Origin: Anaerolineae bacterium
GTDB taxonomy: Bacteria > Chloroflexota > Anaerolineae > Aggregatilineales > Phototrophicaceae
Direction: 5' to 3'
Assembly (NCBI GenBank): GCA_022843745.1
Contig: JALHNB010000001.1
Span: 152,019-216,018 of the forward strand
Length of the DNA: 64,000 nt
The notes beneath the pieces are model-generated. The model ran no database searches. It worked only from the letters and a program-made list of their open reading frames with translations, and was not told the DNA's origin. Positions within the stretch are counted from its first letter, which is position 1; each line of letters opens with the position of its first letter. Below, one piece after another: positions 1-64,000 of this stretch. The position numbers and the translations under genes are program-made.

Positions 1-584
1 AGATGTTGAGCGCAGCTTATCAGGCGATCAAGGGCGCGAACTCCAACGTCCTGGTTATCAGTGGTGCGCCTGCTCCAACCGGCTTCTTTGGCGGTGGCTG
101 CACGGGCAATGGCTGCGATGACGACGCGTTTATCCGAGGTATGGCGGCGAACGGTGCAGCCAACTTTATGGACTGCGTAGGCATTCACTATAACGAAGGT
201 ATTCTCAACCCAGACGCGACCAGCGGCGATCCGCGCGGCAACAGCGGCCATTACACGCGCTACTACCAGACAATGGTGAATCTGTATGCCAGTGTATTCC
301 CCGGCAAACCGCTGTGCTTTACTGAACTCGGTTATCTCTCGCCAGAAGGTTACAGCCCGCTACCCGGTGGCTTTAGCTGGGCAGCCAATGTGACAGCACA
401 GGATCAGGCCGAATGGCTGTCTCGCGCGACAGTGCTATCGCGACAAGGTGGTCGTGTGCGTTTGATGATTATCTGGAATGTCAATTCCACGACCTACGGC
501 GCAGACCCGCAAGCCGGTTATGCGATCATCCGTCCGAACGGCACATGCCTCGCCTGCAATACTCTCAGCGCGGCTATGCAGTAG
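1..584 (+). CDS. Secreted glycoside-hydrolase-like protein, 3' part only
   Basis: The window opens inside this gene. The frame is open from the first bases, so the ATG at 3 is probably internal. About 193 residues are visible. They look like the second half of a TIM-barrel glycosidase of the clan-A type: a CVGIHYNEG strand end with His/Tyr/Asn, then CFTELGYLSPEG, where the Glu after a hydrophobic strand fits a clan-A catalytic nucleophile, and a final strand with IIWNVNS. Paired cysteines (GCTGNGC, CLAC) suggest an exported protein. A GH39/GH5-like or arabinogalactanase-like enzyme is possible; the substrate cannot be told. It converges on the SWIM gene, with a strong hairpin between the two stops. 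Confidence 0.5.
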   Translation, partial: MLSAAYQAIKGANSNVLVISGAPAPTGFFGGGCTGNGCDDDAFIRGMAANGAANFMDCVGIHYNEGILNPDATSGDPRGNSGHYTRYYQTMVNLYASVFPGKPLCFTELGYLSPEGYSPLPGGFSWAANVTAQDQAEWLSRATVLSRQGGRVRLMIIWNVNSTTYGADPQAGYAIIRPNGTCLACNTLSAAMQ

Positions 585-601
585 AAATTTGAACCAAGTG
601 T

Positions 602-627
602 CCCCTCCCCATTGCGATGGGGAGGGG
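602..627. terminator. Hairpin between convergent genes
   Basis: A perfect 11-bp inverted repeat (CCCCTCCCCAT, loop TGCG, ATGGGGAGGGG) lies between the stops of the glycosidase (584) and the SWIM gene (650). It is GC-rich and symmetric, so it could end transcripts from both sides, although no clear T-run follows. It resembles the 49-bp hairpin repeats at 25943 and 49817, which occupy the same kind of convergent junction. Confidence 0.5.
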
Positions 628-649
628 AGTAAGGGGTGGGGATTTGGCA

Positions 650-2623
650 TTAATCCGTAAAATCTTCCTGCGCGAAACGGGCCAACGCCAGCATATCCAG
701 AATCAATGATGCGGCGCTGCGCCAGTCCCAGTCCAGGCGATGCTGCTTTTGCGTCAGAATATCGGCAATAGAGGTAATAGGCTCGACCAAACGTACAAAC
801 CCCAGCGCATGACCTTCCTGCGCCAACCGCTGCCATTGTTCGGCTGTCCGTCCGCTGGTACGCTGCAAGCCATTCAGCAAAATCTCGCTCAATGCAACCA
901 TCACCTGCTTCGGATAATAAATCAGCGGATCGTTTGAATGCTGCTCGTCCATCAGCGTTGATGGTGGCAGGGCGTTCATTTCAGCTTCACGGCGCTGAAT
1001 CCAGGGCTGCATGAGATAGCGTTTGCCTTCATTTTCGAATACCAGCGATAGCGGCGCGAGTATCCCGCCGGGTCGCACACTTCCACAGACGAATTTCAGC
1101 GCACGATTTTGCAAATGCCACAATAGCGCATCCACACCCTCGCTCCCGCGCGAGGTGTAGGGGTGAATCATCAGTGTTGCCCCGCCTTCATGGTCGGTCA
1201 GTTGCGCGACAACGGCCTGATTAAAGGGGTCAAAAATCGCGTTTTCGACACTTTTGACGGCGCAAACCTGCAAATCTTCACCGACTCGACGGGGACGCAG
1301 TGTGGCAGGTGGTTGGGCGGCACGGCGGGCGCGGATTTCAGCAAAGCTGTCTGCCAGCAGGGGCGCTTTGAGTGCTTCCCAATTCAAGGGCTGTGCGATG
1401 ACGCTGGACGACGCGCGGCCCGTCACAAAAACTGACTCGGCGGTGCGCTTGCCGCCTTTGACGAGAAGCTGCTGCGCTCCCAACGCGCCAAATGAGGTAT
1501 CCCGCATCAGCGTCGAGCGTCCAAGCTGCCAGAACGCTAACGATTCCTGGTTATCCTTTGCCTCAAACTCGCGCTGGATGGCGACAATTTGCCCACTGTC
1601 AGTATCCTGAAGATAAACAGAAAGTCGTGTCGCGCCTTTCAGCGGCTCAACCACACATCCCAGGCCGATCATGCGGCTGGTGCTGATATTCGTGGCGACA
1701 TCGGCGGTGCTGCCCCGCACGAACAGGCCGGGAACGGCTCCTGTCGGCTGGCGAACAGCGCGGATGCGAATCAAGAGTTCACCGATGAGCGCGGCGGTAT
1801 GAACAGCCGAAAATCGAGCATCCTGCGCCGCATAACGGTCATATTCCTGTGCGATTTCGTCCAGAATTTCGGCGTGCCAGATGAGCGCCGAATCACGGCA
1901 TTGACCCGCAAGCTGACGCAAACGACCAATCGCCAGCGATGATGCCCCGGCGAATCCGATTTCAAAAAGATCATGGAGGCCATTTTCGAGCGCATCCAGC
2001 AGTGCCAGCGGCGGCGTAAACTGCTCATGCCCGGTTTCGATCAGACCAGCCTCGCCGTTAAGCAGCCGGAATGCCCACACAGCCAGCGCCACATGACTGC
2101 ACGGTGCGGGTTCGCTACAGTCGCAGGCGGTATAGCGTGGATCGCCGGGAACGAGAAAACGCACGCTACACGACAGTGTATGGATACGTGCCAGCGGCTT
2201 GACCCCGCGCACGAGTTCAAAAATGTGATTGTCCTCAAACTGTTTGCGCAAGCGGTTAAAAACGGATTTGGTGTAATGTGTGGCTAAAATTTCGTCGGTG
2301 ATGTCACCCGGATTCCAGGGTTCGGGCGCTGCCTGTGGCTGTTCCTCAGTGGATCGAATCTGATAAAGCAGCACCGATTGCACCAGATGGCGGCAGACTC
2401 CCGCTGCTGGACAGGTGCATTGGCTGTCAGGCAGTGTTGCGTCGTGCGGCAGTGTGCAGGTAATCCCTTCCGGCCATACCACCGTGACCGTGCCATCAGC
2501 GGATTCGGCAATTTCCGCATCAAGTTTGCCTTCTTCGAGTTCACGCTGGGCGCGTTTAACCACGCCACGATTGCTGAAGGTCGCGAGGTCATCGGGAGTC
2601 AGGCTTAACAAGTCTGGGCGCAT
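650..2623 (-). CDS. SWIM zinc-finger protein with two SWIM motifs
   Basis: A 657-residue protein and the last gene of the DUF4132-MoxR-DUF5682-VWA-SWIM operon. It shows two SWIM-type zinc sites: C69-x-C71-x5-C77-x-H79 (CTCPAAGVCRH) and C167-x-C169-x5-C175-x-H177 (CDCSEPAPCSH). SWIM fingers bind nucleic acid or protein in many contexts, including MULE-type transposases and SWI2/SNF2 proteins. The remaining ~480 residues hold no motif I recognise. The ATG at 2623 is preceded by AAAGAGAT, a ribosome site lying inside a four-copy repeat. SWIM proteins often travel with MoxR/VWA gene sets, so I infer a targeting or adaptor role in that system. No enzymatic motif is visible. Confidence 0.8.
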   Translation of the reverse strand: MRPDLLSLTPDDLATFSNRGVVKRAQRELEEGKLDAEIAESADGTVTVVWPEGITCTLPHDATLPDSQCTCPAAGVCRHLVQSVLLYQIRSTEEQPQAAPEPWNPGDITDEILATHYTKSVFNRLRKQFEDNHIFELVRGVKPLARIHTLSCSVRFLVPGDPRYTACDCSEPAPCSHVALAVWAFRLLNGEAGLIETGHEQFTPPLALLDALENGLHDLFEIGFAGASSLAIGRLRQLAGQCRDSALIWHAEILDEIAQEYDRYAAQDARFSAVHTAALIGELLIRIRAVRQPTGAVPGLFVRGSTADVATNISTSRMIGLGCVVEPLKGATRLSVYLQDTDSGQIVAIQREFEAKDNQESLAFWQLGRSTLMRDTSFGALGAQQLLVKGGKRTAESVFVTGRASSSVIAQPLNWEALKAPLLADSFAEIRARRAAQPPATLRPRRVGEDLQVCAVKSVENAIFDPFNQAVVAQLTDHEGGATLMIHPYTSRGSEGVDALLWHLQNRALKFVCGSVRPGGILAPLSLVFENEGKRYLMQPWIQRREAEMNALPPSTLMDEQHSNDPLIYYPKQVMVALSEILLNGLQRTSGRTAEQWQRLAQEGHALGFVRLVEPITSIADILTQKQHRLDWDWRSAASLILDMLALARFAQEDFTD

Positions 2624-2710
2624 ATCTCTTTACTTTCGGGTACTCACCGCTTTACTTTTGGGTACATATCTCTTTACTTTTTGGGCGACTCACTTTACTT
2701 TCTGGGCAAC
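2621..2710 (-). repeat. Four imperfect ~22-bp tandem copies at the VWA/SWIM junction
   Basis: On the plus strand CTTTACTTT followed by a G-run recurs four times, as two ~45-bp dimers starting at 2621 and 2665. Read on the gene strand, the first unit is the 3' end of the VWA gene itself (AQKVK-stop). The next unit repeats it in frame with the stop changed to Arg. The last unit supplies the AAAGAGATATG start region of the SWIM gene. An upstream copy gives a second AAAGAGATATG at 2667 opening a 7-codon ORF, MYPKVKR, that ends at 2644. Confidence 0.85.
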
Positions 2711-3832
2711 CCATTCGGCCAATTCACCAGGAGTCATCGCGCCGACATGTGCGCCGAGCTTGACCATTTGCGCTGCAACTTCACGGTTATAGGAGGGGTT
2801 GGCTTGACCATCAAGTGCCGCCAGACCGAGCAGTGTCACACCGCTGTCGCACAGGGCTTTGGTCGCATTGAACAGATTGTGCAGTGGAGCGCCCTCGTAA
2901 AAATCCGTAATCAAAACGACGATGGTTCGGCGCGGGTTATCGACCAGTGTTTGAGCATATCGCAATGCCTGCCCGATGTCCGTGCCGCCGCCAAGCTGAA
3001 CTTTCATCAGCGTCTCTACCGGATCGCTGCAATCGTGAGTCAGATCGACGACAGCCGTATCGAAAATCACCAGATGCGTCCGCAAACTCTGGATGCCCCA
3101 GAAAATCGACGCGGTGATCGCGGCATGAATCACGCTGTCCATCATGCTGCCGGATTCGTCCACGACGACGATAATCTGCCATTTATCGACATGCCGCCGG
3201 ATGCGCGAATTGAAATATGGCGTTTTGATAAACAGGCGCTTGCTTGGCGGGTCATAATTGGCGAGATTGCGGCGAATGGTCGTCTGCGGGTCGAAATTTT
3301 TGGCGATTTTGATGTACGAGCGCTGCTGGCGATTGATCGCGCCTGTAAACGGATTGCGAATTTCCGTCGCCAATTTTTTCATCAGTTCTTCGATCACGCG
3401 GCGCACTAGCTGCCGCGCCAGCCCCAGAACTTCCTGATTCATCAGGTGCTTGGTGCGCAAAACGGCCTTGAGCAGCGTTTGACTCGGCTGTGCGCGGCTG
3501 AGTAAATCGGCGTTCGTCACCATTTCTTCCAGGTGATAGCGTTCCAGCGCGTCTTTTTCCAGCCGTTCAATCGTGCGCTGTGGGAACAACTCGTGAACGG
3601 TGTTGATCCAATCCGGCACACTCAAGGCCGAGTCTTCCATGCCGCCTGTGCGGTCATCGCTGCGCACGTTGCGCCCCGCGCCGTACTCGCGCCCATACAG
3701 AAATTCCAGCGCCGCGTCACGCGCCTGTCCTTCGCCATCCAGTGCGCCACATGCACCCTCGGCATCTTTTCCCAGCACCAGCCGCCAGCGAACTTTGCGT
3801 TTCGTTTGGTCATCCATGTGCAACAATCCCAT
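2690..3832 (-). CDS. VWA-domain protein (CoxE-like), partner of the MoxR ATPase
   Basis: A 380-residue protein with a helical N-terminal half and a von Willebrand A domain from ~218. The metal-ion-dependent adhesion site is intact: DESGSM at 225-230, the Thr in GGGTDI at 284 and the Asp in LITD at 310. VWA proteins of this kind act as substrate adaptors of MoxR AAA+ ATPases, as known for the CoxD/CoxE and RavA/ViaA families. The reading frame overlaps the end of DUF5682. The ATG at 3832 has no good ribosome site, and an internal ATG at 3817 (MDDQTKRK) would give an 8-bp overlap, so the start is uncertain. The 3' end has been tandemly duplicated downstream. Confidence 0.88.
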   Translation of the reverse strand: MGLLHMDDQTKRKVRWRLVLGKDAEGACGALDGEGQARDAALEFLYGREYGAGRNVRSDDRTGGMEDSALSVPDWINTVHELFPQRTIERLEKDALERYHLEEMVTNADLLSRAQPSQTLLKAVLRTKHLMNQEVLGLARQLVRRVIEELMKKLATEIRNPFTGAINRQQRSYIKIAKNFDPQTTIRRNLANYDPPSKRLFIKTPYFNSRIRRHVDKWQIIVVVDESGSMMDSVIHAAITASIFWGIQSLRTHLVIFDTAVVDLTHDCSDPVETLMKVQLGGGTDIGQALRYAQTLVDNPRRTIVVLITDFYEGAPLHNLFNATKALCDSGVTLLGLAALDGQANPSYNREVAAQMVKLGAHVGAMTPGELAEWVAQKVK

Positions 3833-6053
3833 ATTTTTCGAGTGCTTTAAACAGTGCGTTTTCGAACGCCAGCACCCGCGCCGCCTGCTGGATATTCACT
3901 TCGAGTTCAGGGAGCGCATCGGCTGCATTCCCGAACAGTGTGCGCAGCAGATAATATTTTTCGCGCGGCAAGAAGAACGAAAATGCCAGCCGCAGCGAGG
4001 GCAGTGCCGCCAAAAATCCATCCTCATCATAGCGGAGGAGTGTGCTGTTAATTTGCCCGATGAGTGCGGCTTCCCGCTGGATAACTTCACGCGCCAGATA
4101 AAACAGCCCGGTCAGAAAATCGCCAAGCTGCTCCGGCTGCGTAAAGCTTTGCAGGTTGATTTGCATCCCACCAAGCGTCCATAAAATGCCAGTTGCCGCG
4201 CCGCGCATCAGAGGAGTCTGCTCAACATCACTTGCCGCACGCTGAAAGACATCCGCAAAATCCGCACGATCCATATTTAGCACCGGGGCGCAGCGCTCAA
4301 GCGTTTCTAACAGTGCGCGGATGCCGTCGAGGAGGGCTTTGTCCTGGCCTGTGATCGCGCCGAGCGTTTCCAGCAGCCACAGACTGCGCCGGAAAGCCGT
4401 CCGCAAAAGTTCGCCGACATCGGCGTGGCGCATCGTCCCCAACACCGCATCAAAACGATACAGATAGAGCAAATTGGTGAGCGCTTGCGAGGTCGTAAAA
4501 AAGCTGCCATCCTGCGTGATGAGCGCGGCGAGGCGGCTGTAAAATTCGGCAGCGGACTCTGGCAAGCCCATCAGCGCCGCATCGAGTAAAAGTCGCGAAG
4601 CCTGTGAAGCATCTGGTTGCTCGATTTGTGCGGCCTGTTCGTACAAACGTGCGCGGGAGGCATCTTCCAGTGTCGCGCCATAGATTGCCGCTTCGATACA
4701 CACGCCTTCAAATTCGGCACTCCAGACAATGCGCCAAGCTTCGACGATGCGCTCGTCGGTGATGTCGCTGGTGCTGGTGCGTGAGTAACCTGGTAGACCC
4801 AGAATGCGAACCTGATGCAAAACCCGACTGCGTTCTAGATCGTCGGTTTTGGCGAGATCGAGCCGGATGTCGCGCGGCTCGGTTTCTGGCTGCAAGCCAT
4901 AGGCCGCAAGCTGCTGTTGAAGCTGAATCACCAGCGAGGGGAGTGTTGTGCCTTCGGCGAGATGACCACGTGCGCTGCCCCGGAAAACTTCAAAAACCGC
5001 TTCGAGAAATGGATGTCTCAGATCAAATGCCAGTTCGTCTTTCACCAATGCGCTAATCACGCCATCAATCAGATCACGCCGCCAGACACGTGCATGACCG
5101 CGCAAAATGCCAAGTGTCTGGGCGCTGGTTTCGACTGCAATCAAATCCGCTGCACTCAGGCGCTGATTTTTTTCGCGTAAACGCTGTGCCACCCGCGCCA
5201 GCAGGCCGCGATAGGTGCCGGAATCCCAAATATGCTGGTAAAAGCCGGGATTCGGCATCCCGGATTCGTAGCCGCGCAAGCTGTCGAGCCGTTCATATGA
5301 GTAGGGTGTGAGGGCGATTCCGCGTTCCTGGGGTGGCGGTGGCATTTCCGGCATGGCACAGTCGCCGTTGGCAAGTCGCTCGTATAAACCGAGGCTGTGA
5401 AAGCCGCCCGTGACGACTAAAATTCTCCCATCAAACTCCTCCATCGCCGCGCGGATCATCGCCGCCATGTGCGCCTCGCGCCGCAGGTCAATTTCGCGGA
5501 TATGTGGTTCGCTCAGTCGCAAAGAGCCGCAAAAATAATGCCCGCGCTGTAAATATTCCCCGACGCTTAAATCGTTGATTTCAAATATCATATCCCAGGC
5601 ATCATCAAAATTTTCGACACCGAGTTCGCGGCACAGCATGGGGATATAGGGGCTGGTGCGGAGTTCACCATCGGCATAACGATGCGCGGCCTCGTTAGGA
5701 GCGGCCATGCCTCCCCAGGGGAGGTCGATAAATCGCACTTCCGCGCCAAGTTCGCGCCCGGTCTGGATCGCCTGCCATTCGGGGGAATAGACGCAAAATG
5801 GATAGAATGCGCCGCGCCGGATATTGCCTTCCAGCCGGACATAACTGTAAATCGCGATTGGCAGCGTGTGCGACAGCGATAATTCGCCCATTTGCGCGTT
5901 GAAATCCGATGGCCCTTCGATCAAAATCGCCGCCGGACGCATCGCCTGTGCCAGTTCACGCACCACCTGCGCACATGCCGGGCTGTGATGCCGCACCGGG
6001 ACAAACACAACCCGCGCATCAAGATCATAAATTTCGGGTGGGATAGCGGTCAT
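3810..6053 (-). CDS. DUF5682-family protein, ChaN/TraB-like putative hydrolase
   Basis: About 747 residues. The N-terminal ~300 residues carry RHHSP at 21-25, LIEGPSD at 44-50, RREAHM at 191-196 and VVTGGFHS at 213-220. This spacing of His, Glu, Arg and GxxH recalls the ChaN/EreA/TraB-Tiki superfamily, whose members include metal-dependent hydrolases and haem-binding proteins; the catalytic role here is inference. The rest is mostly helical and unassigned. The start is read as ATG at 6053, sharing one base with the MoxR stop (TGATG); a GTG at 6056 is the alternative. It sits between MoxR and VWA, an arrangement I know from other bacterial gene sets with a SWIM protein, suggesting one complex or pathway. 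Confidence 0.75.
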   Translation of the reverse strand: MTAIPPEIYDLDARVVFVPVRHHSPACAQVVRELAQAMRPAAILIEGPSDFNAQMGELSLSHTLPIAIYSYVRLEGNIRRGAFYPFCVYSPEWQAIQTGRELGAEVRFIDLPWGGMAAPNEAAHRYADGELRTSPYIPMLCRELGVENFDDAWDMIFEINDLSVGEYLQRGHYFCGSLRLSEPHIREIDLRREAHMAAMIRAAMEEFDGRILVVTGGFHSLGLYERLANGDCAMPEMPPPPQERGIALTPYSYERLDSLRGYESGMPNPGFYQHIWDSGTYRGLLARVAQRLREKNQRLSAADLIAVETSAQTLGILRGHARVWRRDLIDGVISALVKDELAFDLRHPFLEAVFEVFRGSARGHLAEGTTLPSLVIQLQQQLAAYGLQPETEPRDIRLDLAKTDDLERSRVLHQVRILGLPGYSRTSTSDITDERIVEAWRIVWSAEFEGVCIEAAIYGATLEDASRARLYEQAAQIEQPDASQASRLLLDAALMGLPESAAEFYSRLAALITQDGSFFTTSQALTNLLYLYRFDAVLGTMRHADVGELLRTAFRRSLWLLETLGAITGQDKALLDGIRALLETLERCAPVLNMDRADFADVFQRAASDVEQTPLMRGAATGILWTLGGMQINLQSFTQPEQLGDFLTGLFYLAREVIQREAALIGQINSTLLRYDEDGFLAALPSLRLAFSFFLPREKYYLLRTLFGNAADALPELEVNIQQAARVLAFENALFKALEKYGIVAHG

Positions 6054-7135
6054 CACAGCAAATGCCGCGCTTCGTAATAGGCTTTCCAGGATGAGCCGGA
6101 TTTTTCTTTGACGACATTGTTGAAATAATGGCGCAGCTTTTTGAGGTCATCCTCGGATTCTTTGATCGTCGAGCCGATTAAGCTCTGCACCAGCGTTTCC
6201 GGCGTGACGTGCTGTGTGCCGTAATAATAAGAGTGGATGCCTGCCGCGTAGCCAGCGGAGACAGCTTCAGCGGTACTCATCACTGTCGTCAGCGTCGAAA
6301 TCGCCTGACCATCGGCGGTTTGGCCGCGCCGCAGTTCGTGGAAAGTCGTCACCAGCAGTTCGGTCATATCTGGCGGCAGCGTGACCGGAACGCCCGCACG
6401 TTTGAGCAGCTTATCCGTTTCGCGCTGCACCAGTGCCATTTCTTGGTTCAAATCGGCAATGGGCTGCACAGTTTCGAAATTAAAGCGTCGTTTCAGCGCC
6501 GCGCTCATTTCGTTCACGCCCCGGTCACGGGTGTTGGCGGTGGCGATCAGATTAAAGCCCATGCGCGCGAAAAGCGTGCTGCCTTCGCCGGGGAGTTCCG
6601 GGATCGCCATCACGCGATCACTGAGAATCGACAGCAGCGTATCCTGAATTTCCAGTGGGCAGCGCGTGATTTCCTCAAAACGCACGACCTGCCCATTTTT
6701 CATGCCGTTGTAAAGCGGCGCAGGCACAAGTGAGCGTTCGCTGGGGCCTTCTGCCAGCAGCAGCGCGTAATTCCACGAATATTTAATGTTGTCCTCGGTG
6801 GTTCCGGCGCTGCCCTGGATGATCTGAGTCGAATCGCCGCTGATCGCCGTCGCCAGAAGTTCGCTCAAATAGCTTTTGGCCGTACCCGGTTCACCGATCA
6901 GCAGCAGGCCGCGATTGGTCGCCAGCGCCACGACACAGCGCTCGATCACGCTCCTTGCGCCGACGAATTTGGCCGAAATTTTGGCCTTTTCGTCGCCCAA
7001 CACGAATTTGACGACTGACTGCGGCGTTAAACGCCACCCCGCAGGCCTGGGTTTATCGGCATCGCTCGAGCGCAGCTTTTCGAGTTCCTCGGCGTATAAA
7101 ACTTCTGCTGCCGGACGCTGAATATTTTCGATCAT
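6053..7135 (-). CDS. MoxR-type AAA+ ATPase
   Basis: A 360-residue AAA+ ATPase of the MoxR class. Walker A is GEPGTAKS at 81-88. The Walker B segment reads [10 protein letters not shown] (151-160), where the usual Asp-Glu pair is Glu-Glu; the following TRCPLE matches the MoxR DExNR-x-P region. A sensor-1 segment is visible in [11 protein letters not shown]. MoxR ATPases act with VWA proteins as chaperone-like remodelling or activation machines. The gene overlaps both neighbours: its ATG shares ATGA with the end of DUF4132, and its stop overlaps the DUF5682 start. Translational coupling is therefore likely, implying set stoichiometry. Confidence 0.9.
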
Positions 7136-9858
7136 TTTTCACCTCGATACGTCAGCACGAACAGATCGCGCAGGACTTCACTCATCACCACCGGGTCAAT
7201 CTCGCCCAATTTTATTTTTTGAGCTTTATGATCGTGGTATCCGATCTGGGTATGTACCCCGCGCAGAAAATAGCAGCGTTCAATATTCTGGTCATCCCAG
7301 CCGTCATAATAGCCTATCGGAATGCCGGGATATTCGATAAAGGCTGTCACATTATCGGAGTGGAATGGCTTCACATGCCCCATATAGATACCATTATCCA
7401 TCGGCGTACCGCGTATCCAGCCGAGTTTTTGCGTGATGCCCATCATCGGCAGGACTTGAATTTTGATCTCTGCAAATCGCGTGATTTCAAAAGCATCGCG
7501 TTCTTCCGGCAGCAGCGCATAGGTTTTCCGAGCCAACTGCGGAAAAGGCGGGATAATCTCATAATCGCCAAAAACCTCGCTCCATTTTGCCATGTCGTCG
7601 GGGCTCAAATGTAAAGGATGCGCCAGACCGATGCAATCGACATCGCCCAGCGTAAACGGGTCATCGTCGGAATTGGCGAAATCCTTTTCGTCGGTGATGC
7701 GGAAGGTCATTTTCAGCTTGCCGTCGCGGCTATAGCCGCCCCATAGTAAGCGCCGCGCAATATGGATCATCAGCGGGTGGTTGACGATGAAATTTTCAAA
7801 CTCATCCTGTGACCAGCGCCGCTTGCCCAGAAGGGCCTGTTCCAGCCTTCCACTCTGGACTTTGGCAACCTCACGCACCTGCTTTTTGATGAGCTTCCAT
7901 TCCAATACCGCTTGTTCCGCTAACTGTGTATCATCGGTTTTGATCGGCTTCGGTAAATTCGATTTGAGTTTTCCGGCTTCATCGCGAATCTGCGGCTTGA
8001 GGTCAGAATCAAGCGCGAAGGTGAATTTTCGTGCGCCAAAATCGAATATGCGCCGCCCATCGTCGTCCAGCCCACAGTCAGGGATAATGCGGTCATCCAA
8101 TTGATCTTTGGTCATGCCTCGTTCGGCAGCAATCACATCAATCGCCTTACGTGCCGCCTGTTTGATGGCGTTATACTGCGCTTTCTGGCCGATGCTGTTG
8201 ATCTGCATGAGCGCCGTGTCGCTGCCAATCGCGCGTAAGCAGTTCAAGCCCACCACTGCGCGTTGATGCTGCGATTCGCCCGGCCATTTGCGGATATAGG
8301 GCGCGAGTTGCAGCGCTGTGCCGTCGCCACCGAGCAAGCCAAGCGACAGCATCGCCCATTTTTCTTTGGAGGATGCACCGCGATTTTGCCAGAGTTCGAA
8401 CAGCCCCCAGGCAAAGCGATCCCGCACCGGAGCAGGGACATTCTGCTTGAGCGCCTTCACCAGCGGGTGTGGGCCTTCGAGTGTGCTGTGGCTCAATGCT
8501 GTCAGCACCGCCGCGCCCTGCTCGGTATTGAGCGCGTGTCCGTCAATGATGATTGGCGGCAGTTCAGTGATGTCCAACCACGCAGGCATTTTGAATTTTT
8601 TCCCGGTTTGTGCGGCGGCGATGCCATCTTTCAGCCAGCCGGGGGTATTTTCGGCTGTAAGCGCGGGCGGGGTGTCATCCACATAATCGAGAATTTCCGA
8701 TTTAAACTTTTCCTGCTGCGAAGGATCGAGTGTATCGTGTATGGCTTGCAACTCGGCCAGATGCCCTTTGGGTTTGAGGCCGCGCAAAAAATCACGCGCG
8801 TTATGGCTGTTTTTGCCACCGTTCAGGAAAAGCTGTGCTGCGCCACGTTCGGCGATGTCACGATGTTCGGCGTTCAACCACTTGATCGCGCCCATTGATA
8901 CGGAGCTGCCACGCTGTAACTCCAGCATGATCGGAACAGCCGCTTCGTCTTCGATCAGTGTCAAAACTTTGAATAATTTTTCGGCCTCCTGTTTAGTGCG
9001 GGCGTGTTCAATCGATTCCTGAAGCCAATCGAGCGCACGGGTTTCGGTATGTGCTAACCAGGCGATGGCATGGCGGGGGTTTATCAGGTAATGACCGATG
9101 CGCCGGGTATGCTGCTCAACCAGTTCCGGGTTGTCTAATCCAAAGATGACTTCAAGGCCACCCAAAGAATTATAAGTAGGATGAGGTGGAGCTTGACTGG
9201 GTATCGTCGCGATGATGGCTTCTAATTCATGCGAAAACCCACCTACCGCCGCCGCGAGATAAAAAACAGGCTGTGCGCCATAATAGCCGGGTGTCCACTG
9301 AGCATTTGCCAGCACAGGACGCACAATGTTGCGGACACGGCTGCGTTCGTCGGCGTTCAGATAGGGCATGACATAATCGTAAAAACCTTCGATCAGATGG
9401 GGATAAAGATAATAGCCGTATGGTGTCTGTATGAAGGAATCGCAGAGATATTCCGTCAACTCTTCAATCGAGAGCAGATTTGCCAGGATAATCACAATTT
9501 CTGATGGGAAGTTACGCAGATTTGTAATCGCAAGGATTGCCTCAACATCTTCCCAGCCTGCCGGGTCATCAAATGTCATCGCTGCCAGGCTATCCGCCAC
9601 TTTTTTGGGTTCATTCAACTGATAATTTTTAGGCGTAAGCGCTTCGCTGATCGCTGTCAGCCAAAAAAGCGCCTCCTGGTGGGTGATACTGATAGGAATC
9701 CGACCTAATTCTACCTGCCACCAGTTCCAATTGTGCTTGGCGTTACGAATGCGCTCGCATAGAGTCTGCTGGTCAAATGACCGGGGAGAAGGCCGAGGAA
9801 TTGGAGTGTAGTCGCGCCAAGTTGCCCAACACCAATCTTCAGGTTGCAGCCGTATCAT
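7132..9858 (-). CDS. DUF4132 (MolR-like) protein with HEAT-like repeats
   Basis: A 908-residue protein, first gene of the five-gene operon. The central part (roughly 150-620) is made of short helical repeats compatible with HEAT repeats. The C-terminal ~250 residues match DUF4132: [12 protein letters not shown], then a [16 protein letters not shown] segment, [11 protein letters not shown] and a closing IGYHDHKAQ region. DUF4132/MolR proteins have no settled biochemical role; they occur with WGR domains and with MoxR/VWA genes. The ATG at 9858 has a strong ribosome site (GAGGAGG, 6 bases upstream). I see no transmembrane segments, so a large cytoplasmic scaffold is likely. Confidence 0.8.
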
Positions 9859-10127
9859 ATTGCCTCCTCGCTAGAACAAATTATCTAGTTGCAGTATACA
9901 ACGAGGTTGACGATTTTGAGGCTTAAAATTAGCGACAACACCCGAATTTGGGGGAATAAGGTAAATTCTGTTTTGATGCTTTTTTGAGCCTCAAACCCCT
10001 ATCGCTGACCCCCTCTTGATGCGCTTTGCACGATAATGATGATGGGCAAATGGCTCGAAGTTGCGTGAGATGAATTAGAATATGGGTAGGGGCAACTCGC
10101 CGAGTCGCCCCCACAAAGGATATTGCG
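9859..10127. other. Divergent intergenic region between the DUF4132 operon and kdpD
   Basis: A 269-bp spacer that must hold promoters for both directions. On the minus strand TATACT and TAGATAAT lie about 30-45 bases before the DUF4132 ATG, but no convincing -35 accompanies either. An imperfect inverted pair (TTTGAGGCTTAAAA near 9915, TTTTGAGCCTCAAA near 9985) may be an operator or terminator remnant. The last 40 bases contain the hairpin next to the kdpD ribosome site. No ORF here is credible. Confidence 0.5.
10086..10114 (+). repeat. 29-bp palindromic repeat abutting the kdpD ribosome site
   Basis: GTAGGGGCAACTCG is followed by a near-perfect inverted copy ending in CGCCCCCAC. It belongs with the GTAGGGGC palindromes at 33988 and 46539. 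The next six bases (10115-10120, AAAGGA) are the kdpD ribosome site, so the RNA hairpin would end directly at it and could affect translation. Confidence 0.7.
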
Positions 10128-12824
10128 ATGGAAGATTATAGACCTGACCCCGACGAACTGTTGGCAGCAATCCAGAAAGACGAGGCTCGCCAGCAGCGTG
10201 CCAAGCTGAAGATTTTCTTTGGAATGGTCGCGGGTGTTGGCAAAACCTACACGATGCTGAATGCGGCACGTCAGCTTCAGTCTGAAGGGGTGGATGTGGT
10301 GGTCGGTTATGTCGAAACCCATAAACGCGCCGAAACCGAAGCGCTGCTTGATGGGCTTGAGATCATCCCTCGGCAAAAGCTGGAATATCGCGGCACGATT
10401 CTGGAAGAAATGGACATTGATGCGATTCTGGCGCGTCAGCCGAAACTGGTGCTGGTCGATGAATTGGCGCATACCAATGCCCCCGGTGCGCGACATATCA
10501 AACGCTATCAGGACGTGATCGAGCTGCTCGAAGCCGGGATTGATGTGTATACGACGGTCAACGTCCAGCATTTTGAGAGTCGCGCGGACGCGGTTAGCCA
10601 GATTACAGGTATCACGATTCATGAAACCGTGCCGGATTCGGTTTTGGATATGGCAAATGAGATTGAACTCATTGACCTCTCACCAGACGATCTGAGAAAG
10701 CGTCTGGCTGAGGGCAAGGTTTACGTTCCAGACCGTATCGAAACGGCTGCTAACAATTTTTTCCGCACGGGCAATCTGACAGCACTGCGCGAGATGGCGC
10801 TGCGGCTTACCGCCGAACACGTTGACCATAAGCTGCAAGATTACATGCAGGTCAAGCGGATCGCCGGGCCGTGGAAATCTGGCGAACGGCTGATGGTCGC
10901 GATTGGCGTGAGTCCTTTTTCGGAAAAATTGATCCGCTGGACACGACGTGTTGCTTACAACCTGGAAGCGCCCTGGCTGGTGGCTTATATTGAAACATCT
11001 CGAACGCTTTCAGCAGAAGATAAAGAGCGCTTGGCGCAAAATCTTGCGCTGGCCCGCAACCTGGGCAGCGAAATCGTTATCAGCGCGGGCGACGACATTG
11101 ACGAAGCGCTGATCCGGCTCGCTCGTCAGCGCAATGTAACGCAGATTGTCGTTGGCAAGCCGCAAAGTTCGCGTTGGCAGCGGTTTTTACGCGGTGGTTC
11201 GCTGGTGGACAAGCTCATACATGCCAGTGGCAATATTGATATTTACGTCGTGACTGGAGATGAGCCAGAGCAAACGAAGCCGCGCCTGCCATTGCCACGG
11301 ACGGTGCAGCATTCATCATGGCGACAATATCTATGGGCTATCATTATCGTTGCCATCATTACGGCAATTGATTTGCTGGCTTTTAACTATTTTGAGTTTT
11401 TGGAATATGAAGTCGTCGGTTTGACGGAATTATTCGCCGTCCTGTTGATTGCCATTTATATCGGGCGTGGCCCGGCACTTCTGGCAGCGGCGGTCAGCGC
11501 GATTTCGTGGAATTTTCTGTTTATCACGCCGCGTTTTACATTTGAAATCTCACGTTTACAGGATTTAATTTTGTTCGGGCTGTATTTCGTGATCGCCATT
11601 TTTACAGGCAATCTGACTGCTCGTGTCCGTACACAGGAGCGACAGGCGCGTTATAATGCAGATCGTACAATGGCGCTCTACACATTGGCACACGAGACGG
11701 CAACTGCGGTCAACATGGAAGATGTGTTGGGAACAGGCGTTGCACAAATTGAGCATGTGTTCGATGCACAGGTCGCCATTATCCTGCTGCAATCCGATGG
11801 TCGATTGGGACGGGAAGCGCATAATTGCAGCACCTTGCAGGTTGATGAAAAAGACTTCAGCGTCGCTACGTGGGTCTTTGAACATGGCAAACCAGCCGGA
11901 CGTTTTACCGATACGCTGCCGCTGGCAACCGCGCAATTTTTGCCGCTGCTGACCCCTAACCGCACCGTCGGTGTGATGGCGATCCGCACCCGCCAAAACG
12001 AGCGTTTATCGTTTGACCAGGAGGCGATGCTGGAAACATTTACTTATCAGATCGCGCTGGTGATCGAGCGCGAGATGCTGGATGAAGCCGCCGAGCAATC
12101 GGCGATGCTGCGAGAGTCAGAGCGCCTTTACACGACACTTTTGAACTCGATTTCGCACGAACTGCGCACACCCATTGCGACGATTGCCGGGGCAGCCAGC
12201 AGCCTGGCTAATCCGCAGACCAGCGCGAACGGGGAAGTCCGGGCGGAATTGACGCGCGATATTCAGGACGCGGCGGATCGCCTGAATCGTCTGGTTGAAA
12301 ATCTGCTCGACATGTCTCGTCTGGACGCTGGGCGGCTCAAGCTCAAGTTGGATTGGTGCAATGTGGGTGAGGTGATCGGTGTAGCCGTAAAGCGCCTGGA
12401 AAAATGTTTGTCCAAGCGCCCGTTAAGTATCCAATATGCGCCGAATTTACCGCTGGTACAGATGGATTTTGTTTTGATGGAGCAGGTCATCGTGAATTTA
12501 CTGGACAATATCTGCAATTATACGCCGCCTGCGAGTCCGGTTGAAATTCGCGCCGACATGGATGAAAAATCATTGGTTATCGCGATCACTGACGCTGGAA
12601 AAGGTATCCCGCCAGAAGAGATGGAGCGCATTTTTGAAAAATTCTATCGCGTTCCGGGTACGGCGACGGGCGGAACAGGTTTGGGATTGTCGATTTGTCG
12701 TGGGCTGGTCGAAGCACATGGGGGCAGCCTGACCGTAGAAAATGTTCCAAATGGTGGGGCGCGTTTTATGATCCGGCTGCCGGCGAACGCGACAGCACCA
12801 CCTGTAAAGGAGGCCAGTTTATGA
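10128..12824 (+). CDS. kdpD: KdpD-type sensor histidine kinase
   Basis: An 898-residue sensor kinase with the full KdpD layout. The N-terminal KdpD domain has Walker A (GMVAGVGKTYTML, ~32-44) and LVDELAHTNAPG. A universal-stress-protein domain follows at ~250-370, four membrane segments of the DUF4118 type at ~400-500, then a GAF-like region. The transmitter carries ISHELRTPIATIAG (phospho-His), an NLLDN N-box and the DAGKGIP and GTGLGLSI ATP-binding boxes. KdpD senses K+ limitation or turgor and phosphorylates KdpE. The ATG at 10128 follows AAAGGA by 7 bases. The stop overlaps the kdpE start (ATGA). No kdpFABC genes lie in this window, so the target may be elsewhere, or may include the channel gene on the other side of kdpE. 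Confidence 0.95.
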   Translation: MEDYRPDPDELLAAIQKDEARQQRAKLKIFFGMVAGVGKTYTMLNAARQLQSEGVDVVVGYVETHKRAETEALLDGLEIIPRQKLEYRGTILEEMDIDAILARQPKLVLVDELAHTNAPGARHIKRYQDVIELLEAGIDVYTTVNVQHFESRADAVSQITGITIHETVPDSVLDMANEIELIDLSPDDLRKRLAEGKVYVPDRIETAANNFFRTGNLTALREMALRLTAEHVDHKLQDYMQVKRIAGPWKSGERLMVAIGVSPFSEKLIRWTRRVAYNLEAPWLVAYIETSRTLSAEDKERLAQNLALARNLGSEIVISAGDDIDEALIRLARQRNVTQIVVGKPQSSRWQRFLRGGSLVDKLIHASGNIDIYVVTGDEPEQTKPRLPLPRTVQHSSWRQYLWAIIIVAIITAIDLLAFNYFEFLEYEVVGLTELFAVLLIAIYIGRGPALLAAAVSAISWNFLFITPRFTFEISRLQDLILFGLYFVIAIFTGNLTARVRTQERQARYNADRTMALYTLAHETATAVNMEDVLGTGVAQIEHVFDAQVAIILLQSDGRLGREAHNCSTLQVDEKDFSVATWVFEHGKPAGRFTDTLPLATAQFLPLLTPNRTVGVMAIRTRQNERLSFDQEAMLETFTYQIALVIEREMLDEAAEQSAMLRESERLYTTLLNSISHELRTPIATIAGAASSLANPQTSANGEVRAELTRDIQDAADRLNRLVENLLDMSRLDAGRLKLKLDWCNVGEVIGVAVKRLEKCLSKRPLSIQYAPNLPLVQMDFVLMEQVIVNLLDNICNYTPPASPVEIRADMDEKSLVIAITDAGKGIPPEEMERIFEKFYRVPGTATGGTGLGLSICRGLVEAHGGSLTVENVPNGGARFMIRLPANATAPPVKEASL

Positions 12825-13510
12825 GCGAGGGGCCGCTTGTCCTGATTGTGGACGATGAGTTGCAAATTCGGCGTTTTCTCAGGATCAGTCTGGAAGCGAA
12901 CGGTTATCAGGTGCATGAAACCAACAGCGGACAGGACGCTATCGTCAAGACCGCCCAGCTTCGCCCTGATCTGATTATCCTGGATATTGGCTTGCCGGAC
13001 ATTGATGGCCTGGAAGTCCTGAAACGTTTACGTGAGTGGACAAAAACGCCGGTCATTATGTTGTCTGTGCGCGATTCAGATCGTGATAAAGTTGCTGCGC
13101 TGGACGCAGGCGCAGACGATTATCTGACCAAGCCGTTCAGTGTGGAAGAACTCATGGCGCGGCTGCGGGTCGCCCAGCGTCATAACCAGCCTCAAATTGA
13201 AGAAGCGGTTTTTACGGCAGGTGATGTTCAGGTCGATATGGCGCGGCGATTAGTCACTAAAAAAGATGTCCCTGTGAAGCTGACTCCCACCGAATATGGG
13301 CTGCTGCGTTTGCTCATCCAGCACGCAGGCAAAGTGCTGACTCATCATCAGATTTTGAAAGAGGTCTGGGGGCCGGAATATGTCAACGAAACTCATTATC
13401 TGCGGGTTTATTTTGCGCAGCTACGGCAAAAATTAGAAGATGATCCCACACTGCCCAAGATTATTTTGACCGAACCCGGTGTTGGCTATCGGCTGATAGG
13501 CGACGAATGA
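12821..13510 (+). CDS. kdpE: KdpE-type OmpR-family response regulator
   Basis: A 229-residue regulator with receiver and winged-helix DNA-binding domains. The receiver has the acidic pair DD (11-12), phospho-acceptor Asp55 in ILDIGLPD and the conserved Lys in LTKPF. The C-terminal half has the OmpR/PhoB signature LTPTEYGLLRLL and ends EPGVGYRLIGDE. I place the start at the ATG at 12821, which has a perfect ribosome site (AAAGGAGG) and a 4-base overlap with kdpD; the frame is open further upstream, but that part lies inside kdpD. It is expected to activate K+ uptake genes. It converges on the channel gene, with a 21-bp gap. Confidence 0.95.
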   Translation: MSEGPLVLIVDDELQIRRFLRISLEANGYQVHETNSGQDAIVKTAQLRPDLIILDIGLPDIDGLEVLKRLREWTKTPVIMLSVRDSDRDKVAALDAGADDYLTKPFSVEELMARLRVAQRHNQPQIEEAVFTAGDVQVDMARRLVTKKDVPVKLTPTEYGLLRLLIQHAGKVLTHHQILKEVWGPEYVNETHYLRVYFAQLRQKLEDDPTLPKIILTEPGVGYRLIGDE

Positions 13511-13531
13511 TTGTGGGCGAGTGACGAACGA

Positions 13532-14620
13532 CTATTTTTCCCGGTTGCGTGCCACAACATCTATTACACGCTCATGATGAGCGAAAATAACCAGCGTATC
13601 ACCCGCGCTCACAATGGTATCGCGGTGCGGCTGCACATGAGTCTCCCCATTGCTGCTGTGAAGCACAATGTCCATATCATTTTCTTTTTGCAGCATCCCC
13701 ACTTCGCGACCATCCAGAAATGATCCTCGCTTAACTGTCAGCCGGACGGTGCTGTAATCCACGTCATTCACGCGCACACTTTGCGCCATTTCCACGCCAA
13801 CGGCTAACCCGGCGAACACGGGCGCGGAAAGTTCTGATGAACTCAGGACAGATTGTACGTTCATAAATCGCGTAATTTGTTGGGCGAACTGGTCATCCCA
13901 GACACGGGCGACAATGCGCACATCGGGGTTCATGTCGCGGGCGCGCATGATCGCTTCCAGATTGACCTGATCGTTGCCTGTGCAGGCGACAAATGCCTCA
14001 GCATCGCGCAGTCCGGCTTTTTCCAGCGTGATGGATGCGCGTCCATCCAGCACCAGCAGCGGCACGTCAAGCTCACGCAGCATATCTTCAATGCCGTCGT
14101 CCGGGTCATTGTCGATGACCACCACATCAAATCCCATATCAGTCAGGGTACGGATGACACGTGCGCCCACATGTCCAGCGCCAAAAACGATCACATGATT
14201 ACGATAAGTCGAAGCCACCGCTTCCCTCCAGGCATCGCGTCGTTCATCGCGATTGAAAAACAGACGCACGAAATCCGCCACGCCGTTGCCAACGATAAAC
14301 ACCAGAACAGGTGGCAGCAGATACCAGAACAGTACCAACTGCCATTCTGGTGGTACATCTTCTGGCGTTTCCAGAATCATCAGTTGCAGCATCATATAAG
14401 GGCGGTCAATCAGCGGGATCGAAACGCCGCGCAAATTGTAATAAATTTCGCCGTAGATATAGCCACCGACCAGAGTCACCGCCAGGAAAGCCAGAATCGG
14501 CTTATAAAATTGCCGCCAAAGTGCACGAGTATCCCGCCAGACGGCGCGTACTTTGCGGAGTAAGGCCGCCGCCCGCCGCCGACGTGGGCGAATCGGGACG
14601 ACAAATTGAGGCGCAGGCAT
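13532..14620 (-). CDS. Two-TM TrkA/RCK-domain channel-like protein without a TVGYG filter
   Basis: A 362-residue membrane protein. An Arg-rich N-terminus is followed by TM1 (~41-60), a re-entrant-looking segment (70-92) and TM2 (~95-120). A TrkA-N Rossmann domain then starts with VIVFGAGHVG (143-152) and the acidic VVIDND strand end, and a TrkA-C-like domain closes (SFLDGREVGML to LVIFAHHERV). This is the 2-TM/RCK architecture of bacterial K+ channels. However, the pore loop reads LQLMILETPEDVPPEWQ and lacks TVGYG, so ion selectivity is unclear. It may be a non-K+ channel or a gating-only subunit. The start lies 5 bp after the TPR gene, so the two are probably cotranscribed. Its position next to kdpDE suggests osmotic or ionic homeostasis. 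Confidence 0.75.
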   Translation of the reverse strand: MPAPQFVVPIRPRRRRAAALLRKVRAVWRDTRALWRQFYKPILAFLAVTLVGGYIYGEIYYNLRGVSIPLIDRPYMMLQLMILETPEDVPPEWQLVLFWYLLPPVLVFIVGNGVADFVRLFFNRDERRDAWREAVASTYRNHVIVFGAGHVGARVIRTLTDMGFDVVVIDNDPDDGIEDMLRELDVPLLVLDGRASITLEKAGLRDAEAFVACTGNDQVNLEAIMRARDMNPDVRIVARVWDDQFAQQITRFMNVQSVLSSSELSAPVFAGLAVGVEMAQSVRVNDVDYSTVRLTVKRGSFLDGREVGMLQKENDMDIVLHSSNGETHVQPHRDTIVSAGDTLVIFAHHERVIDVVARNREK

Positions 14621-14625
14621 CCTGT

Positions 14626-15903
14626 TTAGCGTCTTACCAGCGTGCGTTCAGTGTCCGCGCTCAGGACGATCCAGCCTTCGACGCTATCGCCCGCCGCGCT
14701 CACACGCCACCAGACATAGCCATCGGCACTCTCCGGGTCTTCAAGGGTGGTCGCAAACACGCCGTTGGGCAGCCGTTCGACAATTTCGAAATCCAGCCCC
14801 GGCCCGGTGCGCAAATTCAGAAAATCGTCTTTTGTGGTTTGAACGATCACATCATCGCCGACTTCGAGGCCAGGGTCTACATTCAGGGTAAGGTCAATTT
14901 CGCCTGTAAAACCGCCGCCTGCATGACTGACCACCAGCGTGTATTTGCCATCTTCTGGGATCGCGTAGCCATCAATGAGCGAGTCCAGGCCGCCCGCGCC
15001 GTCGTCATTGGCAGCAACGGCATCCCCTTCGCCATTCAGCAGCACCACCAGCGGGTCGATTGATTCGCCATCATCTGCTTTGCCGACAGCTGTTATATTC
15101 AGGACCTGCCCCAATTTTCCCGACAGGGGAAAGTAGTAGGTCATCCCCTCTTCCATCGGCAGGGAGACTGTCGAGCCAATTTCGTAATCGGAACGTTCGA
15201 CTTTTTCGATCTCGTTCGCGTCAACCCAGCGCCAGAAATCCGTATAGGCGCTTTCGGCCTCGTTGGATAATTCAAAAATCACGGCGCGTGTCAGGAAAAG
15301 ATCGGACTTGACTTCAATTTCCAGCGCACGATTGATGTCATCCAGCGCCAGGTCATATTCTTCAAGATCTATGTAGATGTTGGCGCGATTTTCTAATGCC
15401 AGCGTATCATCAGCTTCGAATTCAATGGCGCGGGTGTAATCTTCTAATGCCAGATCGAACTGCTCCATGCTCATGTAGGCGACGGCTCGGTTGTTATAGC
15501 CTGCCCAATCACTCGGCGAAAGCTCAATATAGCGACTATACATATCGACAGCATCCTGAAACTCGCCTGTTTCCTGCAACGAATAGGCTACTCTGAAGAC
15601 AGCATCCGCATTGTCCGGCTGCTCATTCATGACACGCTGATAATCGGCTAATGATGCTTCGTAATTTTCTTCCTGAAAATAAATCGCGCCACGCTGTTCA
15701 TAGGCATCCGTTCGCGTCGAATCCAATTCAATCGCGCAATCGTAGTAGCCTAACGCGAGTTCATACTGCTCTTTTTGAACAGCTTGCTCTGCTTTATCGA
15801 TATAGAGATCGGCGTTTCCAGCGGTGCAGTCGTCCGATGTTTGCGCGGCCACAGGGATGATTGCGGACAATAAAAATATGATAAGCAGCAGTGATCGTCT
15901 CAT
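14626..15903 (-). CDS. Secreted TPR - PPC-like - SH3b protein
   Basis: About 425 residues. Signal peptide: MRRSLLLIIFLLSAIIPVAAQ. Four to five tetratricopeptide repeats follow (~30-215; for example AYEQRGAIYFQEENYEASLADYQ read in two parts). Next comes a beta-sandwich resembling a bacterial pre-peptidase C-terminal domain (VLLNGEGDAVAANDDG, YTLVVSHAGG) and a C-terminal SH3b domain (LNLRTGPGLDFEIVERLPNG). SH3b domains usually bind cell-wall peptides. Two adjacent ATGs occur; the one at 15903 is better spaced from GAGG, with 15906 as the alternative. The channel gene follows after 5 bp, so this may be an extracytoplasmic partner, for example a wall-stress sensor. The exact role is unknown. Confidence 0.75.
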   Translation of the reverse strand: MRRSLLLIIFLLSAIIPVAAQTSDDCTAGNADLYIDKAEQAVQKEQYELALGYYDCAIELDSTRTDAYEQRGAIYFQEENYEASLADYQRVMNEQPDNADAVFRVAYSLQETGEFQDAVDMYSRYIELSPSDWAGYNNRAVAYMSMEQFDLALEDYTRAIEFEADDTLALENRANIYIDLEEYDLALDDINRALEIEVKSDLFLTRAVIFELSNEAESAYTDFWRWVDANEIEKVERSDYEIGSTVSLPMEEGMTYYFPLSGKLGQVLNITAVGKADDGESIDPLVVLLNGEGDAVAANDDGAGGLDSLIDGYAIPEDGKYTLVVSHAGGGFTGEIDLTLNVDPGLEVGDDVIVQTTKDDFLNLRTGPGLDFEIVERLPNGVFATTLEDPESADGYVWWRVSAAGDSVEGWIVLSADTERTLVRR

Positions 15904-15950
15904 CATTACCTCGTGAATAAACAGTAAATTCAAATCTCATTTTAGCATTG

Positions 15951-15980
15951 AATCAAAAGGGCGACTTGAAAGCCGCCCCT
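15951..15980 (-). terminator. Intrinsic terminator of the gcv operon
   Basis: Downstream of the gcvPB stop, the minus strand reads GGGCGGCTT, a short loop, AGTCGCCC and then TTTTGATT. The stem is GC-rich and followed by a T-run, the standard Rho-independent form. Confidence 0.7.
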
Positions 15981-16003
15981 CAAATTCTTGGTGTTTGTGA
16001 TGT

Positions 16004-17503
16004 TTAGTCGCCGGAGCGTTCGCCTGCCGTCACCGAGAGCGATGGCAGCGCCGGGCCGCAGCACAGGACAAGCTGCTTTGCCGCCCGCACTTCGTCCAGC
16101 CGCGAAACTGGGGTCACATGTGGCGCGGTCTTGAGCAGTTCAGGATTTTCGTGCGCTTCCTGGGCGATTTTCTTCATCGCGTCGATAAATTCATCCAGCG
16201 TCGCTTTGGCTTCCGTCTCCGTCGGCTCGATCAGAAGCGCTTCGGGGACGATCAGCGGGAAATAATTCGTTGGCGGGTGAATCCCGTAGTCCATCAGACG
16301 CTTGGAAATATCGAGCGCGTGAATATCGTCGATGCCCTCAAAATGGCCTTCCAGCACGAATTCGTGGGCGCAGATTCGCGGATAAGGGATTTTGTAGGTG
16401 TCCTTTAGCCGAGCGCGAATGTAGTTGGCGTTCAACACGGCATGGCGCGAAATATCCTTGATGCCCTGGTCGCCGTGAATGCGAATGTAGGTATAGGCGC
16501 GGACGTGCATCCCGAAATTACCCTGGAATGCCTTCAACTGCCCGATAGTTTTTTCTGGCGCTCGTAGGCCGTAGAGTGGCGCTTCTTCGTCATCCGTCGG
16601 CGCTTCGACAATCTGCGATGTCGGGCCGGGCAGATAATCCTTGAGCTTTTCGCCTGCGCCCACCGCGCCGCAGCCGGGGCCGCCGCCACCGTGCGGGGTC
16701 GAGAATGTTTTGTGCAGATTGTAGTGCATTACATCGAAGCCGAGTTCCCCCGGCTTGACCACACCCATGAGCGCGTTCATGTTCGCGCCGTCCATATACA
16801 TCAGGCCGCCGCAGTCATGTACTGCCTGAATTACATCCAGAATCTGGCTTTCGAACAGGCCAAGTGTGCTGGGTACAGTAATCATCATTCCAGCGACGGT
16901 ATCATCGCAGGCTGCTTGGAGCGCCTTGAGGTCAACATCGCCGTTTTCGTCCGATGGCAGTTCAACAGCCTGCAATCCCGCCATGCTGACCGTCGCAGGA
17001 TTGGTGCCATGTGCGCTGTTGGGGACGAGAATTTTGGTGCGTTTCCTATCGCCGCGATCCAGATGATATTTGCGGATCATCAAAATTCCGGCCAGTTCGC
17101 CCTGTGCGCCTGCTGCTGGGGCGAGGCTCACGGCTTTGAATCCACTGATCTCCGCCAGCCATTCCTGAAGCTGGTACATCAAGGCTAACGCACCCTGTGA
17201 GCCTTCTTCATCGGTCAGAGGGTGAAGCTGCGCGAAACCGGGCAGACGCGCCATATCTTCGTTGATCTTAGGGTTGTACTTCATCGTACATGACCCCAGC
17301 GGATAGAAGCCTGAGTCAATGGAGTAATTCTTCTTGCTGAGATTGACGAAATGCCGGATCACCTGCAATTCGCCGACTTCGGGCAGATTCAATTCGGTGC
17401 GTAATAGTTCGGTGGGCAGCGATGTCTCCGGCACATCGACATCTGGCAGCAGCACGCCGCGCCGTCCGGGTGCGCTAATGTCGTAAATGGTAGGTTCGGT
17501 CAT
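16004..17503 (-). CDS. gcvPB: Glycine dehydrogenase (decarboxylating) subunit 2
   Basis: A 499-residue beta subunit of the split P-protein. It decarboxylates glycine using pyridoxal phosphate and passes the aminomethyl group to lipoylated GcvH. The PLP lysine lies in MHYNLHKTFSTPHGGGGPG. FYPLGSCTMKYNPKINE and the PNSAHGTNPA segment are typical of the family, and the length is normal. The ATG at 17503 overlaps the gcvPA stop by ATGA. Expression should depend on the glycine riboswitch upstream of gcvH, and a terminator follows the gene. Confidence 0.97.
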   Translation of the reverse strand: MTEPTIYDISAPGRRGVLLPDVDVPETSLPTELLRTELNLPEVGELQVIRHFVNLSKKNYSIDSGFYPLGSCTMKYNPKINEDMARLPGFAQLHPLTDEEGSQGALALMYQLQEWLAEISGFKAVSLAPAAGAQGELAGILMIRKYHLDRGDRKRTKILVPNSAHGTNPATVSMAGLQAVELPSDENGDVDLKALQAACDDTVAGMMITVPSTLGLFESQILDVIQAVHDCGGLMYMDGANMNALMGVVKPGELGFDVMHYNLHKTFSTPHGGGGPGCGAVGAGEKLKDYLPGPTSQIVEAPTDDEEAPLYGLRAPEKTIGQLKAFQGNFGMHVRAYTYIRIHGDQGIKDISRHAVLNANYIRARLKDTYKIPYPRICAHEFVLEGHFEGIDDIHALDISKRLMDYGIHPPTNYFPLIVPEALLIEPTETEAKATLDEFIDAMKKIAQEAHENPELLKTAPHVTPVSRLDEVRAAKQLVLCCGPALPSLSVTAGERSGD

Positions 17504-18837
17504 GCGGACACCTCTTTTAGAGCGCTCACAAGCGCATCAATTTCGTCTTTGCGATTCATTTCCGTCACGCAGACCAGCATATGATCCTTCAGGTGCGGGT
17601 AATCTTTGCCCACATCGTAGCCGCCAAGGATGCCGTGCTTATATAGATGATCGTTGATTTCGCTTATTGGACGCGGGCATTTAACGACAAATTCGTTGAA
17701 AAATGGCTTGCTCATATCGACGCTGTAGGCTTCGAGCGCGTTGATCTGCTTGGCGGCGTAATGCGCCTTGTGGAAGCACAATTCGGCGGCACGGCGAATC
17801 CCATATTTACCCATTAGCGACATATAAACGGAGGCTGAGAGCGCCATCAAGCCTTGATTTGTGCAGATGTTGCTCGATGCTTTTTCGCGCCGGATGTCCT
17901 GTTCACGGGGGCGCAGCGTCATCACATAGGCACGCTTGCCATTCATATCCAGCGTTTCGCCGATAATGCGTCCGGCAATTTTGCGAACGTATTCGGTGCG
18001 CGTGGCAAAGAATCCGAGATATGGCCCGCCGTAGCTCAAGGGAATGCCCATCGGCTGACCCTCACCGACCACGATGTCCGCGCCGAGTTCGCCGGGGCTT
18101 TTGAACATCCCCAGCGCCATTGGATTCGCCACAAATACGAGTAATGCGCCTGCTTCGTGAACTTTTTCAGCCAGCGTCTTGAAATCGTCGATCTGCCCGA
18201 AGAAATTGGGGTATGAAACCGCCAGCATCGCCGTATTTTCGTCCAGCATATCGACTAAATCGGAAACATCGGCGCGGCCTTTATCGCCAACAATTTTGAT
18301 GTTCGTTCCCTGGTGATAGGTACGCACGACAGCGCGATACTGGGGATTGATCGCGGGGCTGAGGATAATTTTGGTGCGTTTGTGGCGCGAAACTTCTACC
18401 GCGACGGTGACGGCTTCGGCAAGGCTGGTCGCGCCGTCGTAATGGCTGGCATTGGCGGCATCCATGCCTGTCAGCGCACACATCATACTCTGATATTCAA
18501 AGGTTGCTTGCAGCGTCCCCTGGCTCATTTCGGGCTGATAGGGCGTGTAGGCGGTATAAAATTCGCCGCGCAGCAAAATATGATTGACGGCGGACGGGAT
18601 GAAATGATGATACGCGCCCGCGCCGCGAAAAATCGCGAAATCCTGCGCATTATCATTGGCCTCGCCTAGTGCTTGCAGTTCGGCGATAACGTCCATTTCG
18701 CTCAGGGGTGCAGGCAGGTCAAGCGCTGGAAAACGGTGTGTCGAAGGGACTGCTTCGAACAAGTCCTCGATGGTCGAGACTCCAATGGCCGACAGCATTT
18801 GCTGCCGTTCGGCATCGGTATGGGGTATATAGCTCAT
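17500..18837 (-). CDS. gcvPA: Glycine dehydrogenase (decarboxylating) subunit 1
   Basis: A 445-residue alpha subunit of the two-part P-protein, forming the enzyme with GcvPB. Family hallmarks are IPHTDAERQQML at the N-terminus, FRGAGAYHHFIPSAVNHIL, YTPYQPEMSQGTLQ and GEGQPMGIPLSYGGPYLG. The ATG at 18837 is 17 bp from the gcvH stop. The order H-PA-PB is common; the T-protein (aminomethyltransferase) gene is not in the window. Confidence 0.97.
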   Translation of the reverse strand: MSYIPHTDAERQQMLSAIGVSTIEDLFEAVPSTHRFPALDLPAPLSEMDVIAELQALGEANDNAQDFAIFRGAGAYHHFIPSAVNHILLRGEFYTAYTPYQPEMSQGTLQATFEYQSMMCALTGMDAANASHYDGATSLAEAVTVAVEVSRHKRTKIILSPAINPQYRAVVRTYHQGTNIKIVGDKGRADVSDLVDMLDENTAMLAVSYPNFFGQIDDFKTLAEKVHEAGALLVFVANPMALGMFKSPGELGADIVVGEGQPMGIPLSYGGPYLGFFATRTEYVRKIAGRIIGETLDMNGKRAYVMTLRPREQDIRREKASSNICTNQGLMALSASVYMSLMGKYGIRRAAELCFHKAHYAAKQINALEAYSVDMSKPFFNEFVVKCPRPISEINDHLYKHGILGGYDVGKDYPHLKDHMLVCVTEMNRKDEIDALVSALKEVSA

Positions 18838-18854
18838 AGATTATTCCCTGGATA

Positions 18855-19247
18855 CTAACGATTCTCGCAATAGGTGTCGTAGGCGGCGGAGTCCATCAGG
18901 CTGTCGGCCTCGGAAGCATTATCCAATTTGACCTTGATAATCCAGGCTTTGCCGTAGGGGTCGCCATTAATCAATTCCGGGGTGTCTTCCAGTTCGCTGT
19001 TGATCCCCGTTACCGTGCCGCTTACGGGTGCGCTCAAATCCGAGGCCGCTTTGACGGATTCGACAACGCCAAACGCTTCGCCCTTCGCGATTTTCGCGCC
19101 GACTTCTGGAAGCTCGACAAACACAATATCGTTGAGCGAATCCTGGGCATAATCGCTGATGCCAATAGTCGCCGTGTCGCCTTCAATGCGAATCCATTCA
19201 TCCGTTTTGGCATATTTCAAATCGGCGGGTGTGTTCCATTTTCCCAT
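18855..19247 (-). CDS. gcvH: Glycine cleavage system H protein
   Basis: A 130-residue lipoyl carrier that shuttles the aminomethyl group between P and T proteins. The lipoylated lysine is K66 in GVVESVKAASDL, followed by the APVSG turn. I choose the ATG at 19247 (MGKWNTPADLKY) because GGAGG lies 8 bases upstream; the longer reading frame to 19289 would run back towards the riboswitch terminator. First gene of the gcvH-gcvPA-gcvPB operon. Confidence 0.96.
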   Translation of the reverse strand: MGKWNTPADLKYAKTDEWIRIEGDTATIGISDYAQDSLNDIVFVELPEVGAKIAKGEAFGVVESVKAASDLSAPVSGTVTGINSELEDTPELINGDPYGKAWIIKVKLDNASEADSLMDSAAYDTYCENR

Positions 19248-19270
19248 GCTGAAATCCTCCAGGTTGAGTC

Positions 19271-19310
19271 CAAAATAAAAAGAGCGCACACGCAGGCTGC
19301 TGTGCGCTCT
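19271..19310 (-). terminator. Intrinsic terminator of the glycine riboswitch
   Basis: On the minus strand AGAGCGCACA pairs perfectly with TGTGCGCTCT across a 10-base loop, followed directly by TTTTATTTTGG. It lies between the glycine aptamer and the gcvH ribosome site, so it is the likely expression platform. Ligand binding would be expected to prevent termination. Confidence 0.85.
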
Positions 19311-19324
19311 GTTAGTTCGATGAC

Positions 19325-19440
19325 CTTCAGAGTGTCCCGGCCTGCAAATCCTCGATACCTGAGAGTTTCACTGCCAATCCAGCAAAAACTGGCAGCTTGC
19401 CCCTTCGGCGTCTCGCGTGAGAACTCTCTTCGCAGACCGC
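19325..19440 (-). ncRNA. Glycine riboswitch aptamer
   Basis: The 5' leader of gcvH contains the glycine-aptamer core on the minus strand: AGAGTTCTCACGCG, then GCCGAAGGGGCAAG, a variable stem (GCTGCCAG paired with TTGGCAG) and GAAACTCTCAGG. One clear aptamer is seen; the tail (GGGACACTCTGAAGG) resembles only the end of a second one, so this looks like a singlet type. Glycine riboswitches typically turn gcv operons on when glycine is abundant, and the terminator just downstream fits a transcriptional switch. Confidence 0.9.
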
Positions 19441-19460
19441 TATATGGTTATTATGCTTTG

Positions 19461-19490
19461 ATTGTATAACAGGTTCAGCGGGCTTGGCAA
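19461..19490 (-). promoter_or_regulatory. Sigma-70-like promoter of the gcv operon
   Basis: On the minus strand TTGCCA, a 16-18-base spacer and TATACAAT precede the riboswitch by about 20 bases. The spacing and position fit a transcription start just before the aptamer. Confidence 0.6.
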
Positions 19491-19565
19491 TAACGATCTC
19501 TCTGAAAAATGTTCACCCTAAAATCACTTATGCTACAATATGTTCGAAATAAAGGAGTGGATAAC

Positions 19566-19859
19566 ATGGTTGCGTCTATTCGTGCTGTGTATGAGAGAGG
19601 TCATCTGCGCCTGCTTGACCCTATTGAACTCACAGAAGGTCAACAGGTGCAAATCACGATCGTTGCGCCGATGACGCATGATGAGATTGACACACGGCTA
19701 CGGGCAGCAGGTTTATTAGCGGAAATAGAAACCCCTGATAGTGCCGAGGAACTAACGCCGGAAGAACGCTTACGCATAGGTCGCCTGTTTTTAGGTCAAC
19801 AACCATCAGAAGCACTTATTGACGAAGACCGAAATATTTACTCCAACGCGCATCCCTGA
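19566..19859 (+). CDS. DUF104 / AF2212-like antitoxin-type protein (orphan)
   Basis: A 97-residue protein whose first half (IRAVYERGHLRLLDPIELTEGQQVQITI) is the DUF104 small beta-barrel fold, AbrB-like in hairpin layout and usually the antitoxin of VapBC-type pairs. The rest is acidic and probably disordered until it folds on a partner. The ATG at 19566 has AAGGAG about 9 bases upstream. No PIN-domain toxin is next to it: the following gene is on the other strand and unrelated. It may be an orphan regulator or a remnant. Confidence 0.75.
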   Translation: MVASIRAVYERGHLRLLDPIELTEGQQVQITIVAPMTHDEIDTRLRAAGLLAEIETPDSAEELTPEERLRIGRLFLGQQPSEALIDEDRNIYSNAHP

Positions 19860-19864
19860 TCTCT

Positions 19865-20275
19865 CTATTCAGTTTTTCCCACTGACATCCACTCTATAAA
19901 TGCTTTCGCAATTGGCGGCGTGACCACCAGGTTATATGCAAACAACCCGGTTGCATCCGCGACAATCGTTGGGCGCATGACCAAAGCGCCATCGCTTCGC
20001 AAGCCAATCGCCAGATATGCCTGTGATGTGCCAACCTGCCGGGTCGTTTGTAATCCCTCTACAGGCTGCAAGCGCGATAACAAATGCACCATTTCTTCCA
20101 TGCGCGGACGCAGCGCGATCTCTAATGGGCCATAGCTGGCAGAAATCGAAATATACACGCCTTCGCGACGCATCCCCACGCGCGGGAAATTTTCCGATTC
20201 TTTTTCGGTACATAAATACATCACGCCGCTTTCAGAATCAACATAAATTTTGTCAAGCGTTTGGAAGTGTCGCAT
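19865..20275 (-). CDS. Uncharacterised protein, 136 residues
   Basis: I do not recognise a family. The protein starts MRHFQTLDKIYVDSESGVMY and has no signal peptide or membrane segment. It has mixed alpha/beta composition with several short hydrophobic strands (GVYISISASYGP, AYLAIGLRSDGALVM) and a C-terminal helix. The ATG at 20275 has GGAG 9 bases upstream. It faces the DUF104 gene tail to tail, with only 5 bp between the stops. Confidence 0.5.
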   Translation of the reverse strand: MRHFQTLDKIYVDSESGVMYLCTEKESENFPRVGMRREGVYISISASYGPLEIALRPRMEEMVHLLSRLQPVEGLQTTRQVGTSQAYLAIGLRSDGALVMRPTIVADATGLFAYNLVVTPPIAKAFIEWMSVGKTE

Positions 20276-20410
20276 GGGGGCTGACTCCAAATATCGGAAA
20301 CAATTGGGCAACTATAACATGATCCCACCAGAAATGATGGCGTAACTATAACATTATAGCTCCCTCAATACACTAAAATTTAGTAATATTTATCACGATT
20401 TTTCGACGCA

Positions 20411-20439
20411 TTGTGCATTTCCTGTCGATATGTTACTAT
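20411..20439 (+). promoter_or_regulatory. Possible promoter of the SCO gene
   Basis: TTGTGC and TACTAT separated by 17 bases, 40 bases before the SCO start codon, in an AT-rich stretch. The -35 match is partial. Confidence 0.4.
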
Positions 20440-20478
20440 TTTCACAATTGAGTTTTAGCGGAATGCGGAGGGTTAGAC

Positions 20479-21159
20479 ATGTCAACTGAATCCACCCCCA
20501 AGAATACTTCTCGCAGCCTGATGATGATTATTCTGGTTGTCGTCATCCTGGTCGCGGCAGCAGTGTTATTTGTGCTTTTCAACCGCATCGCCAACCAGCC
20601 AGCCAACACCATCAACACAGGGGCGGCGATTGTCGATTCCGCCAGCGTGTTCACAGGCGGAACACCCATCGACCCACCGCGCGAAATGGATGATTTTACG
20701 CTGACGAGTAATGATGGTGAGCCGATCAGCCTGAGCGACCTGCGCGGAAAAGTCACGCTGCTTTATTTCGGCTATACCCATTGTCCCGATTTTTGCCCAA
20801 CGACAATGGCGAATTACAAGCGCGTGAAAGAGATGCTAGGAGCTGATGCCGATCAGGTTGCGTTCGTGATGGTAAGCATCGATGGTACGCGCGATACCCC
20901 GGCAGAAATGAAAAAATATCTGGGTAATTTTGACTCAACATTTATCGGCATGACGGGCAGCGAAATCGATGTTGAGGGCATAGCAATTGATTATAATGTG
21001 ACTAGCGAAACCCTGGCTGGGAGCAGTGCCGAGGAATACAACATGGATCATACACCGTCGCTTTATATGATCGACGCGCAGGGTCGGTTGGTGATGGAGT
21101 ATATGTACGGCACTGAGCCAGATGTCATCACTGGTGATATTCAGAAACATCTAGGCTAG
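20479..21159 (+). CDS. SCO1/SenC-family thioredoxin-fold protein
   Basis: A 226-residue membrane-anchored protein with one N-terminal TM segment (~14-35). The SCO copper site is visible: CPDFC (C102-x3-C106) after YFGYTH, and a distal His in MDHTPSLYMID. SCO proteins insert copper into the CuA centre of cytochrome c oxidase or act as thiol reductants for it, outside the membrane. No oxidase genes are in the window. The gene converges on murF-alr, and its TAG overlaps the second, duplicated stop of that gene. Confidence 0.92.
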   Translation: MSTESTPKNTSRSLMMIILVVVILVAAAVLFVLFNRIANQPANTINTGAAIVDSASVFTGGTPIDPPREMDDFTLTSNDGEPISLSDLRGKVTLLYFGYTHCPDFCPTTMANYKRVKEMLGADADQVAFVMVSIDGTRDTPAEMKKYLGNFDSTFIGMTGSEIDVEGIAIDYNVTSETLAGSSAEEYNMDHTPSLYMIDAQGRLVMEYMYGTEPDVITGDIQKHLG

Positions 21160-21233
21160 CGGCGTGGTACACGTGCCATGATGCTGCACACTACTTAACG
21201 ACGTGGCACACGTGCCATGATGCTGCACACCAC
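21156..21233 (-). repeat. 39-bp tandem duplication of the murF-alr 3' end, stop included
   Basis: Two adjacent 39-bp copies (21195-21233 and 21156-21194) differ at about 5 positions. On the minus strand each encodes VVCSIMARVPRR followed by a stop (TAA, then TAG) in the same frame. The second stop overlaps the SCO stop in a shared CTAG. Either the gene end was duplicated, or a once longer protein now ends at the first copy. Confidence 0.85.
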
Positions 21234-23744
21234 TTCGTAATTATTCGTCCCTAAAGACCGGGCAATGTCGTTCGCACTGATTTCGGCATTGCCCTGCTTG
21301 CCCAGCAGAACAACCTCATCGCCAATCGCTACATCGGGAATATGGGTGACATTAATCGTGGTTTTTTCCATACCCACACGCCCGACAATCGGCGCGAACT
21401 GCCCATGAACCAGCACACGCCCCCAGTTATTCGGCATTCTTCGGAAACCATAGGCATAGCCCACCGGCAGGACAGCGATTCGCTCTTGCCCGCTGGTGTA
21501 ATAGGTTTGACCGTAACCAATCGGATGATTGGCTGGCAGCGTTTTCACCTGTGCGACCACCGTTTTCCAGGTCATCGCCGTGCGGAAATTCTCTGGAATA
21601 GGAACGGTGTCGGAGGGTGAGAGGCCATAGAGCGCCACACCAATGCGCACCATATTAAAATAGCTGTCTTTGGAGGTGAGGACAGCCGCCGTGTTCGCCG
21701 CATGAATATATTTAAACTTAAAGTCGCTGGCGCGTACCGGGTTAACCACACTTTTAAATGTGCGCAGTTGTTCGGCGGTATAGGCCGGGTCTTCATCCGC
21801 CATCGAAAAATGCGTGTAAATGCCTTCGATTTCCAGATGCGCGAGATTCACCAGGCGCCGGAAGAAGGCAATCGCCTCACGCGACAGCACACCCATGCGC
21901 CCCATGCCTGTATCAATTTTTACATGCACGACCAGATTGCTGCCGATTTCACGTGCAGCGCGGTTATAAGCGTGGGCGATGTCTACGTCGTAAAGAGTCA
22001 GCCAGATATTGTTGCGAATGGCCTGCCGAACGCCATAAACCGGCGTGTAGCCCATCACCAGAATCGGTGCATCAATCCCAGCATCGCGCAGTTCCAACGC
22101 TTCGTTCAGTGCTGCCACGCCCAATATTTCAGCGCCATTTGCCAATGCGGTCAGGCTGGTAGCCACTGCTCCGTGTCCATAGCCGTCTGCTTTGACGACT
22201 GCCATCAGCGTAACCTGATCGCCGATCATCTCTTTAATCAGGCGCACATTGTGGGCTATCGCGCTTTTATCGACCTCGATCCAGGCCGTGCGCGTGGGTT
22301 GGAACAACGTCGCTGTGTCCCAGGCCGTACCCCGCCGGGCAAGCTGGAGGCGATCATCCTCATTTTTCAAAAGCGCTTGTGTCACCAGTTCCATGCGGGC
22401 CGATTTTCCACCCTTGAGCAAGACAATATCGTCTGCTGTAAGGGGGGAGCGCTCGCTAAATACGCTAACGGTGTCCTGGACGCTGTAGGTCATAAAAACC
22501 TTGCGACGATCTTTGCCTTGATCGAGCGCTGCCCGTGCCACCAGAGACGCTTCAGCGCCTTCCGTGACGATCACATCTGTGATTTCCGTCGCGCGCTGCC
22601 CAATCATCCGGTGTCCACGTGGGCTGTAACTGCCCAGATTGCCCATATCGCCCATCACAAAAATACGACGATTCGTATTTTCGCCAATGGATTGCAGCCA
22701 ATCCAAAGCGGCCAGGGTCGATTGGGGTGTCGCGTCATATGTATCGTCAATGAGCAAACAATCGTTAATGCCCGTCAGCGGATTCATCCGTCCGGGGAGG
22801 GGAGTCATTTCGGTGAGGATGCGGAGTCCATCTTCAAGCGTGATGCCGTAACGCAAACCAACTGTCAGCGCGAAAAGCACACTGTAAAGCTGATGCTTGC
22901 CCAGCAGCGGTGTCCAGCGACCAACATATCTTTCGCTGCCAAAACGAAGGTCGAACCCTGTTTTGGTTAAACCCGCGACGATGTTATAGGCCATCATGTC
23001 AGCACCAAAATCAGCTGTTCCTACGGTCATGACTTTGGCGCGTGTTCGGCTGGACATTGCCCGCACCAGGTCATCATCGTAATTCAGAATTGCCAGCCCG
23101 GAAGGTGTGACGTGCTCTAAAAGTACGCCTTCTTCCTGCGCGATCTGTTCCAGGGTGTTGAAATTGTCGGTATAGGCATAACCAATATTGGTGACAACGC
23201 CCACTTCTGGCTCAAGGGTCTGCGCAATTTCGTTCATTTCGCCGGGCTGGGATGCGCCCAATTCCATGACGACGATCTCATGCTCAGACCTCAGCTTTGC
23301 CAGTATCAGTGGCAAGCGCAGTCTTCCCTGCTGATCTTCAGCACCTTTGAGAACGTTGTGGCGGGATGAGAGAATCCGGCTGATGGCTTCCGTTGTGACG
23401 GATTTGCCCGATGAGCCAGTTACCGTGATAACGTGCGGATTCAGCTTTTTCAGGGCGAAACGCGCCCAGGCCATCATTGCCGTTTCCGTATCTTTAACGA
23501 TAACGACTGAGATGCCTTCAGAATCAAAATCCGGCGGCTGGGTACACAAAACGCCTCGCGCACCGCGCTCAATCGCGGCCTGAATATGCTGAGAGGTATC
23601 ACCTTGATCGGTTTTGCGTGTTACATATAAGTGATTATCTTCTGCGAGGTCAGAATCCAGGCAAAAGTTGGTGAAAAGCTGGGCGCTCGGTTCACCAAAG
23701 AGTTGACCATTTGCGGCTTCGAGTAAGTCATATAGGCTAATCAT
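21195..23744 (-). CDS. Bifunctional MurF - alanine racemase fusion
   Basis: About 849 residues. The N-terminal ~470 residues are MurF (UDP-MurNAc-tripeptide:D-Ala-D-Ala ligase): ITVTGSSGKSVTTEAI phosphate loop, EIVVMELGASQPGEM and LLIDDTYDATPQS. The C-terminal ~370 residues are alanine racemase: the PLP lysine in AVVKADGYGHGA and the YGQTYY / VGYAYGFRR segments. The fusion joins D-Ala production with its use in peptidoglycan synthesis and is known in Bacteroidetes and some other phyla. I use the ATG at 23744 (MISLYDLLEAANG); the frame is open further upstream without family sequence. The gene is divergent from tgt. Confidence 0.93.
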   Translation of the reverse strand: MISLYDLLEAANGQLFGEPSAQLFTNFCLDSDLAEDNHLYVTRKTDQGDTSQHIQAAIERGARGVLCTQPPDFDSEGISVVIVKDTETAMMAWARFALKKLNPHVITVTGSSGKSVTTEAISRILSSRHNVLKGAEDQQGRLRLPLILAKLRSEHEIVVMELGASQPGEMNEIAQTLEPEVGVVTNIGYAYTDNFNTLEQIAQEEGVLLEHVTPSGLAILNYDDDLVRAMSSRTRAKVMTVGTADFGADMMAYNIVAGLTKTGFDLRFGSERYVGRWTPLLGKHQLYSVLFALTVGLRYGITLEDGLRILTEMTPLPGRMNPLTGINDCLLIDDTYDATPQSTLAALDWLQSIGENTNRRIFVMGDMGNLGSYSPRGHRMIGQRATEITDVIVTEGAEASLVARAALDQGKDRRKVFMTYSVQDTVSVFSERSPLTADDIVLLKGGKSARMELVTQALLKNEDDRLQLARRGTAWDTATLFQPTRTAWIEVDKSAIAHNVRLIKEMIGDQVTLMAVVKADGYGHGAVATSLTALANGAEILGVAALNEALELRDAGIDAPILVMGYTPVYGVRQAIRNNIWLTLYDVDIAHAYNRAAREIGSNLVVHVKIDTGMGRMGVLSREAIAFFRRLVNLAHLEIEGIYTHFSMADEDPAYTAEQLRTFKSVVNPVRASDFKFKYIHAANTAAVLTSKDSYFNMVRIGVALYGLSPSDTVPIPENFRTAMTWKTVVAQVKTLPANHPIGYGQTYYTSGQERIAVLPVGYAYGFRRMPNNWGRVLVHGQFAPIVGRVGMEKTTINVTHIPDVAIGDEVVLLGKQGNAEISANDIARSLGTNNYEVVCSIMARVPRR

Positions 23745-23749
23745 AATTG

Positions 23750-23768
23750 AGCAGTATATCACTGCTCT
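23750..23768 (-). promoter_or_regulatory. Inverted repeat just upstream of murF-alr
   Basis: GAGCAGT, five bases (ATATC), ACTGCTC: a perfect 7-bp dyad directly before the ATG at 23744. It covers a TATACT element on the minus strand, so it could be an operator or a leader hairpin. No regulator can be assigned. Confidence 0.35.
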
Positions 23769-23789
23769 GCACAGTGTGCTACCGACTAG

Positions 23790-23818
23790 ACGACAGCCGT
23801 GCAAAGTTCTGTTATAAT
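23790..23818 (+). promoter_or_regulatory. Promoter of tgt
   Basis: ACGACA, 17 bases, TATAAT (perfect -10) about 30 bases before the tgt ATG. Confidence 0.6.
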
Positions 23819-23820
23819 AA

Positions 23821-24966
<1,146 letters not shown>

Positions 24967-25052
24967 AGGGATTTCGATATTGGACTCGCCATCTGACAAC
25001 CCATTTCGCCTGTATTTCTCGCATTATTTGATCCCACAGGGTTAATAGCTCT

Positions 25053-25865
25053 ATGGGGCGAGCCGGGCGAACCCTCGTGATTGTCGCGTTTACCCTGGTC
25101 AGTTGTAGCAGCCAGGTTGTTCCGGCGTCCACACCGACGACGGATGCTATTACGCTGCGCCTGTACACTTCCAGCGCAACGATCCCCCTCACGAATGATT
25201 TGACGCGGAGCTATACGCACATTCAGCCTTCCATCAGTTTTGATATTAGCAATGGCAATTATGAGCAGGTTGTCGATTTAATAACGGATGAAAATCCGGC
25301 TTATTTCGTGACCAATCATCTGCCGATTGAAAGCCCGTTGTGGGGTGCGCCGATTGGTCAGGATGGCATCGCGATTGTAACTCATCCCGATAATCCGGTT
25401 GTCAACCTGACCACAGAGCAGATACGGCGCATTTACCAGGGGCGAATTGTCAACTGGCAGGATGTGGGCGGGCTGGATCTCCCGATCACGGTCATTAGCC
25501 GGGAGCAGGAGGCGGGGACGCGGGCGGAATTTGAGCGTCTGGTGATGGGTGAACGCCGCACGACCCAATCTGCGGAAATTGCGCCATCCAGCGAAGCCGT
25601 GGTAGTCAGTGCAGGTCGTGATCCGAGCGCCATTGGTTATGTTTCGATGAGCTATCTGGATGCGAGTGTACGTGCTATTAACGTTGATGACATCGAACCC
25701 ACGTTAGAAAATGTCTATATGAATACTTATCCACTGCGAGCTACGCTTTTTTTCGCCGGGTTAAACGAGCCGCAGAATGAATATCGCGCTTTTATCGCCT
25801 GGGTGCAAAGCCTTGAGGGGCAGGCTGTAGTCGCTCGTAAATACGCGCCTTTGTCAAAACCTTAA
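25053..25865 (+). CDS. PstS-like phosphate-binding lipoprotein
   Basis: A 270-residue lipoprotein. Its signal peptide ends in a lipobox (TLVSC). The PstS-type periplasmic-binding-protein fold is shown by LTTEQIRRIYQGRIVNWQDVGG, ITVISREQEAGTRAEFERLV and SAIGYVSMSYL, all typical of PBP_like_2/PstS proteins that bind phosphate between two lobes. It is slightly short for PstS, and no pstCAB genes follow. It could be a stand-alone phosphate sensor or a binding protein for another oxyanion. Confidence 0.8.
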   Translation: MGRAGRTLVIVAFTLVSCSSQVVPASTPTTDAITLRLYTSSATIPLTNDLTRSYTHIQPSISFDISNGNYEQVVDLITDENPAYFVTNHLPIESPLWGAPIGQDGIAIVTHPDNPVVNLTTEQIRRIYQGRIVNWQDVGGLDLPITVISREQEAGTRAEFERLVMGERRTTQSAEIAPSSEAVVVSAGRDPSAIGYVSMSYLDASVRAINVDDIEPTLENVYMNTYPLRATLFFAGLNEPQNEYRAFIAWVQSLEGQAVVARKYAPLSKP

Positions 25866-25942
25866 GGATGGGTTTACCAATCCCAATTTGCGATTCTTTA
25901 TGAACAAATGCGGTTTTGAATGCTGTCGGGCGAGTTCATTTT

Positions 25943-25991
25943 CTCCCCTTTCTCCATGCAATGGGGAAAGGGGTCGGGGGATAGGGGTTAA
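25943..25991. repeat. 49-bp hairpin repeat at a convergent gene junction
   Basis: An inverted repeat (CCCCTTTCTCCAT, short loop, ATGGGGAAAGGGG) followed by a G-rich tail that ends in GGGGTTAA. It is identical at 48 of 49 positions to 49817-49865. Both lie between the 3' ends of convergent genes and probably act as bidirectional terminators. Confidence 0.8.
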
Positions 25992-25994
25992 ATT

Positions 25995-26372
25995 TTAAGG
26001 CATGTAAGCATAGAGCATCGTGAACAGAAGCAGTACCACCAGAATCCACATACTCGCCAACGAGAAATCGCGATAAAAACGCGCCCGTAAACGTCGCTTC
26101 TGCACTAACATTTCCGGTTGGCGAATGCGATGAAGTGCCCCGGCTGCCTCGACATTCTCAGGATTGATGCGCAGCGCATTATCCAGACACAGTGCCGCCT
26201 GATCCAGCGATTCGACAGCGACACTCATCCACAGCCAGGCAGCCTCAAAATCGTTATCCTCGCCGATCAACTGACGCAGCAAACGCCGCCCTTCCTCACG
26301 CTGATCGGCTTTGATGAAATCAATCGCATCCAGAAGGCGATCAATACGCGAATCCGATTCGGCATCGGTCAT
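25995..26372 (-). CDS. Small TPR-like protein with a C-terminal membrane anchor
   Basis: A 125-residue protein. The N-terminal ~90 residues form helical pairs like one to two TPR units (EEGRRLLRQLIGEDNDFEAAW, ALCLDNALRINPENVEA). The C-terminus is a single TM segment (SMWILVVLLLFTMLYAYMP) with no tail beyond it, so it is a tail-anchored protein facing the cytoplasm. The ATG overlaps the PIG-L gene stop by 4 bases, implying cotranslation. Function unknown; a membrane scaffold is one guess. Confidence 0.65.
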   Translation of the reverse strand: MTDAESDSRIDRLLDAIDFIKADQREEGRRLLRQLIGEDNDFEAAWLWMSVAVESLDQAALCLDNALRINPENVEAAGALHRIRQPEMLVQKRRLRARFYRDFSLASMWILVVLLLFTMLYAYMP

Positions 26373-27241
26373 CGAACGCCTACCTGCTCATCCTGGCGCA
26401 CACCCGCAAACAGGTCATTTTCGTCAATTCCGTTCCGCTGTGGCGCGGGATAGACACGGGTGAAGCCCTGCTTGCTAAAGGCCAATTTTCGCAGCCACAT
26501 GGGCATTTTTCCAAAACCGCCACCAAGCTGGCTGGCGTGGCAAGCGCTGGCCCGATCCCAGATTTCAAAATATTGTTGAATATCCACGCGGGTGTGGACT
26601 GGCTCGGCATTCTCGACGATGGCCTGCAAGTCAATATCCTTGTTACGCCCGACTCGGCGTGGGTCTTCGCCGTTCATCCGCACACGCAGGATTCGATACT
26701 GCATCATGATTTTGGCAACTGAGCCGTAATACAGCTTTTGGGGCTGGTAAGGCTCTTGACCGTTGGTTGCATAAGAAGCATCGCCCGCCAATTTGAAAGC
26801 ATCTACAGTGGCACGCTGGATAGCGATGTGATCGGGATGACCATAGCCGCCATATTTGTTGAAGGTGACGATCACCTGGGGCTTGATGTCGCGAATAATT
26901 TCGACCACGCGCCGGGCAACTTCTTCACGCGGCGCTTGCCACAGGCTGGTCGGATCTTTAGAGGTTTCCGAGTTCATCATGCCGCTGTCTTTATAGCCTA
27001 GTTTAAAAACCTGCTTAAATCCTAATATCTCCGATGCGCAGTCCAGTTCCGCCAGCCGCAGTTCAGCGATAGAGGAGTAGCCATTCAGCATTTCCGGCGA
27101 GACGGTACCGACATCGCCGTTCGTCGCGCAAATGTAATAAACGTCAATTCCTTCAGCAACGTAACGGGCGATCAACCCACCCATGCCAAAACTCTCATCA
27201 TCAGGATGGGCTAACGAAATAAGCAGACGGCGGTTTGACAC
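26369..27241 (-). CDS. PIG-L / LmbE-family zinc deacetylase
   Basis: About 290 residues. AHPDDE near the N-terminus and GHPDH (GGYGHPDHIAI) supply the zinc ligands and catalytic Asp of PIG-L-type N-acetylglucosamine deacetylases, as in MshB and BshB. The substrate may be a GlcNAc-linked thiol precursor, a glycolipid or a small metabolite; context does not decide. I choose the GTG at 27241 because GGAGG lies 7 bases before it and the conserved part starts right after; the frame extends upstream to 27283 without support. Confidence 0.88.
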   Translation of the reverse strand: MSNRRLLISLAHPDDESFGMGGLIARYVAEGIDVYYICATNGDVGTVSPEMLNGYSSIAELRLAELDCASEILGFKQVFKLGYKDSGMMNSETSKDPTSLWQAPREEVARRVVEIIRDIKPQVIVTFNKYGGYGHPDHIAIQRATVDAFKLAGDASYATNGQEPYQPQKLYYGSVAKIMMQYRILRVRMNGEDPRRVGRNKDIDLQAIVENAEPVHTRVDIQQYFEIWDRASACHASQLGGGFGKMPMWLRKLAFSKQGFTRVYPAPQRNGIDENDLFAGVRQDEQVGVR

Positions 27242-27412
27242 GAGCAGCCTCCAAAATGTGACTTCGATAAAGCGATGATTCACCTACGCCAGGGCAATTA
27301 TAACCGTCAACCCCCTAAACGACCCCTGTCCAATCGTCCATTCAGAGCGTATACTTTTCCGCCGTGTGCCTGAAATGGGCATCAATTTCGGAAAGTTTTT
27401 GATGAGGTTTTT

Positions 27413-28816
27413 ATGCGACGAGTTTCGCTTTTTGTGATTTTAGTTATTTTGACGCTGGCAATGTCGATGATATTACCGACAGTGGCGCAAGATGCGTTTG
27501 CCACCAACACACCGCGTCCGCTGAGTTTTGCCACCAACACACCGCCTGGCCCCAGCGCGACACCAACTGCCTCCCCAACAGCAACAGTATCCCCGACGGC
27601 AACCGCTACCGCGACCTATACGCCCACCGCTACCGCCACCGCAACCGATACGCCATCGCCCACACCCACACCGATAGGGCCATTTTTTTACCCCGAAGGC
27701 ATTAATCCGCTGACAGGTTTGCCCTATCCGAATGAAGAGGCTGCTGCCCGCCGCAATCTGATTGTGAAAATCTCGAATTTTCCGCCAGTGGTGCGCCCAC
27801 AGAGCAGCGTGAATTTGGCTGACGTGGTCTTTGAGATCGAGGCGGAAGGCGGCGTGACTCGTTTCGCAGCGATTTTCCGTAACAATAACCCCACACATGT
27901 CGGCTCAGTGCGCAGCGCACGGCTGTTTGATCTGGAACTGATCGAAATGTTTCAGGCACTGCTGGCCTATTCTGGTACGAGCGAGCCGATTCAACGGCTG
28001 ATTCTGCGCTCGCCGTATGTTTATCAGACGTTTTCGCCGCTGAAGGGTGACAACTGCGAAGAAGCTGGATTCTGTCGCTTCCCGCGTGAGGGATTGGCTT
28101 TCGAACATACGTTGTTCCTGGATACCAATCAACTCTGGGCGCGGGCAACCCTGCGCGGAATCAACACAGGCTATCGTGCGAAGGGATTTGCCTTCAACGA
28201 AACGCCCGATGCTAACGGTCAACCCGCCAACGATGTGTTTATCGACTGGTATGGGCAGACCGATGCCCGCTGGCAGTACGACGAAGCCAGCGGCCATTAC
28301 CTGCGCTTTACTGATGGCGTGCCGCATTATGATGCCAACGACGGTGAGCAAATCTGGACAGATAATATTGTGATTATCCAGGTGCCGCATGAACGCCGCC
28401 CGGATTTATTCCCACCCGGCGCGACCTATGAATCGCTGGAGATTCAGTTGTGGGATCAAGGCCCGGCGGCTGTCGTGCGCGATGGTCAGTGGTATTCCGG
28501 TTTCTGGCGGCGCAATTGTGATGGCGAAGTGACGCCAACGCCAACGGTTGAGCCTGCCGCACCGCCGGAAATCCAGCGCACCTGCTACAGCGACCCCGGT
28601 ACAGCCATCCAGCTTATCTACGGCAGCAACACGCCGATTATGATGAAGCCGGGACGCACCTGGGTCGAGATCGTGCGCGGATTCGGCGATGTGGTCATTC
28701 AGGACGAACGTCGTGATATGGTCGGAACTGCAACAACGATTGCTCTGAGTGCGACCCCGACGATTGTGCCCACTGATGGCCCCAGCCCAACACCTGACCC
28801 GAATGCGGAGAACTAA
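27413..28816 (+). CDS. Secreted DUF3048 (YerB-like) protein with a Thr/Pro linker
   Basis: A 467-residue exported protein: signal peptide, a low-complexity Thr/Pro/Ala linker (~30-90, repeated SPTATVSPTATATATYTPT type), then a DUF3048 domain. Typical stretches are PEGINPLTGLP, RNLIVKISNFPPVVRPQS, FAAIFRNNNPTHVGSVRSAR and, further on, TWVEIV. DUF3048 proteins such as Bacillus YerB are extracytoplasmic and of unknown function. The linker repeats the PT-rich spacers of other secreted proteins here (for example 32831), a habit of this genome. A second Pro/Thr tail closes the protein. Confidence 0.88.
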   Translation: MRRVSLFVILVILTLAMSMILPTVAQDAFATNTPRPLSFATNTPPGPSATPTASPTATVSPTATATATYTPTATATATDTPSPTPTPIGPFFYPEGINPLTGLPYPNEEAAARRNLIVKISNFPPVVRPQSSVNLADVVFEIEAEGGVTRFAAIFRNNNPTHVGSVRSARLFDLELIEMFQALLAYSGTSEPIQRLILRSPYVYQTFSPLKGDNCEEAGFCRFPREGLAFEHTLFLDTNQLWARATLRGINTGYRAKGFAFNETPDANGQPANDVFIDWYGQTDARWQYDEASGHYLRFTDGVPHYDANDGEQIWTDNIVIIQVPHERRPDLFPPGATYESLEIQLWDQGPAAVVRDGQWYSGFWRRNCDGEVTPTPTVEPAAPPEIQRTCYSDPGTAIQLIYGSNTPIMMKPGRTWVEIVRGFGDVVIQDERRDMVGTATTIALSATPTIVPTDGPSPTPDPNAEN

Positions 28817-28857
28817 CCGCTGCAAGTCGTAATGACAAAATGACAATATCGGCCTGT

Positions 28858-29223
28858 CTACGTGATTTCAACGGGATGAGCAAGTACTAATAACCAATGA
28901 TCGCCATCATATCGAAATACATTCGTGATGGCGATTTTATTTATTATGGAACTGCCATCAGGCATGCGCAGATGAGCAATCTGAATCCCGGTCAAAATAC
29001 CGACATTCTCAAAGTGGTGAGCCTGTAAATTCTCAGCGGTCATCGACGTGATTTCTATCGGAAAAGATGTCAGCGTTTTGATGAATTCCGCGCGTGATTG
29101 ATTAGGCTGTGTCGATGAGATAGCTACAAAATCACTTGCCAAAATATGCTCGAATAGTTGAGCATTTTTAGTTTTCAGCGCATCCCAGAATAACTGCTGA
29201 ACGTCGATGATGAGATCATTCAA
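28858..29223 (-). CDS. SnoaL/DUF4440-like small protein (NTF2 fold)
   Basis: A 121-residue protein with the NTF2-like pattern of a helical start (VQQLFWDALKTKNAQLFEHILASDFVAIS), central strands and a final VFRYDGDHWLLVLAHPV. Such proteins range from polyketide cyclases to ligand-binding or stress proteins; no catalytic set is obvious. It starts at a TTG (29223) with GGAG 8 bases upstream. Confidence 0.65.
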   Translation of the reverse strand: MNDLIIDVQQLFWDALKTKNAQLFEHILASDFVAISSTQPNQSRAEFIKTLTSFPIEITSMTAENLQAHHFENVGILTGIQIAHLRMPDGSSIINKIAITNVFRYDGDHWLLVLAHPVEIT

Positions 29224-29437
29224 TTTTTTATCTCCGCTTCGTTAAAGATACTCTGCGAAAAACATAAACCGCTGGAAATGTAAACCGCAAGAAAATTATA
29301 TCGCTAACTGACAATGGTAAGCAGAATTTATGCAGACGGCTCGGGTTCAAAACTCGCGCTGTTTTTATTTTGCGAACCTGCACTGTAGGCAGAGAGTAGT
29401 GGACATAGAGAATAATTTTTTACGCAAAGGATTTTCG

Positions 29438-30373
29438 ATGTTCAATAGTGATTTTTATGATCTGACTCAGGAAGTACAAGGCGCGATTTTTCAGGCTGGA
29501 TATAAGCTGAATGTCTCCGCAGTCCTGGCCAACCCGAATCCGCTTTTGCAAGTACGGCGCGGGCTTGCTGAAAGCCCTGGCTGGTTCTTCGTACAGGCCG
29601 CCGAGTTCGACCCGGAACCTCTCTCCGTTAAAAATCTGCGTTTACGCGCTGTCTGGTCATCACCGCGCATTGTCGAGGCGCTTCTGGAAATGATGGCAGG
29701 CGAAAAATGGTTTGACCGCGTGGGTGCTGATTATTATCTGACCGATTCAGGCCGCGATATGATGCAGGCCATCACCGAGCGCCGCCGCAAGCTGGTTCAT
29801 GCCGCGATTCCGGCGCTGCCCGCTGGCGAAACCGAGCGACTTGAGATACTTCTGTGTCGCATCATTGATGCCAGCTTGAGGGCTTCCCAACCGCCGAATA
29901 CCTGGAGTCTGGTTCATTCTCGTCATCGTGCGTCAGGTGAAGATGTACCAGCTTTAGAGAAAATCTTTCAGTATTTTTCTGACATTAATGCTTATCGCGA
30001 TGACTCGCATATGGCGGCTTTCCAACCACACCGAATCGAGGCTTATGTGTGGGAAGCGTTTAGCCTTATCTGGAGCGAGGCGGCGAATACCGCGCAGGCT
30101 GTTTACGATCAATTGTTTTATCGCGGTTACTCGCGCACGGAATATGCGGCGGCTCTGGATGAGCTTGTGCTGAGAGGCTGGGCCGAAAATAGCGGCGACT
30201 CAAAATATCGCCTCACGGCAGAGGGACGCGTGATTCGCGATGAAGCTGAAAAGTTGACGGACTCTTATTTTTATGCGCCCTGGAAAATTTTGAGCGAGGC
30301 AGAGAAACAGGAAACACAAACGCTGCTGACGGATATGCGAGATCGGCTGAATGCGGTGGCTACTTCAGAGTAA
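29438..30373 (+). CDS. Winged-helix protein resembling the SCO6745 family
   Basis: About 311 residues in two similar halves, each with helices followed by a winged-helix-like strand pair ending in YYLTDSGRDMM (~100-110) and YRLTAEGRVIRDEAE (~270). The general look is of SCO6745/SalK-like helical proteins with MarR-type wings. No ligand or enzymatic motif stands out, so DNA binding is possible but unproved. The ATG at 29438 has AAAGG 8 bases upstream; upstream codons in frame look non-coding. Confidence 0.5.
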   Translation: MFNSDFYDLTQEVQGAIFQAGYKLNVSAVLANPNPLLQVRRGLAESPGWFFVQAAEFDPEPLSVKNLRLRAVWSSPRIVEALLEMMAGEKWFDRVGADYYLTDSGRDMMQAITERRRKLVHAAIPALPAGETERLEILLCRIIDASLRASQPPNTWSLVHSRHRASGEDVPALEKIFQYFSDINAYRDDSHMAAFQPHRIEAYVWEAFSLIWSEAANTAQAVYDQLFYRGYSRTEYAAALDELVLRGWAENSGDSKYRLTAEGRVIRDEAEKLTDSYFYAPWKILSEAEKQETQTLLTDMRDRLNAVATSE

Positions 30374-30382
30374 CGACTTGCA

Positions 30383-30412
30383 TTGACGGTTTATGCTCAT
30401 GTCAGTTAGAAT
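30383..30412 (+). promoter_or_regulatory. Promoter of miaB
   Basis: TTGACG, 18 bases, TAGAAT, ending 35 bases before the miaB start. Confidence 0.6.
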
Positions 30413-30446
30413 AATTCTTGTTAACTAACGGACTGAGCATGTAAAA

Positions 30447-31823
30447 ATGAAGTACCACATTTACAATTTGGGATGCCAGATGAATACTGCCGATTCCCAA
30501 TCACTTGCCTCCGAATTGGAGAAGATGGGACATCGCGCGGCATCTGAGCCGGACGAAGCTGACATTTATGTTGTCAATACCTGCGTGGTGCGCCAGGCAG
30601 CCGAAGATAAAGGGCTGGGTCGCCTCTATGCATTGAACGAAATCAAGAAACAGCAGCCGGAAAAAATCATCGGCGTGATGGGCTGCATGGTCGGTGTGCA
30701 GGACGGCCTGAAGGTGCGCAAGAAGCTGCCTTTTGTCGATGTCGTCATGCCGCCTTCCGATCCACAGCCAATGGTCGATTTTTTGAGAAGCATGTCCACG
30801 CAGGCTGAGGTGATCGAGCAGGATACGCTTGCCCGTTTGCAGCGCGATGCGATTCAGGATGGCGATCTGATTTTGCCACAACATGAGCAGGGCAACCTCA
30901 TTAGCGCCCATGTGCCGATTGTCTATGGATGCAGCCACTCATGCAGCTTTTGTATCATCCCGCGCCGTCGTGGGGTTGAGCGCAGCCGCAGCGTCGGTGA
31001 AATCGTGGCGCATGTCCGCAGTCTGGCACTGCAAGGTGTCAAAGAAGTCACACTTTTAGGGCAAATTGTGGATCGCTACGGCAAAGATGTAGAGGACGGC
31101 CCCGATCTGGCTGATCTGCTGCGTGTCGTGCATGGTGTCGCCGAAGAAACCGGGCTGGAACGTATCCGCTTCCTGACCAGCCACCCCAACTGGATGACCG
31201 ACAAACTCCTCGATACCGTAGCCGAACTCCCGCGTGTGATGCCGCATATCGAAGTTCCGGTGCAGGCAGGCCACGACGAAGTGCTGCAACGCATGAAACG
31301 CGGTTATACCATCGAGCAGTATCGCCAACTCATCGCCAATATCCGCGCACGTATCCCGGATGTCGCCATCCACACCGATATTATCGTCGGCTTCCCCGGC
31401 GAAACGCACGAACAGTTCCGAAGCACCTATGATCTTCTGGACGAACTCAAGCTGGATAAAGTCCATTTGGCGTGTTACAGCGCCCGCCCGCACACGGTTA
31501 GCGAACGCACGATGGAAGATGATGTGCCGGAAGACGAGAAGAAAAACCGTTTATATATCCTTGACGACCATCAGGCCGAAATACTTGCCGAAATCAACCA
31601 GCGCTTTTTGGGACGGGTTATGCCCGTTTTGGTTGAGGATGAACATAAGGGCAAGTGGCGGGGACGCACGCCGCAGAATAAACTGGTCTTTTTTGAGGAT
31701 GCTGCGGATTGGCGTGGCAGGATAGCCGACGTAGAAATAACCTGGACTGGCCCCTGGAGTATGCAGGGACGGCTGCCCATGACTCAGCCACAGCGCGATC
31801 TTGATCTTATTATCGTAAGCTAA
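30447..31823 (+). CDS. miaB: tRNA-2-methylthio-N6-dimethylallyladenosine synthase
   Basis: A 458-residue methylthiotransferase. The N-terminal UPF0004 domain has three cysteines for the auxiliary cluster (YNLGCQMN, VNTCVV, GCMVG). The radical-SAM core has CSHSCSFC. A C-terminal TRAM domain runs from ~390. It adds a methylthio group at position 37 of tRNAs reading UNN codons. Close relatives (MtaB, RimO) differ; the TRAM domain and overall length favour MiaB. Confidence 0.93.
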   Translation: MKYHIYNLGCQMNTADSQSLASELEKMGHRAASEPDEADIYVVNTCVVRQAAEDKGLGRLYALNEIKKQQPEKIIGVMGCMVGVQDGLKVRKKLPFVDVVMPPSDPQPMVDFLRSMSTQAEVIEQDTLARLQRDAIQDGDLILPQHEQGNLISAHVPIVYGCSHSCSFCIIPRRRGVERSRSVGEIVAHVRSLALQGVKEVTLLGQIVDRYGKDVEDGPDLADLLRVVHGVAEETGLERIRFLTSHPNWMTDKLLDTVAELPRVMPHIEVPVQAGHDEVLQRMKRGYTIEQYRQLIANIRARIPDVAIHTDIIVGFPGETHEQFRSTYDLLDELKLDKVHLACYSARPHTVSERTMEDDVPEDEKKNRLYILDDHQAEILAEINQRFLGRVMPVLVEDEHKGKWRGRTPQNKLVFFEDAADWRGRIADVEITWTGPWSMQGRLPMTQPQRDLDLIIVS

Positions 31824-31837
31824 ACGGGGACTTTTAT

Positions 31838-31865
31838 TCGACAAGCCTCAACGTTGTGCTAGAAT
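31838..31865 (+). promoter_or_regulatory. Promoter of the V4R gene
   Basis: TCGACA, 16 bases, TAGAAT, about 140 bases before the V4R ATG. Confidence 0.5.
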
Positions 31866-32002
31866 TGTGTTTATCAATTGGGACTAATTTGCGTTTTGTC
31901 GTATACTTGTAAATGTGGCGCGGTGGAAATGTCATTCCATCTTTTGCGCTGTTCATAACACACCACGGTTGGCTTTACTCACCGATTGGAGGACCAGGCA
32001 CA

Positions 32003-32635
32003 ATGCCACCTGAGAAAAGCGGATATTACTATCCCAACAAGTTTGCCCGTATTACCGTCGAAGCGATGGAAGAAATTATGGGCAAGAATGGTCTGAATGC
32101 TATTCTGAACTTGGCCGGGCTAGAGAATCTTATCGACAATTATCCCGCAGATAACCTGGAAAAAGGCTTCGATTTTTCCAATTACACCGCCTTAAATGTG
32201 GCGCTGGAAGAAATGTATGGGCCGCGCGGCGGGCGTGGTCTGGCGCTGCGTGCGGGCCGCGCAACCTTTGCGCAGGGCTTGAGGGCATTTGGTGCGCTGG
32301 CAGGTGTCGGCGATCTGGCATTTAAGGTGCTGCCTCTCAATGCCAAGCTCAAAGTCGGTGTTCCCGCCATGGCGAATATTTTCTCGCAGTTTTCTGATCA
32401 GATTTCGAATGTGTACGAAGAAGGCAACGATCGTATCATCTACACACTGGAACGCTGCCCAATGTGTTGGGGACGCACGGCGGATAAACCCGTCTGCTAC
32501 GTTGGTCAGGGTCTGCTGCAAGAAGGTCTGCGCTGGGTTTCTGGCGGTCATGAGTTCAAAGTCGATATGTCAACCTGTATCGCCAAAGGCGATGACATGG
32601 GCCGATATGTCGTCTACAAAGAACCTATTGGTTAA
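32003..32635 (+). CDS. V4R (4-vinyl-reductase type) domain protein
   Basis: A 210-residue protein starting MPPEKSGYYYPNKFARITVEA. The second half matches the V4R domain: RCPMCWGR, a Cys pair and the ending GGHEFKVDMSTCIAKGDDMGRY, with Cys/His residues fit to bind a metal or small hydrocarbon ligand. V4R domains occur in BchJ and in XylR/PoxR-type sensors. No photosynthesis genes are near, so a ligand-binding or sensing role is more likely than bacteriochlorophyll synthesis. The ATG at 32003 has GGAGG 10 bases upstream. Confidence 0.75.
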   Translation: MPPEKSGYYYPNKFARITVEAMEEIMGKNGLNAILNLAGLENLIDNYPADNLEKGFDFSNYTALNVALEEMYGPRGGRGLALRAGRATFAQGLRAFGALAGVGDLAFKVLPLNAKLKVGVPAMANIFSQFSDQISNVYEEGNDRIIYTLERCPMCWGRTADKPVCYVGQGLLQEGLRWVSGGHEFKVDMSTCIAKGDDMGRYVVYKEPIG

Positions 32636-32830
32636 ATAGTGTTTGGGTCAGATGTTCCTCACATGCCCCGTACAGGCAAAATCTGTTGGGGCTGTTTAAT
32701 TTCAAGGTGCAATCGTGCCGGGCAGCGTCGGTTTGTAGTCAGGTTCTGACAGGTTAAGCGCTCGTTGCCCTCTTTCCCCGCTGGTGATAGAATGCCTTTA
32801 GTACATTGAGCGCATATTGAGGATAACGTT

Positions 32831-33982
32831 ATGCGTTATTTTAGGGCATTAATTGTTATGGCGCTGCTTATTCTGAGCGCCTGTAATTTGAACAGTGGGC
32901 CGCCGACCTCGTCTCCGATTGATAATGTGACGGATATTCCGTCTGGCAAACCCACCGTCACGATTTCCTCTCCAGAGACAGGATCAGAAGTCGTTGTTGG
33001 TGATAATGTATTGGTGAGCGCCAACGCTACCGATACGGTTGGCGTAACGCGGATGCAGCTTATCGCCAATAACCAGATCGTGAAAACCGTTTCTTCTGAA
33101 GCCATTTCTGGCGACAAAACCATGAGTGTTTTGCTCGACTATAAGCCCAGCGCTCCCGGTGATGTAACGCTTCAGGTGATCGCCTATCGCGCTGCGGTTG
33201 CCAGCGAGCCTGCTGAAGTCGATATTACCGTGCGCTCGAATCAGGCACAGGTAACGGCTACGCTTGCTCCGATACCGAATGTGCCGGACATTAATCCGAA
33301 TGACCCGACTTGCCGCGCGCTTGTCAATATTGGCTTGAATTTGCGTTCCGGGCCAGGGACGAACTATCAACGGATCACGGTTTTGGGTTCGGGAACGCTG
33401 GTGCCAGTCACCGGGCGTATTGGCTCGAATCAATGGTGGCAGGTGCGTTCTGGCGTGAACGTTGGTTGGGTAGCCGCAGAATTTACGACCCTCTATGGCG
33501 CATACTGCTCTACCGTTCCGATTGTCGCCCCACCGCCATCGCCAACCACGACACCATCAACACCTACGCTGACACCGACGCTTTTCCCGACGAATACGTC
33601 CGTGCCGCAGTTCCCGACGAGTACGCCTGGGCCATCCGATCTGGTTATTACCAGTATCATCGGTGAGACGAACGTGATTATCCCGTCTGGCGATCCAGAT
33701 ATTACCGAAACCTACACCGTGACGATCACCAATTCCGGCAATCGTGGCACAGGCCAATTCAGCAACACGATTCAGGTATTACCCGGTGGGGAAGTGCTTG
33801 ATCTGGGCGTATCGGGTAATCTGCGGGCAGGCGAAAGTATTTCGCTGAGTATCTCAATCACGTTTGACACGCCGGGTGCATACACGATCCGCACGATAAC
33901 GGATAGTGGCGCAGGGGTAGAAGAACTAAGCGAGTTTAATAACACGGGTACGCTGGACATCAACGTCGATTTCGCTTTGTAA
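32831..33982 (+). CDS. Lipoprotein with Ig-like, SH3b and CARDB-like domains
   Basis: A 383-residue lipoprotein with lipobox ILSAC. An Ig-like domain (~37-135; PTVTISSPETGSEVVVGDNV start) is followed by an SH3b domain (~155-215; VNIGLNLRSGPGTNYQRITV), a Pro/Thr linker and a CARDB-like beta-sandwich (~275-380; SDLVITSIIGET to YTIRTITDSGAGVEELSEFN). These are all surface adhesion or wall-binding modules. No enzyme is visible. A palindrome follows the stop by 5 bp. Confidence 0.8.
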   Translation: MRYFRALIVMALLILSACNLNSGPPTSSPIDNVTDIPSGKPTVTISSPETGSEVVVGDNVLVSANATDTVGVTRMQLIANNQIVKTVSSEAISGDKTMSVLLDYKPSAPGDVTLQVIAYRAAVASEPAEVDITVRSNQAQVTATLAPIPNVPDINPNDPTCRALVNIGLNLRSGPGTNYQRITVLGSGTLVPVTGRIGSNQWWQVRSGVNVGWVAAEFTTLYGAYCSTVPIVAPPPSPTTTPSTPTLTPTLFPTNTSVPQFPTSTPGPSDLVITSIIGETNVIIPSGDPDITETYTVTITNSGNRGTGQFSNTIQVLPGGEVLDLGVSGNLRAGESISLSISITFDTPGAYTIRTITDSGAGVEELSEFNNTGTLDINVDFAL

Positions 33983-33987
33983 CAGTT

Positions 33988-34016
33988 GTAGGGGCAGGTC
34001 TCAGACCTGCCCCTAC
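33988..34016 (+). repeat. 29-bp palindromic repeat after the lipoprotein gene
   Basis: GTAGGGGCAGGTCT followed by its inverted copy AGACCTGCCCCTAC with a one-base centre. It can form a 14-bp hairpin but lacks a T-run. Same family as 46539 and 10086; a decayed relative lies within the glycosyltransferase gene at 48211. Confidence 0.8.
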
Positions 34017-34050
34017 AGATCACGCCAAGATTAAATCTAAATTTACAAAT

Positions 34051-34079
34051 TTGTCCTGAAATCAGTGCGGTTATACAAT
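34051..34079 (+). promoter_or_regulatory. Promoter giving a probably leaderless mRNA
   Basis: TTGTCC, 17 bases, TACAAT. The -10 ends 7 bases before the ATG at 34087, so transcription would start at or next to the start codon. No ribosome site precedes the ATG. Confidence 0.55.
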
Positions 34080-34086
34080 AGACATC

Positions 34087-37000
34087 ATGATAACAAATGT
34101 GCTAATTATCAATCGGCAACTGGTTTTTGCGGTCACGATCAAGCAGGCGCTTGAGCAGACCGGCGCTTTTGAAGTTCACCCCTTTACATCGGCGGATGCT
34201 GCGCTTGATTTTATCCGTTCGCATCCCCATGATGTAGCACTGGTCGATTTTACCCTGCCCGATGGCCCCGGCATTGTGCGGCGGTTACGAGCGCTCCAGC
34301 CGGATATTGCTGTGATTGTCAGCCCAAATCAGCCTAATTCAGGCGCATTGATTCGCGAGTTGGGTTTGCAGGGCATGATTGAGGCGCCTTTTAGCGCCCG
34401 TGCGATTATTCCGTTGATCGAACATGCTGTCGAACAGATTGAGCAGCCATTAACGGCGATTACACGCAGCCTGAATGCCTCGGATGATCCGTCATCGGGC
34501 GAGACAGAACTGCTGAGTGGTGGGCAGCTTGATGCGCTGGTTGATGAGACGGAATACCGACGCTCTCAGGGACAGCAGCCACGCAGACCCAAAAAAGATG
34601 AACCCATCGAGAATTTTCCCGTCACACGAAATCTGCCGGAGCAGCTTCCCTCAACAAATATTCTGAACTACGATGAACAAGTCGAAAACCTGCCCGTCAC
34701 GCGAAACCTGCCGGAGCAGCTTCCACCCACACGCATTCTAAATACTGACGAACCTATCGAAAATCTCCCCGTCACGCGAAATCTGCCGGAGCAGCCTGCA
34801 TCAGACATACCAGAGTGGCTTCAGAATCAGGATTTTGAACAGCCAACGCTTTGGGGTTTTGACGATGAAGAAGACGATGAACCAGATTTCGACCCCACTG
34901 CGGAAAGCAAAAAGACACAGCTTTTTGACGATAATGTGTCAGACCCGGATTGGTCGCCATCTGTTCCAGAGTTTTCGACCCTGGATAGCATCCTTTCGAA
35001 TGTCGCACCCTCAGAAATGTTCGAGCCAAAGGTTTCAGATGAGGACACGCCTTCCGTGCCGAGCGTGGACTCCAGCGCGGTACGGCAATTTTTAGCGACC
35101 AAAGCCCCCGCCAGCGACGATGTTTTTGGGACGGTTCTTGGTAACATTCCCGAAGAATCGGCTGCTGCCAAGCCGAAGTCCGATACCTTTGAAGACCTCG
35201 TGAAGTCCATGCGTGGCGATAAAACGCACACGCCTTTGCCAGATCGTCACCAGCAGTTTATTGATTTCATTCTCACGGGCGGCATGGATAATTTGCTGAC
35301 CGAAATCGAAAAACATAAAACTGGCCCGCTGCCATCTTTGGAAGATGATGATGACGATAGTGAGCCTGTGTTGGTGGTACCTGCTGCTCCGCCAGCACCG
35401 CGCGAACTTTTCGATAAACTGGCGCAGGAAGAACCGCCCATGCCGACGCTTGAGGAAAGCGGAACGGTTGGCGATCTGATGATAGGAGTCAGTGACACAG
35501 GCTTTCGCAATGTTCTGGCGATGATGCAAGGTGAGGAAGTCGTAGAATCGGAGTTTGAATCCAGCGAACAGGCGCTTACTGCTCGCGACATTGACGAAGC
35601 ATTTAGAAATTTTTTTGATCAGGAAGTCGCGGTAGAGACCCCCAGAATAGAGATGGATATTCGGCCTCTACCTGCGCCTATCATCGAGCCGCGTGAAGAA
35701 TCGCCAGCGATACCCGCTCAGTTAATCCTGGAAACCGCGCTCGATGAAAGTACACCCATCGATTCATTCTCGTTGAGCGATCTGATCGATAATATCGAAC
35801 GTCAGCTTTCTGAACATACACCAGACATTCAAGCGCCACCCTCGTGGGGGATTGCCAATATCCCACGCCCCAAAGTGGATGATCGGTATATCAAAGAGCC
35901 GGATTTTCTGCCGGAAGAATTTCCAAGCGGTAAAACGATTCAGAAATTACCGTCGTGGCAGGAGGATGAAGACTCAATAGCCGCACCTGTGCCTGGAGTG
36001 CCTGCCGCAGAGATTGATTGGGCTGCTCTGGATGAACAAGCTGATGAATATGACGACGAAAGCCTGAATAAGCCGCCTGTTCAGCAGCCGTCCTTGCTGG
36101 ATACCGTCATGTGGGATGACCTGGCAACGGCTCATGAATATGACGACGAAAGACAGGACGAACCTGTAGAAGCTGCTCAGTATGTGTCGCCATTAGACTC
36201 CCGACTTTGGGATGATATGGCGGTGGTGAACGAGTATGACGAGGAAAACCCCGAAGCAGCGTCGGAAATCGAACAGCCACCCGTGCTGGATATGGGCATG
36301 TGGGATGACCTGTATGAGTCCCAGGAATTTGAAGATCAAAATCTGGATGAGCCAGCCGCAGCGATTGAGGACTCATCCGAACTGGACTCCGGCCTTTGGG
36401 AAGATGTAGACCAAGTAGCTGCCTATGATGAAAATATTGAAGAGGATGTAGAGGCGTTCGAGAAGCCCCCTGTATTAGAGATGGGCATGTGGGACGACCT
36501 TTATGATGCGACAGTTCAGGGTGAGGCCTGGAGTGATGAGGTAGCCGAATCCGATGATCTTTCGCCTGAACTGCAAGCATGGAACACGCCGCCGACAAGC
36601 ATTCCGGTAGACATGACGATTGACGAAGCTGTCAGCGATGAAACCGTGATGATGCAGCGCACTGAAGCTATCGACCTCGGTCAGATGGCGGATTTTGAGC
36701 CGTATCCCAGCGAAATGAACGTTGTCGGTGATGATCCCTATATTGCTCAAATCGCTCTCAGTCTGACCCAGGTTTCACTTGAATTGACGGCTGAGGCGAC
36801 CATCCTGACTCATAGTTCCGAAATTGTTGCCTCTGCCGGACAGCTTTCAAGCGACGAAATTGCGGAATTTGGCGTGGTTGTCAGCGACGATTGGAGCGCG
36901 GGGCCGGACGAATCGCGCATCCGCTTTATCACGCTGCCGAGCAGTGGCAAGGGGTACATGCTGTACTCTCGCAGGACAGCGGGCGATTTTACACTATCAA

Positions 37001-37533
37001 TGATTTTTGCCGATTCAACGCCCTTGCGCGACATCCGCCGTCAGGGTAAACGCTTAACCGAAGCGCTTGACTCTGTACCCGATGTCCCCCCAGCGCCAGT
37101 TGTCAGTGTTGTTGATACAGCAGAAGTCGCGCCCGTATCTGTAACGCCCAAACTTGCTTCACAGCCGGATATTCCGCTGATGCCCTATGCTTACGTGTGG
37201 CTGCTGCGCGATGGCACCGTACACTTTAATGAGAACATTTCGCGGGCAATTCGCGCCGGTTTAACAATGCAGCTTCGCGAACAGGGCTGGCAAATCAAAA
37301 ATCTTGAAGCGCATGACGAGTATATCTATCTGGTAGCCGATGTCCCTGGCGAACAACCTGCCCATGAAATCGTGAGTGAACTTAAGCGGCGTGCTGGCGA
37401 AATCGCCCATATGCAGGATTCGTCGTTCGTCCCTCACTCGATGTGGGCAGATAGCTATCTGATTATGACACCCGGACGCGAACTGCATCACGACGAAATT
37501 GACCAATTTATCCAATTTGAACGGATGTTTTAG
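34087..37533 (+). CDS. Pseudo-receiver / roadblock-like / IS200-TnpA-like signalling protein
   Basis: A 1148-residue cytoplasmic protein. Residues 1-120 form a CheY-like receiver: Asp is kept in VALVDFTLPD, but the N-terminal acidic pair (LIINRQ) and conserved Lys (GMIEAPF) are missing. Residues ~170-880 are acidic and low-complexity, with three ENLPVTRNLPEQ repeats and about five W-D-D-L/M repeats (MWDDLAT, LWDDMAV, MWDDLYE, LWEDVDQ, MWDDLYD). Residues ~882-997 resemble a roadblock/LC7 domain. Residues ~1034-1148 resemble the Y1 transposase of IS200/IS605: a YAYVWLL start, then DEYIYLVADV where TnpA has its His-x-His, and DEIDQFIQ where TnpA has its catalytic Tyr. The histidines are Tyr here and the tyrosine is Phe, so it should be inactive. 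I infer a regulatory or nucleic-acid-binding scaffold. psd follows with a one-base overlap. Confidence 0.7.
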   Translation: MITNVLIINRQLVFAVTIKQALEQTGAFEVHPFTSADAALDFIRSHPHDVALVDFTLPDGPGIVRRLRALQPDIAVIVSPNQPNSGALIRELGLQGMIEAPFSARAIIPLIEHAVEQIEQPLTAITRSLNASDDPSSGETELLSGGQLDALVDETEYRRSQGQQPRRPKKDEPIENFPVTRNLPEQLPSTNILNYDEQVENLPVTRNLPEQLPPTRILNTDEPIENLPVTRNLPEQPASDIPEWLQNQDFEQPTLWGFDDEEDDEPDFDPTAESKKTQLFDDNVSDPDWSPSVPEFSTLDSILSNVAPSEMFEPKVSDEDTPSVPSVDSSAVRQFLATKAPASDDVFGTVLGNIPEESAAAKPKSDTFEDLVKSMRGDKTHTPLPDRHQQFIDFILTGGMDNLLTEIEKHKTGPLPSLEDDDDDSEPVLVVPAAPPAPRELFDKLAQEEPPMPTLEESGTVGDLMIGVSDTGFRNVLAMMQGEEVVESEFESSEQALTARDIDEAFRNFFDQEVAVETPRIEMDIRPLPAPIIEPREESPAIPAQLILETALDESTPIDSFSLSDLIDNIERQLSEHTPDIQAPPSWGIANIPRPKVDDRYIKEPDFLPEEFPSGKTIQKLPSWQEDEDSIAAPVPGVPAAEIDWAALDEQADEYDDESLNKPPVQQPSLLDTVMWDDLATAHEYDDERQDEPVEAAQYVSPLDSRLWDDMAVVNEYDEENPEAASEIEQPPVLDMGMWDDLYESQEFEDQNLDEPAAAIEDSSELDSGLWEDVDQVAAYDENIEEDVEAFEKPPVLEMGMWDDLYDATVQGEAWSDEVAESDDLSPELQAWNTPPTSIPVDMTIDEAVSDETVMMQRTEAIDLGQMADFEPYPSEMNVVGDDPYIAQIALSLTQVSLELTAEATILTHSSEIVASAGQLSSDEIAEFGVVVSDDWSAGPDESRIRFITLPSSGKGYMLYSRRTAGDFTLSMIFADSTPLRDIRRQGKRLTEALDSVPDVPPAPVVSVVDTAEVAPVSVTPKLASQPDIPLMPYAYVWLLRDGTVHFNENISRAIRAGLTMQLREQGWQIKNLEAHDEYIYLVADVPGEQPAHEIVSELKRRAGEIAHMQDSSFVPHSMWADSYLIMTPGRELHHDEIDQFIQFERMF

Positions 37534-38183
37534 TGCGGATCCATCGCGAAGGCTATAGCACACTGACGCTGGTGGGCAGTATTCTGGCTGCCCTGAATTT
37601 GATCGCGCTTACACTGTCCCCCCGGCGCGTTTTCTGGCTGATCTTCAGTTTTTCCGCGTTGATTTTCGGCTTCCTCACGCAATTTTTCCGCAACCCTGAG
37701 CGTTACCCACCATCCTGTGATGGCTGCATCATCTCGCCAGCGGATGGCACAGTCGTCGCGATTGAGAAGATTTATGAGAACGAATATTTTCACGAGGAGC
37801 GTATGAAAATTTCGATTTTCATGTCCGTCGTGAGCGTTCATCTGAATCGTGTTCCAGTCAACGGGAAGGTTATTTTTTACCGTTACCATCCCGGTAAATA
37901 CCTAATGGCCTTTCACCCCAAATCATCTGAGCTTAACGAACGCAACACAACCGTCATCGAAACGGCGACTGGTCAGCGCTTGCTGGTACGGCAAATCGCG
38001 GGGATTCTGGCGCGGCGGATACGCTATTATCTGCACGAAGGTCAGGATGTGACCGCCGGACAGGAACTGGGATTTATCAAATTTGGCTCACGCTGCGATG
38101 TGTTTTTGCCACTCGATGCCACGATAAATGTAACAATTGACCAGAAAGTGAAAGGTAGTGAGACGATTCTGGCTGAATTTTAA
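37533..38183 (+). CDS. psd: Phosphatidylserine decarboxylase (short form)
   Basis: A 216-residue proenzyme with N-terminal membrane segments (~10-45). It makes phosphatidylethanolamine from phosphatidylserine. The self-cleavage site is GFIKFGSRCDVFLP, whose Gly-Ser bond would yield the pyruvoyl chain. PADG (CIISPADGTVVAIEK) and SIFMSVVSVHLNR are also family marks. This short type carries GSR, like archaetidylserine decarboxylases. It starts at GTG (37533), overlapping the previous stop by one base. pssA follows, completing the pathway. Confidence 0.93.
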   Translation: MRIHREGYSTLTLVGSILAALNLIALTLSPRRVFWLIFSFSALIFGFLTQFFRNPERYPPSCDGCIISPADGTVVAIEKIYENEYFHEERMKISIFMSVVSVHLNRVPVNGKVIFYRYHPGKYLMAFHPKSSELNERNTTVIETATGQRLLVRQIAGILARRIRYYLHEGQDVTAGQELGFIKFGSRCDVFLPLDATINVTIDQKVKGSETILAEF

Positions 38184-38251
38184 TTTTTATGTGTTTCAGA
38201 TACTCCCTTTGTTGGTAGAATAGATATATCTGAAAATCATTTCGTTAGTGG

Positions 38252-38992
38252 ATGATCTACTCCATGCGAATTTCAAAAGTTTTTATTCCCAACGCCATAA
38301 CCTCAATTGGAATATTGCTGGGCTATGTTTCGATCATGTTCACCCTGAACGGGAATTACGTGATCGGCGCGTGGATTCTACTCATCATCGCGCTGCTCGA
38401 TTCGCTCGATGGCCGGGTAGCACGGGCGCTGGATGCGACCAGCGATTTTGGGGCGCAGTTCGATTCTCTAGCTGATGTCATGAATTTTGGGCTGGCACTG
38501 TCGATCCTGTTTTACACCGCTTTTTTCTCCGATTGGGGCATTGCAGGAATTGTCCTCAGTTTTCTGCCCACACTCTTCAGCGCAATGCGGCTGGCACGTT
38601 TTAATGTCGAAAATGAAGATACCACGACTAAAGCGCCCTATTTTACGGGGATGCCGACAACACTCTCAGCCGTCCTGCTTGCCAGTTTCGTGATCTTCGC
38701 CGCCGATACCTGGTCGGATTATGGCCCCATCCTGATTCCAGTCGGGCTGGTATTGATGGCCTCGTTCTTGATGATTAGCGAAGTGCCGTTTGAAACCAAC
38801 GCGACGCTGATGTCTGGGATGAGCGAGAAAAAACGCAAGAAAATTATGGTCGCCCTGTTTATTGTCAGTGTCGTTTTGTTCCCTTCAAAAGCCTTTTTTA
38901 TCGGCTCCATCATTTTTGTCCTGTATGGCTTTTTACGAAGCCTGGCCGATTTTATCGGTGATCGACGTTCTAACCAATCTATCGGTAATTGA
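38252..38992 (+). CDS. pssA: CDP-diacylglycerol-serine O-phosphatidyltransferase
   Basis: A 246-residue integral membrane CDP-alcohol phosphotransferase with 6-8 hydrophobic segments. The catalytic motif is complete: LDSLDGRVARALDATSDFGAQFDSLAD read in two parts (DG-x2-AR, then G-x3-D-x3-D). It joins serine to CDP-diacylglycerol. Its place after psd supports the phosphatidylserine substrate. The start may be the ATG at 38252 or the one at 38264 (MRISKVFIPN). Confidence 0.92.
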   Translation: MIYSMRISKVFIPNAITSIGILLGYVSIMFTLNGNYVIGAWILLIIALLDSLDGRVARALDATSDFGAQFDSLADVMNFGLALSILFYTAFFSDWGIAGIVLSFLPTLFSAMRLARFNVENEDTTTKAPYFTGMPTTLSAVLLASFVIFAADTWSDYGPILIPVGLVLMASFLMISEVPFETNATLMSGMSEKKRKKIMVALFIVSVVLFPSKAFFIGSIIFVLYGFLRSLADFIGDRRSNQSIGN

Positions 38993-38994
38993 TA

Positions 38995-39035
38995 GCTCTA
39001 AAGCTCTATATCTCAGCCATTGACAGCTTTAGAGC
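38995..39035 (+). terminator. Hairpin after pssA
   Basis: GCTCTAAAGCT and AGCTTTAGAGC, a perfect 11-bp inverted repeat with a 19-base loop, fill the gap between pssA and the next gene. No T-run follows, so it could be an attenuator or processing site rather than a strict terminator. Confidence 0.4.
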
Positions 39036-39056
39036 GCTAACTCAAGGATATTCAAC

Positions 39057-39788
39057 GTGCGTAAACAATTTTTCCTGGGTGTCGTGACCGGCCTGGTCAT
39101 GGCCTCATTTGCCCGCCGCGTCAAAACACAGGGCATTACCCAATCGCGTCTCGACGAGTATTACCGCCGCCGCGCGAAAAATTATCACCTGACGGACTAT
39201 CTCTACCTCGGCCAGTTCCCGCGTGTGGAGATGCGCAAAAAGCTGATCGAGATGACGAATTTCAAGACTGGCGATCATGTGCTGGATTTCGCCTGCGGAA
39301 CGGGCGCGAATTTCCCCTATATCATGGAAAAAATTGGCCCAACTGGAAGACTCGTTGCCACCGATTACAGCCCAGACATGCTGCACGAAGCGGCAGAAGT
39401 GGCGAAGCGTGAAGACTGGAAAAATATCGAATTTGTGCAGGCCGATGCTGCCAAAATGCACTTTGATGAGCAGTTCGATGTCGTCATGTCAACGATGGGG
39501 TTGGCGGTTATCCCCGGCTATCAGGAAGCGATGCTGCGCGGCTGGGAACACCTGAAGCCGGGTGGCACGTTCGCGATTGGCGATATTTGCGAAAGCGAAC
39601 GCTGGTACACGCGACCCATTGGCTTTCTGAACGATTTCCTCGATATTTTCATTATTGCCGATACATCGCGCCGCCCCTGGGAGTGGATGGAAGCCAACGG
39701 TGAAAATTATCAGCGTGAAGAAGTTTTTCACGGCTACTTCTACGCCGCAACCGTTCGAAAACCCAAAGAGGCTGTTTTGAGCGTATAG
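39057..39788 (+). CDS. SAM-dependent methyltransferase (class I) with an N-terminal hydrophobic segment
   Basis: A 243-residue protein. Residues ~4-17 are hydrophobic and may anchor it. The class I motif is HVLDFACGTGANFPYIME (motif I), then LVATDYSPDML and FVQADAAKMHF. The type resembles UbiE/COQ5-like small-molecule or lipid methyltransferases. It starts with GTG (39057) after AAGGA. It precedes a B12-radical SAM gene, and a second methyltransferase follows that one; the three may modify one lipid or pigment. Confidence 0.85.
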   Translation: MRKQFFLGVVTGLVMASFARRVKTQGITQSRLDEYYRRRAKNYHLTDYLYLGQFPRVEMRKKLIEMTNFKTGDHVLDFACGTGANFPYIMEKIGPTGRLVATDYSPDMLHEAAEVAKREDWKNIEFVQADAAKMHFDEQFDVVMSTMGLAVIPGYQEAMLRGWEHLKPGGTFAIGDICESERWYTRPIGFLNDFLDIFIIADTSRRPWEWMEANGENYQREEVFHGYFYAATVRKPKEAVLSV

Positions 39789-39826
39789 TAAAGTAGGTAG
39801 ACTGCTTTATTTGATGGAAAATAATC

Positions 39827-41254
39827 ATGGACATCCTCCTCGCGCACGGCTATTTTCTCTATGAAGACCCGCACGAACTCAAAGTGATGCGGCCTTATCC
39901 GCCGCTGGGTGTCCTGTATATCGCCTCGTATCTCAAATCCAAAGGGTTCGACGCGCAGGTTTTTGACTCGACGTTTAGCTCGATGGAAAAATTCAAAGCC
40001 CTTATCACACGCGAACGCCCCCGCATCGTCGGCATCTACACCAATATGATGACCAAGCGCAACGTGCTGGAAATGACACGCTGGTGCAAGCAGTATGGCG
40101 CGATTGTCGTCCTCGGTGGGCCAGAGCCGCCCTATTACGCCCAACAATATCTCGAATCTGGCGCGGACATCATCGTCAAGGGCGAGGGTGAACTCACGCT
40201 CGAAGAACTTATTCCGCATGTGACGAAACAGGGGGCGGAAAATCTCGATCTCATTAACGGCATCGTTTTTCGAAATGGCGATGGCAAAATCATCGAGACG
40301 ATACCCCGCGCCTTCATTCAGGATTTGAGTGCCAATCCCTGGCCGGATCGCGAAGCAATCGACATCCCCGAATACATGCGAATCTGGAAGGACAATCACG
40401 GTCAGAGTTCGGTGTCGGTCATTCAGGCACGTGGCTGTCCGTATACCTGTAAATGGTGCAGCCATTCCGTCTATGGCAATACGCACCGCCGCCGCACGCC
40501 AGAGGATGCCGCTGACGAAGTGCTGTGGATTAAAGAGCGCTATAACCCTGATCTGATCTGGTACGCCGACGATGTGTTTACGATCAATTTTCGTTGGTTT
40601 TTCCGCTATGCCGAGGCGCTCAAGGAACGCGGTGTTCGTATTCCATTTGAGTGTATTTCACGTGCAGATCGCCTGAACGAAGATGTCGTCAAAACGCTGG
40701 CGGAGATGGGCTGCTACCGCCTGTGGAACGGCTCGGAAAGCGGCTCACAGAACGTTCTCGACGCGATGGATCGTAAAGTTGAAGTCAAAGATGTGCAGGA
40801 AAAAACGCACCTGCTCCAAAAATACGGCATCGAAACGGGTATGTTTATCATGCTTGGCTACGAGGGCGAGACGATAAAAGACCTGGAAGAAACCGTCGAG
40901 CATCTGAAAATTTCGAACCCCGACGTGTTTTTGACGACGGTTGCCTACCCGATCAAAGGCACGTCGTATTATTCCACTGTCGAAAGCCGGATTCTGGCGG
41001 ATAAATCCTGGCAGGATCGAAGTGATCGCGATTTGACCGTCGCTGGACGCTACTCGCGCCGATTTTACACGTTTGCCACACGCTGGATGGTCAACGAAGT
41101 CGCGCTGAATAAAGCGAAACTCAACGGCAGCACCAGCCTCATGCGGCGCTTAAAATTGGAGGCCAACATCCGAATGGGACGGTTGGGGATGGAGCTTACC
41201 AAAGGGCAGATTGAAAATCAGGGTCAGCGCATCCATGAACCAGCCAGCATTTGA
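39827..41254 (+). CDS. B12-binding-domain radical SAM enzyme
   Basis: A 475-residue protein with an N-terminal cobalamin-binding-like Rossmann domain (~1-140; RPYPPLGVLYIASYLKSKG, IVGIYTNMM, VVLGGPEPP, IVKGEGE) and a radical-SAM barrel with the cluster motif CPYTCKWC (~205). The subfamily includes BchE, HpnP/HpnJ-type and P-methylases; most methylate or rearrange unreactive carbons. The substrate is unknown. Flanking methyltransferases suggest lipid or natural-product tailoring. Confidence 0.88.
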   Translation: MDILLAHGYFLYEDPHELKVMRPYPPLGVLYIASYLKSKGFDAQVFDSTFSSMEKFKALITRERPRIVGIYTNMMTKRNVLEMTRWCKQYGAIVVLGGPEPPYYAQQYLESGADIIVKGEGELTLEELIPHVTKQGAENLDLINGIVFRNGDGKIIETIPRAFIQDLSANPWPDREAIDIPEYMRIWKDNHGQSSVSVIQARGCPYTCKWCSHSVYGNTHRRRTPEDAADEVLWIKERYNPDLIWYADDVFTINFRWFFRYAEALKERGVRIPFECISRADRLNEDVVKTLAEMGCYRLWNGSESGSQNVLDAMDRKVEVKDVQEKTHLLQKYGIETGMFIMLGYEGETIKDLEETVEHLKISNPDVFLTTVAYPIKGTSYYSTVESRILADKSWQDRSDRDLTVAGRYSRRFYTFATRWMVNEVALNKAKLNGSTSLMRRLKLEANIRMGRLGMELTKGQIENQGQRIHEPASI

Positions 41255-42032
41255 CCATCTGGCAGCGAATTACGACCACACCTTTACCCATACCGAAATC
41301 GGGCGCTGGCTGCGCGGTAGAATTCATGCACGACTGAATACCCATTTTTTCCCCGGCTGCAATGTATTGGAACTTGGCTGCGGCACAGGCGAGGACACGC
41401 TGCACCTTGCCAATCAGGGCATTCACGTTACCGCGACGGACATCAGCCCCCGAATGCTCGAAATCACGCGCCACAAAACGCAAAATAACCCCTTTGTGCA
41501 GACCGCTGAATTGGATTTGCGCGAGTTGACATCCACTCAATCGGTACTGCCAGACGCAAAAATATTCGACGGTGCATTCTCCAATTTTGGCCCGCTGAAT
41601 GCGCTGGACGATTGGAAGCCATTAGCGCACTGGTTGGCATCGCGGGTCAAGCCGGGTGGCATCGTCGGCCTGGGTGTGATGGGGCCGTTTTGCGTCTGGG
41701 AAATCATGTGGCATGGGATGCACCTCGATTTCAAAACAGCCACGCGCCGTTTGAAAGGCTATGCCACGTTCAAGCCAGATGGATCAGCCGCGCCGATGAA
41801 AATTTATTACCCCACAATCCAGCGGCTTGAGGCTGATTTCAGCGAGTGGTTCATGCCCATTCACGTCGAAAGCATCGGCCTGTTTTTGCCGCCAAGCGAT
41901 GTTTATGGCGTGATCGAAAAACGCCCACGATTGATGACACGGCTCATAAATTTGGAAAAACGCTTCGCCGAGAATCCGACTCTCGCGCGTTTCGCCGATC
42001 ACTACTGGATCGAGTTTGAACGGAAAAGCTGA
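41235..42032 (+). CDS. SAM-dependent methyltransferase (class I)
   Basis: About 265 residues. Motif I is VLELGCGTGEDTLHLA, followed by VTATDISPRML and, later, VKPGGIVGLGVMG. The ATG at 41235 (MNQPAFDHLAANYDHTF, the usual N-terminus for this type) lies inside the end of the radical SAM gene, a 20-bp overlap implying coupling. Substrate unknown. Confidence 0.87.
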   Translation: MNQPAFDHLAANYDHTFTHTEIGRWLRGRIHARLNTHFFPGCNVLELGCGTGEDTLHLANQGIHVTATDISPRMLEITRHKTQNNPFVQTAELDLRELTSTQSVLPDAKIFDGAFSNFGPLNALDDWKPLAHWLASRVKPGGIVGLGVMGPFCVWEIMWHGMHLDFKTATRRLKGYATFKPDGSAAPMKIYYPTIQRLEADFSEWFMPIHVESIGLFLPPSDVYGVIEKRPRLMTRLINLEKRFAENPTLARFADHYWIEFERKS

Positions 42033-42214
42033 TGGCGAAATATCCCCGAATCCAATTTGTGTTTATTTGTAGAACGTGCGACGAAAAGATTACTATGAGC
42101 ATTTATTTTGGCGAAAAGGCGATCTGGAATAACAAAGATGCTCAAAAATTAGCCGCATGGTATAAACACGAAGGTCATGATACAGAACTGAAACATCAAT
42201 TTTTCATGGAGTGA
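42032..42214 (+). CDS. Small CxxC protein, 60 residues
   Basis: The ATG shares a base with the previous stop (TGATG). The protein has one C-x2-C pair (ICRTCDEKITMSIYF) and ends KHEGHDTELKHQFFME, with two or more His that could complete a zinc site. No family recognised. The tight overlap supports it as real. Confidence 0.5.
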   Translation: MAKYPRIQFVFICRTCDEKITMSIYFGEKAIWNNKDAQKLAAWYKHEGHDTELKHQFFME

Positions 42215-42222
42215 TCGCTGAA

Positions 42223-42708
42223 TCAACCGACCAAATTTTCATTTTTCGCACGTGACTGCTCCGCCAACGACTGCTTGTAGGCGAGCATTTTGTCCAGCAG
42301 CGCCGGGTCAGATGTGCCGAGGATTTGCACCGCCAGCAGTCCGGCGTTTTTTGCCTGCCCAATCGCCACCGTCGCGACAGGAACGCCACCCGGCATCTGC
42401 ACAATCGACATGAGCGAATCCAGCCCATTGAGCGATTTCGTCTGCACAGGGACTCCGATCACGGGCAGGGGCGTATAAGCGGCAACCATGCCCGGTAAAT
42501 GCGCCGCGCCGCCTGCTCCCGCGATAATCACCCGTAAGCCGCGTGTATGGGCGCTGGTGGCGTATTCAGCCATATCCGCAGGGGTGCGGTGCGCGGAAAC
42601 GATACGAATTTCATAGGGTACGCCGAACTCGCGGCAAATATCAGTGGCATCCTGCATGGTTGGCAGATCGCTGTCACTACCCATTATAATTCCGACTAAT
42701 GCAGTCAT
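42223..42708 (-). CDS. purE: 5-(carboxyamino)imidazole ribonucleotide mutase
   Basis: A 161-residue purine-biosynthesis enzyme that converts N5-CAIR to CAIR. Seen: [38 protein letters not shown] and [20 protein letters not shown], the class I PurE set. The ATG at 42708 has AAGGAA upstream. purK lies ~900 bp away on the same strand, separated by GNAT and a MazG-like gene in opposite orientation. Confidence 0.96.
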
Positions 42709-42735
42709 GATATTTCCTTAAGGAGATTATTCAAC

Positions 42736-43062
42736 ATGGATTTAGACGCTTTAACCCAACGCGCCCTGCAAATTCATCACCAGTACCAGAGTTTGAATGA
42801 GAGTCGATTTGGGCGCGGCTGGACACGGGACGAAATCGCTCTTGGATTTATGGGCGATGTTGGCGACCTGATGAAACTGGTCATCGCGCAAAACGGTGTC
42901 CGCGATATTCCTGATTCCGGCGCGAAACTGGCGCATGAACTGGCCGACTGCCTGTGGTCGGTGCTGGTATTGTCTCAACTGTATCACGTCGATCTCGAAA
43001 ACGCTTTCACACAGACGATGAACGAGATTGAGGCGCATATCACGTCGCAAAAACGCCCATAA
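42736..43062 (+). CDS. MazG-like nucleotide pyrophosphohydrolase
   Basis: A 108-residue all-helical protein. Helices with GDLMKLVIAQNG and KLAHELADCLWSVLVLSQ carry the acidic pattern (E-x2-D) of the MazG/iMazG fold that binds magnesium and hydrolyses NTPs or dNTPs. It may clean non-canonical nucleotides. The ATG at 42736 has AGGAG 10 bases upstream. It is divergent from purE. Confidence 0.78.
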   Translation: MDLDALTQRALQIHHQYQSLNESRFGRGWTRDEIALGFMGDVGDLMKLVIAQNGVRDIPDSGAKLAHELADCLWSVLVLSQLYHVDLENAFTQTMNEIEAHITSQKRP

Positions 43063-43067
43063 ACAGC

Positions 43068-43592
43068 CTAATCGGACGCGCGAAAAATTCCCATCATCAC
43101 CAGATCATCGTAAGCACCGGCGCTCCAGATGTGGTCTTTCAAGCGACCTTCTTCGACAAAACCCGCCGCACGATAGGCTTTTTGCGCTCGTTCGTTTTTG
43201 CCATTGACCCGCAGCCACACTTTGCGAAAGTTGCGATAGCGGAAGGCGTATTCGACCAACAGCGCCACGACTTCACGCCCGTAGCCCTTGCCCCAATAGG
43301 CTTTATCGCCAATCGTGATGCCCAGTTCGCAGGTGTGTGCCGTCTCATCAAAATTGAATAGGGCACACATGCCGATCAATTTTCCCTCGGCCTCTATCGC
43401 GAAACTCGCATTATCGCGTCCGCCACCGCTGGCACGCTGGCTGAATTCAGCTTGAAGTCGTGCGTGTGATTGAGGCATGGGAGGGTCGCCACCACCCGCC
43501 AACTCGACCTCAAGATCATTGTTGAAAGTGTGCAGGCGTTCCAGGTCGCCTTCTTCCATCGCCCGCAAGAGAACTTTTTGACCTTTAAGCAT
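43068..43592 (-). CDS. GNAT-family N-acetyltransferase (RimJ/RimL type)
   Basis: A 174-residue acetyltransferase. GYGREVVALLVEYAF is the acetyl-CoA loop region, and YRNFRKVWLRVNGKNERAQKAYRAAGFVEEG is typical of RimJ/RimL or SpeG-like proteins (cited here by its ends only). Possible targets are a ribosomal N-terminus, a polyamine or a drug. It starts 27 bp after purK, so it is likely cotranscribed. Confidence 0.88.
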   Translation of the reverse strand: MLKGQKVLLRAMEEGDLERLHTFNNDLEVELAGGGDPPMPQSHARLQAEFSQRASGGGRDNASFAIEAEGKLIGMCALFNFDETAHTCELGITIGDKAYWGKGYGREVVALLVEYAFRYRNFRKVWLRVNGKNERAQKAYRAAGFVEEGRLKDHIWSAGAYDDLVMMGIFRASD

Positions 43593-43619
43593 CCGTTTTC
43601 ACTTTGCGAATATTTCCGC

Positions 43620-44753
43620 TTATAAATTGATCCGATTTGCGGCCTGCTGTGCAATCGTTTCGGCTTCTTCGAGGCTGTTGCCCAATGCGGTGATGTGTCC
43701 CATTTTGCGCCCCGTGCGAACATCGCGCTTGCCGTAAAGATGCACATGTGCGCCGGATGTAGAAAGCGCATCACGGATGCCGTCAGGATTCGCCGCGCCG
43801 TCACGCCCACCTAAAATATTGACCATCACCGCTGCCGGAGCGACCATCTCGGTTGAGCCAAGCGGCCAGCCCACAACCGCACGAATGTGATTTTCAAACT
43901 GCGACGTGACGCAGCCTTCCATCGTGTAATGACCGGAATTATGGGTGCGGGGAGCCATTTCGTTATAGAGTACGCTGCCATCAGCCAGTTCAAAGAGTTC
44001 CACGCCGAAAACGCCGACACCATTGACCGCTTTGACGGCCTGACGCGCCAGATTCGCGGCCTGCACAGCGGATTCGGGCGACATTAGTGCAGGGGCGCGA
44101 ACGATGTGGCAGATGTGATTTTTTTGCACCGTTTCCACGACGGGGTACGTGCGTGTTTCGCCATCCCGCCCGCGCAGCACCATCACGGCCAATTCGCGTG
44201 TGAACGGCACGAACGCCTCGACCAGCAGTTGGCGGCCTTTGTGAGCGCCCAATTTTTCCCAGGCTGCGGGAATATCCTCCGCGCTGCGAATCGTCGCATT
44301 GCCATAGCCATCATAGCCATCGCGCCGCGCCTTAAGCAGCAGCGGATAACCCAAATCTGCGGCGGCAGTCAATACATCATCGGGCGAATCAACGGCGCGA
44401 AAATCTGGAACCGCCAGTCCTGCTGATTCGATGCGCTGTTTTTGTACGAGCTTATCCTGAATGTCTGCCAGGGTGTCGGAGGTTGGGTATACAGGCAGGC
44501 CACCTGCTTCCAGCCGCCGCAAAACGCCAGCATCCACAAATTCATTTTCCAGCGTAATGACATCACAAAGCGCGGCAAACTGCGCCAACGCCGAGTCATC
44601 GTCCCACTGACCGACGATCTGATGATGCGTCAAACGAGAGGCCGGGCTGTCCGCCTGACGCTCAAAAATAACGGTTTCGATTCCGAGTGAAATAGCGGCT
44701 TGTGTGAGCATTTGCGCAAGCTGCCCGCCGCCGAGGATGCCAAGTCTTGTCAT
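43620..44753 (-). CDS. purK: 5-(carboxyamino)imidazole ribonucleotide synthase
   Basis: A 377-residue ATP-grasp enzyme that makes N5-CAIR from AIR and bicarbonate. GILGGGQLAQML at the start, LKARRDGYDGYGN, FELADGSVLYNEMAPRTHNSGH and the final GRKMGHITALG are diagnostic. Together with purE it supplies CAIR. The ATG at 44753 is divergent from the glycan cluster. Confidence 0.96.
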   Translation of the reverse strand: MTRLGILGGGQLAQMLTQAAISLGIETVIFERQADSPASRLTHHQIVGQWDDDSALAQFAALCDVITLENEFVDAGVLRRLEAGGLPVYPTSDTLADIQDKLVQKQRIESAGLAVPDFRAVDSPDDVLTAAADLGYPLLLKARRDGYDGYGNATIRSAEDIPAAWEKLGAHKGRQLLVEAFVPFTRELAVMVLRGRDGETRTYPVVETVQKNHICHIVRAPALMSPESAVQAANLARQAVKAVNGVGVFGVELFELADGSVLYNEMAPRTHNSGHYTMEGCVTSQFENHIRAVVGWPLGSTEMVAPAAVMVNILGGRDGAANPDGIRDALSTSGAHVHLYGKRDVRTGRKMGHITALGNSLEEAETIAQQAANRINL

Positions 44754-44806
44754 AGGGTGTTATGATAGCCGATGGATTGGATTTTGGCTACGATGTGAGA
44801 AGAAAT

Positions 44807-45949
44807 ATGCCGAAAAAAGTATTTGTCAGCGGGTGTTTTGACTTGCTTCACAGCGGTCATGTCGCCTTTTTGCAGGAAGCCTCCTCCTATGGTGATCTGT
44901 ACGTCGCGCTCGGCTCAGACTCGACAGTCTACGAGCTAAAAGGTCGGCTGCCTGTCAACAATCAGGACGAGCGCCTGTATATGATGCAGTCATTAAGCTG
45001 CGTGAAAATGGCTTTTGTTTCCGGCGGGTCGGGGATGCTGGATTTTTCGGACGAGCTTGAAGAAATTCAGCCGGATATTTTCGTCGTCAACAAGGACGGC
45101 AATATCCCGCAAAAAGAGGCGCTCTGCCGCGAAAAAGGCGTTCAATATATTGTCCTCGAACGTCAGCCCCACGCCGATTTGCCCGCGCGTTCGACAACCG
45201 CGCTGCGCAATGTCGATACCATGCCCTATCGTATAGATTTAGCAGGTGGTTGGCTCGATCAACCCTTCGTGTCAAAATTTTACCCCGGCCCGGTGATTAC
45301 TATTTCGATTGAGCCGACACTTTCGTTCAACGAACGCAGCGGCATGGCGACCAGCACCCGCAACGCCGCGCTGGATTTGTGGGGGACTCGTCTCCCGGCG
45401 GGCGATCCTGAAAAGCTGGCGAAAATTCTGTTCTCTTACGATAACCCGCCTGGTACAAAAGAAATTTCTGGCTCACAGGACGCGATTGGAATTGTGATGC
45501 CCGGACTGAATCGCGCCCATTATGATGGGCAATATTGGCCGTTTTCGATTGACAAAGTGGGCGACGAACTCACGCTGCAATTTGTTGAATCCTCGCTCTA
45601 TCTCGTTCCGCTTGGCCCGCGCGAAAGTGGCTACAACCCTCTGGATAATCAATATGTTTCCAGAGAAGGCGCAAAAGCACTTTCGGACGCGGCGGAAGGC
45701 TGCTGGCAGGCAATTTTGCAGCATGATCGCGTGAAATTAGGCCAATACATCCGCCAATCCTATGAGGCGCAGATCGCGATGTTCCCCAATATGGCGAACG
45801 ATCTGGTGGATGATTTGATTGAGCGCTATCGCGATGTCGCGCTCGGCTGGAAGCTTTCCGGCGCTGGCGGCGGCGGCTATCTCATCCTCGTCGCGGATAA
45901 GCCGATCAAAACCGCGATTCGCATCAATATCCGGCGCACGATGGAATAA
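44807..45949 (+). CDS. Nucleotidyltransferase - GHMP-kinase fusion
   Basis: About 380 residues. The N-terminal ~135 residues are a cytidylyltransferase-like domain (VSGCFDLLHSGHVAFL with the HxGH site, ALGSDSTV). From ~140 a GHMP-kinase-like domain follows: RIDLAGGWLDQPF, an altered phosphate loop (GMATSTRNAA) and LSGAGGGGYLI as motif 3. Known HldE/RfaE enzymes join such a nucleotidyltransferase to a PfkB kinase, whereas HddA is a GHMP sugar kinase; this fusion would combine the two roles in sugar activation. The substrate is inferred only. It heads a flippase/glycosyltransferase cluster. The ATG at 44807 is chosen for the conserved start MPKKVFVSG. Confidence 0.78.
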   Translation: MPKKVFVSGCFDLLHSGHVAFLQEASSYGDLYVALGSDSTVYELKGRLPVNNQDERLYMMQSLSCVKMAFVSGGSGMLDFSDELEEIQPDIFVVNKDGNIPQKEALCREKGVQYIVLERQPHADLPARSTTALRNVDTMPYRIDLAGGWLDQPFVSKFYPGPVITISIEPTLSFNERSGMATSTRNAALDLWGTRLPAGDPEKLAKILFSYDNPPGTKEISGSQDAIGIVMPGLNRAHYDGQYWPFSIDKVGDELTLQFVESSLYLVPLGPRESGYNPLDNQYVSREGAKALSDAAEGCWQAILQHDRVKLGQYIRQSYEAQIAMFPNMANDLVDDLIERYRDVALGWKLSGAGGGGYLILVADKPIKTAIRINIRRTME

Positions 45950-45950
45950 A

Positions 45951-47174
45951 ATGACCTCGCTCCTGTCCACCAACACCCTCACGCTGCTTGTGAGCAATGG
46001 CGGCAGCGTCTTGCTTTCGTTCGCGCTGTCGGTTTTGATCGGGCGTGTGCTGGGGCAGGATGGGCTTGGCATTTATGCGACGACGTTAGCCTGGGTATTT
46101 CCGCTGTCGCTGCTGGCGGATTTCGGACTCGGAACGCTTATCACCCGCGATGTGGCACAAAACCCCGACTCCGCTGCTGATGTTTTGCGTGATACTGCAC
46201 CAACGCGACTACTCCTCGGCGGTGGGTTAACGCTGCTTCTTGTTGTTGCCGCGCCATTTTTGAGCAGTGATGCATCTGTCATTCGGGGTATCCAGATTTC
46301 CGCGCCGCTGGTCTTCATCGCGCCATTTTTCGGCGCATACACCGCTGTTTTCCGTGCTTATCGCGTCATGTGGCCGATTGCGTGGCTGAATGTCGGGATG
46401 TTGGTCGCGCAGGTGATTCTTACGGCGCTTGTTTTTCTGGCGGGCAGCGGCGTGATTGCTGCATTGGTCGTTAACGTCGCCACTTCAGCGGCGCAGCTTG
46501 CGGCGGCGTGGGCGCTGTGGCGCTGGAAATTTTCGGACGTAGGGGCGACGCATGCGTCGCCCCTACAAATGCGGGGTTTGTTAGCGAAGGCGTGGCCTTT
46601 CGCGCTGGCGGGGATATTGGCGGCGGTACAGCTTCGCGTCAGCGTGATTTTGCTCGAACGGCTGACCAACGCAGGCGAAGTCGGCGCTTATGCCGCAGCC
46701 AGTCGCTTTGTCGAGGCCGGACGCATGATCCCCAATGCCTTTTTCGGCGCACTGTTCCCGACTCTGGTAGCACTGGCAGCGAGTCCACCAGAGATGGCGA
46801 AAATATTTGCACGTGTGACAGTGGCGCTCATGGTTTTTGGGATTACACTCGGCCTGATTTTTGCGCTGTTTACGCCGTCGATTATCAAGCTGACCTACGG
46901 TGATGAATTCGCCCCTGCTATCCCCATTTTGCAAATCGTGATGTGGTCGCTGCTGCCGTCTATGCTGCGCGGCGCACGAACACTTTACTGGTATGCGCGT
47001 GAGCAGGAGCGCTTCGTAAATATCGTCACTGCTGTCACTTTAACCCTTCAGATCGTCCTCAGTTTGTGGCTGATTCCGCAACAGGGCGCGCTCGGCGTTG
47101 CCATCGTGATTTTAGTCGTTGAAAGTGCGGCTTTTGTGGCACTGATGTGGGGGCGAAATGTCGCGGCGAGTTGA
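45951..47174 (+). CDS. Polysaccharide flippase (MOP superfamily)
   Basis: About 407 residues with 12 or so hydrophobic segments, in the Wzx/RfbX-like pattern (GRVLGQDGLGIYATTLAWVF, FGLGTLITRD, a late LPSMLRGARTLYWYAREQE). It would move lipid-linked glycans across the membrane. The ATG at 45951 is 1 bp after the kinase stop. Inside the gene a perfect 28-bp palindrome (46539-46566) encodes VGATHASPL without breaking the frame, between two membrane helices. Confidence 0.87.
   Translation: MTSLLSTNTLTLLVSNGGSVLLSFALSVLIGRVLGQDGLGIYATTLAWVFPLSLLADFGLGTLITRDVAQNPDSAADVLRDTAPTRLLLGGGLTLLLVVAAPFLSSDASVIRGIQISAPLVFIAPFFGAYTAVFRAYRVMWPIAWLNVGMLVAQVILTALVFLAGSGVIAALVVNVATSAAQLAAAWALWRWKFSDVGATHASPLQMRGLLAKAWPFALAGILAAVQLRVSVILLERLTNAGEVGAYAAASRFVEAGRMIPNAFFGALFPTLVALAASPPEMAKIFARVTVALMVFGITLGLIFALFTPSIIKLTYGDEFAPAIPILQIVMWSLLPSMLRGARTLYWYAREQERFVNIVTAVTLTLQIVLSLWLIPQQGALGVAIVILVVESAAFVALMWGRNVAAS
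46539..46566 (+). repeat. 28-bp perfect palindrome inserted in the flippase gene
   Basis: GTAGGGGCGACGCA followed by its exact reverse complement. In frame it reads VGATHASP. Its outer GTAGGGGC arms match the intergenic palindromes at 33988 and 10086, so it appears to be a mobile or spreading small repeat that landed in a coding region. Confidence 0.88.
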
Positions 47175-48672
47175 TCTCTGGCTGATTGTAATGTTGTTGA
47201 TCGTCGGTTTTATGCTGCGGGCGATAATTGTCGTCAGCTATCAATTTGACGGCCTGTATGGTCAAGACCCTTATGCTTACTTCGACTTCGCGCGGACAGT
47301 TGTAGAAGGACATGAACCAGGGGCTTTTTTCTGGCCTTTGGGTTATCCCGCGCTGCTTATAGCTGGATTCGCTTTTTTTGGTGTAAGCGCACAGGTCGGG
47401 CAAATCATCAATCTGCTTTTGGGCGCGGCGCTCTCGCCTTTGGTGTACATTCTGGCACGTCAAACAGGCTCTCGACGCTTCGGTGCATTCGTCGCAGGGA
47501 TTTTGATGCTGGCCTGTGGGCAAGCACTCCAATCCAGTCTCGTGCTGATGTCAGATATCCCTACCCTGTTCTGGGCAGCTCTGAGCGCGATTTTGCTGTT
47601 CCGCTATGCACAGGTTCAGCAAGTACGTTGGCTGGCATTTTCTGCGCTGACACTGGCATTAGCCTGTATCACGCGCTGGTTGTCGCTCTCGCTTGCCATA
47701 CCCTGGGCGCTGGTGGTGTTGTGGATATGGCGTTGGCGATTTCGCTGGCGTGATGGGCTGGTGGCGGCATTGGCTGCCTTCGTGATATTCATGCCACAAA
47801 TTCTATACAGCATGAGCAGCTCATACCCAACGCTCAGTCATCATTGGGTCGAAGGTTGGTCGCTGCAAAACGTGTTCCAGCGCGAATTTAACAACGTAGA
47901 TGGCTATTATCTCTACGCGCAGATCAACGCCATTTTTTACGCGCAGGTGTTTCACAATGCCTATTATCTTGCGCCAGTTCTCGCACCGTTTTCGCTGATC
48001 GGCATCGGCAGTATCCTCAATAAGCGGCAATTTACAGCGGCGATCATTTTGTTGGGCTGGCTTCTGATGCCCTATGTTTTTCTGGTGGGCATCCCTTATC
48101 AGAATATTCGCTATCCGTTAATTCTTTTCCCGCCGGCGGCTGTGCTGGTCGGGCTTGGCATGGAAGCTGCGGGGAAATGGTTGCAGGAATTTATTTCGAA
48201 AAGTCTGCTTCTACGGACGAATCTCAGACCTGCCCGTACAAAAGCGTATGTCGTCTATGGAGGTATGATTGCATTGATTGCCGTTGGCCTCGCGCACACC
48301 GCCAGCGCCAGCCGCCCCATTATTCATGCTTTTATCACCAATCAGCAGCGTGACCGAGCGCTCGCAGAGTGGACTCAGGCCAATGTTCCGCCTGATGCAA
48401 CACTTTACACATTCAGCGTGACGCTGACACTTCAGCATCATACATCGCTCGACGTATACGAAATTTTCTATGAGACACCGGAAACGCTGGAAGAACGCTG
48501 GCTGACGAATAGCTTATCTGATACCGATTATTTACTGGTTAATCTGTGGGAAATCACGCACCAATGGGAAGGGCTTGCGCCGCAGATTGCCTACGACTGG
48601 CTGCGCACTGAGCGTGGGCTGATTGAACGTGCGCGTTACGGCAACTATACCCTGTTCGAGATTGGCGCATGA
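47158..48672 (+). CDS. GT39/ArnT-like membrane glycosyltransferase
   Basis: A 504-residue protein with about 11 hydrophobic segments and an N-terminal acidic loop (YGQDPYAYFDFAR), typical of dolichyl- or undecaprenyl-phosphate-sugar-dependent transferases (PMT/ArnT type). It likely adds a sugar or lipid-linked unit at the outer face. It overlaps the flippase by 17 bp and the next GT by 4. A decayed palindrome at 48211 encodes LLRTNLRPARTK. Confidence 0.82.
   Translation: MSRRVDLWLIVMLLIVGFMLRAIIVVSYQFDGLYGQDPYAYFDFARTVVEGHEPGAFFWPLGYPALLIAGFAFFGVSAQVGQIINLLLGAALSPLVYILARQTGSRRFGAFVAGILMLACGQALQSSLVLMSDIPTLFWAALSAILLFRYAQVQQVRWLAFSALTLALACITRWLSLSLAIPWALVVLWIWRWRFRWRDGLVAALAAFVIFMPQILYSMSSSYPTLSHHWVEGWSLQNVFQREFNNVDGYYLYAQINAIFYAQVFHNAYYLAPVLAPFSLIGIGSILNKRQFTAAIILLGWLLMPYVFLVGIPYQNIRYPLILFPPAAVLVGLGMEAAGKWLQEFISKSLLLRTNLRPARTKAYVVYGGMIALIAVGLAHTASASRPIIHAFITNQQRDRALAEWTQANVPPDATLYTFSVTLTLQHHTSLDVYEIFYETPETLEERWLTNSLSDTDYLLVNLWEITHQWEGLAPQIAYDWLRTERGLIERARYGNYTLFEIGA
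48211..48240 (+). repeat. Decayed palindromic repeat inside the GT39-like gene
   Basis: TACGGACGAATCTCAGACC, then TGCCCGTA: an imperfect palindrome sharing TCTCAGACCTGCCC with the repeat at 33988. It reads in frame as RTNLRPART in a loop between hydrophobic segments. Confidence 0.6.
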
Positions 48673-49775
48673 ACATCGGCATTTTGCTCCCCGGCTTCAG
48701 CAGCGATGAAAACGATTGGGCGATTCCGGTACAGTTGAATCTCGTGCGCGAAATGGCGCGTCATGATGATGTGCGTGTGTTGGCGCTGCGCTATCCTCAC
48801 CGCCGTGATCGCTATTCGGTCTATGGCGCGGAAGTGCATTCACTCGGCGTTGGGCAGGTGCGCGGCTCTAGGCGTTTGGCGCTGTGGTGGGACGCTATCA
48901 AAACGCTGTGGCGGCTGCATCGTGAAAAACCATTTGACGTTTTCCACGCGATGTGGGCGGACGAAACGGGGTTAATTGCTGCCTGGGCGGGAAAATTGTT
49001 AAACGTACCTGTGGTCGTATCCATCGCAGGCGGCGAACTCGTCGGTTTTGAGGATATTGGATATGGTTTGCAGCGCGGCGCGTTCAGCCATTGGACGGTG
49101 GGTCAGGCATTGACGGGCGCAAATGCCGTTATCGCTGCCTGTTCATATGCGAAAAATCTGATCGCGCAGGCGGGTTACGCGATTCCCGATTCGAAAATTC
49201 GCATCATGACGCCTGGCGTTGATACGAAAGTGTTTTCGCCCAGTACAGAGCCGCCAATTCCAAATCGCCTGATTCATGTCGGGTCGCTCGTCGGCGTGAA
49301 AGATCAAGCCACACTGCTACGAGCGCTGGCAAAATTAGAGGGTGTGATGCTGGATATTCTCGGCACAGGGCCGGAACAAGCACGGCTTGAGCTTTTGGCA
49401 TCGGAATTGCAGATTCGCGAACGGATCAATTTTATCGGCGCGGTGCATCATCTCGATTTGCCCAAATATTATCGTCGTGCGGCGCTCAATGTCCTCACAT
49501 CACGTCACGAAGGGCTAGGGATGGTCACGCTGGAAGCAGGCGCGTGTTGTGTGCCGACAATCAGTACAAACGTCGGCTTGCTGCCGGATATTCCCACAAT
49601 GGGCGCGGTTGTTCCTGTCGGCGATGATGCAGCGCTGGCAAACGCGATCCAAAATTTGCTATCCGACGAAAATCGATGTGCTGAAATTGGCTCGGCAGCG
49701 CATCGAATAGTCACCGAAAAATTCACCATTCAGCACACGGTTGCGCAATTTCGAGCGTTGTATAGGCAGCTTTAG
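48669..49775 (+). CDS. GT4-family glycosyltransferase
   Basis: A 368-residue GT-B transferase. The N-terminal lobe has an early hydrophobic strand and GVDTK (VDTKVFSP) before the linker; the C-terminal lobe has LIHVGSLVGVKDQATLLRA, LDILGTGPE and the E-x7-E region (SRHEGLGMVTLEAGACCVP). It likely extends the cluster's glycan at the cytoplasmic face. ATGA overlap with the previous gene. Confidence 0.92.
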   Translation: MNIGILLPGFSSDENDWAIPVQLNLVREMARHDDVRVLALRYPHRRDRYSVYGAEVHSLGVGQVRGSRRLALWWDAIKTLWRLHREKPFDVFHAMWADETGLIAAWAGKLLNVPVVVSIAGGELVGFEDIGYGLQRGAFSHWTVGQALTGANAVIAACSYAKNLIAQAGYAIPDSKIRIMTPGVDTKVFSPSTEPPIPNRLIHVGSLVGVKDQATLLRALAKLEGVMLDILGTGPEQARLELLASELQIRERINFIGAVHHLDLPKYYRRAALNVLTSRHEGLGMVTLEAGACCVPTISTNVGLLPDIPTMGAVVPVGDDAALANAIQNLLSDENRCAEIGSAAHRIVTEKFTIQHTVAQFRALYRQL

Positions 49776-49790
49776 AGGATTTGTTTACAA

Positions 49791-49817
49791 GTTGGGCACA
49801 CCGCCGTGTGTCCCTAC
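49791..49817. repeat. 27-bp imperfect palindrome joined to the hairpin repeat
   Basis: GTTGGGCACAC, CGCC, GTGTGTCCCTAC. Same outer shape as the GTAGGG palindromes; it abuts the 49-bp hairpin repeat at 49817. Confidence 0.6.
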
Positions 49818-49865
49818 TCCCCTTTCTCCATGCAATGGGGAAAGGGGTTGGGGGATAGGGGTTAA
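49817..49865. repeat. 49-bp hairpin repeat, second copy
   Basis: 48 of 49 bases match 25943-25991. Its last bases (GGTTAA) supply the stop codon of the minus-strand methyltransferase (TAA at 49864-49862), so the repeat boundary defines the protein's end. Likely a bidirectional terminator. Confidence 0.8.
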
Positions 49866-50563
49866 ACGGTTTTCCACCAGATTCCGGTACATTCCGGCAC
49901 GATCAGCATTTTTTCGCGCACGATGCGGTTCGCCAGATCATCGCCGAAGAAAAATCGCGTGAGATGGTCGGCTTCATCAACGGAATTAAAGCGATAATCC
50001 GTCCGTATCCAAGTCGATGCGAACCCTTTTTCCTCTTCAAGCCACTCGTAGTAATCCTTGTGTTTACGGTTCGGGGGCATCGGCGTTTCGCTGCCTGTGC
50101 CGAGCGTTTCGAGGATGATGGCCGTCCCGCCGGGTCGCAGAACGCGCTCCATTTCCTTAATGAACTGCCCGATAATGTCTGTCCAGTAATCGACGTACCA
50201 GCTTGTCGAATGGCCGAAATTCCACCCGGCAATCGCGACATCAGCGCTGGCGTTTTCAGCAGAGAGCGAACGATTATCTCCCCGCGTCAGCGTCCAGTTA
50301 TTCGTGCCGATGGCTTCCAGCGTTGGTCGGGCTGCATCCAGCATATGCTGTGAAGCATCAAAAGCATGAATGGATTTCACTTTTGGCGAGAGTAGTCGCG
50401 TCAAGCGTCCTGTTCCCGCGCCCATCTCGACCACATCCAGCGCCGCCAGTGGGCGAATTTTTTCCAGGGCAGGCAGGATATTGCCTTCATAATCCTCACG
50501 GCTGACCATTGCGTCATATTGGGCAGCTTTGCTGGCGTAAATTACCTGAAAATGATCGCGCAT
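49862..50563 (-). CDS. SAM-dependent methyltransferase (class I)
   Basis: About 233 residues: LDVVEMGAGTGRLTRLL (motif I), IHAFDASQHMLDAA, GDNRSLSA and LRPGGTAIILETLG. Substrate unknown. The ATG at 50563 has GGAG 7 bases upstream; two in-frame starts further up overlap the TIR stop. Third gene of a phosphohexomutase-TIR-methyltransferase run. Confidence 0.85.
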   Translation of the reverse strand: MRDHFQVIYASKAAQYDAMVSREDYEGNILPALEKIRPLAALDVVEMGAGTGRLTRLLSPKVKSIHAFDASQHMLDAARPTLEAIGTNNWTLTRGDNRSLSAENASADVAIAGWNFGHSTSWYVDYWTDIIGQFIKEMERVLRPGGTAIILETLGTGSETPMPPNRKHKDYYEWLEEEKGFASTWIRTDYRFNSVDEADHLTRFFFGDDLANRIVREKMLIVPECTGIWWKTV

Positions 50564-50574
50564 GAGAATCTCCA

Positions 50575-51699
50575 TCAATTCGTGACTGGTACGGGGTCAA
50601 TGACCGGCACCTCAATTGTAAGCGTTGTGTTCTGGTTGGTGAATTGGGCGGCAATCCAGCCTTGAATCCTCTGGCCACCACCTTCCCATTCAATCAGATA
50701 CCATTCGGTGTATTCTGTTTCCGTCCCCTCCCGCCCGGTACGTCCCAGCACCGAAACGGTAGCCCCGGTCTGAAGAAGTCCAATGATTTCCCAGTTCACT
50801 CCCGGCCCTACGCGCAGACGCAGCGGGCCATCTTCAACGACGGCTTTGGGAATGTAACCTTCTAGCGTGGCGACAGCAGCGACGGCGGTTGCAGCACTGG
50901 CTTCCGCTACGTCTGCCAGGGCATAGGCTGTCGCGGCGTTGTCGGCGGCGAGTCCCAGCGCGAAGGTAGCGGTTGCAGCATTATCATTGGCGAGATTCGA
51001 GTTAGCGGCGGCGGCCTGCCATTGGATAAAGGCAAAAACCGCTAATAGGCTGGTGAGCAAAAGCCCGGCAACGAGCGCACCAATCGTCGTTCGCTGGCGG
51101 GCATTCGCGCTTTTCCGGCTGATGGCGATAAACTGCTTGTGCAATTCAAGCGGCTGCGGTTCTTTGCCCGCGCTGGCGTACAGCCATGTTTCGGCATCAG
51201 TCAGGTCGCTGCCGCGCAGGAGCAGGCTGGCATCGCGATTTTTGTTATCCCATTCCTTCGCACGTACAAGCAGGCGCGTATGTTCCCGCACAAACGAAAG
51301 ATCGGTGTCAATCGCCTTGAGCAGCGCCGCGACTGATTTTTCAAAATCGTCCTGTTCGCGGAAGAAAATCCAGTTGTGTGACCGGATAGCCGGATGAATG
51401 CGCGGCTGGTCTTCCGTGCCAAGTTCCTGCCGCAGCACAGGCACGATCCGCTTGTTGTGGCTGACCGCGTAGTCAATTTCTTTCTGGCAGACCTCCGAGC
51501 GCACACCATCCGGGCTGATGATGAACAAGAAGGTTTGCGCGGCTTCGATCCCCGCGCAAATTTCCTGCCACCAATCGGCGGACAGCGGAATATCTTCCCA
51601 ATCGACCCAGATGTCGCGTTGATGTCTCGTGAGCGCTTCGTGCAGACGACGTATAAAATCGTTGTCTTTGCGCGAGTATGAAATGAACACGTCGGTCAT
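50575..51699 (-). CDS. TIR - transmembrane - SH3b protein
   Basis: A 374-residue protein. The TIR domain is at 1-~140 (DVFISYSRKDNDF start; Glu46 in ADWWQEICAGIE is the likely catalytic Glu of NADase TIRs; LFIISPDGVRSE). A linker common to TIR-WD40 and TIR-SUMF1 proteins follows (LLLRGSDLTDAETWL, FIAISRKSANARQR), then a TM segment (~207-228), an Ala-rich coiled stretch (~230-275) and a C-terminal SH3b domain (LRLRVGPGVNWEIIGLL). This layout puts TIR inside the cell and SH3b outside, suggesting a wall-sensing NAD+-cleaving or signalling protein. It starts 9 bp after the phosphohexomutase gene. Confidence 0.85.
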   Translation of the reverse strand: MTDVFISYSRKDNDFIRRLHEALTRHQRDIWVDWEDIPLSADWWQEICAGIEAAQTFLFIISPDGVRSEVCQKEIDYAVSHNKRIVPVLRQELGTEDQPRIHPAIRSHNWIFFREQDDFEKSVAALLKAIDTDLSFVREHTRLLVRAKEWDNKNRDASLLLRGSDLTDAETWLYASAGKEPQPLELHKQFIAISRKSANARQRTTIGALVAGLLLTSLLAVFAFIQWQAAAANSNLANDNAATATFALGLAADNAATAYALADVAEASAATAVAAVATLEGYIPKAVVEDGPLRLRVGPGVNWEIIGLLQTGATVSVLGRTGREGTETEYTEWYLIEWEGGGQRIQGWIAAQFTNQNTTLTIEVPVIDPVPVTN

Positions 51700-51708
51700 T
51701 GATGCGGC

Positions 51709-53127
51709 CTATTGGCTAAATGCTTCGATTTGTTTCGTCAGCTTATCCTGGTTGATTTCAGGATGCTTGTCGAGCAGCGCCTTGAAGCGTTTCATATATT
51801 CCAATACCTGCGCACGTTCATAAGCCTCGAAACGCAGCGTGATCGCGGGCTGTGTATTACTGGCACGTACCAATCCCCATCCATGTTCGAACAACGCGCG
51901 CACACCGTCGAGCGTGATGACCTCGTAAGTTTTCGCAAGTTCCTGGCTGATCTCTTCAATGATTGCGAATTTCACAGCGTCCGGCGCGTCGAGGATGATT
52001 TCCGGTGTGGCGGGCAGCTTGGGAATCTCGTCAAATAATTCGGAGACGGTTTTGCCGGAGTTGGCGATGATTTGCAGCGTCTTGAGCGCGACCAGCGGCG
52101 CATCGTCAAAACCATAATAATTTTCGCCGACGAACAGATGCCCGCTGACTTCGCCACCCAGTGGTGAGCCGATTTCCGCCATTTTTTGCTTGATGAGGCT
52201 GTGTCCGGTCTTCCACATCAGCGGCACACCACCCGCTTGCTTGATGACATCCGGCAGCGCTTGCGAGGCTTTCACGTCAAAAACGATGGTCGAGCCGGGA
52301 TGACGGGAGAGCAGATCACGCGCCAGCAGCGCCAGCAGACGATCCGCCGCGATGTGATGACCGTGATTGTCGATAAATCCACAGCGATCCGAGTCGCCGT
52401 CGAATGCCAGACCCATGTCCGCGCCGACTTCCACGACCATCTTTTCCAGGTCTTTGGTCATTTCCGGGTCTTCAGGATTCGGCAGATGGTTGGGATACGT
52501 GCCGTCGGATTCGCAGTAGAGACAATGAACGGTGATTCCGAGCGCTTCCAGAACAGGCGGCACATACGTCCCGCTGAGGCCGTTGCCCGCGTCCAGCACC
52601 ACCGTCAGGGGTCTGCTGATGGTGACTTTGCCCTGGATCGTCGCCATGTGGCGCTTGACGGTGTCGAAATCCTGTGAGATTGTCCCCGCACCAGAGGCAA
52701 ACCCATCTTTCTGGATGATGTCGAGCAAATCCAGAATCTGCTGCCCTGCCAGCGCCAGATTGCTGTAGGCCATTTTGATGCCGTTGTAGCGCGTGTCCAG
52801 ATGACTGCCCGTAATCATCACGCCTGCGCCTTTCGCGCCATAGCTGGCTGAGGCGAAATACAGCGTCGGTGTCAGCACCGCGCCAATATCGGTGACATTC
52901 AGCCCGGTAGAAGCGACACCTTCCATCATTGCCTGCTTGATTCCAGGTGAGGTCGTGCGGTTATCACAGCCGACGAACATGCGATCCGTGCCGAACTGTT
53001 TGGGCAGATAAGTGCCGAGTGCGCGACCTACCAGCCGCGCGAGTTCCGGCGTAATTTGTGGTTTTTCACCCGCAACTATGCCTCGGATGTCGTATTTACG
53101 GAAAATTGAGGTGTCAACTTGAGCCAT
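51709..53127 (-). CDS. Phosphoglucomutase/phosphomannomutase
   Basis: A 472-residue alpha-D-phosphohexomutase that shifts phosphate between C1 and C6. The catalytic serine loop is VMITGSHLDTRYNGIKM, where TGSHLD replaces the usual TASHNP; the metal site is FDGDSDRCGFID; sugar-binding GEVSGHLF and a phosphate-binding loop near the C-terminus (RASNTQPAITLRFEA) follow. It would supply GDP-mannose or similar precursors, consistent with the nearby glycan genes. Confidence 0.93.
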   Translation of the reverse strand: MAQVDTSIFRKYDIRGIVAGEKPQITPELARLVGRALGTYLPKQFGTDRMFVGCDNRTTSPGIKQAMMEGVASTGLNVTDIGAVLTPTLYFASASYGAKGAGVMITGSHLDTRYNGIKMAYSNLALAGQQILDLLDIIQKDGFASGAGTISQDFDTVKRHMATIQGKVTISRPLTVVLDAGNGLSGTYVPPVLEALGITVHCLYCESDGTYPNHLPNPEDPEMTKDLEKMVVEVGADMGLAFDGDSDRCGFIDNHGHHIAADRLLALLARDLLSRHPGSTIVFDVKASQALPDVIKQAGGVPLMWKTGHSLIKQKMAEIGSPLGGEVSGHLFVGENYYGFDDAPLVALKTLQIIANSGKTVSELFDEIPKLPATPEIILDAPDAVKFAIIEEISQELAKTYEVITLDGVRALFEHGWGLVRASNTQPAITLRFEAYERAQVLEYMKRFKALLDKHPEINQDKLTKQIEAFSQ

Positions 53128-53173
53128 TTTTCATTCCCTTTAATAAAATTAAGCGGGTCGCGTATGAGCTTGT

Positions 53174-53233
53174 CAGCCAGTCAGCTTGTTAGCCGATCAG
53201 CTATCAGCAAAAAGCTGAGATGCTGACTGGCTG
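53174..53233. repeat. Inverted repeat with 12-bp arms and GCTGA-type core
   Basis: CAGCCAGTCAGC and GCTGACTGGCTG flank a 36-base centre that holds more AGCT/TCAGC units. The right arm abuts the stop of the 182-residue gene. Composition matches the AGCTGA repeat at 63040. Possible terminator or repeat-element remnant. Confidence 0.6.
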
Positions 53234-53782
53234 CTAAAATTCTGTCGCGGCGTTGCGATAGAGCAGTTGGCAGGCTTCGCGCAGGGTCGCGCCACGTCCG
53301 CCGCTGTTGACGGAATCGCGTCGGGCGATCAACCGTGCCTGGACACGCGCGTTGGGGTTGGCGACGGGCTGATAAACGATCACCAAGCGCCAATCCGCAC
53401 CAAACGCCTTCTGGATCACCTGAATCAGACTGTCGAGGCTCTTTTGAGTTTCATTGTCCAACCACTGTTCATCTTTGTAGTTTACCGGCTTTTTGAGCGC
53501 GGCTTCCAACGACTTAAATATCGTGTGGTGACGATCCACTTCCCGCCAGAGGCCGCGCAGAGCGTCCGGCAGTGATGTCATATCAGGTGATTCTTCGGTG
53601 AATGTTGCCCATGACGCGGCGGCTTTCCAGCCGACATCACCATTTTCCAGAGGGTAAGCGGTGAGAGTCAGCAGCGCATCCGGGCTGTGTTCGGCGCTGA
53701 TATAGCCAATGGTGGCCTGCCATGCCTGGAAGCCTGTCTCAAGTCGTCTGGGTACCGGGATACTTGGTAACGTATCATCCAT
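53234..53782 (-). CDS. Uncharacterised protein, 182 residues
   Basis: I do not recognise a family. No signal peptide or TM segment. It has mixed strands and helices, with a central helical stretch (SLDSLIQVIQKAFGADWRLVIV) and a final helix (LREACQLLYRNAATEF). It starts 13 bp after the Clp gene, at the end of the VWA-PP2C-kinase-Clp run, so it may be an accessory or substrate-binding subunit. Confidence 0.5.
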   Translation of the reverse strand: MDDTLPSIPVPRRLETGFQAWQATIGYISAEHSPDALLTLTAYPLENGDVGWKAAASWATFTEESPDMTSLPDALRGLWREVDRHHTIFKSLEAALKKPVNYKDEQWLDNETQKSLDSLIQVIQKAFGADWRLVIVYQPVANPNARVQARLIARRDSVNSGGRGATLREACQLLYRNAATEF

Positions 53783-53795
53783 AGATTTACCCTCG

Positions 53796-56042
53796 TTAAT
53801 TCCCTACTGCAATTTCTTTTCCGTCCACGAGTGCGGCGAACTTCAAGCCGTCACCATTAGGTGCATCGATGCGTACCTGTGTTCCGGCGGGTGGGTTGCT
53901 CTTGAGCAAGAAGTCAGCCAGCGGCTCACGCACGAAGCGCCGGATGATACGTTTCAGCGGACGCGCACCATATTCCGGCTCGTCGTTCTGTGCCAGCATC
54001 CATTGAACTGCTTCTTCCGTAAAATCAAGCTTCAGGCCGCGATCCTGCGCCAGTTTGCCTTCACTTTTGAGTTGTAGCTTGAGAATCGCGTACAGGTCTT
54101 CGTTGGTCAGCGCACTGAACATAATCACTTCGTCCAGACGATTCAGAAATTCTGGCCGGAAAAATGTTCGCACTTCCTCCATCGCTTCCTCACGGATTTC
54201 GTCGGTGATGACCGGGACGGCCAGTTCGTGCGAACCGAGGTTGCTGGTGAGGATAATCACCGTTTCGCTGAACTGTGTCGTGTTGCCGCGCCCATCGGTC
54301 AGGCGGCCTTCTTCGATCACTTGCAGCAAAATATCGAGGATGCGGGGATGCGCTTTTTCCACCTCGTCGAACAGCACGATAATGTAGGGCTGTTGGCGGA
54401 CGCGCTCGGTCAATTGGCCGCCTGCTTCGCTATCGACATAACCACTCGGCGAACCGATCAAACGATTCAGGCTGCTTTCGTCTTTAAATTCGCTCATGTC
54501 GAGCGGCAGCATGGCATCTTCACTACCGAACATGAACTCCGCCAGCGCTTTTGCCAGTTCCGTTTTACCGACACCCGTTGGCCCCAAAAACAGGAATGCG
54601 CCGATAGGTCGTTTGGCATCTTTCAGGCCGACTCGTGCGGTTTTGATCGCGCGGCTGACGGCTAGAACAGCTTCTTCCTGCCCGATCAAGCGCTCCTGGA
54701 GATGTTCGACCATGCTGGCATAGCGCAGGCGCTCGTCTTCACCGAGCTTGCTCACCGGGATTCCGGTCATCTGGCTGGCAGTCAGCGTCACATCCTCCGC
54801 GTCCATATTGGAGTGGTCTTTGAGTTCCGGCTTGAACGCGAGGTGCGACTGCTTGCTCATATTAACCATCGCTGCGGTACGGTGGAGCAGTTGCTCGGCG
54901 CTGCGTGGCAAAGGCGTTGCGCCCATGTAGCGCTTCGCCAGTCGTGCGGCGATGGGCAGCGTATCGTCATCAATCTCAAGCTGATAATCTGATTGCAGGT
55001 GCGGCTTCATAATCTTGAGGATTTCAATGGTTTCCTCAACCGTCGGCTCTGGAACGCGCAAAACCTGGCTGTTTTCGGCAATCGACATCACCGTCGCGAT
55101 GCGCTGGTTGTATTCCTGTTCGGTGGTCGAGGCGATAATGACCGGATCGTCGTCCAGAAACGCTTTTTGAATCAGCGGTGTCGATTTGGTGAAGTCCGCG
55201 CGGATTTGCCCGCCAAAAAAGCGATGCAGATGCGGGATAAACAGGATGCCGCCGCGTGCCTGATTCAGCCCGGCGCGAACAGCTTTGTGATCGTTATCCA
55301 GCAGCGCCGTCTCGTCAATCCGCACCAGACTGCTAAGACCTTTCGGCCCTTTGCCCTGCGACATCAGCAGCGATAGGCTGTAGGCCAACGTGCGCTTGCC
55401 CACACCATCCGGGCCGATCAAAATAATATGACGGTTAATCGCTTGCGTGAGAATGTTAATCATCTCGCGCAGCAAATCCTCGCGGAAATAGACCGCACGT
55501 AATTCACCCGCTTTTGCGGAAGCGACATAATCCTGAGTCGTGCCGCTGTCGGGCTTGCTGCCATACTGCTGCTTGTCGCCCATAATATCAGTCAGCGCTT
55601 TGGGCGTGATCCCGTGTTGGCGCAGCAGGCCGCTGGTACTCATCGAGCCTTCTGCCAGCACCAGCAGGACATGATCGGTATCCACGCGCACTTCGTCGGT
55701 GGAGTTGGCCGCGCTGAGAGCATCGTCGATCAAAATAATTGTCTGCCGCGAAAGGGGAATACTGCGGTTGGCGCGTCCGATAAAATCCAGATTGCCGTTC
55801 TGGTCGCGGCGATTTTCGACAGCCAGGTGTACCTGCCGTTCCAGCTTGGTCAGATCAACCGCGCGACTGCTTTTGAACACGTCCAACAGGCGCGTGGCGG
55901 CGGTATCTGGACGGCGCAGCAAAGCCAGCAGTACCAATTCGGGCATCACTGTCGGCTTGCGATATTCATCTTTGAGCACAGCGGCATCATTGAGTACGGC
56001 ATCCATGTCTTTCGAGAGAAGATCGGGGTTTAGCGTTCCCAT
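53796..56042 (-). CDS. Clp/Hsp100 AAA+ ATPase with a degenerate first Walker B
   Basis: A 748-residue class-I Clp ATPase: a double Clp-N domain (~1-150), NBD1 (~180-400; Walker A GPDGVGKR) and NBD2 (~440-720; GPTGVGKTELAKALAEF, IVLFDEVEKAHP, final YGARPLKRIIRR). No ClpB middle domain is seen. In NBD1 the Walker B reads GGILFIPHLHRFFGG, with Pro-His in place of Asp-Glu, so only NBD2 should hydrolyse ATP. It probably remodels or unfolds proteins and may be governed by the kinase/phosphatase/VWA genes just upstream (115 bp from the kinase stop). Confidence 0.88.
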   Translation of the reverse strand: MGTLNPDLLSKDMDAVLNDAAVLKDEYRKPTVMPELVLLALLRRPDTAATRLLDVFKSSRAVDLTKLERQVHLAVENRRDQNGNLDFIGRANRSIPLSRQTIILIDDALSAANSTDEVRVDTDHVLLVLAEGSMSTSGLLRQHGITPKALTDIMGDKQQYGSKPDSGTTQDYVASAKAGELRAVYFREDLLREMINILTQAINRHIILIGPDGVGKRTLAYSLSLLMSQGKGPKGLSSLVRIDETALLDNDHKAVRAGLNQARGGILFIPHLHRFFGGQIRADFTKSTPLIQKAFLDDDPVIIASTTEQEYNQRIATVMSIAENSQVLRVPEPTVEETIEILKIMKPHLQSDYQLEIDDDTLPIAARLAKRYMGATPLPRSAEQLLHRTAAMVNMSKQSHLAFKPELKDHSNMDAEDVTLTASQMTGIPVSKLGEDERLRYASMVEHLQERLIGQEEAVLAVSRAIKTARVGLKDAKRPIGAFLFLGPTGVGKTELAKALAEFMFGSEDAMLPLDMSEFKDESSLNRLIGSPSGYVDSEAGGQLTERVRQQPYIIVLFDEVEKAHPRILDILLQVIEEGRLTDGRGNTTQFSETVIILTSNLGSHELAVPVITDEIREEAMEEVRTFFRPEFLNRLDEVIMFSALTNEDLYAILKLQLKSEGKLAQDRGLKLDFTEEAVQWMLAQNDEPEYGARPLKRIIRRFVREPLADFLLKSNPPAGTQVRIDAPNGDGLKFAALVDGKEIAVGN

Positions 56043-56157
56043 GCGTTATTTTCCTGTGGTTATCGTGCATACCTAAAATTAACCCGAAAATGGGTTGGCG
56101 GCAAGGCAATATCTCCTATACGGGCGATTCCCTGCAACGTCGCAAAAAGCCGTCACT

Positions 56158-58092
56158 TCAGCCTTTCAGGATTCTATCAATTAAATCGGCTCGTGTGATC
56201 TGTGAATATCGCTTGAAATGTTCAGAAGCCTGATTGAACTGAGTCGTGACCTGGGCCAGCGTTTTTCGGCGTTTTTCGATCTCAGCCTGGATTTCGCTGA
56301 TCTGGGTTTCATTGGTTTCGCGCTGCTTGGTTTCGAGTGTTTTCTGCTCAAGCGTCCGGCTGGTGAGTTCGCGTGAATAATCGGCATATTTGTCGCGGAT
56401 GGCCTGAATCTCCGGCGAATCGGAGTCCGGCGGCGTATATTCCACCATTTGCTCAAGCATATTGCGCCAATCGAGCAGCCTTTGCCAGTCTTCCAGCACT
56501 TTTTCCGGCGAGGCATTTTTGAACGATAAGGCTTGTGTCGCCAGGATTTCATTGCCGGGATGAAGATCGGCAGCCGTTTGGATTCCGAAGTCGTGCAAAC
56601 ACTCTATGCGTTTCTTGCCAAAGCCGAGAACGCCGTCCATTTTTAGCTCCCTCACGCTGATCGGAATCTCGCTCAACTGATTGATGATAGTCTGGTGGCG
56701 ATCATTTTCGACAAATTGGGCGATTTCCTGCTGCTCGTGCAGGGGAATTTCATCAAACTGCTGCCACATCCAGGCGATTTCAATCTCAATCCCCTGTAGT
56801 TCAGCTTCGAGTTTGGCTTTGGTATCTCGCAGATAATTCACCGCTAATTCGAGATTGGCTTCAGCATTCGCTTTTTGCTCGACCAGTCGATAGTAGACCG
56901 TTTCGAATTTTTTCCGTTCAATCGCTTCCGGGTAAGTCGGGAATCTTTCGTCCACCCGCTTGCTGACGTAATCCTGAAACGAGAATACAAGGCGGCTGAA
57001 ACGCTTGACGACGTTCATCGCGTTATATTCCGACTCAAATGCTTTTCGCTCTTGGGCGACAAACGCATCGCTGAATCGTGCATCCTGATAATCGGCAATC
57101 CACGACGCAGGCTTCGGTATCGTTACGGTTGGCGGGGTGGGCGCATCGGGCAGGCGATCCGGCATCCAACTGGCGAATGACCAGCGTTTGGGGCGAATTT
57201 CGTCCAGTGGCAGGACATCCAGATAGGATGGAACACCCAGAATACGCACGATCTGTTCGGCTAACTCGCGAACCTGCGGGTTACGATGACTGCGCAGTGT
57301 GGCAAATGTTTTCGAGTTATTCGGCGCGTTGTAATCGCTGTCGCGGAAAATCAGGCTGTCTTCGCCCGCGCCCGTTTGCCGCCACAACGACGGATCGAGC
57401 GCCACGATTTGCAGCGATGTTCGAATCACCCAGGTCGAAAAATTGTCGATATTCAGGAAGCTGTTCGCGTTAATTCCAGCGTCGGATTTGCGAGTGGGGT
57501 GCTGATAATGGCGGTGTCCGAGTTCGTAGCCTTTTTTGCCGATCAGCGACTGAATATAAATGCCGTCGTAGTCGATGAGTTTAATTTCGCCGTTATCCAT
57601 GACGACGATATTGCCGTGCTGCAAATCCCCATGTGCGATAGAGGCTTCCCGCAGCGAACGGCAGACATCGACCCAACGATTGACCAGTGGCTGGATTCGG
57701 TTGGGCTGGTTGATATTCTGCTCGATATAGGAATCCAGATTTAAGCCCTTCATCCATTCCATCTTGACGATAGGATACCAGCGACCAGCGGCTCGTATTC
57801 CCTGTGTCAGATATTGGAAGCCCACCATAAAGGGAAGCTTATATTGCTTTAAATGCTGGCTGATGGCATCGTAGCGATCTTTCTGATCGGTGATTTCGCG
57901 GGAAAAGCAGCGCACCGCCCAGGTACGATTCCCGGACTGCACCTGAAAAACCGTCGCGAAATTGCCGGACACCGGGCGCGGCTGACCGAGTTTATTAACA
58001 ATGACGGTGCCATTCTGAAGCTCAAGATCGGAAAACGCATAGCGTGGGTTTTGCAGGGCTTCAGAATAGTCGCTGAGACTAGGCCATGCCAA
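56158..58092 (-). CDS. Protein-kinase-like protein with coiled coil and HhH (TerY-P type)
   Basis: A 644-residue protein. The kinase domain (~35-260) has NFATVF as a glycine-loop equivalent, WAVRCF with Arg in the usual Lys place, HGDLQHGN catalytic loop and IDYDG for DFG. A long helical part (~330-460) precedes a helix-hairpin-helix (VLGFGKKRIECLHDFGIQ, ~510-530) and a coiled coil (~560-630). Such kinases form triads with PP2C and VWA (TerY-P systems in tellurite/stress loci). It starts at TTG (58092), with AGGAG 7 bases upstream, overlapping PP2C by 14 bp. Confidence 0.85.
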   Translation of the reverse strand: MAWPSLSDYSEALQNPRYAFSDLELQNGTVIVNKLGQPRPVSGNFATVFQVQSGNRTWAVRCFSREITDQKDRYDAISQHLKQYKLPFMVGFQYLTQGIRAAGRWYPIVKMEWMKGLNLDSYIEQNINQPNRIQPLVNRWVDVCRSLREASIAHGDLQHGNIVVMDNGEIKLIDYDGIYIQSLIGKKGYELGHRHYQHPTRKSDAGINANSFLNIDNFSTWVIRTSLQIVALDPSLWRQTGAGEDSLIFRDSDYNAPNNSKTFATLRSHRNPQVRELAEQIVRILGVPSYLDVLPLDEIRPKRWSFASWMPDRLPDAPTPPTVTIPKPASWIADYQDARFSDAFVAQERKAFESEYNAMNVVKRFSRLVFSFQDYVSKRVDERFPTYPEAIERKKFETVYYRLVEQKANAEANLELAVNYLRDTKAKLEAELQGIEIEIAWMWQQFDEIPLHEQQEIAQFVENDRHQTIINQLSEIPISVRELKMDGVLGFGKKRIECLHDFGIQTAADLHPGNEILATQALSFKNASPEKVLEDWQRLLDWRNMLEQMVEYTPPDSDSPEIQAIRDKYADYSRELTSRTLEQKTLETKQRETNETQISEIQAEIEKRRKTLAQVTTQFNQASEHFKRYSQITRADLIDRILKG

Positions 58093-58822
58093 CGCTGTTC
58101 TCCTGTGACGTAAGGTTTACGCGCACCAGTGTAACGTCATCATTTTTGCAGACTTTCATGGTGCGGAGGCGGGTGACGAAATACTCGAAAAAGCCCTGAT
58201 CGGTCACACGCAAAAAATTGCGCCGCGTCAGGTATTCATTGGTGAGATAGCAGTGTGCCAGCGCGTCGGTCATCAAAAAAAAATGATCGCCATCCTTCCA
58301 CACTCCCTCAATGGGAATCGGTGTCAGCCCATTATTACGGCTGGGATTGGTCGAGATCAGCGCTGGACGGTTGTTGAACTGCTCCGGCTTGTCAAAAGGT
58401 GATGAGACAATGCGCTCACTTTCGCGAATCTGGAACAGGCAGCTATCGCCAATGCTGACAGCTTTCCAGGTGCCACCGGGGTCAATTTGCAGGCCGAGGA
58501 ATGACGAAAATGCGCCACTCCTCAGCTTTTCTTCGGCATACCAGCTTAAGGGTTTCTCGCGCGTCAGTTCGGTAATCTGCTCCTGCCATTCAAGCGACAG
58601 GGGGCGCATATTTTCGGCATCCAGATCCGCCAGCCGTTTTTCGATAAACGCAGTGACAAGGATATGCGCCCAGAGTCCCGAAAATGACGTTTCGGTTGCG
58701 CCGTCAGCTACCGCACAGAGAAATGTTGATTCGCTGCTGTTGGCATAAGCGAACGCATCTTCATATTCTTCGCGTTGATTCCCTGCTTTTTGCAGCCAGA
58801 AGGCGTGAGTCGTGATGTGCAT
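58079..58822 (-). CDS. PP2C-like protein phosphatase
   Basis: About 247 residues: HAFWLQKAGNQREEYEDAFAY (first metal-binding Asp), LCAVADGATETSFSGLWA (second, with the DG pair), VSIGDSCLFQIR and, near the end, NDDVTLVRVNL, which are PP2C motifs. It would reverse the neighbouring kinase's action. Starts at 58822 (MHITTHAFW); 58828 is possible. It lies 3-8 bp after the VWA stop. Confidence 0.85.
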   Translation of the reverse strand: MHITTHAFWLQKAGNQREEYEDAFAYANSSESTFLCAVADGATETSFSGLWAHILVTAFIEKRLADLDAENMRPLSLEWQEQITELTREKPLSWYAEEKLRSGAFSSFLGLQIDPGGTWKAVSIGDSCLFQIRESERIVSSPFDKPEQFNNRPALISTNPSRNNGLTPIPIEGVWKDGDHFFLMTDALAHCYLTNEYLTRRNFLRVTDQGFFEYFVTRLRTMKVCKNDDVTLVRVNLTSQENSVGMA

Positions 58823-58830
58823 AAGCACCT

Positions 58831-59664
58831 TTACCGTAAGTTGCTAGGCCGTGTACCAATATCCAGGAAGCGGATCACCGAGACAATATCGGCGTTAAAG
58901 ACGAACCCGCGCGACTGCCCGGTTACGCGATAGCCTTCCTGTTCCGCAGCGACGCGGATATGATCCGGCAGTTCGCTCGACATTTTGAACAGTAGCTTGG
59001 CGAATTGATCCGGCAGTTCAGATTCCGTATTCGGAAACTCGAATTTTGAGCCTTCAATCGAGGAGACATGCACGTTGAACAGCAGCACATTGCCGTCCGA
59101 GCTTTTGAGCGCACGAACCTGTTCCGACGCTTTCAACGGGTCGCCGTCGGTAGTTTCGCCGTCGGTGATATTGATGATAATCGGCGGGAAGCCATCGGGG
59201 TGTTGGGTCAACCACTGCTCGATAATTTTTTGCGCCCGGTTGAGCACCTGTACCATCGGTGTGCCGCCGTTGGCGACGGGTTTGAACCAGATCGGGAAGC
59301 GGATTTTTTGCTCCACCAATCCGCCCGCGCCGTCCTCGACTTTTTTCGTACGTTCTTCGATCTCGACGGGCGAGTCGGCAATCGTGCTGATCGGCACAAG
59401 GTCTTTGCCAGCGAGTGTTCCACCGAAAGCCGGGCCGACATTCGCGCCATAGCCCAGAACGCCGACATGATAATAATCGCGCACACCTTCGGATTTCGCG
59501 CATTTGATCGCCAGATTTTGCAGCAAGCGGTTGATCGCGTCGGCTACAGCCTGATCCTTGCGCCCGCCACCGCCGCCAAATTTATCCTGCATCGAGCCGG
59601 ACTGGTCGATGAGAAATAGAAACATACTCGGATTACTGCGGCTGATTTCCGCCTGATAAGCCAT
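58831..59664 (-). CDS. TerY-like VWA-domain protein
   Basis: About 277 residues, a VWA domain with LFLIDQSGSMQDKFG (MIDAS DxSxS), a Thr in the NGGTPMVQVL loop and ITDGETTDGDP. This form with the Gly-rich loop and a late helical part matches TerY-like proteins of the VWA-PP2C-kinase triad. The ATG at 59664 has AGGAG 8 bases upstream; the longer frame to 59736 runs into a hairpin repeat and is unlikely. Confidence 0.87.
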   Translation of the reverse strand: MAYQAEISRSNPSMFLFLIDQSGSMQDKFGGGGGRKDQAVADAINRLLQNLAIKCAKSEGVRDYYHVGVLGYGANVGPAFGGTLAGKDLVPISTIADSPVEIEERTKKVEDGAGGLVEQKIRFPIWFKPVANGGTPMVQVLNRAQKIIEQWLTQHPDGFPPIIINITDGETTDGDPLKASEQVRALKSSDGNVLLFNVHVSSIEGSKFEFPNTESELPDQFAKLLFKMSSELPDHIRVAAEQEGYRVTGQSRGFVFNADIVSVIRFLDIGTRPSNLR

Positions 59665-59705
59665 CTTGATTCTCCTGTTTGTGAATACTGCAAGCGATTT
59701 TAACG

Positions 59706-59739
59706 CTTGTGGGGGCTGCCGCAAAACAGCCCTCACAAG
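59706..59739. repeat. Hairpin repeat upstream of the TerY-like gene
   Basis: CTTGTGGGGGCTG and CAGCCCTCACAAG pair at 12 of 13 positions around an 8-base loop. It sits between the stop of the secreted gene (59788) and the start of the VWA gene, and may end the former or shape the leader of the latter. Confidence 0.65.
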
Positions 59740-59787
59740 TATTATGTTATATGTGGATTGTTTGTCCAGTGTTCAAAATTGGGGGTT

Positions 59788-61281
59788 TTATGGCTCGTAG
59801 GTAAAACTTTCGGCGATACTCCAGCTTCCCCAGCTTCCATTGACCCTGGCACGAACGCGCCAGTAGTAACGCCCACCTACAAATGACATGCTGGTTAGGG
59901 CATAGTCATTCTCATTTCCCGGCGCTGTGAAATCATAGGTGCTGGTAAATCCCGGCTCAGAAGCGACCTCAATCGCATAATCTGTTGCATTTGGGATGCG
60001 ATTCCAGGTTAAAACCACTGTCTCATCAATGATTAAGTTTCGCAGAGGTGCGGCAGTCGCAGTTGAAGTGATATTAACCTGCCGAACGGGACTGCAAGAT
60101 GTTGTCGTCGCACCCGATATTGCACGTACACACCAGTAATGCGGCACATTCAGCAGTGGCGAAGATGGCTTAAAAGTCGTCGGGCTGGTTGACAGAACAG
60201 TGGCAACAACGGTAGTCGGCGGATTCGTGCGACCCAGCAGAATTTCGTAAGTGATAGGAGTGATTGGGCTAGTGACCGTGTTCCAGATGAAGGTTGGCTG
60301 AGAATTGGTACTTTCTGCGCCATTAGCTGGCGTACTGAGGGACGGCGCGGGCAGAACCACAGTCGCGGGCGGCGGCGACACGACCACTTCAAAGGCCGTG
60401 CCAGGGATGGTTTTCAGCCAGTTCAGATCGTCGTCATCCCAGCAGTTATCCAGGTCGCGTTCGCCGGAAATGTACCAGTTTGAGCCATTATCCGCCAGAA
60501 TCATGCCATATTTTTTGAGCGCTGTAGCGATTGCCAATGACTGATCGCCAGCACCCGCAAGACTGTAGCCAGCTTTCAGGCGGAGGCGCAGACCCATCGG
60601 CGGCGCATAGGTGTCATTGTTGTTGGATGCCTCGTGAGTCGCCGGATAAATGTAGGCATTTTTGGTGGTGCTAACGGTAAACCGGAAAGCATGGTTGATC
60701 TCGCCAGTCATGGCTTCGAGGCAGCGGGCGAGTCCAGGGAAAATGGGCAGCCCGGCTGCGTCGGCGGATGTCCACCCATCGGGACGCATCGCGTTAGAGT
60801 TGAGATTATAAATCGCGCCAGAACCGGCTTCCCAGGCTTTTTCCGGGCCGCCGACATACTCAGAAGCATAGGTTTCATAGAGAACGCAGTTATCCCTGTC
60901 GATGGCGATCACGTGACGATCACCGCCGCCTTCAACCGGGGCGTTCGATGGGAAAGGATACGGGCCGGGGTCGCTCTCATCGTCATACTCGAATGTGACC
61001 GGGACTTTTGGCTGTGTGCCTGGGACGGTGATATACGGAATCCCGTAGTCCAGATTTTCGCCAAAATCGGGATGCACATTATCGCCACCATGATTCATGA
61101 TGTAGTCGATAATCTCATCGGAGTCTGCATGAACAGCCGCGCCAGAAATATCCGCGTTCCAGGGGTTATCCAGCGGAAACACCTGACAACCGTCAATCAG
61201 GGGATCAGCACGGGTGACGGTGGGCGAAAAAGCCAGAATAAATGCGAATGCCAAGATGAAAATAGGCGCAATTCTACGCAT
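59788..61281 (-). CDS. Secreted protein with C-terminal Fn3-like domains
   Basis: A 497-residue exported protein (signal peptide MRRIAPIFILAFAFILAFSP...). Residues ~30-300 form a domain I cannot name: CQVFPLDNPWNADIS, GEINHAFRFTV, YPATHEASNNNDTYAPPMGLR and a late DDDDLNWLKTIPGTAFEVV. Similar proteins appear in soil and filamentous bacteria without known function. Residues ~310-497 are two fibronectin-III-like sandwiches. A surface carbohydrate-related role is plausible. Confidence 0.7.
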   Translation of the reverse strand: MRRIAPIFILAFAFILAFSPTVTRADPLIDGCQVFPLDNPWNADISGAAVHADSDEIIDYIMNHGGDNVHPDFGENLDYGIPYITVPGTQPKVPVTFEYDDESDPGPYPFPSNAPVEGGGDRHVIAIDRDNCVLYETYASEYVGGPEKAWEAGSGAIYNLNSNAMRPDGWTSADAAGLPIFPGLARCLEAMTGEINHAFRFTVSTTKNAYIYPATHEASNNNDTYAPPMGLRLRLKAGYSLAGAGDQSLAIATALKKYGMILADNGSNWYISGERDLDNCWDDDDLNWLKTIPGTAFEVVVSPPPATVVLPAPSLSTPANGAESTNSQPTFIWNTVTSPITPITYEILLGRTNPPTTVVATVLSTSPTTFKPSSPLLNVPHYWCVRAISGATTTSCSPVRQVNITSTATAAPLRNLIIDETVVLTWNRIPNATDYAIEVASEPGFTSTYDFTAPGNENDYALTSMSFVGGRYYWRVRARVNGSWGSWSIAESFTYEP

Positions 61282-61366
61282 AATAAATCCTCCCGATACT
61301 TAATATCTAATGTCAGAGTAAGCGGGAATTGAGATGTGATCAATGAAGATTAAGTATTACTCTCGA

Positions 61367-63085
61367 CTACTCCGCTTTCGTCCCCGCGATCAACTCCGGC
61401 GAAAGTGTCACGGGGAGCTGCCCATTCGCCGGGATTGCGCCGAACAGCACGGCACAGGCCGCCGGGACTGCCGGACGCATGGGGCTGTACGTGGCGACAT
61501 AGCCCGCGACATTTGGGAAGGTTTGCCAATCATAGGGCGAAAAAATCGAGACGGCGATGGTTTTTTCCTGCGGGAGCGCGTTCACCAGCGCTTGTTGACG
61601 TTCATTATAAATAGCGTTTTGGGTGAACACGACAGCCGTATCTGACCAGTTAGCCGCTTCGACTGCCCAGCCAATTTGCTCGGCATCCGGCTCATCCGCG
61701 ATGCCAACCCAGCGGATATTTGGATTATATTGGCTGCATTCCTGCTGAATTTGCGCACGAGTGGCGAGAAAAATAATCGCGATCCGGCGGTCAGGAGTCA
61801 GGGGAATGAAATTGTGCCTGTCATAGGCAACAGTGACGCTGGAACGGAATAAATTGTCGATCACCTGCTCATGCTGCGGCAGATTGATTCGCTCGGCGGC
61901 TGTATTTTCATCGAGTGGCTGCCAATCGAGAATGCCAAAACGCGCTTTCGTATCGAGAATCCGCTGCACCGATTCGTCGATCCGTGCTTCGGAAATTTCG
62001 CCGCTGCGCACCGCGTCGATCACGGCTTGGATCATCTGCGTCTGCGTTTCCAGACCGATGCCAGGGCCGGGGGATACGATGTCTACTCCGGCTTTGATCG
62101 CCATAATTGCGGCTGTTGGGTAGCCATATTGTGTATCAATCGCGCCCATATCCATCGCATCGGTGAGGATGATCCCCTGAAAGCCGAGTTCTTCGCGCAA
62201 AATACCCGTGATAATGTTATGGGAGAGGCTGGCGGGCAGATTTTCTTCAGGCTCAAGTGCCGGATACCAGATATGTGCGACCATGACCGCTGCCACGCCT
62301 GCGTCAACACCTCCGCGAAACGCCTCGATCTCAACCGATTCCAGCCGTTCGCGGTCAAGCCGGATAATGGGCAGTTCAGCATGTGAATCGACGCTCGTTT
62401 CGCCATGACCGGGGAAATGTTTGAGAGTCGCCAGTACGCCCTGGCTTTGTAGCCCAAGCGCGACATTACCTGTGGCCTCGCCTACCAGATGCGGATCGCT
62501 GCCAGGTGAACGCCGAAAAATGATCGGATTTTCGCGGTTGGTTTCCAAATCAGCGACGGGCGCGAGATTCATATTAATGCCCACCGCCGCCAATTCTTCG
62601 CCGACCATCTGACCAACCTGCTGCGCGACTTGCGCGCTGCCAGTGGCGGTGACAAGGATCGGGGATGGCAATTGCGTAAAGCCATCGGTCAAGCGCTGAA
62701 CGACTCCGCCTTCCTGGTCGATGGAGATCAAAAGTGGAACGCCGCCCGCGTCAGTGATACTTTGCTGGTAAGCGTTGGTGAGGCGCGTTATCGCCTGCGG
62801 TGTGCCAATATTGGATGTAAATAAAACGACTGCACCTGGCTGCCACTGCCGCAAAAAAGCATCGCCAACTTCGGTCAACTGTGACCCATGCAGCGTCACC
62901 ATGAACATCTGCGCCACACGCTGTTCGAGTGTCCAGTTTTCAAATGTCGATTGTCGGGCAGAGACGGACTGAATAGTAAAAATCAGCAAAAGAAAAATAA
63001 GAGAAAAAAGAAAGCGGTTATTTATCCTAAGAAATAAAAAGCTGACCGCTGAAAGCTGACCACTGAAAGCTGTGTTGTGCTTCAA
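61367..63085 (-). CDS. GH3-family beta-N-acetylhexosaminidase (NagZ-like), secreted
   Basis: About 572 residues. GH3 N-terminal barrel: ISIDQEGGVVQRL, KHFPGHGETSVDSHAELP and ILTDAMDMGAI with the nucleophilic Asp. A second domain follows (~390-572). A signal-like hydrophobic run (FLFSLIFLLLIFTIQSVSA) follows an N-terminal FSGQLSAVSF encoded by an AGCTGA repeat. It starts at TTG 63085 with a weak ribosome site, so the true start is uncertain and may be later. It would trim GlcNAc from wall fragments or glycans outside the cell. Confidence 0.87.
   Translation of the reverse strand: MKHNTAFSGQLSAVSFLFLRINNRFLFSLIFLLLIFTIQSVSARQSTFENWTLEQRVAQMFMVTLHGSQLTEVGDAFLRQWQPGAVVLFTSNIGTPQAITRLTNAYQQSITDAGGVPLLISIDQEGGVVQRLTDGFTQLPSPILVTATGSAQVAQQVGQMVGEELAAVGINMNLAPVADLETNRENPIIFRRSPGSDPHLVGEATGNVALGLQSQGVLATLKHFPGHGETSVDSHAELPIIRLDRERLESVEIEAFRGGVDAGVAAVMVAHIWYPALEPEENLPASLSHNIITGILREELGFQGIILTDAMDMGAIDTQYGYPTAAIMAIKAGVDIVSPGPGIGLETQTQMIQAVIDAVRSGEISEARIDESVQRILDTKARFGILDWQPLDENTAAERINLPQHEQVIDNLFRSSVTVAYDRHNFIPLTPDRRIAIIFLATRAQIQQECSQYNPNIRWVGIADEPDAEQIGWAVEAANWSDTAVVFTQNAIYNERQQALVNALPQEKTIAVSIFSPYDWQTFPNVAGYVATYSPMRPAVPAACAVLFGAIPANGQLPVTLSPELIAGTKAE
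63040..63071. repeat. AGCTGACC tandem repeat at the 5' end of the GH3 gene
   Basis: Two 14-bp units (AGCTGACCRCTGAA) plus a partial third. On the minus strand they encode FSGQLSAVS at the N-terminus of the GH3 frame. The same GCTGA style occurs at 53174. Confidence 0.75.
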
Positions 63086-63092
63086 ATTAAAC

Positions 63093-63944
63093 TTACTGCG
63101 CTTGTTCGCTCAGGCGATAACCGATTCCGCGTACATTGACAATGAGATCAGCATCCTGTCCTGCTTGTTTGAGCTTGCGGCGCAAATTGCTGACATGCGG
63201 ACGGATCACTTCACGTGCTTCAGCTTCATCAACCGTATAACCCCGCACTTCGCGCACCAGTTCATGGCAGGACACCACACGACCGCGATGCGCCGCCAGA
63301 TACAGGAGCAGATCGAACTCAGTTGGGGTCAGGTCAATCGGTTGATTGTCCACTGAAATTTGGTAGCGTCCGGGATAAATCGTCAGAGGCCCCAACGTCA
63401 TGTTGGTGCTGATCGGCTCGTTAACCGGCTCATCCATTTTTGGTGGCTCGTCATCAAAATCGGCATCATCAAAAATATTTTTGACGACATCAACGTCAGT
63501 ACGGGTGAGTTCGCTGACATTGCTGCGAATAGCATCCAGCAGGGCGCGTCGCCGTTTGAGATTACGCGCACGTTCCACGCCACGCGCCACGCTCTGGCGA
63601 ATATCCTGGCTGGAGCTGGGCTTAATCAAATAATCATGTGCGCCGAGCCGCAGCGCTTCGACGGCTGTTCCGAGGCTTGCATACCCCGTCATCAAAATAA
63701 CGATGGCATCGGGCGCGACTTCCTTAATACGCTTGAGAAGCTCGACACCTGTCAGACCGGGCATACGAATGTCAGTGAGAACGACATCGTAGCGATCTTT
63801 TCGCATCGCTTCTAGCGCTTCCTCACCGCTGGCGGCTTCATTCACGGTGTAGCCGACACGCTGCAAGGTTTTGCTCACGGAATAGCGGATAGCACCCTCA
63901 TCATCGACCACCAAAACATGAGCAAGTTCATTATTTGAGTCCAT
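63093..63944 (-). CDS. Two-domain response regulator (receiver and winged helix)
   Basis: A 283-residue regulator. The receiver is at 1-~120 with VLVVDDEG, phospho-Asp in VVLTDIRMPG and YLIKPSSS. A long helical and acidic linker (~125-180) precedes an OmpR/PhoB winged helix (LTPTEFDLLLYLAAHRG, ending VRGIGYRLSEQ). The receiver resembles NtrC-type ones more than OmpR-type, an unusual pairing. No histidine kinase is adjacent within the window. Starts at ATG 63944. Confidence 0.92.
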   Translation of the reverse strand: MDSNNELAHVLVVDDEGAIRYSVSKTLQRVGYTVNEAASGEEALEAMRKDRYDVVLTDIRMPGLTGVELLKRIKEVAPDAIVILMTGYASLGTAVEALRLGAHDYLIKPSSSQDIRQSVARGVERARNLKRRRALLDAIRSNVSELTRTDVDVVKNIFDDADFDDEPPKMDEPVNEPISTNMTLGPLTIYPGRYQISVDNQPIDLTPTEFDLLLYLAAHRGRVVSCHELVREVRGYTVDEAEAREVIRPHVSNLRRKLKQAGQDADLIVNVRGIGYRLSEQAQ

Positions 63945-64000
63945 GTATGACCCCGCCTGAATTAATTAATCCTTATACTTTCTTCAGGATACATAAATTA

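Follow-up and report, generated by a model that had tools for sequence, protein, structure and literature searches.

RCK gating rings occur mostly in K+ channels and K+ transporters. MthK, a Ca2+-gated K+ channel, combines two transmembrane helices (2TM) with one RCK domain, and the TrkA and KtrA regulators are not known to have transmembrane helices of their own. GsuK (2TM and two RCK domains) is a weakly selective K+ channel whose filter has Phe in place of Tyr, and it carries a GxGxxG motif in RCK2 and is activated by ADP and NAD+, according to the accessible part of its description (PMC3510474). Of the plant nuclear Ca2+ channels with an RCK ring (CASTOR, POLLUX and DMI1), CASTOR is described, in the portion of the report available, as an RCK channel without TVGYG that is Ca2+ selective and whose current is abolished by the filter exchange D265N (PMC6697748). 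Here we compare with these systems a 362-residue protein, P0001, encoded in a 64,000-nucleotide stretch of an Anaerolineae bacterium genome (contig JALHNB010000001.1), which we call the window.

The gene for P0001 lies at 13532..14620 on the minus strand in an intact frame of 362 codons, and the initial annotation gave its ORF, strand and coordinates correctly in calling it an RCK channel-like protein without TVGYG. In the RCK N-lobe (residues 142-262, 13835..14197, minus strand), Pfam matches TrkA_N at residues 143-260 with an E-value of 2.2e-24. The C-lobe (residues 290-358, 13547..13753, minus strand) also appears in the AlphaFold model, and its TrkA_C match is sub-threshold (E 9.6e-4; 19.5 bits, where the cut-off is 27). 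Neither Ion_trans_2 (PF07885) nor Ion_trans matches P0001 at 0.01, and the NCBIfam TrkA models match far under their cut-offs. Searched as a single sequence against PDB sequences, P0001 matches TrkA, KefC and, weakly, MthK; a scan of viral_contigs with P0001 gave zero matches.

An AlphaFold2 monomer model of P0001, built from 63 rows, has a mean pLDDT of 82 and a pTM of 0.64. These are 63 of 78 rows, with near-duplicates and truncated rows omitted. In the model, helices 12-64, 72-81 and 93-122 precede the RCK fold, so both TM helices and a pore helix are in place. The earlier claim of a two-TM plus TrkA-N/TrkA-C frame holds for the helices, TrkA_N and the intact ORF, with TrkA_C remaining under threshold. 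TM1 (residues 40-62, limits inferred from hydrophobicity; 14435..14503) falls within helix 12-64. The conserved pore helix (residues 72-81, DRPYMMLQLM; 14378..14407) leads into the sequence ILETP (residues 82-86; 14363..14377), and TM2 (residues 93-122; 14255..14344) contains Pro103 and Gly113, all on the minus strand. When the pore part was modelled alone, with 37 of the 63 rows, the three helices were unchanged (pLDDT 86).

Several comparisons place this fold among P-loop channels. A profile of 63 relatives matches full-length MthK entries among PDB sequences from position 35-38 to 342 (E 5e-16 to 1e-14), a match that covers both pore and RCK domain. Full-length MthK (6u68_A) is also the top Foldseek match of the whole model (E 3.7e-16, 331 columns), and VIA-align 2, which ranks only Foldseek's own matches, aligns 296 residues of model positions 36-362 with it (Z 17.2, rmsd 6.9). 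Identity in these structural alignments is about 17-20%. P0001 is therefore like MthK in whole-chain fold and order (2TM, pore helix, one RCK) and unlike it in having no TVGYG. For the TM part alone, Foldseek gives TM-scores of 0.69-0.70 with KcsA and up to 0.77 with GsuK, at weak E-values (best 0.06). By VIA-align 2, GsuK is closest (Z 10.7, rmsd 2.4, 100 aligned), followed by the bacterial cyclic-nucleotide-regulated channel 3beh, NavAb and CNGA3/CNGB3, tied or nearly so at Z 9.7-9.9.

Compared by hhalign with a set of 16 ordinary 2TM K+ channels of related genomes, the broad TM-only profile A4 aligns over 68 columns at a probability of 74.5 and an E-value of 2.7e-5. The alignment pairs TVGYG with ILETP, aligns the D-x-x-Y-M of the pore helix, and places the later proline of the K+ channels on Pro90. 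The narrower profile A3 gave a probability of 3.4 and an E-value of 0.013 against A5, a TM-only profile found nothing among PDB sequences at E up to 10, and a search with the single pore peptide returned one chance match, an olfactory receptor (E 0.76). By the fold and one profile test, we conclude that the pore of P0001 is homologous to that of K+ channels, with the filter replaced. P0001 has the helix-pore helix-loop-helix domain of K+ channels, as seen by AlphaFold, Foldseek, VIA-align and hhalign, and its second pore helix runs directly into the RCK domain as in the MthK/GsuK type, with TrkA_N in 63/63 members. The TxG(Y/F)G filter, the defining feature of K+ channels, is absent, and by that feature P0001 falls outside the class. 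The pore loop reads ILETPEDVPP, without TxGYG; the 'LILETPED-like' loop of the initial annotation was close to the actual M81-I-L-E-T-P-E-D88.

Proteins of this kind are widespread. Among 41 genomes searched, we found, besides P0001, fifteen matches at 48-66% identity in 14 genomes and five at 35-39%. The GTDB species collection holds at least 77 loci, mostly in Anaerolineae, a lower bound drawn from the best 80 of 98 matches. Five of these records carry the name Gemmatimonadetes, Gemmatimonadota or Longimicrobiales in their titles, one that of Bacteroidetes and one that of Blastocatellia, and binning errors may lie behind some of the non-Chloroflexota records. The copies in the Gemmatimonadota- or Longimicrobiales-titled MAGs (L055, L070, L073, L074 and L083) are 51-57% identical; L070, the only such MAG in our tree, nests among Anaerolineae, by transfer or misbinning. 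Across Chloroflexota, the host genome included, the filterless pore profile is found in 65/400 genomes with A3 and 67/400 with A4. The two genomes added by A4 (E 1.1e-5 and 2.3e-4) also encode RCK proteins that lack the filter and read L-Q in its place. Outside the class, relatives often reach 565-680 aa and, by eye, have a second Rossmann-type half like that of GsuK, whose second RCK domain they seem to share. One genome carries a tandem pair of filterless RCK genes (L068; G015:C40:38105-40400).

The absence of the filter marks a clade and not a single odd gene. A TxG(Y/F)G-type pore motif occurs in 0/111 related proteins, and a lone TVGLG at residue 8 of one relative (L088), before TM1, is a chance occurrence; the loss is well beyond chance. 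For an RCK-domain tree, 38 sequences were chosen and 37 entered (one canonical channel, L189, lacked the anchor motif and was dropped); in it, 27/27 filterless proteins form one clade with support 0.95, and the 10 ordinary channels lie outside this clade. Most likely, the filter was lost once and the rest was kept. That pattern favours function and argues against P0001 being a degenerating K+ channel or pseudogene of this one genome. Such decay could draw on the missing filter and on the host genome (7.96 Mb), which has no Ion_trans_2 match anywhere at E 0.001, a domain that the same search finds in 31/61 genomes of its order. The frame, however, is intact, orthologs in other genomes are 66-70% identical to P0001, and the filter is absent clade-wide while the remainder is conserved in a way that already contradicts a pseudogene, so that we regard decay as scarcely credible. 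Canonical and filterless channels do not exclude one another, as both are present in some genomes (for example, G012 and G015).

The pore helix is conserved to the same degree as the RCK core. In the 63 rows, Pro103 and Trp131 are invariant, Gly113 is kept in 62 and Pro90 in 61. Averaged per column, the information comes to 2.58 bits for the pore helix, 2.06 for positions 82-86, 1.95 for TM1 and 2.37 for the N-lobe of the RCK domain. An alignment of the family had been proposed around an ETPED loop; ETPED itself is not a conserved motif, and the conserved pore features are instead Tyr75, Met81, Glu/Gln84, Pro90 and Pro103. Position 84 holds Glu or Gln in 103/112 rows: Glu in 55, Gln in 16 and other residues in 7 of the 78 rows of the first set, and Gln in 27, Glu in 5 and others in 2 of the 34 rows of a wider set (one locus is in the set twice). 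As Glu84 is not invariant, the family as a whole is not described by a strict acidic-ring filter. In most rows, hydrophobic side chains occupy positions 80-83 (Leu, Met, Ile/Val, Leu/Phe), and a narrow pore could be blocked by them.

In the RCK domain, the Rossmann glycines 147, 149 and 152, together with Asp192, Asp217, Asn220 and Arg239, are invariant in the 63 rows, which makes nucleotide binding by P0001 likely. The earlier suggestion of control by bound nucleotide is plausible, as P0001 retains the GxGHxG Rossmann motif. This nucleotide-type motif is a feature that P0001 shares with GsuK, TrkA and KtrA, the last two resembling it also in having an RCK domain; GsuK differs in being a K+ channel with a filter and in having two RCK domains to the one of P0001.

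The fold (by model), the absent filter, the single origin and the conservation of the pore helix are established. Taken with them, we think it somewhat more probable than otherwise that these proteins are RCK-gated P-loop channels with altered cation selectivity, and this is our best reading. The family, widespread in Chloroflexota, would be old and derived from K+ channels of the MthK/GsuK type; where these have TVGYG, its members have a loop made up of two hydrophobic residues plus Glu or Gln, with a nearly invariant proline at its end. Four subunits would form a pore beneath an RCK ring. NAD(H), ADP or ATP might bind the RCK domain and shift TM2, on the analogy of GsuK and KtrA. As the filter glycines are gone and a Glu/Gln ring stands in their place, the pore would pass cations without K+ selectivity, or may prefer Na+ or a divalent ion. 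A new class of ion pathway had been proposed for this gene; the replaced filter is real and conserved and belongs to a distinct family, and ion passage is what we infer from it.

CASTOR offers a precedent for such a change. It and its relatives resemble P0001 in being RCK-gated P-loop proteins without TVGYG, and CASTOR has an acidic residue in the filter region, as P0001 has Glu84 (PMC6697748, in the part available). CASTOR shows that a Ca2+ channel relying on an acidic filter residue can exist among RCK channels without TVGYG (same source, same part). CASTOR differs in its filter, A-D-S/A-G-N-H-A, and in its extra TM helices, and Castor_Poll_mid is not among the 13 Pfam families found for P0001 at E 0.1. 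Tentatively, and with less confidence than we give the reading of altered selectivity as such, we suggest a Chloroflexota-wide, nucleotide-gated RCK class that is not made up of K+ channels, whose Glu/Gln ring would line a Na+-, Ca2+- or non-selective pore and which would be an independent counterpart of CASTOR.

Other P-loop proteins without a K+ filter were also considered. CNG channels, the NaK-ETPP mimic and bacterial Nav channels (TLESWSM) match P0001 in P-loop fold, and P0001 differs from the CNG and Nav channels in having no voltage sensor and no cyclic-nucleotide domain. The CNG mimic NaK-ETPP has the letters E-T-P that are also in the P0001 loop (PMC6091977, in the part available), and the L-E-S of NavAb, in the accessible part of its description (PMC9204039), resembles the L-E-T of P0001; these shared letters may be due to chance. 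A Nav-like loop (Q-x-M-x-L-E-T), appealing by eye, was a lead only, and hhalign against six Chloroflexota Nav-like pores (E 0.4 and 0.58) gave no similarity. A CNG-like loop was likewise set aside: NaK-ETPP is among the weak TM matches, but E-T-P varies within the family.

A simple acidic-ring channel is opposed most strongly by the exchange of Glu for Gln across the family and by the hydrophobic residues that precede this position. These two features keep in contention our main rival reading, a non-conducting, membrane-anchored RCK sensor, which we consider unlikely though by some way the most serious alternative. Hydrophobic side chains would shut its pore, the fold would serve as anchor and tetramer platform, and the RCK ring, with nucleotide bound, would act on another transporter or protein. 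With no filter glycine left, residues 80-83 hydrophobic and residue 84 not fixed, the pore itself is compatible with this, and TrkA and KtrA are well-known cases of RCK proteins that regulate a separate transporter. Yet the pore helix and loop, with their nearly invariant Pro90, are conserved like the RCK core, and the 77 loci from the best 80 of 98 matches show no partner transporter constantly beside the RCK gene.

The genomic setting had suggested a different role. P0001 converges with kdpE (12818..13510, plus strand), which follows kdpD (10128..12824, plus strand), a full-length sensor kinase; the end of kdpE at 13510 and the RCK stop codon, from 13532, are tail-to-tail and 21 bases apart. 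The RCK gene 'faces' kdpDE, as had been noted, only in this convergent sense. The observation that kdpFABC is lacking is true of the window and not of the genome, in which one KdpA (E 2.2e-241) lies in a kdpA-kdpB-kdpC run on contig C32 without adjoining kdpDE. The window KdpD is the genome's only one, a second match reaching 21.2 bits, under the cut-off. The simplest reading is that the window kdpDE serves the C32 Kdp pump in trans. A new ion pathway under KdpDE control, as first proposed from this proximity, thus meets a pump encoded elsewhere and a sole KdpD, and the convergent genes share no promoter. Moreover, KdpD is found below 1e-30 in 0/77 related loci and at 1e-5 in 3/77 (best 80 of 98 matches; many with short flanks). 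Between the regions upstream of kdpFABC and of the TPR gene described below, the best shared 20-mer matches at 14/20, a score that shuffles also reach. We therefore judge KdpDE control to be very improbable and place P0001 outside any Kdp-controlled K+ system. Further along, a DUF4132 protein of 908 aa (7132-9858, minus strand; E 1.9e-49) has a match in 0/77 related loci from the best 80 of 98 matches.

On its other side, P0001 belongs to a one-strand run, gcvH-gcvPA-gcvPB-TPR-RCK. A TPR/PPC/SH3 protein with a signal-like start (14626..15933, minus strand; Pfam) ends 5 nt before the RCK start codon, and the two genes are probably in one transcript; counts of promoters and terminators were at shuffle level. 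Upstream, on the same strand and named from sequence, are gcvPB, a glycine cleavage P-protein subunit (16004..17503), gcvPA (17500..18837) and gcvH (18855..19289). Among the 77 loci (best 80 of 98 matches), same-strand gcvP or gcvH lies upstream in 20 of the 61 whose upstream flank reaches at least 2.5 kb, 25 of 56 have an SHMT-GcvT fusion downstream, and any of the three is near the RCK gene in 33 of 77, so that glycine-cleavage genes are commoner neighbours than KdpD. The fusion, about 1050 aa, was scanned at L063:1849-5016 (minus strand) and recognized by clustering at 25 other loci. In the host genome, kdpDE fills the place beside the RCK gene, and a GcvT-matching frame of fusion length (1068 aa) is on contig C4.

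This recurrence might mean that the channel is functionally tied to glycine cleavage, for example by sensing NAD(H) from glycine decarboxylation. SCO1 and alanine racemase genes, however, belong to the same gcv block in relatives, with similar genes past gcvH in the window, so shared gene order suffices as an explanation of the link, and distant relatives such as that of Anaerolinea thermolimosa have other neighbours. We consider such a tie improbable. Past gcvH, an 892-aa frame (21195-23873, minus strand) has by reading a Mur-ligase-like part and an alanine racemase, the latter kept near gcv by relatives. In four loci, a TIR-domain protein of about 370 aa stands between gcvPB and the RCK gene (L066:4266-5405, scanned; L071, L096 and L047, by clustering). 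In Anaerolinea thermolimosa (L103:7248-9387), the genes for a SpoIIE-type phosphatase and for a small P-loop-like protein flank the RCK gene (L103:7971-9020), and this pair or trio recurs in L099, L104, L108 and L110.

A search by title and the start of the abstract, with subscription literature mostly beyond it, found no published description of a filterless RCK family. As the filterless genes match TrkA models through their RCK domain, they could be mistaken for K+ uptake genes. The existence of single-RCK and longer two-RCK forms, and of a relative of P0001 in a named strain, Anaerolinea thermolimosa IMO-1, makes the family testable. A monophyletic family that keeps the ring and pore scaffold with the filter swapped would show selectivity rebuilt on a K+ channel frame.

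Follow-up and report, generated by a model that had tools for sequence, protein, structure and literature searches.

The closest described relatives of the C-terminal domain analyzed here are the IS200/IS605 TnpA transposases (IS608, ISDra2 and SsoTnpA), which share with it a fold, an order of structural elements and a full-domain alignment that includes an invariant Trp. TnpA acts as a dimer that binds DNA hairpins. Another descendant of the Y1 transposases, TnpA-REP (RAYT), is likewise kept by its host in a single copy; RAYTs retain the HuH site and the catalytic Tyr, process REP hairpins and have been described as the first domesticated transposases of bacteria (PMC8266576). The middle domain has the same roadblock fold as MglB and the other roadblock/LC7 GTPase regulators. 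In Myxococcus xanthus, MglB works with RomR, a protein with a receiver, a Pro-rich linker and a Glu-rich region; the likeness to RomR is one of layout only, as RomR has been described without a roadblock or a transposase-derived domain (PMC12719032). Finally, the receiver-roadblock proteins of Anaerolineae families f50 and f16 (~260-345 aa) combine a receiver with the same roadblock family; they lack a Y1 domain and, in the five examined, do not lie beside polA.

The locus studied here lies in a window of 64,000 nt from an Anaerolineae bacterium (contig JALHNB010000001.1, positions 152,019 to 216,018), where an uninterrupted open reading frame encodes all of these parts in one protein. The reading frame, its length and the motifs quoted in the initial annotation are all exact. 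The features of the gene, in window coordinates, are:

34087..37533, + strand: complete gene of 1148 aa, present once in the genome (receiver, acidic linker, roadblock, dead TnpA domain)
34099..34410, + strand: receiver domain, residues 5-108 (Pfam Response_reg, 30.2-35.3 bits; family residue comparison)
34462..36726, + strand: acidic, Pro-rich linker, residues 126-880 (pI 4.05, net charge -139, 24% Asp+Glu)
34618..34795, + strand: 75-bp tandem repeat, in frame, 2.4 copies, within the linker
36739..37092, + strand: Roadblock/LC7 (MglB-like) domain, residues 885-1002 (AlphaFold element order; structural match to MglB 6h5b)
37183..37530, + strand: dead IS200/IS605 TnpA (Y1) domain, residues 1033-1148 (Pfam Y1_Tnp; PDB profile search; Foldseek; VIA-align)
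37321..37329, + strand: Tyr1079-Ile1080-Tyr1081, replacing the His-u-His metal site
37507..37509, + strand: Phe1141, replacing the catalytic Tyr
37519..37521, + strand: Glu1145, replacing the metal-site Gln of the Y---Q motif (motif per PMC6006769)

The C-terminal ~115 residues are homologous to the IS200/IS605 TnpA transposases, and sequence profiles and predicted structure agree on the TnpA fold that had been claimed for them. In particular, Pfam Y1_Tnp matches residues 1033-1143 of the full protein at 23.7 bits and the isolated tail at 28.7-29.8 bits (cut-off 23), and it matches 43 of 45 homologous tails (E <= 1). A phmmer search of the PDB with the single tail sequence has one weak match, TnpA 2f4f (E 0.41); when a profile of the 45 tails is compared with the PDB sequences, the top eight matches are all solved TnpAs (E from 2.7e-16 to 2.8e-8), the best match after them reaching only E 0.17. 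The profile alignment pairs the D-H-I-H-L of TnpA with the D-Y-V-Y-L of the family. Further, an AlphaFold model of residues 885-1148, covering the roadblock and Y1 domains, gives the Y1 part a pLDDT of 88-98 and the element order E-H-E-E-H-E-H. The Y1 part of the model matches TnpA and no different fold: the top 25 Foldseek matches in the PDB are all TnpA structures, and VIA-align superimposes it on TnpA 2fyx (Z 13.9, 120 residues, rmsd 3.1) and on TnpA 2ec2 (Z 13.9, 105 residues, rmsd 2.3). Since the identity to solved TnpAs is only about 14-18%, the likeness could be ascribed to a common alpha-beta fold without descent; however, the sequence profiles alone rank TnpA at the top and far ahead of any other match, and one f33 member (L106) scores 57.1 on the NCBI IS200 transposase equivalog (cut-off 55), which leaves this explanation with a negligible probability.

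The active site of the domain is lost. The initial annotation had called it catalytically dead, placing Tyr1079 and Tyr1081 at the metal-site His positions and Phe1141 at the catalytic Tyr; its numbering is exact, as the two Tyr fall on columns occupied by His in all 23 genuine TnpAs and Phe1141 aligns with the catalytic Tyr. An additional change is Glu1145, located where IS608 has a Gln, four residues past the catalytic Tyr, that belongs to the metal site (PMC6006769). The window protein has therefore replaced His, His, Tyr and Gln, in contrast to TnpA, and in contrast to the RAYTs its family is without the HuH site and built into a signaling fusion. The survey of homologues that the initial annotation had proposed for these changes covers 90 fused members (some same-genome records being counted twice), none of which has both His. 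In the window's order, the His columns are mostly Tyr/Tyr or Phe/Tyr and the catalytic Tyr column is Phe in 92% of members; in f33, the His columns are Tyr/Gln and the catalytic column is Tyr in 94%; in f40, the second His alone is usually retained. Because these lineages keep and lose different His and Tyr residues, the losses are, as read from the alignment, mosaic between lineages. The Tyr or single His that some relatives retain might suggest a domain that remains able to cut or join DNA through unusual residues, but no fused member has both His and all four residues are replaced in the window protein; the fold is then without the known metal site, and residual catalysis is highly improbable.

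Loss of the catalytic residues would also be expected if the tail were what is left of an inserted transposase, decaying after it had joined the frame by chance. The pattern of substitution argues strongly against such a remnant, which we consider scarcely credible: dN/dS of the Y1 domain (Nei-Gojobori, last 118 residues, close pairs, where computable) ranges from 0.02 to 0.21, Trp1120 is invariant in all groups, Pro1129, Arg1131 and Trp1068 are conserved at 97-98% in the window's order, and the reading frames are intact across many genera. The dead Y1 domain is maintained by purifying selection.

The other two domains named in the initial annotation, a pseudo-receiver and a roadblock-like domain, also hold up. 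The receiver matches Pfam Response_reg and retains the phospho-acceptor Asp54, but its acidic pair is Asn9-Arg10 and its conserved Lys is replaced by Ala, making it probably a pseudo-receiver; because of these two changes, classical phosphorylation is doubtful. The roadblock segment has the AlphaFold element order H-E-E-H-E-E-E-H and an MglB-like fold by model (Z 13.5 and rmsd 2.7 over 110 residues against MglB 6h5b); it has no Pfam match and is absent from the genome's 5 Robl_LC7 hits. Unlike MglB, this roadblock domain is part of a multidomain protein, and no GTPase gene is present among the window neighbors scanned. The genome does encode two small GTPases and five Pfam-recognized roadblock proteins, so that potential partners exist; none was seen next to the gene. 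The 755-residue linker between the receiver and the roadblock domain is presumed to be disordered. Downstream of its 75-bp repeat, near residues 736 and 799, it also carries two segments of the form PPVL(D/E)MGMWDDLY.

The fusion protein is a vertically inherited, single-copy signaling protein of the class Anaerolineae. A roadblock-plus-Y1 query is matched in 50 of 61 genomes, comprising the window's own and relatives of the same family and order, and the window's genome has one copy only of the fusion gene. A narrower alignment search returned 27 loci, whose named records are mostly Chloroflexota, Anaerolineae, with one labeled Aggregatilineales; a single-protein scan of genome contigs returned zero relatives. 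In the class-wide search, the fused architecture also occurs in other families, namely f33 (~420-590 aa), f40 (~370-445 aa), f39 and f55, and the phylum-wide search adds f59. Outside the class, the matches listed for a phylum-wide sample are mostly short, TnpA-sized frames with a few roadblock-only frames, and none has the fused architecture. Unlike TnpA, the Y1 domain is thus found fused into a large protein and in single copy; the multiple or patchy copies of a mobile element are absent, and the gene sits in conserved neighborhoods in most relatives. Two f33 proteins (L107 and L108, ~420-430 aa) keep the roadblock and Y1 domains without an N-terminal receiver, so that the lineage may be able to do without this domain. 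A contig titled as a Bacteroidetes MAG (L137, JAPUDW010000104.1) has the fused gene with polA after it, as in Anaerolineae, and may be misbinned or mislabeled.

In an IQ-TREE phylogeny of 88 domains, a branch with 100/98 support parts all 65 fused rows from all 23 TnpAs; the tree was built from 126 columns with limited sampling of TnpAs, is unrooted and places f40 on a long branch. It fits a single ancient capture of a TnpA, without proving one. Together with purifying selection, the tree agrees with the earlier claim of a domesticated transposase domain.

The gene neighborhood agrees with vertical inheritance of the fused gene. A fused gene was counted as adjacent when it lies up to 700 nt upstream of polA on the same strand. 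Of the order members, 53 leave enough room for this call, and 31 of them have the gene directly upstream of polA; so do 7 of 7 f33-type members, whose families are not part of the window's order. In an annotated example, the downstream neighbor is DNA polymerase I by Pfam. A single capture is compatible with this adjacency, which the window's order shares with f33. In relatives (L105-L111, L035-L072 and others), the pair is often accompanied by a gene that we label argF and, farther along, by a TPR-like protein of ~770 aa. This polA block is broken in the window, whose genome has polA on another contig and psd-pssA downstream of the fused gene instead; psd-pssA was dropped as a functional lead, being seen in only one of the relatives retrieved (L126). 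Upstream of the fused gene, much of the window's family has in common an SH3/CARDB protein, an uncharacterized reading frame and a MiaB-type gene. A conserved neighbor reading frame of 240 aa at window positions 31913-32635, shared across much of the family, has no Pfam match at E 0.01. Near three receiver-roadblock proteins without a Y1 domain (L119, L120 and L121), within about 0.6-4 kb, there is a gene that we take from its sequence to be dnaA-like. The window protein matches no defense system in PADLOC.

Charge separates the lineages. The Y1 domains of the window's order have a median pI of 4.7 and a net charge of -7 (pI 5.2 and -8 for the window's own), compared to a median pI of 9.2 and a net charge of +3 for TnpAs, 9.3 for the pI of the window genome's own TnpA and a median pI of 9.0 for the fused domains of f33, although whole-domain charge is a coarse proxy and a local basic patch could persist. 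Because the domain is acidic in the window's clade and TnpAs are basic, nucleic-acid binding appears unlikely there, and a putative dimerization or protein-interaction role beside the roadblock domain is favored. Of the roles suggested in the initial annotation, dimerization or protein interaction thus gains from the charge data; DNA or RNA binding does not, at least in the window's clade. The basic domain of the sister lineage f33 may still bind DNA.

The best explanation as a whole, to which we assign a probability of about 0.6, is a single ancient TnpA capture whose dead domain became a dimerization or partner-binding module in a signaling hub. A TnpA would have been captured once, long ago, and in the window's clade its dead domain would act by its fold and not by chemistry, dimerizing or binding a partner and thereby pairing or positioning the roadblock domains. 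These would bind a Ras-like (MglA-type) GTPase, and the receiver would be read through protein contact or through a weak, non-classical phosphorylation. The whole protein would then serve as a hub, like RomR and MglB together in Myxococcus.

The frequent polA neighborhood could hint at a DNA-related role. Accordingly, an alternative is that the dead Y1 domain still recognizes a hairpin of single-stranded DNA or RNA without cutting it, that the protein couples the state of replication or repair to signaling, and that the link to polA reflects this role. The adjacency counts point in that direction, as do the f33 domains, which are similarly basic to TnpA and mostly keep the Tyr; however, the domain is acidic in the window's order, polA lies elsewhere in the window's genome, and neighborhoods can be inherited without function. 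We consider this alternative unlikely, though it deserves more weight than the other alternatives to the best explanation. A reading that gives each lineage its own outcome stands at about even odds: one capture took place in a common ancestor from which several lineages of Anaerolineae descend, where the TnpA was fused to a receiver-roadblock protein beside DNA polymerase I and became a non-catalytic signaling module. This module later diverged, staying basic in one lineage, where it perhaps binds hairpins, and becoming acidic and protein-binding in another.

A literature search of titles and abstracts, with most subscription journals outside its coverage, found no description of a roadblock-Y1 fusion. 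A 2018 survey of the Y1 superfamily set aside unexpectedly long fusion proteins (PMC6006769), and such cases could therefore have stayed hidden. The family would be a domesticated Y1 transposase, but a non-catalytic one inside a signaling protein, with a function that we infer. If this is true, a bacterial Y1 transposase has been domesticated for its fold alone. A fold kept and an active site lost across many genera and families would show that bacteria also put transposases to use as components without catalysis, in this case in a setting that looks like GTPase-type signaling. Moreover, fusion genes with the dead domain may be labeled as transposases during annotation. For example, the f33 gene at L106:5774-7420 passes the NCBI transposase equivalog despite having Tyr-Leu-Gln at the His-u-His position; as it lies above the cut-off, genes of this kind risk receiving the transposase label.
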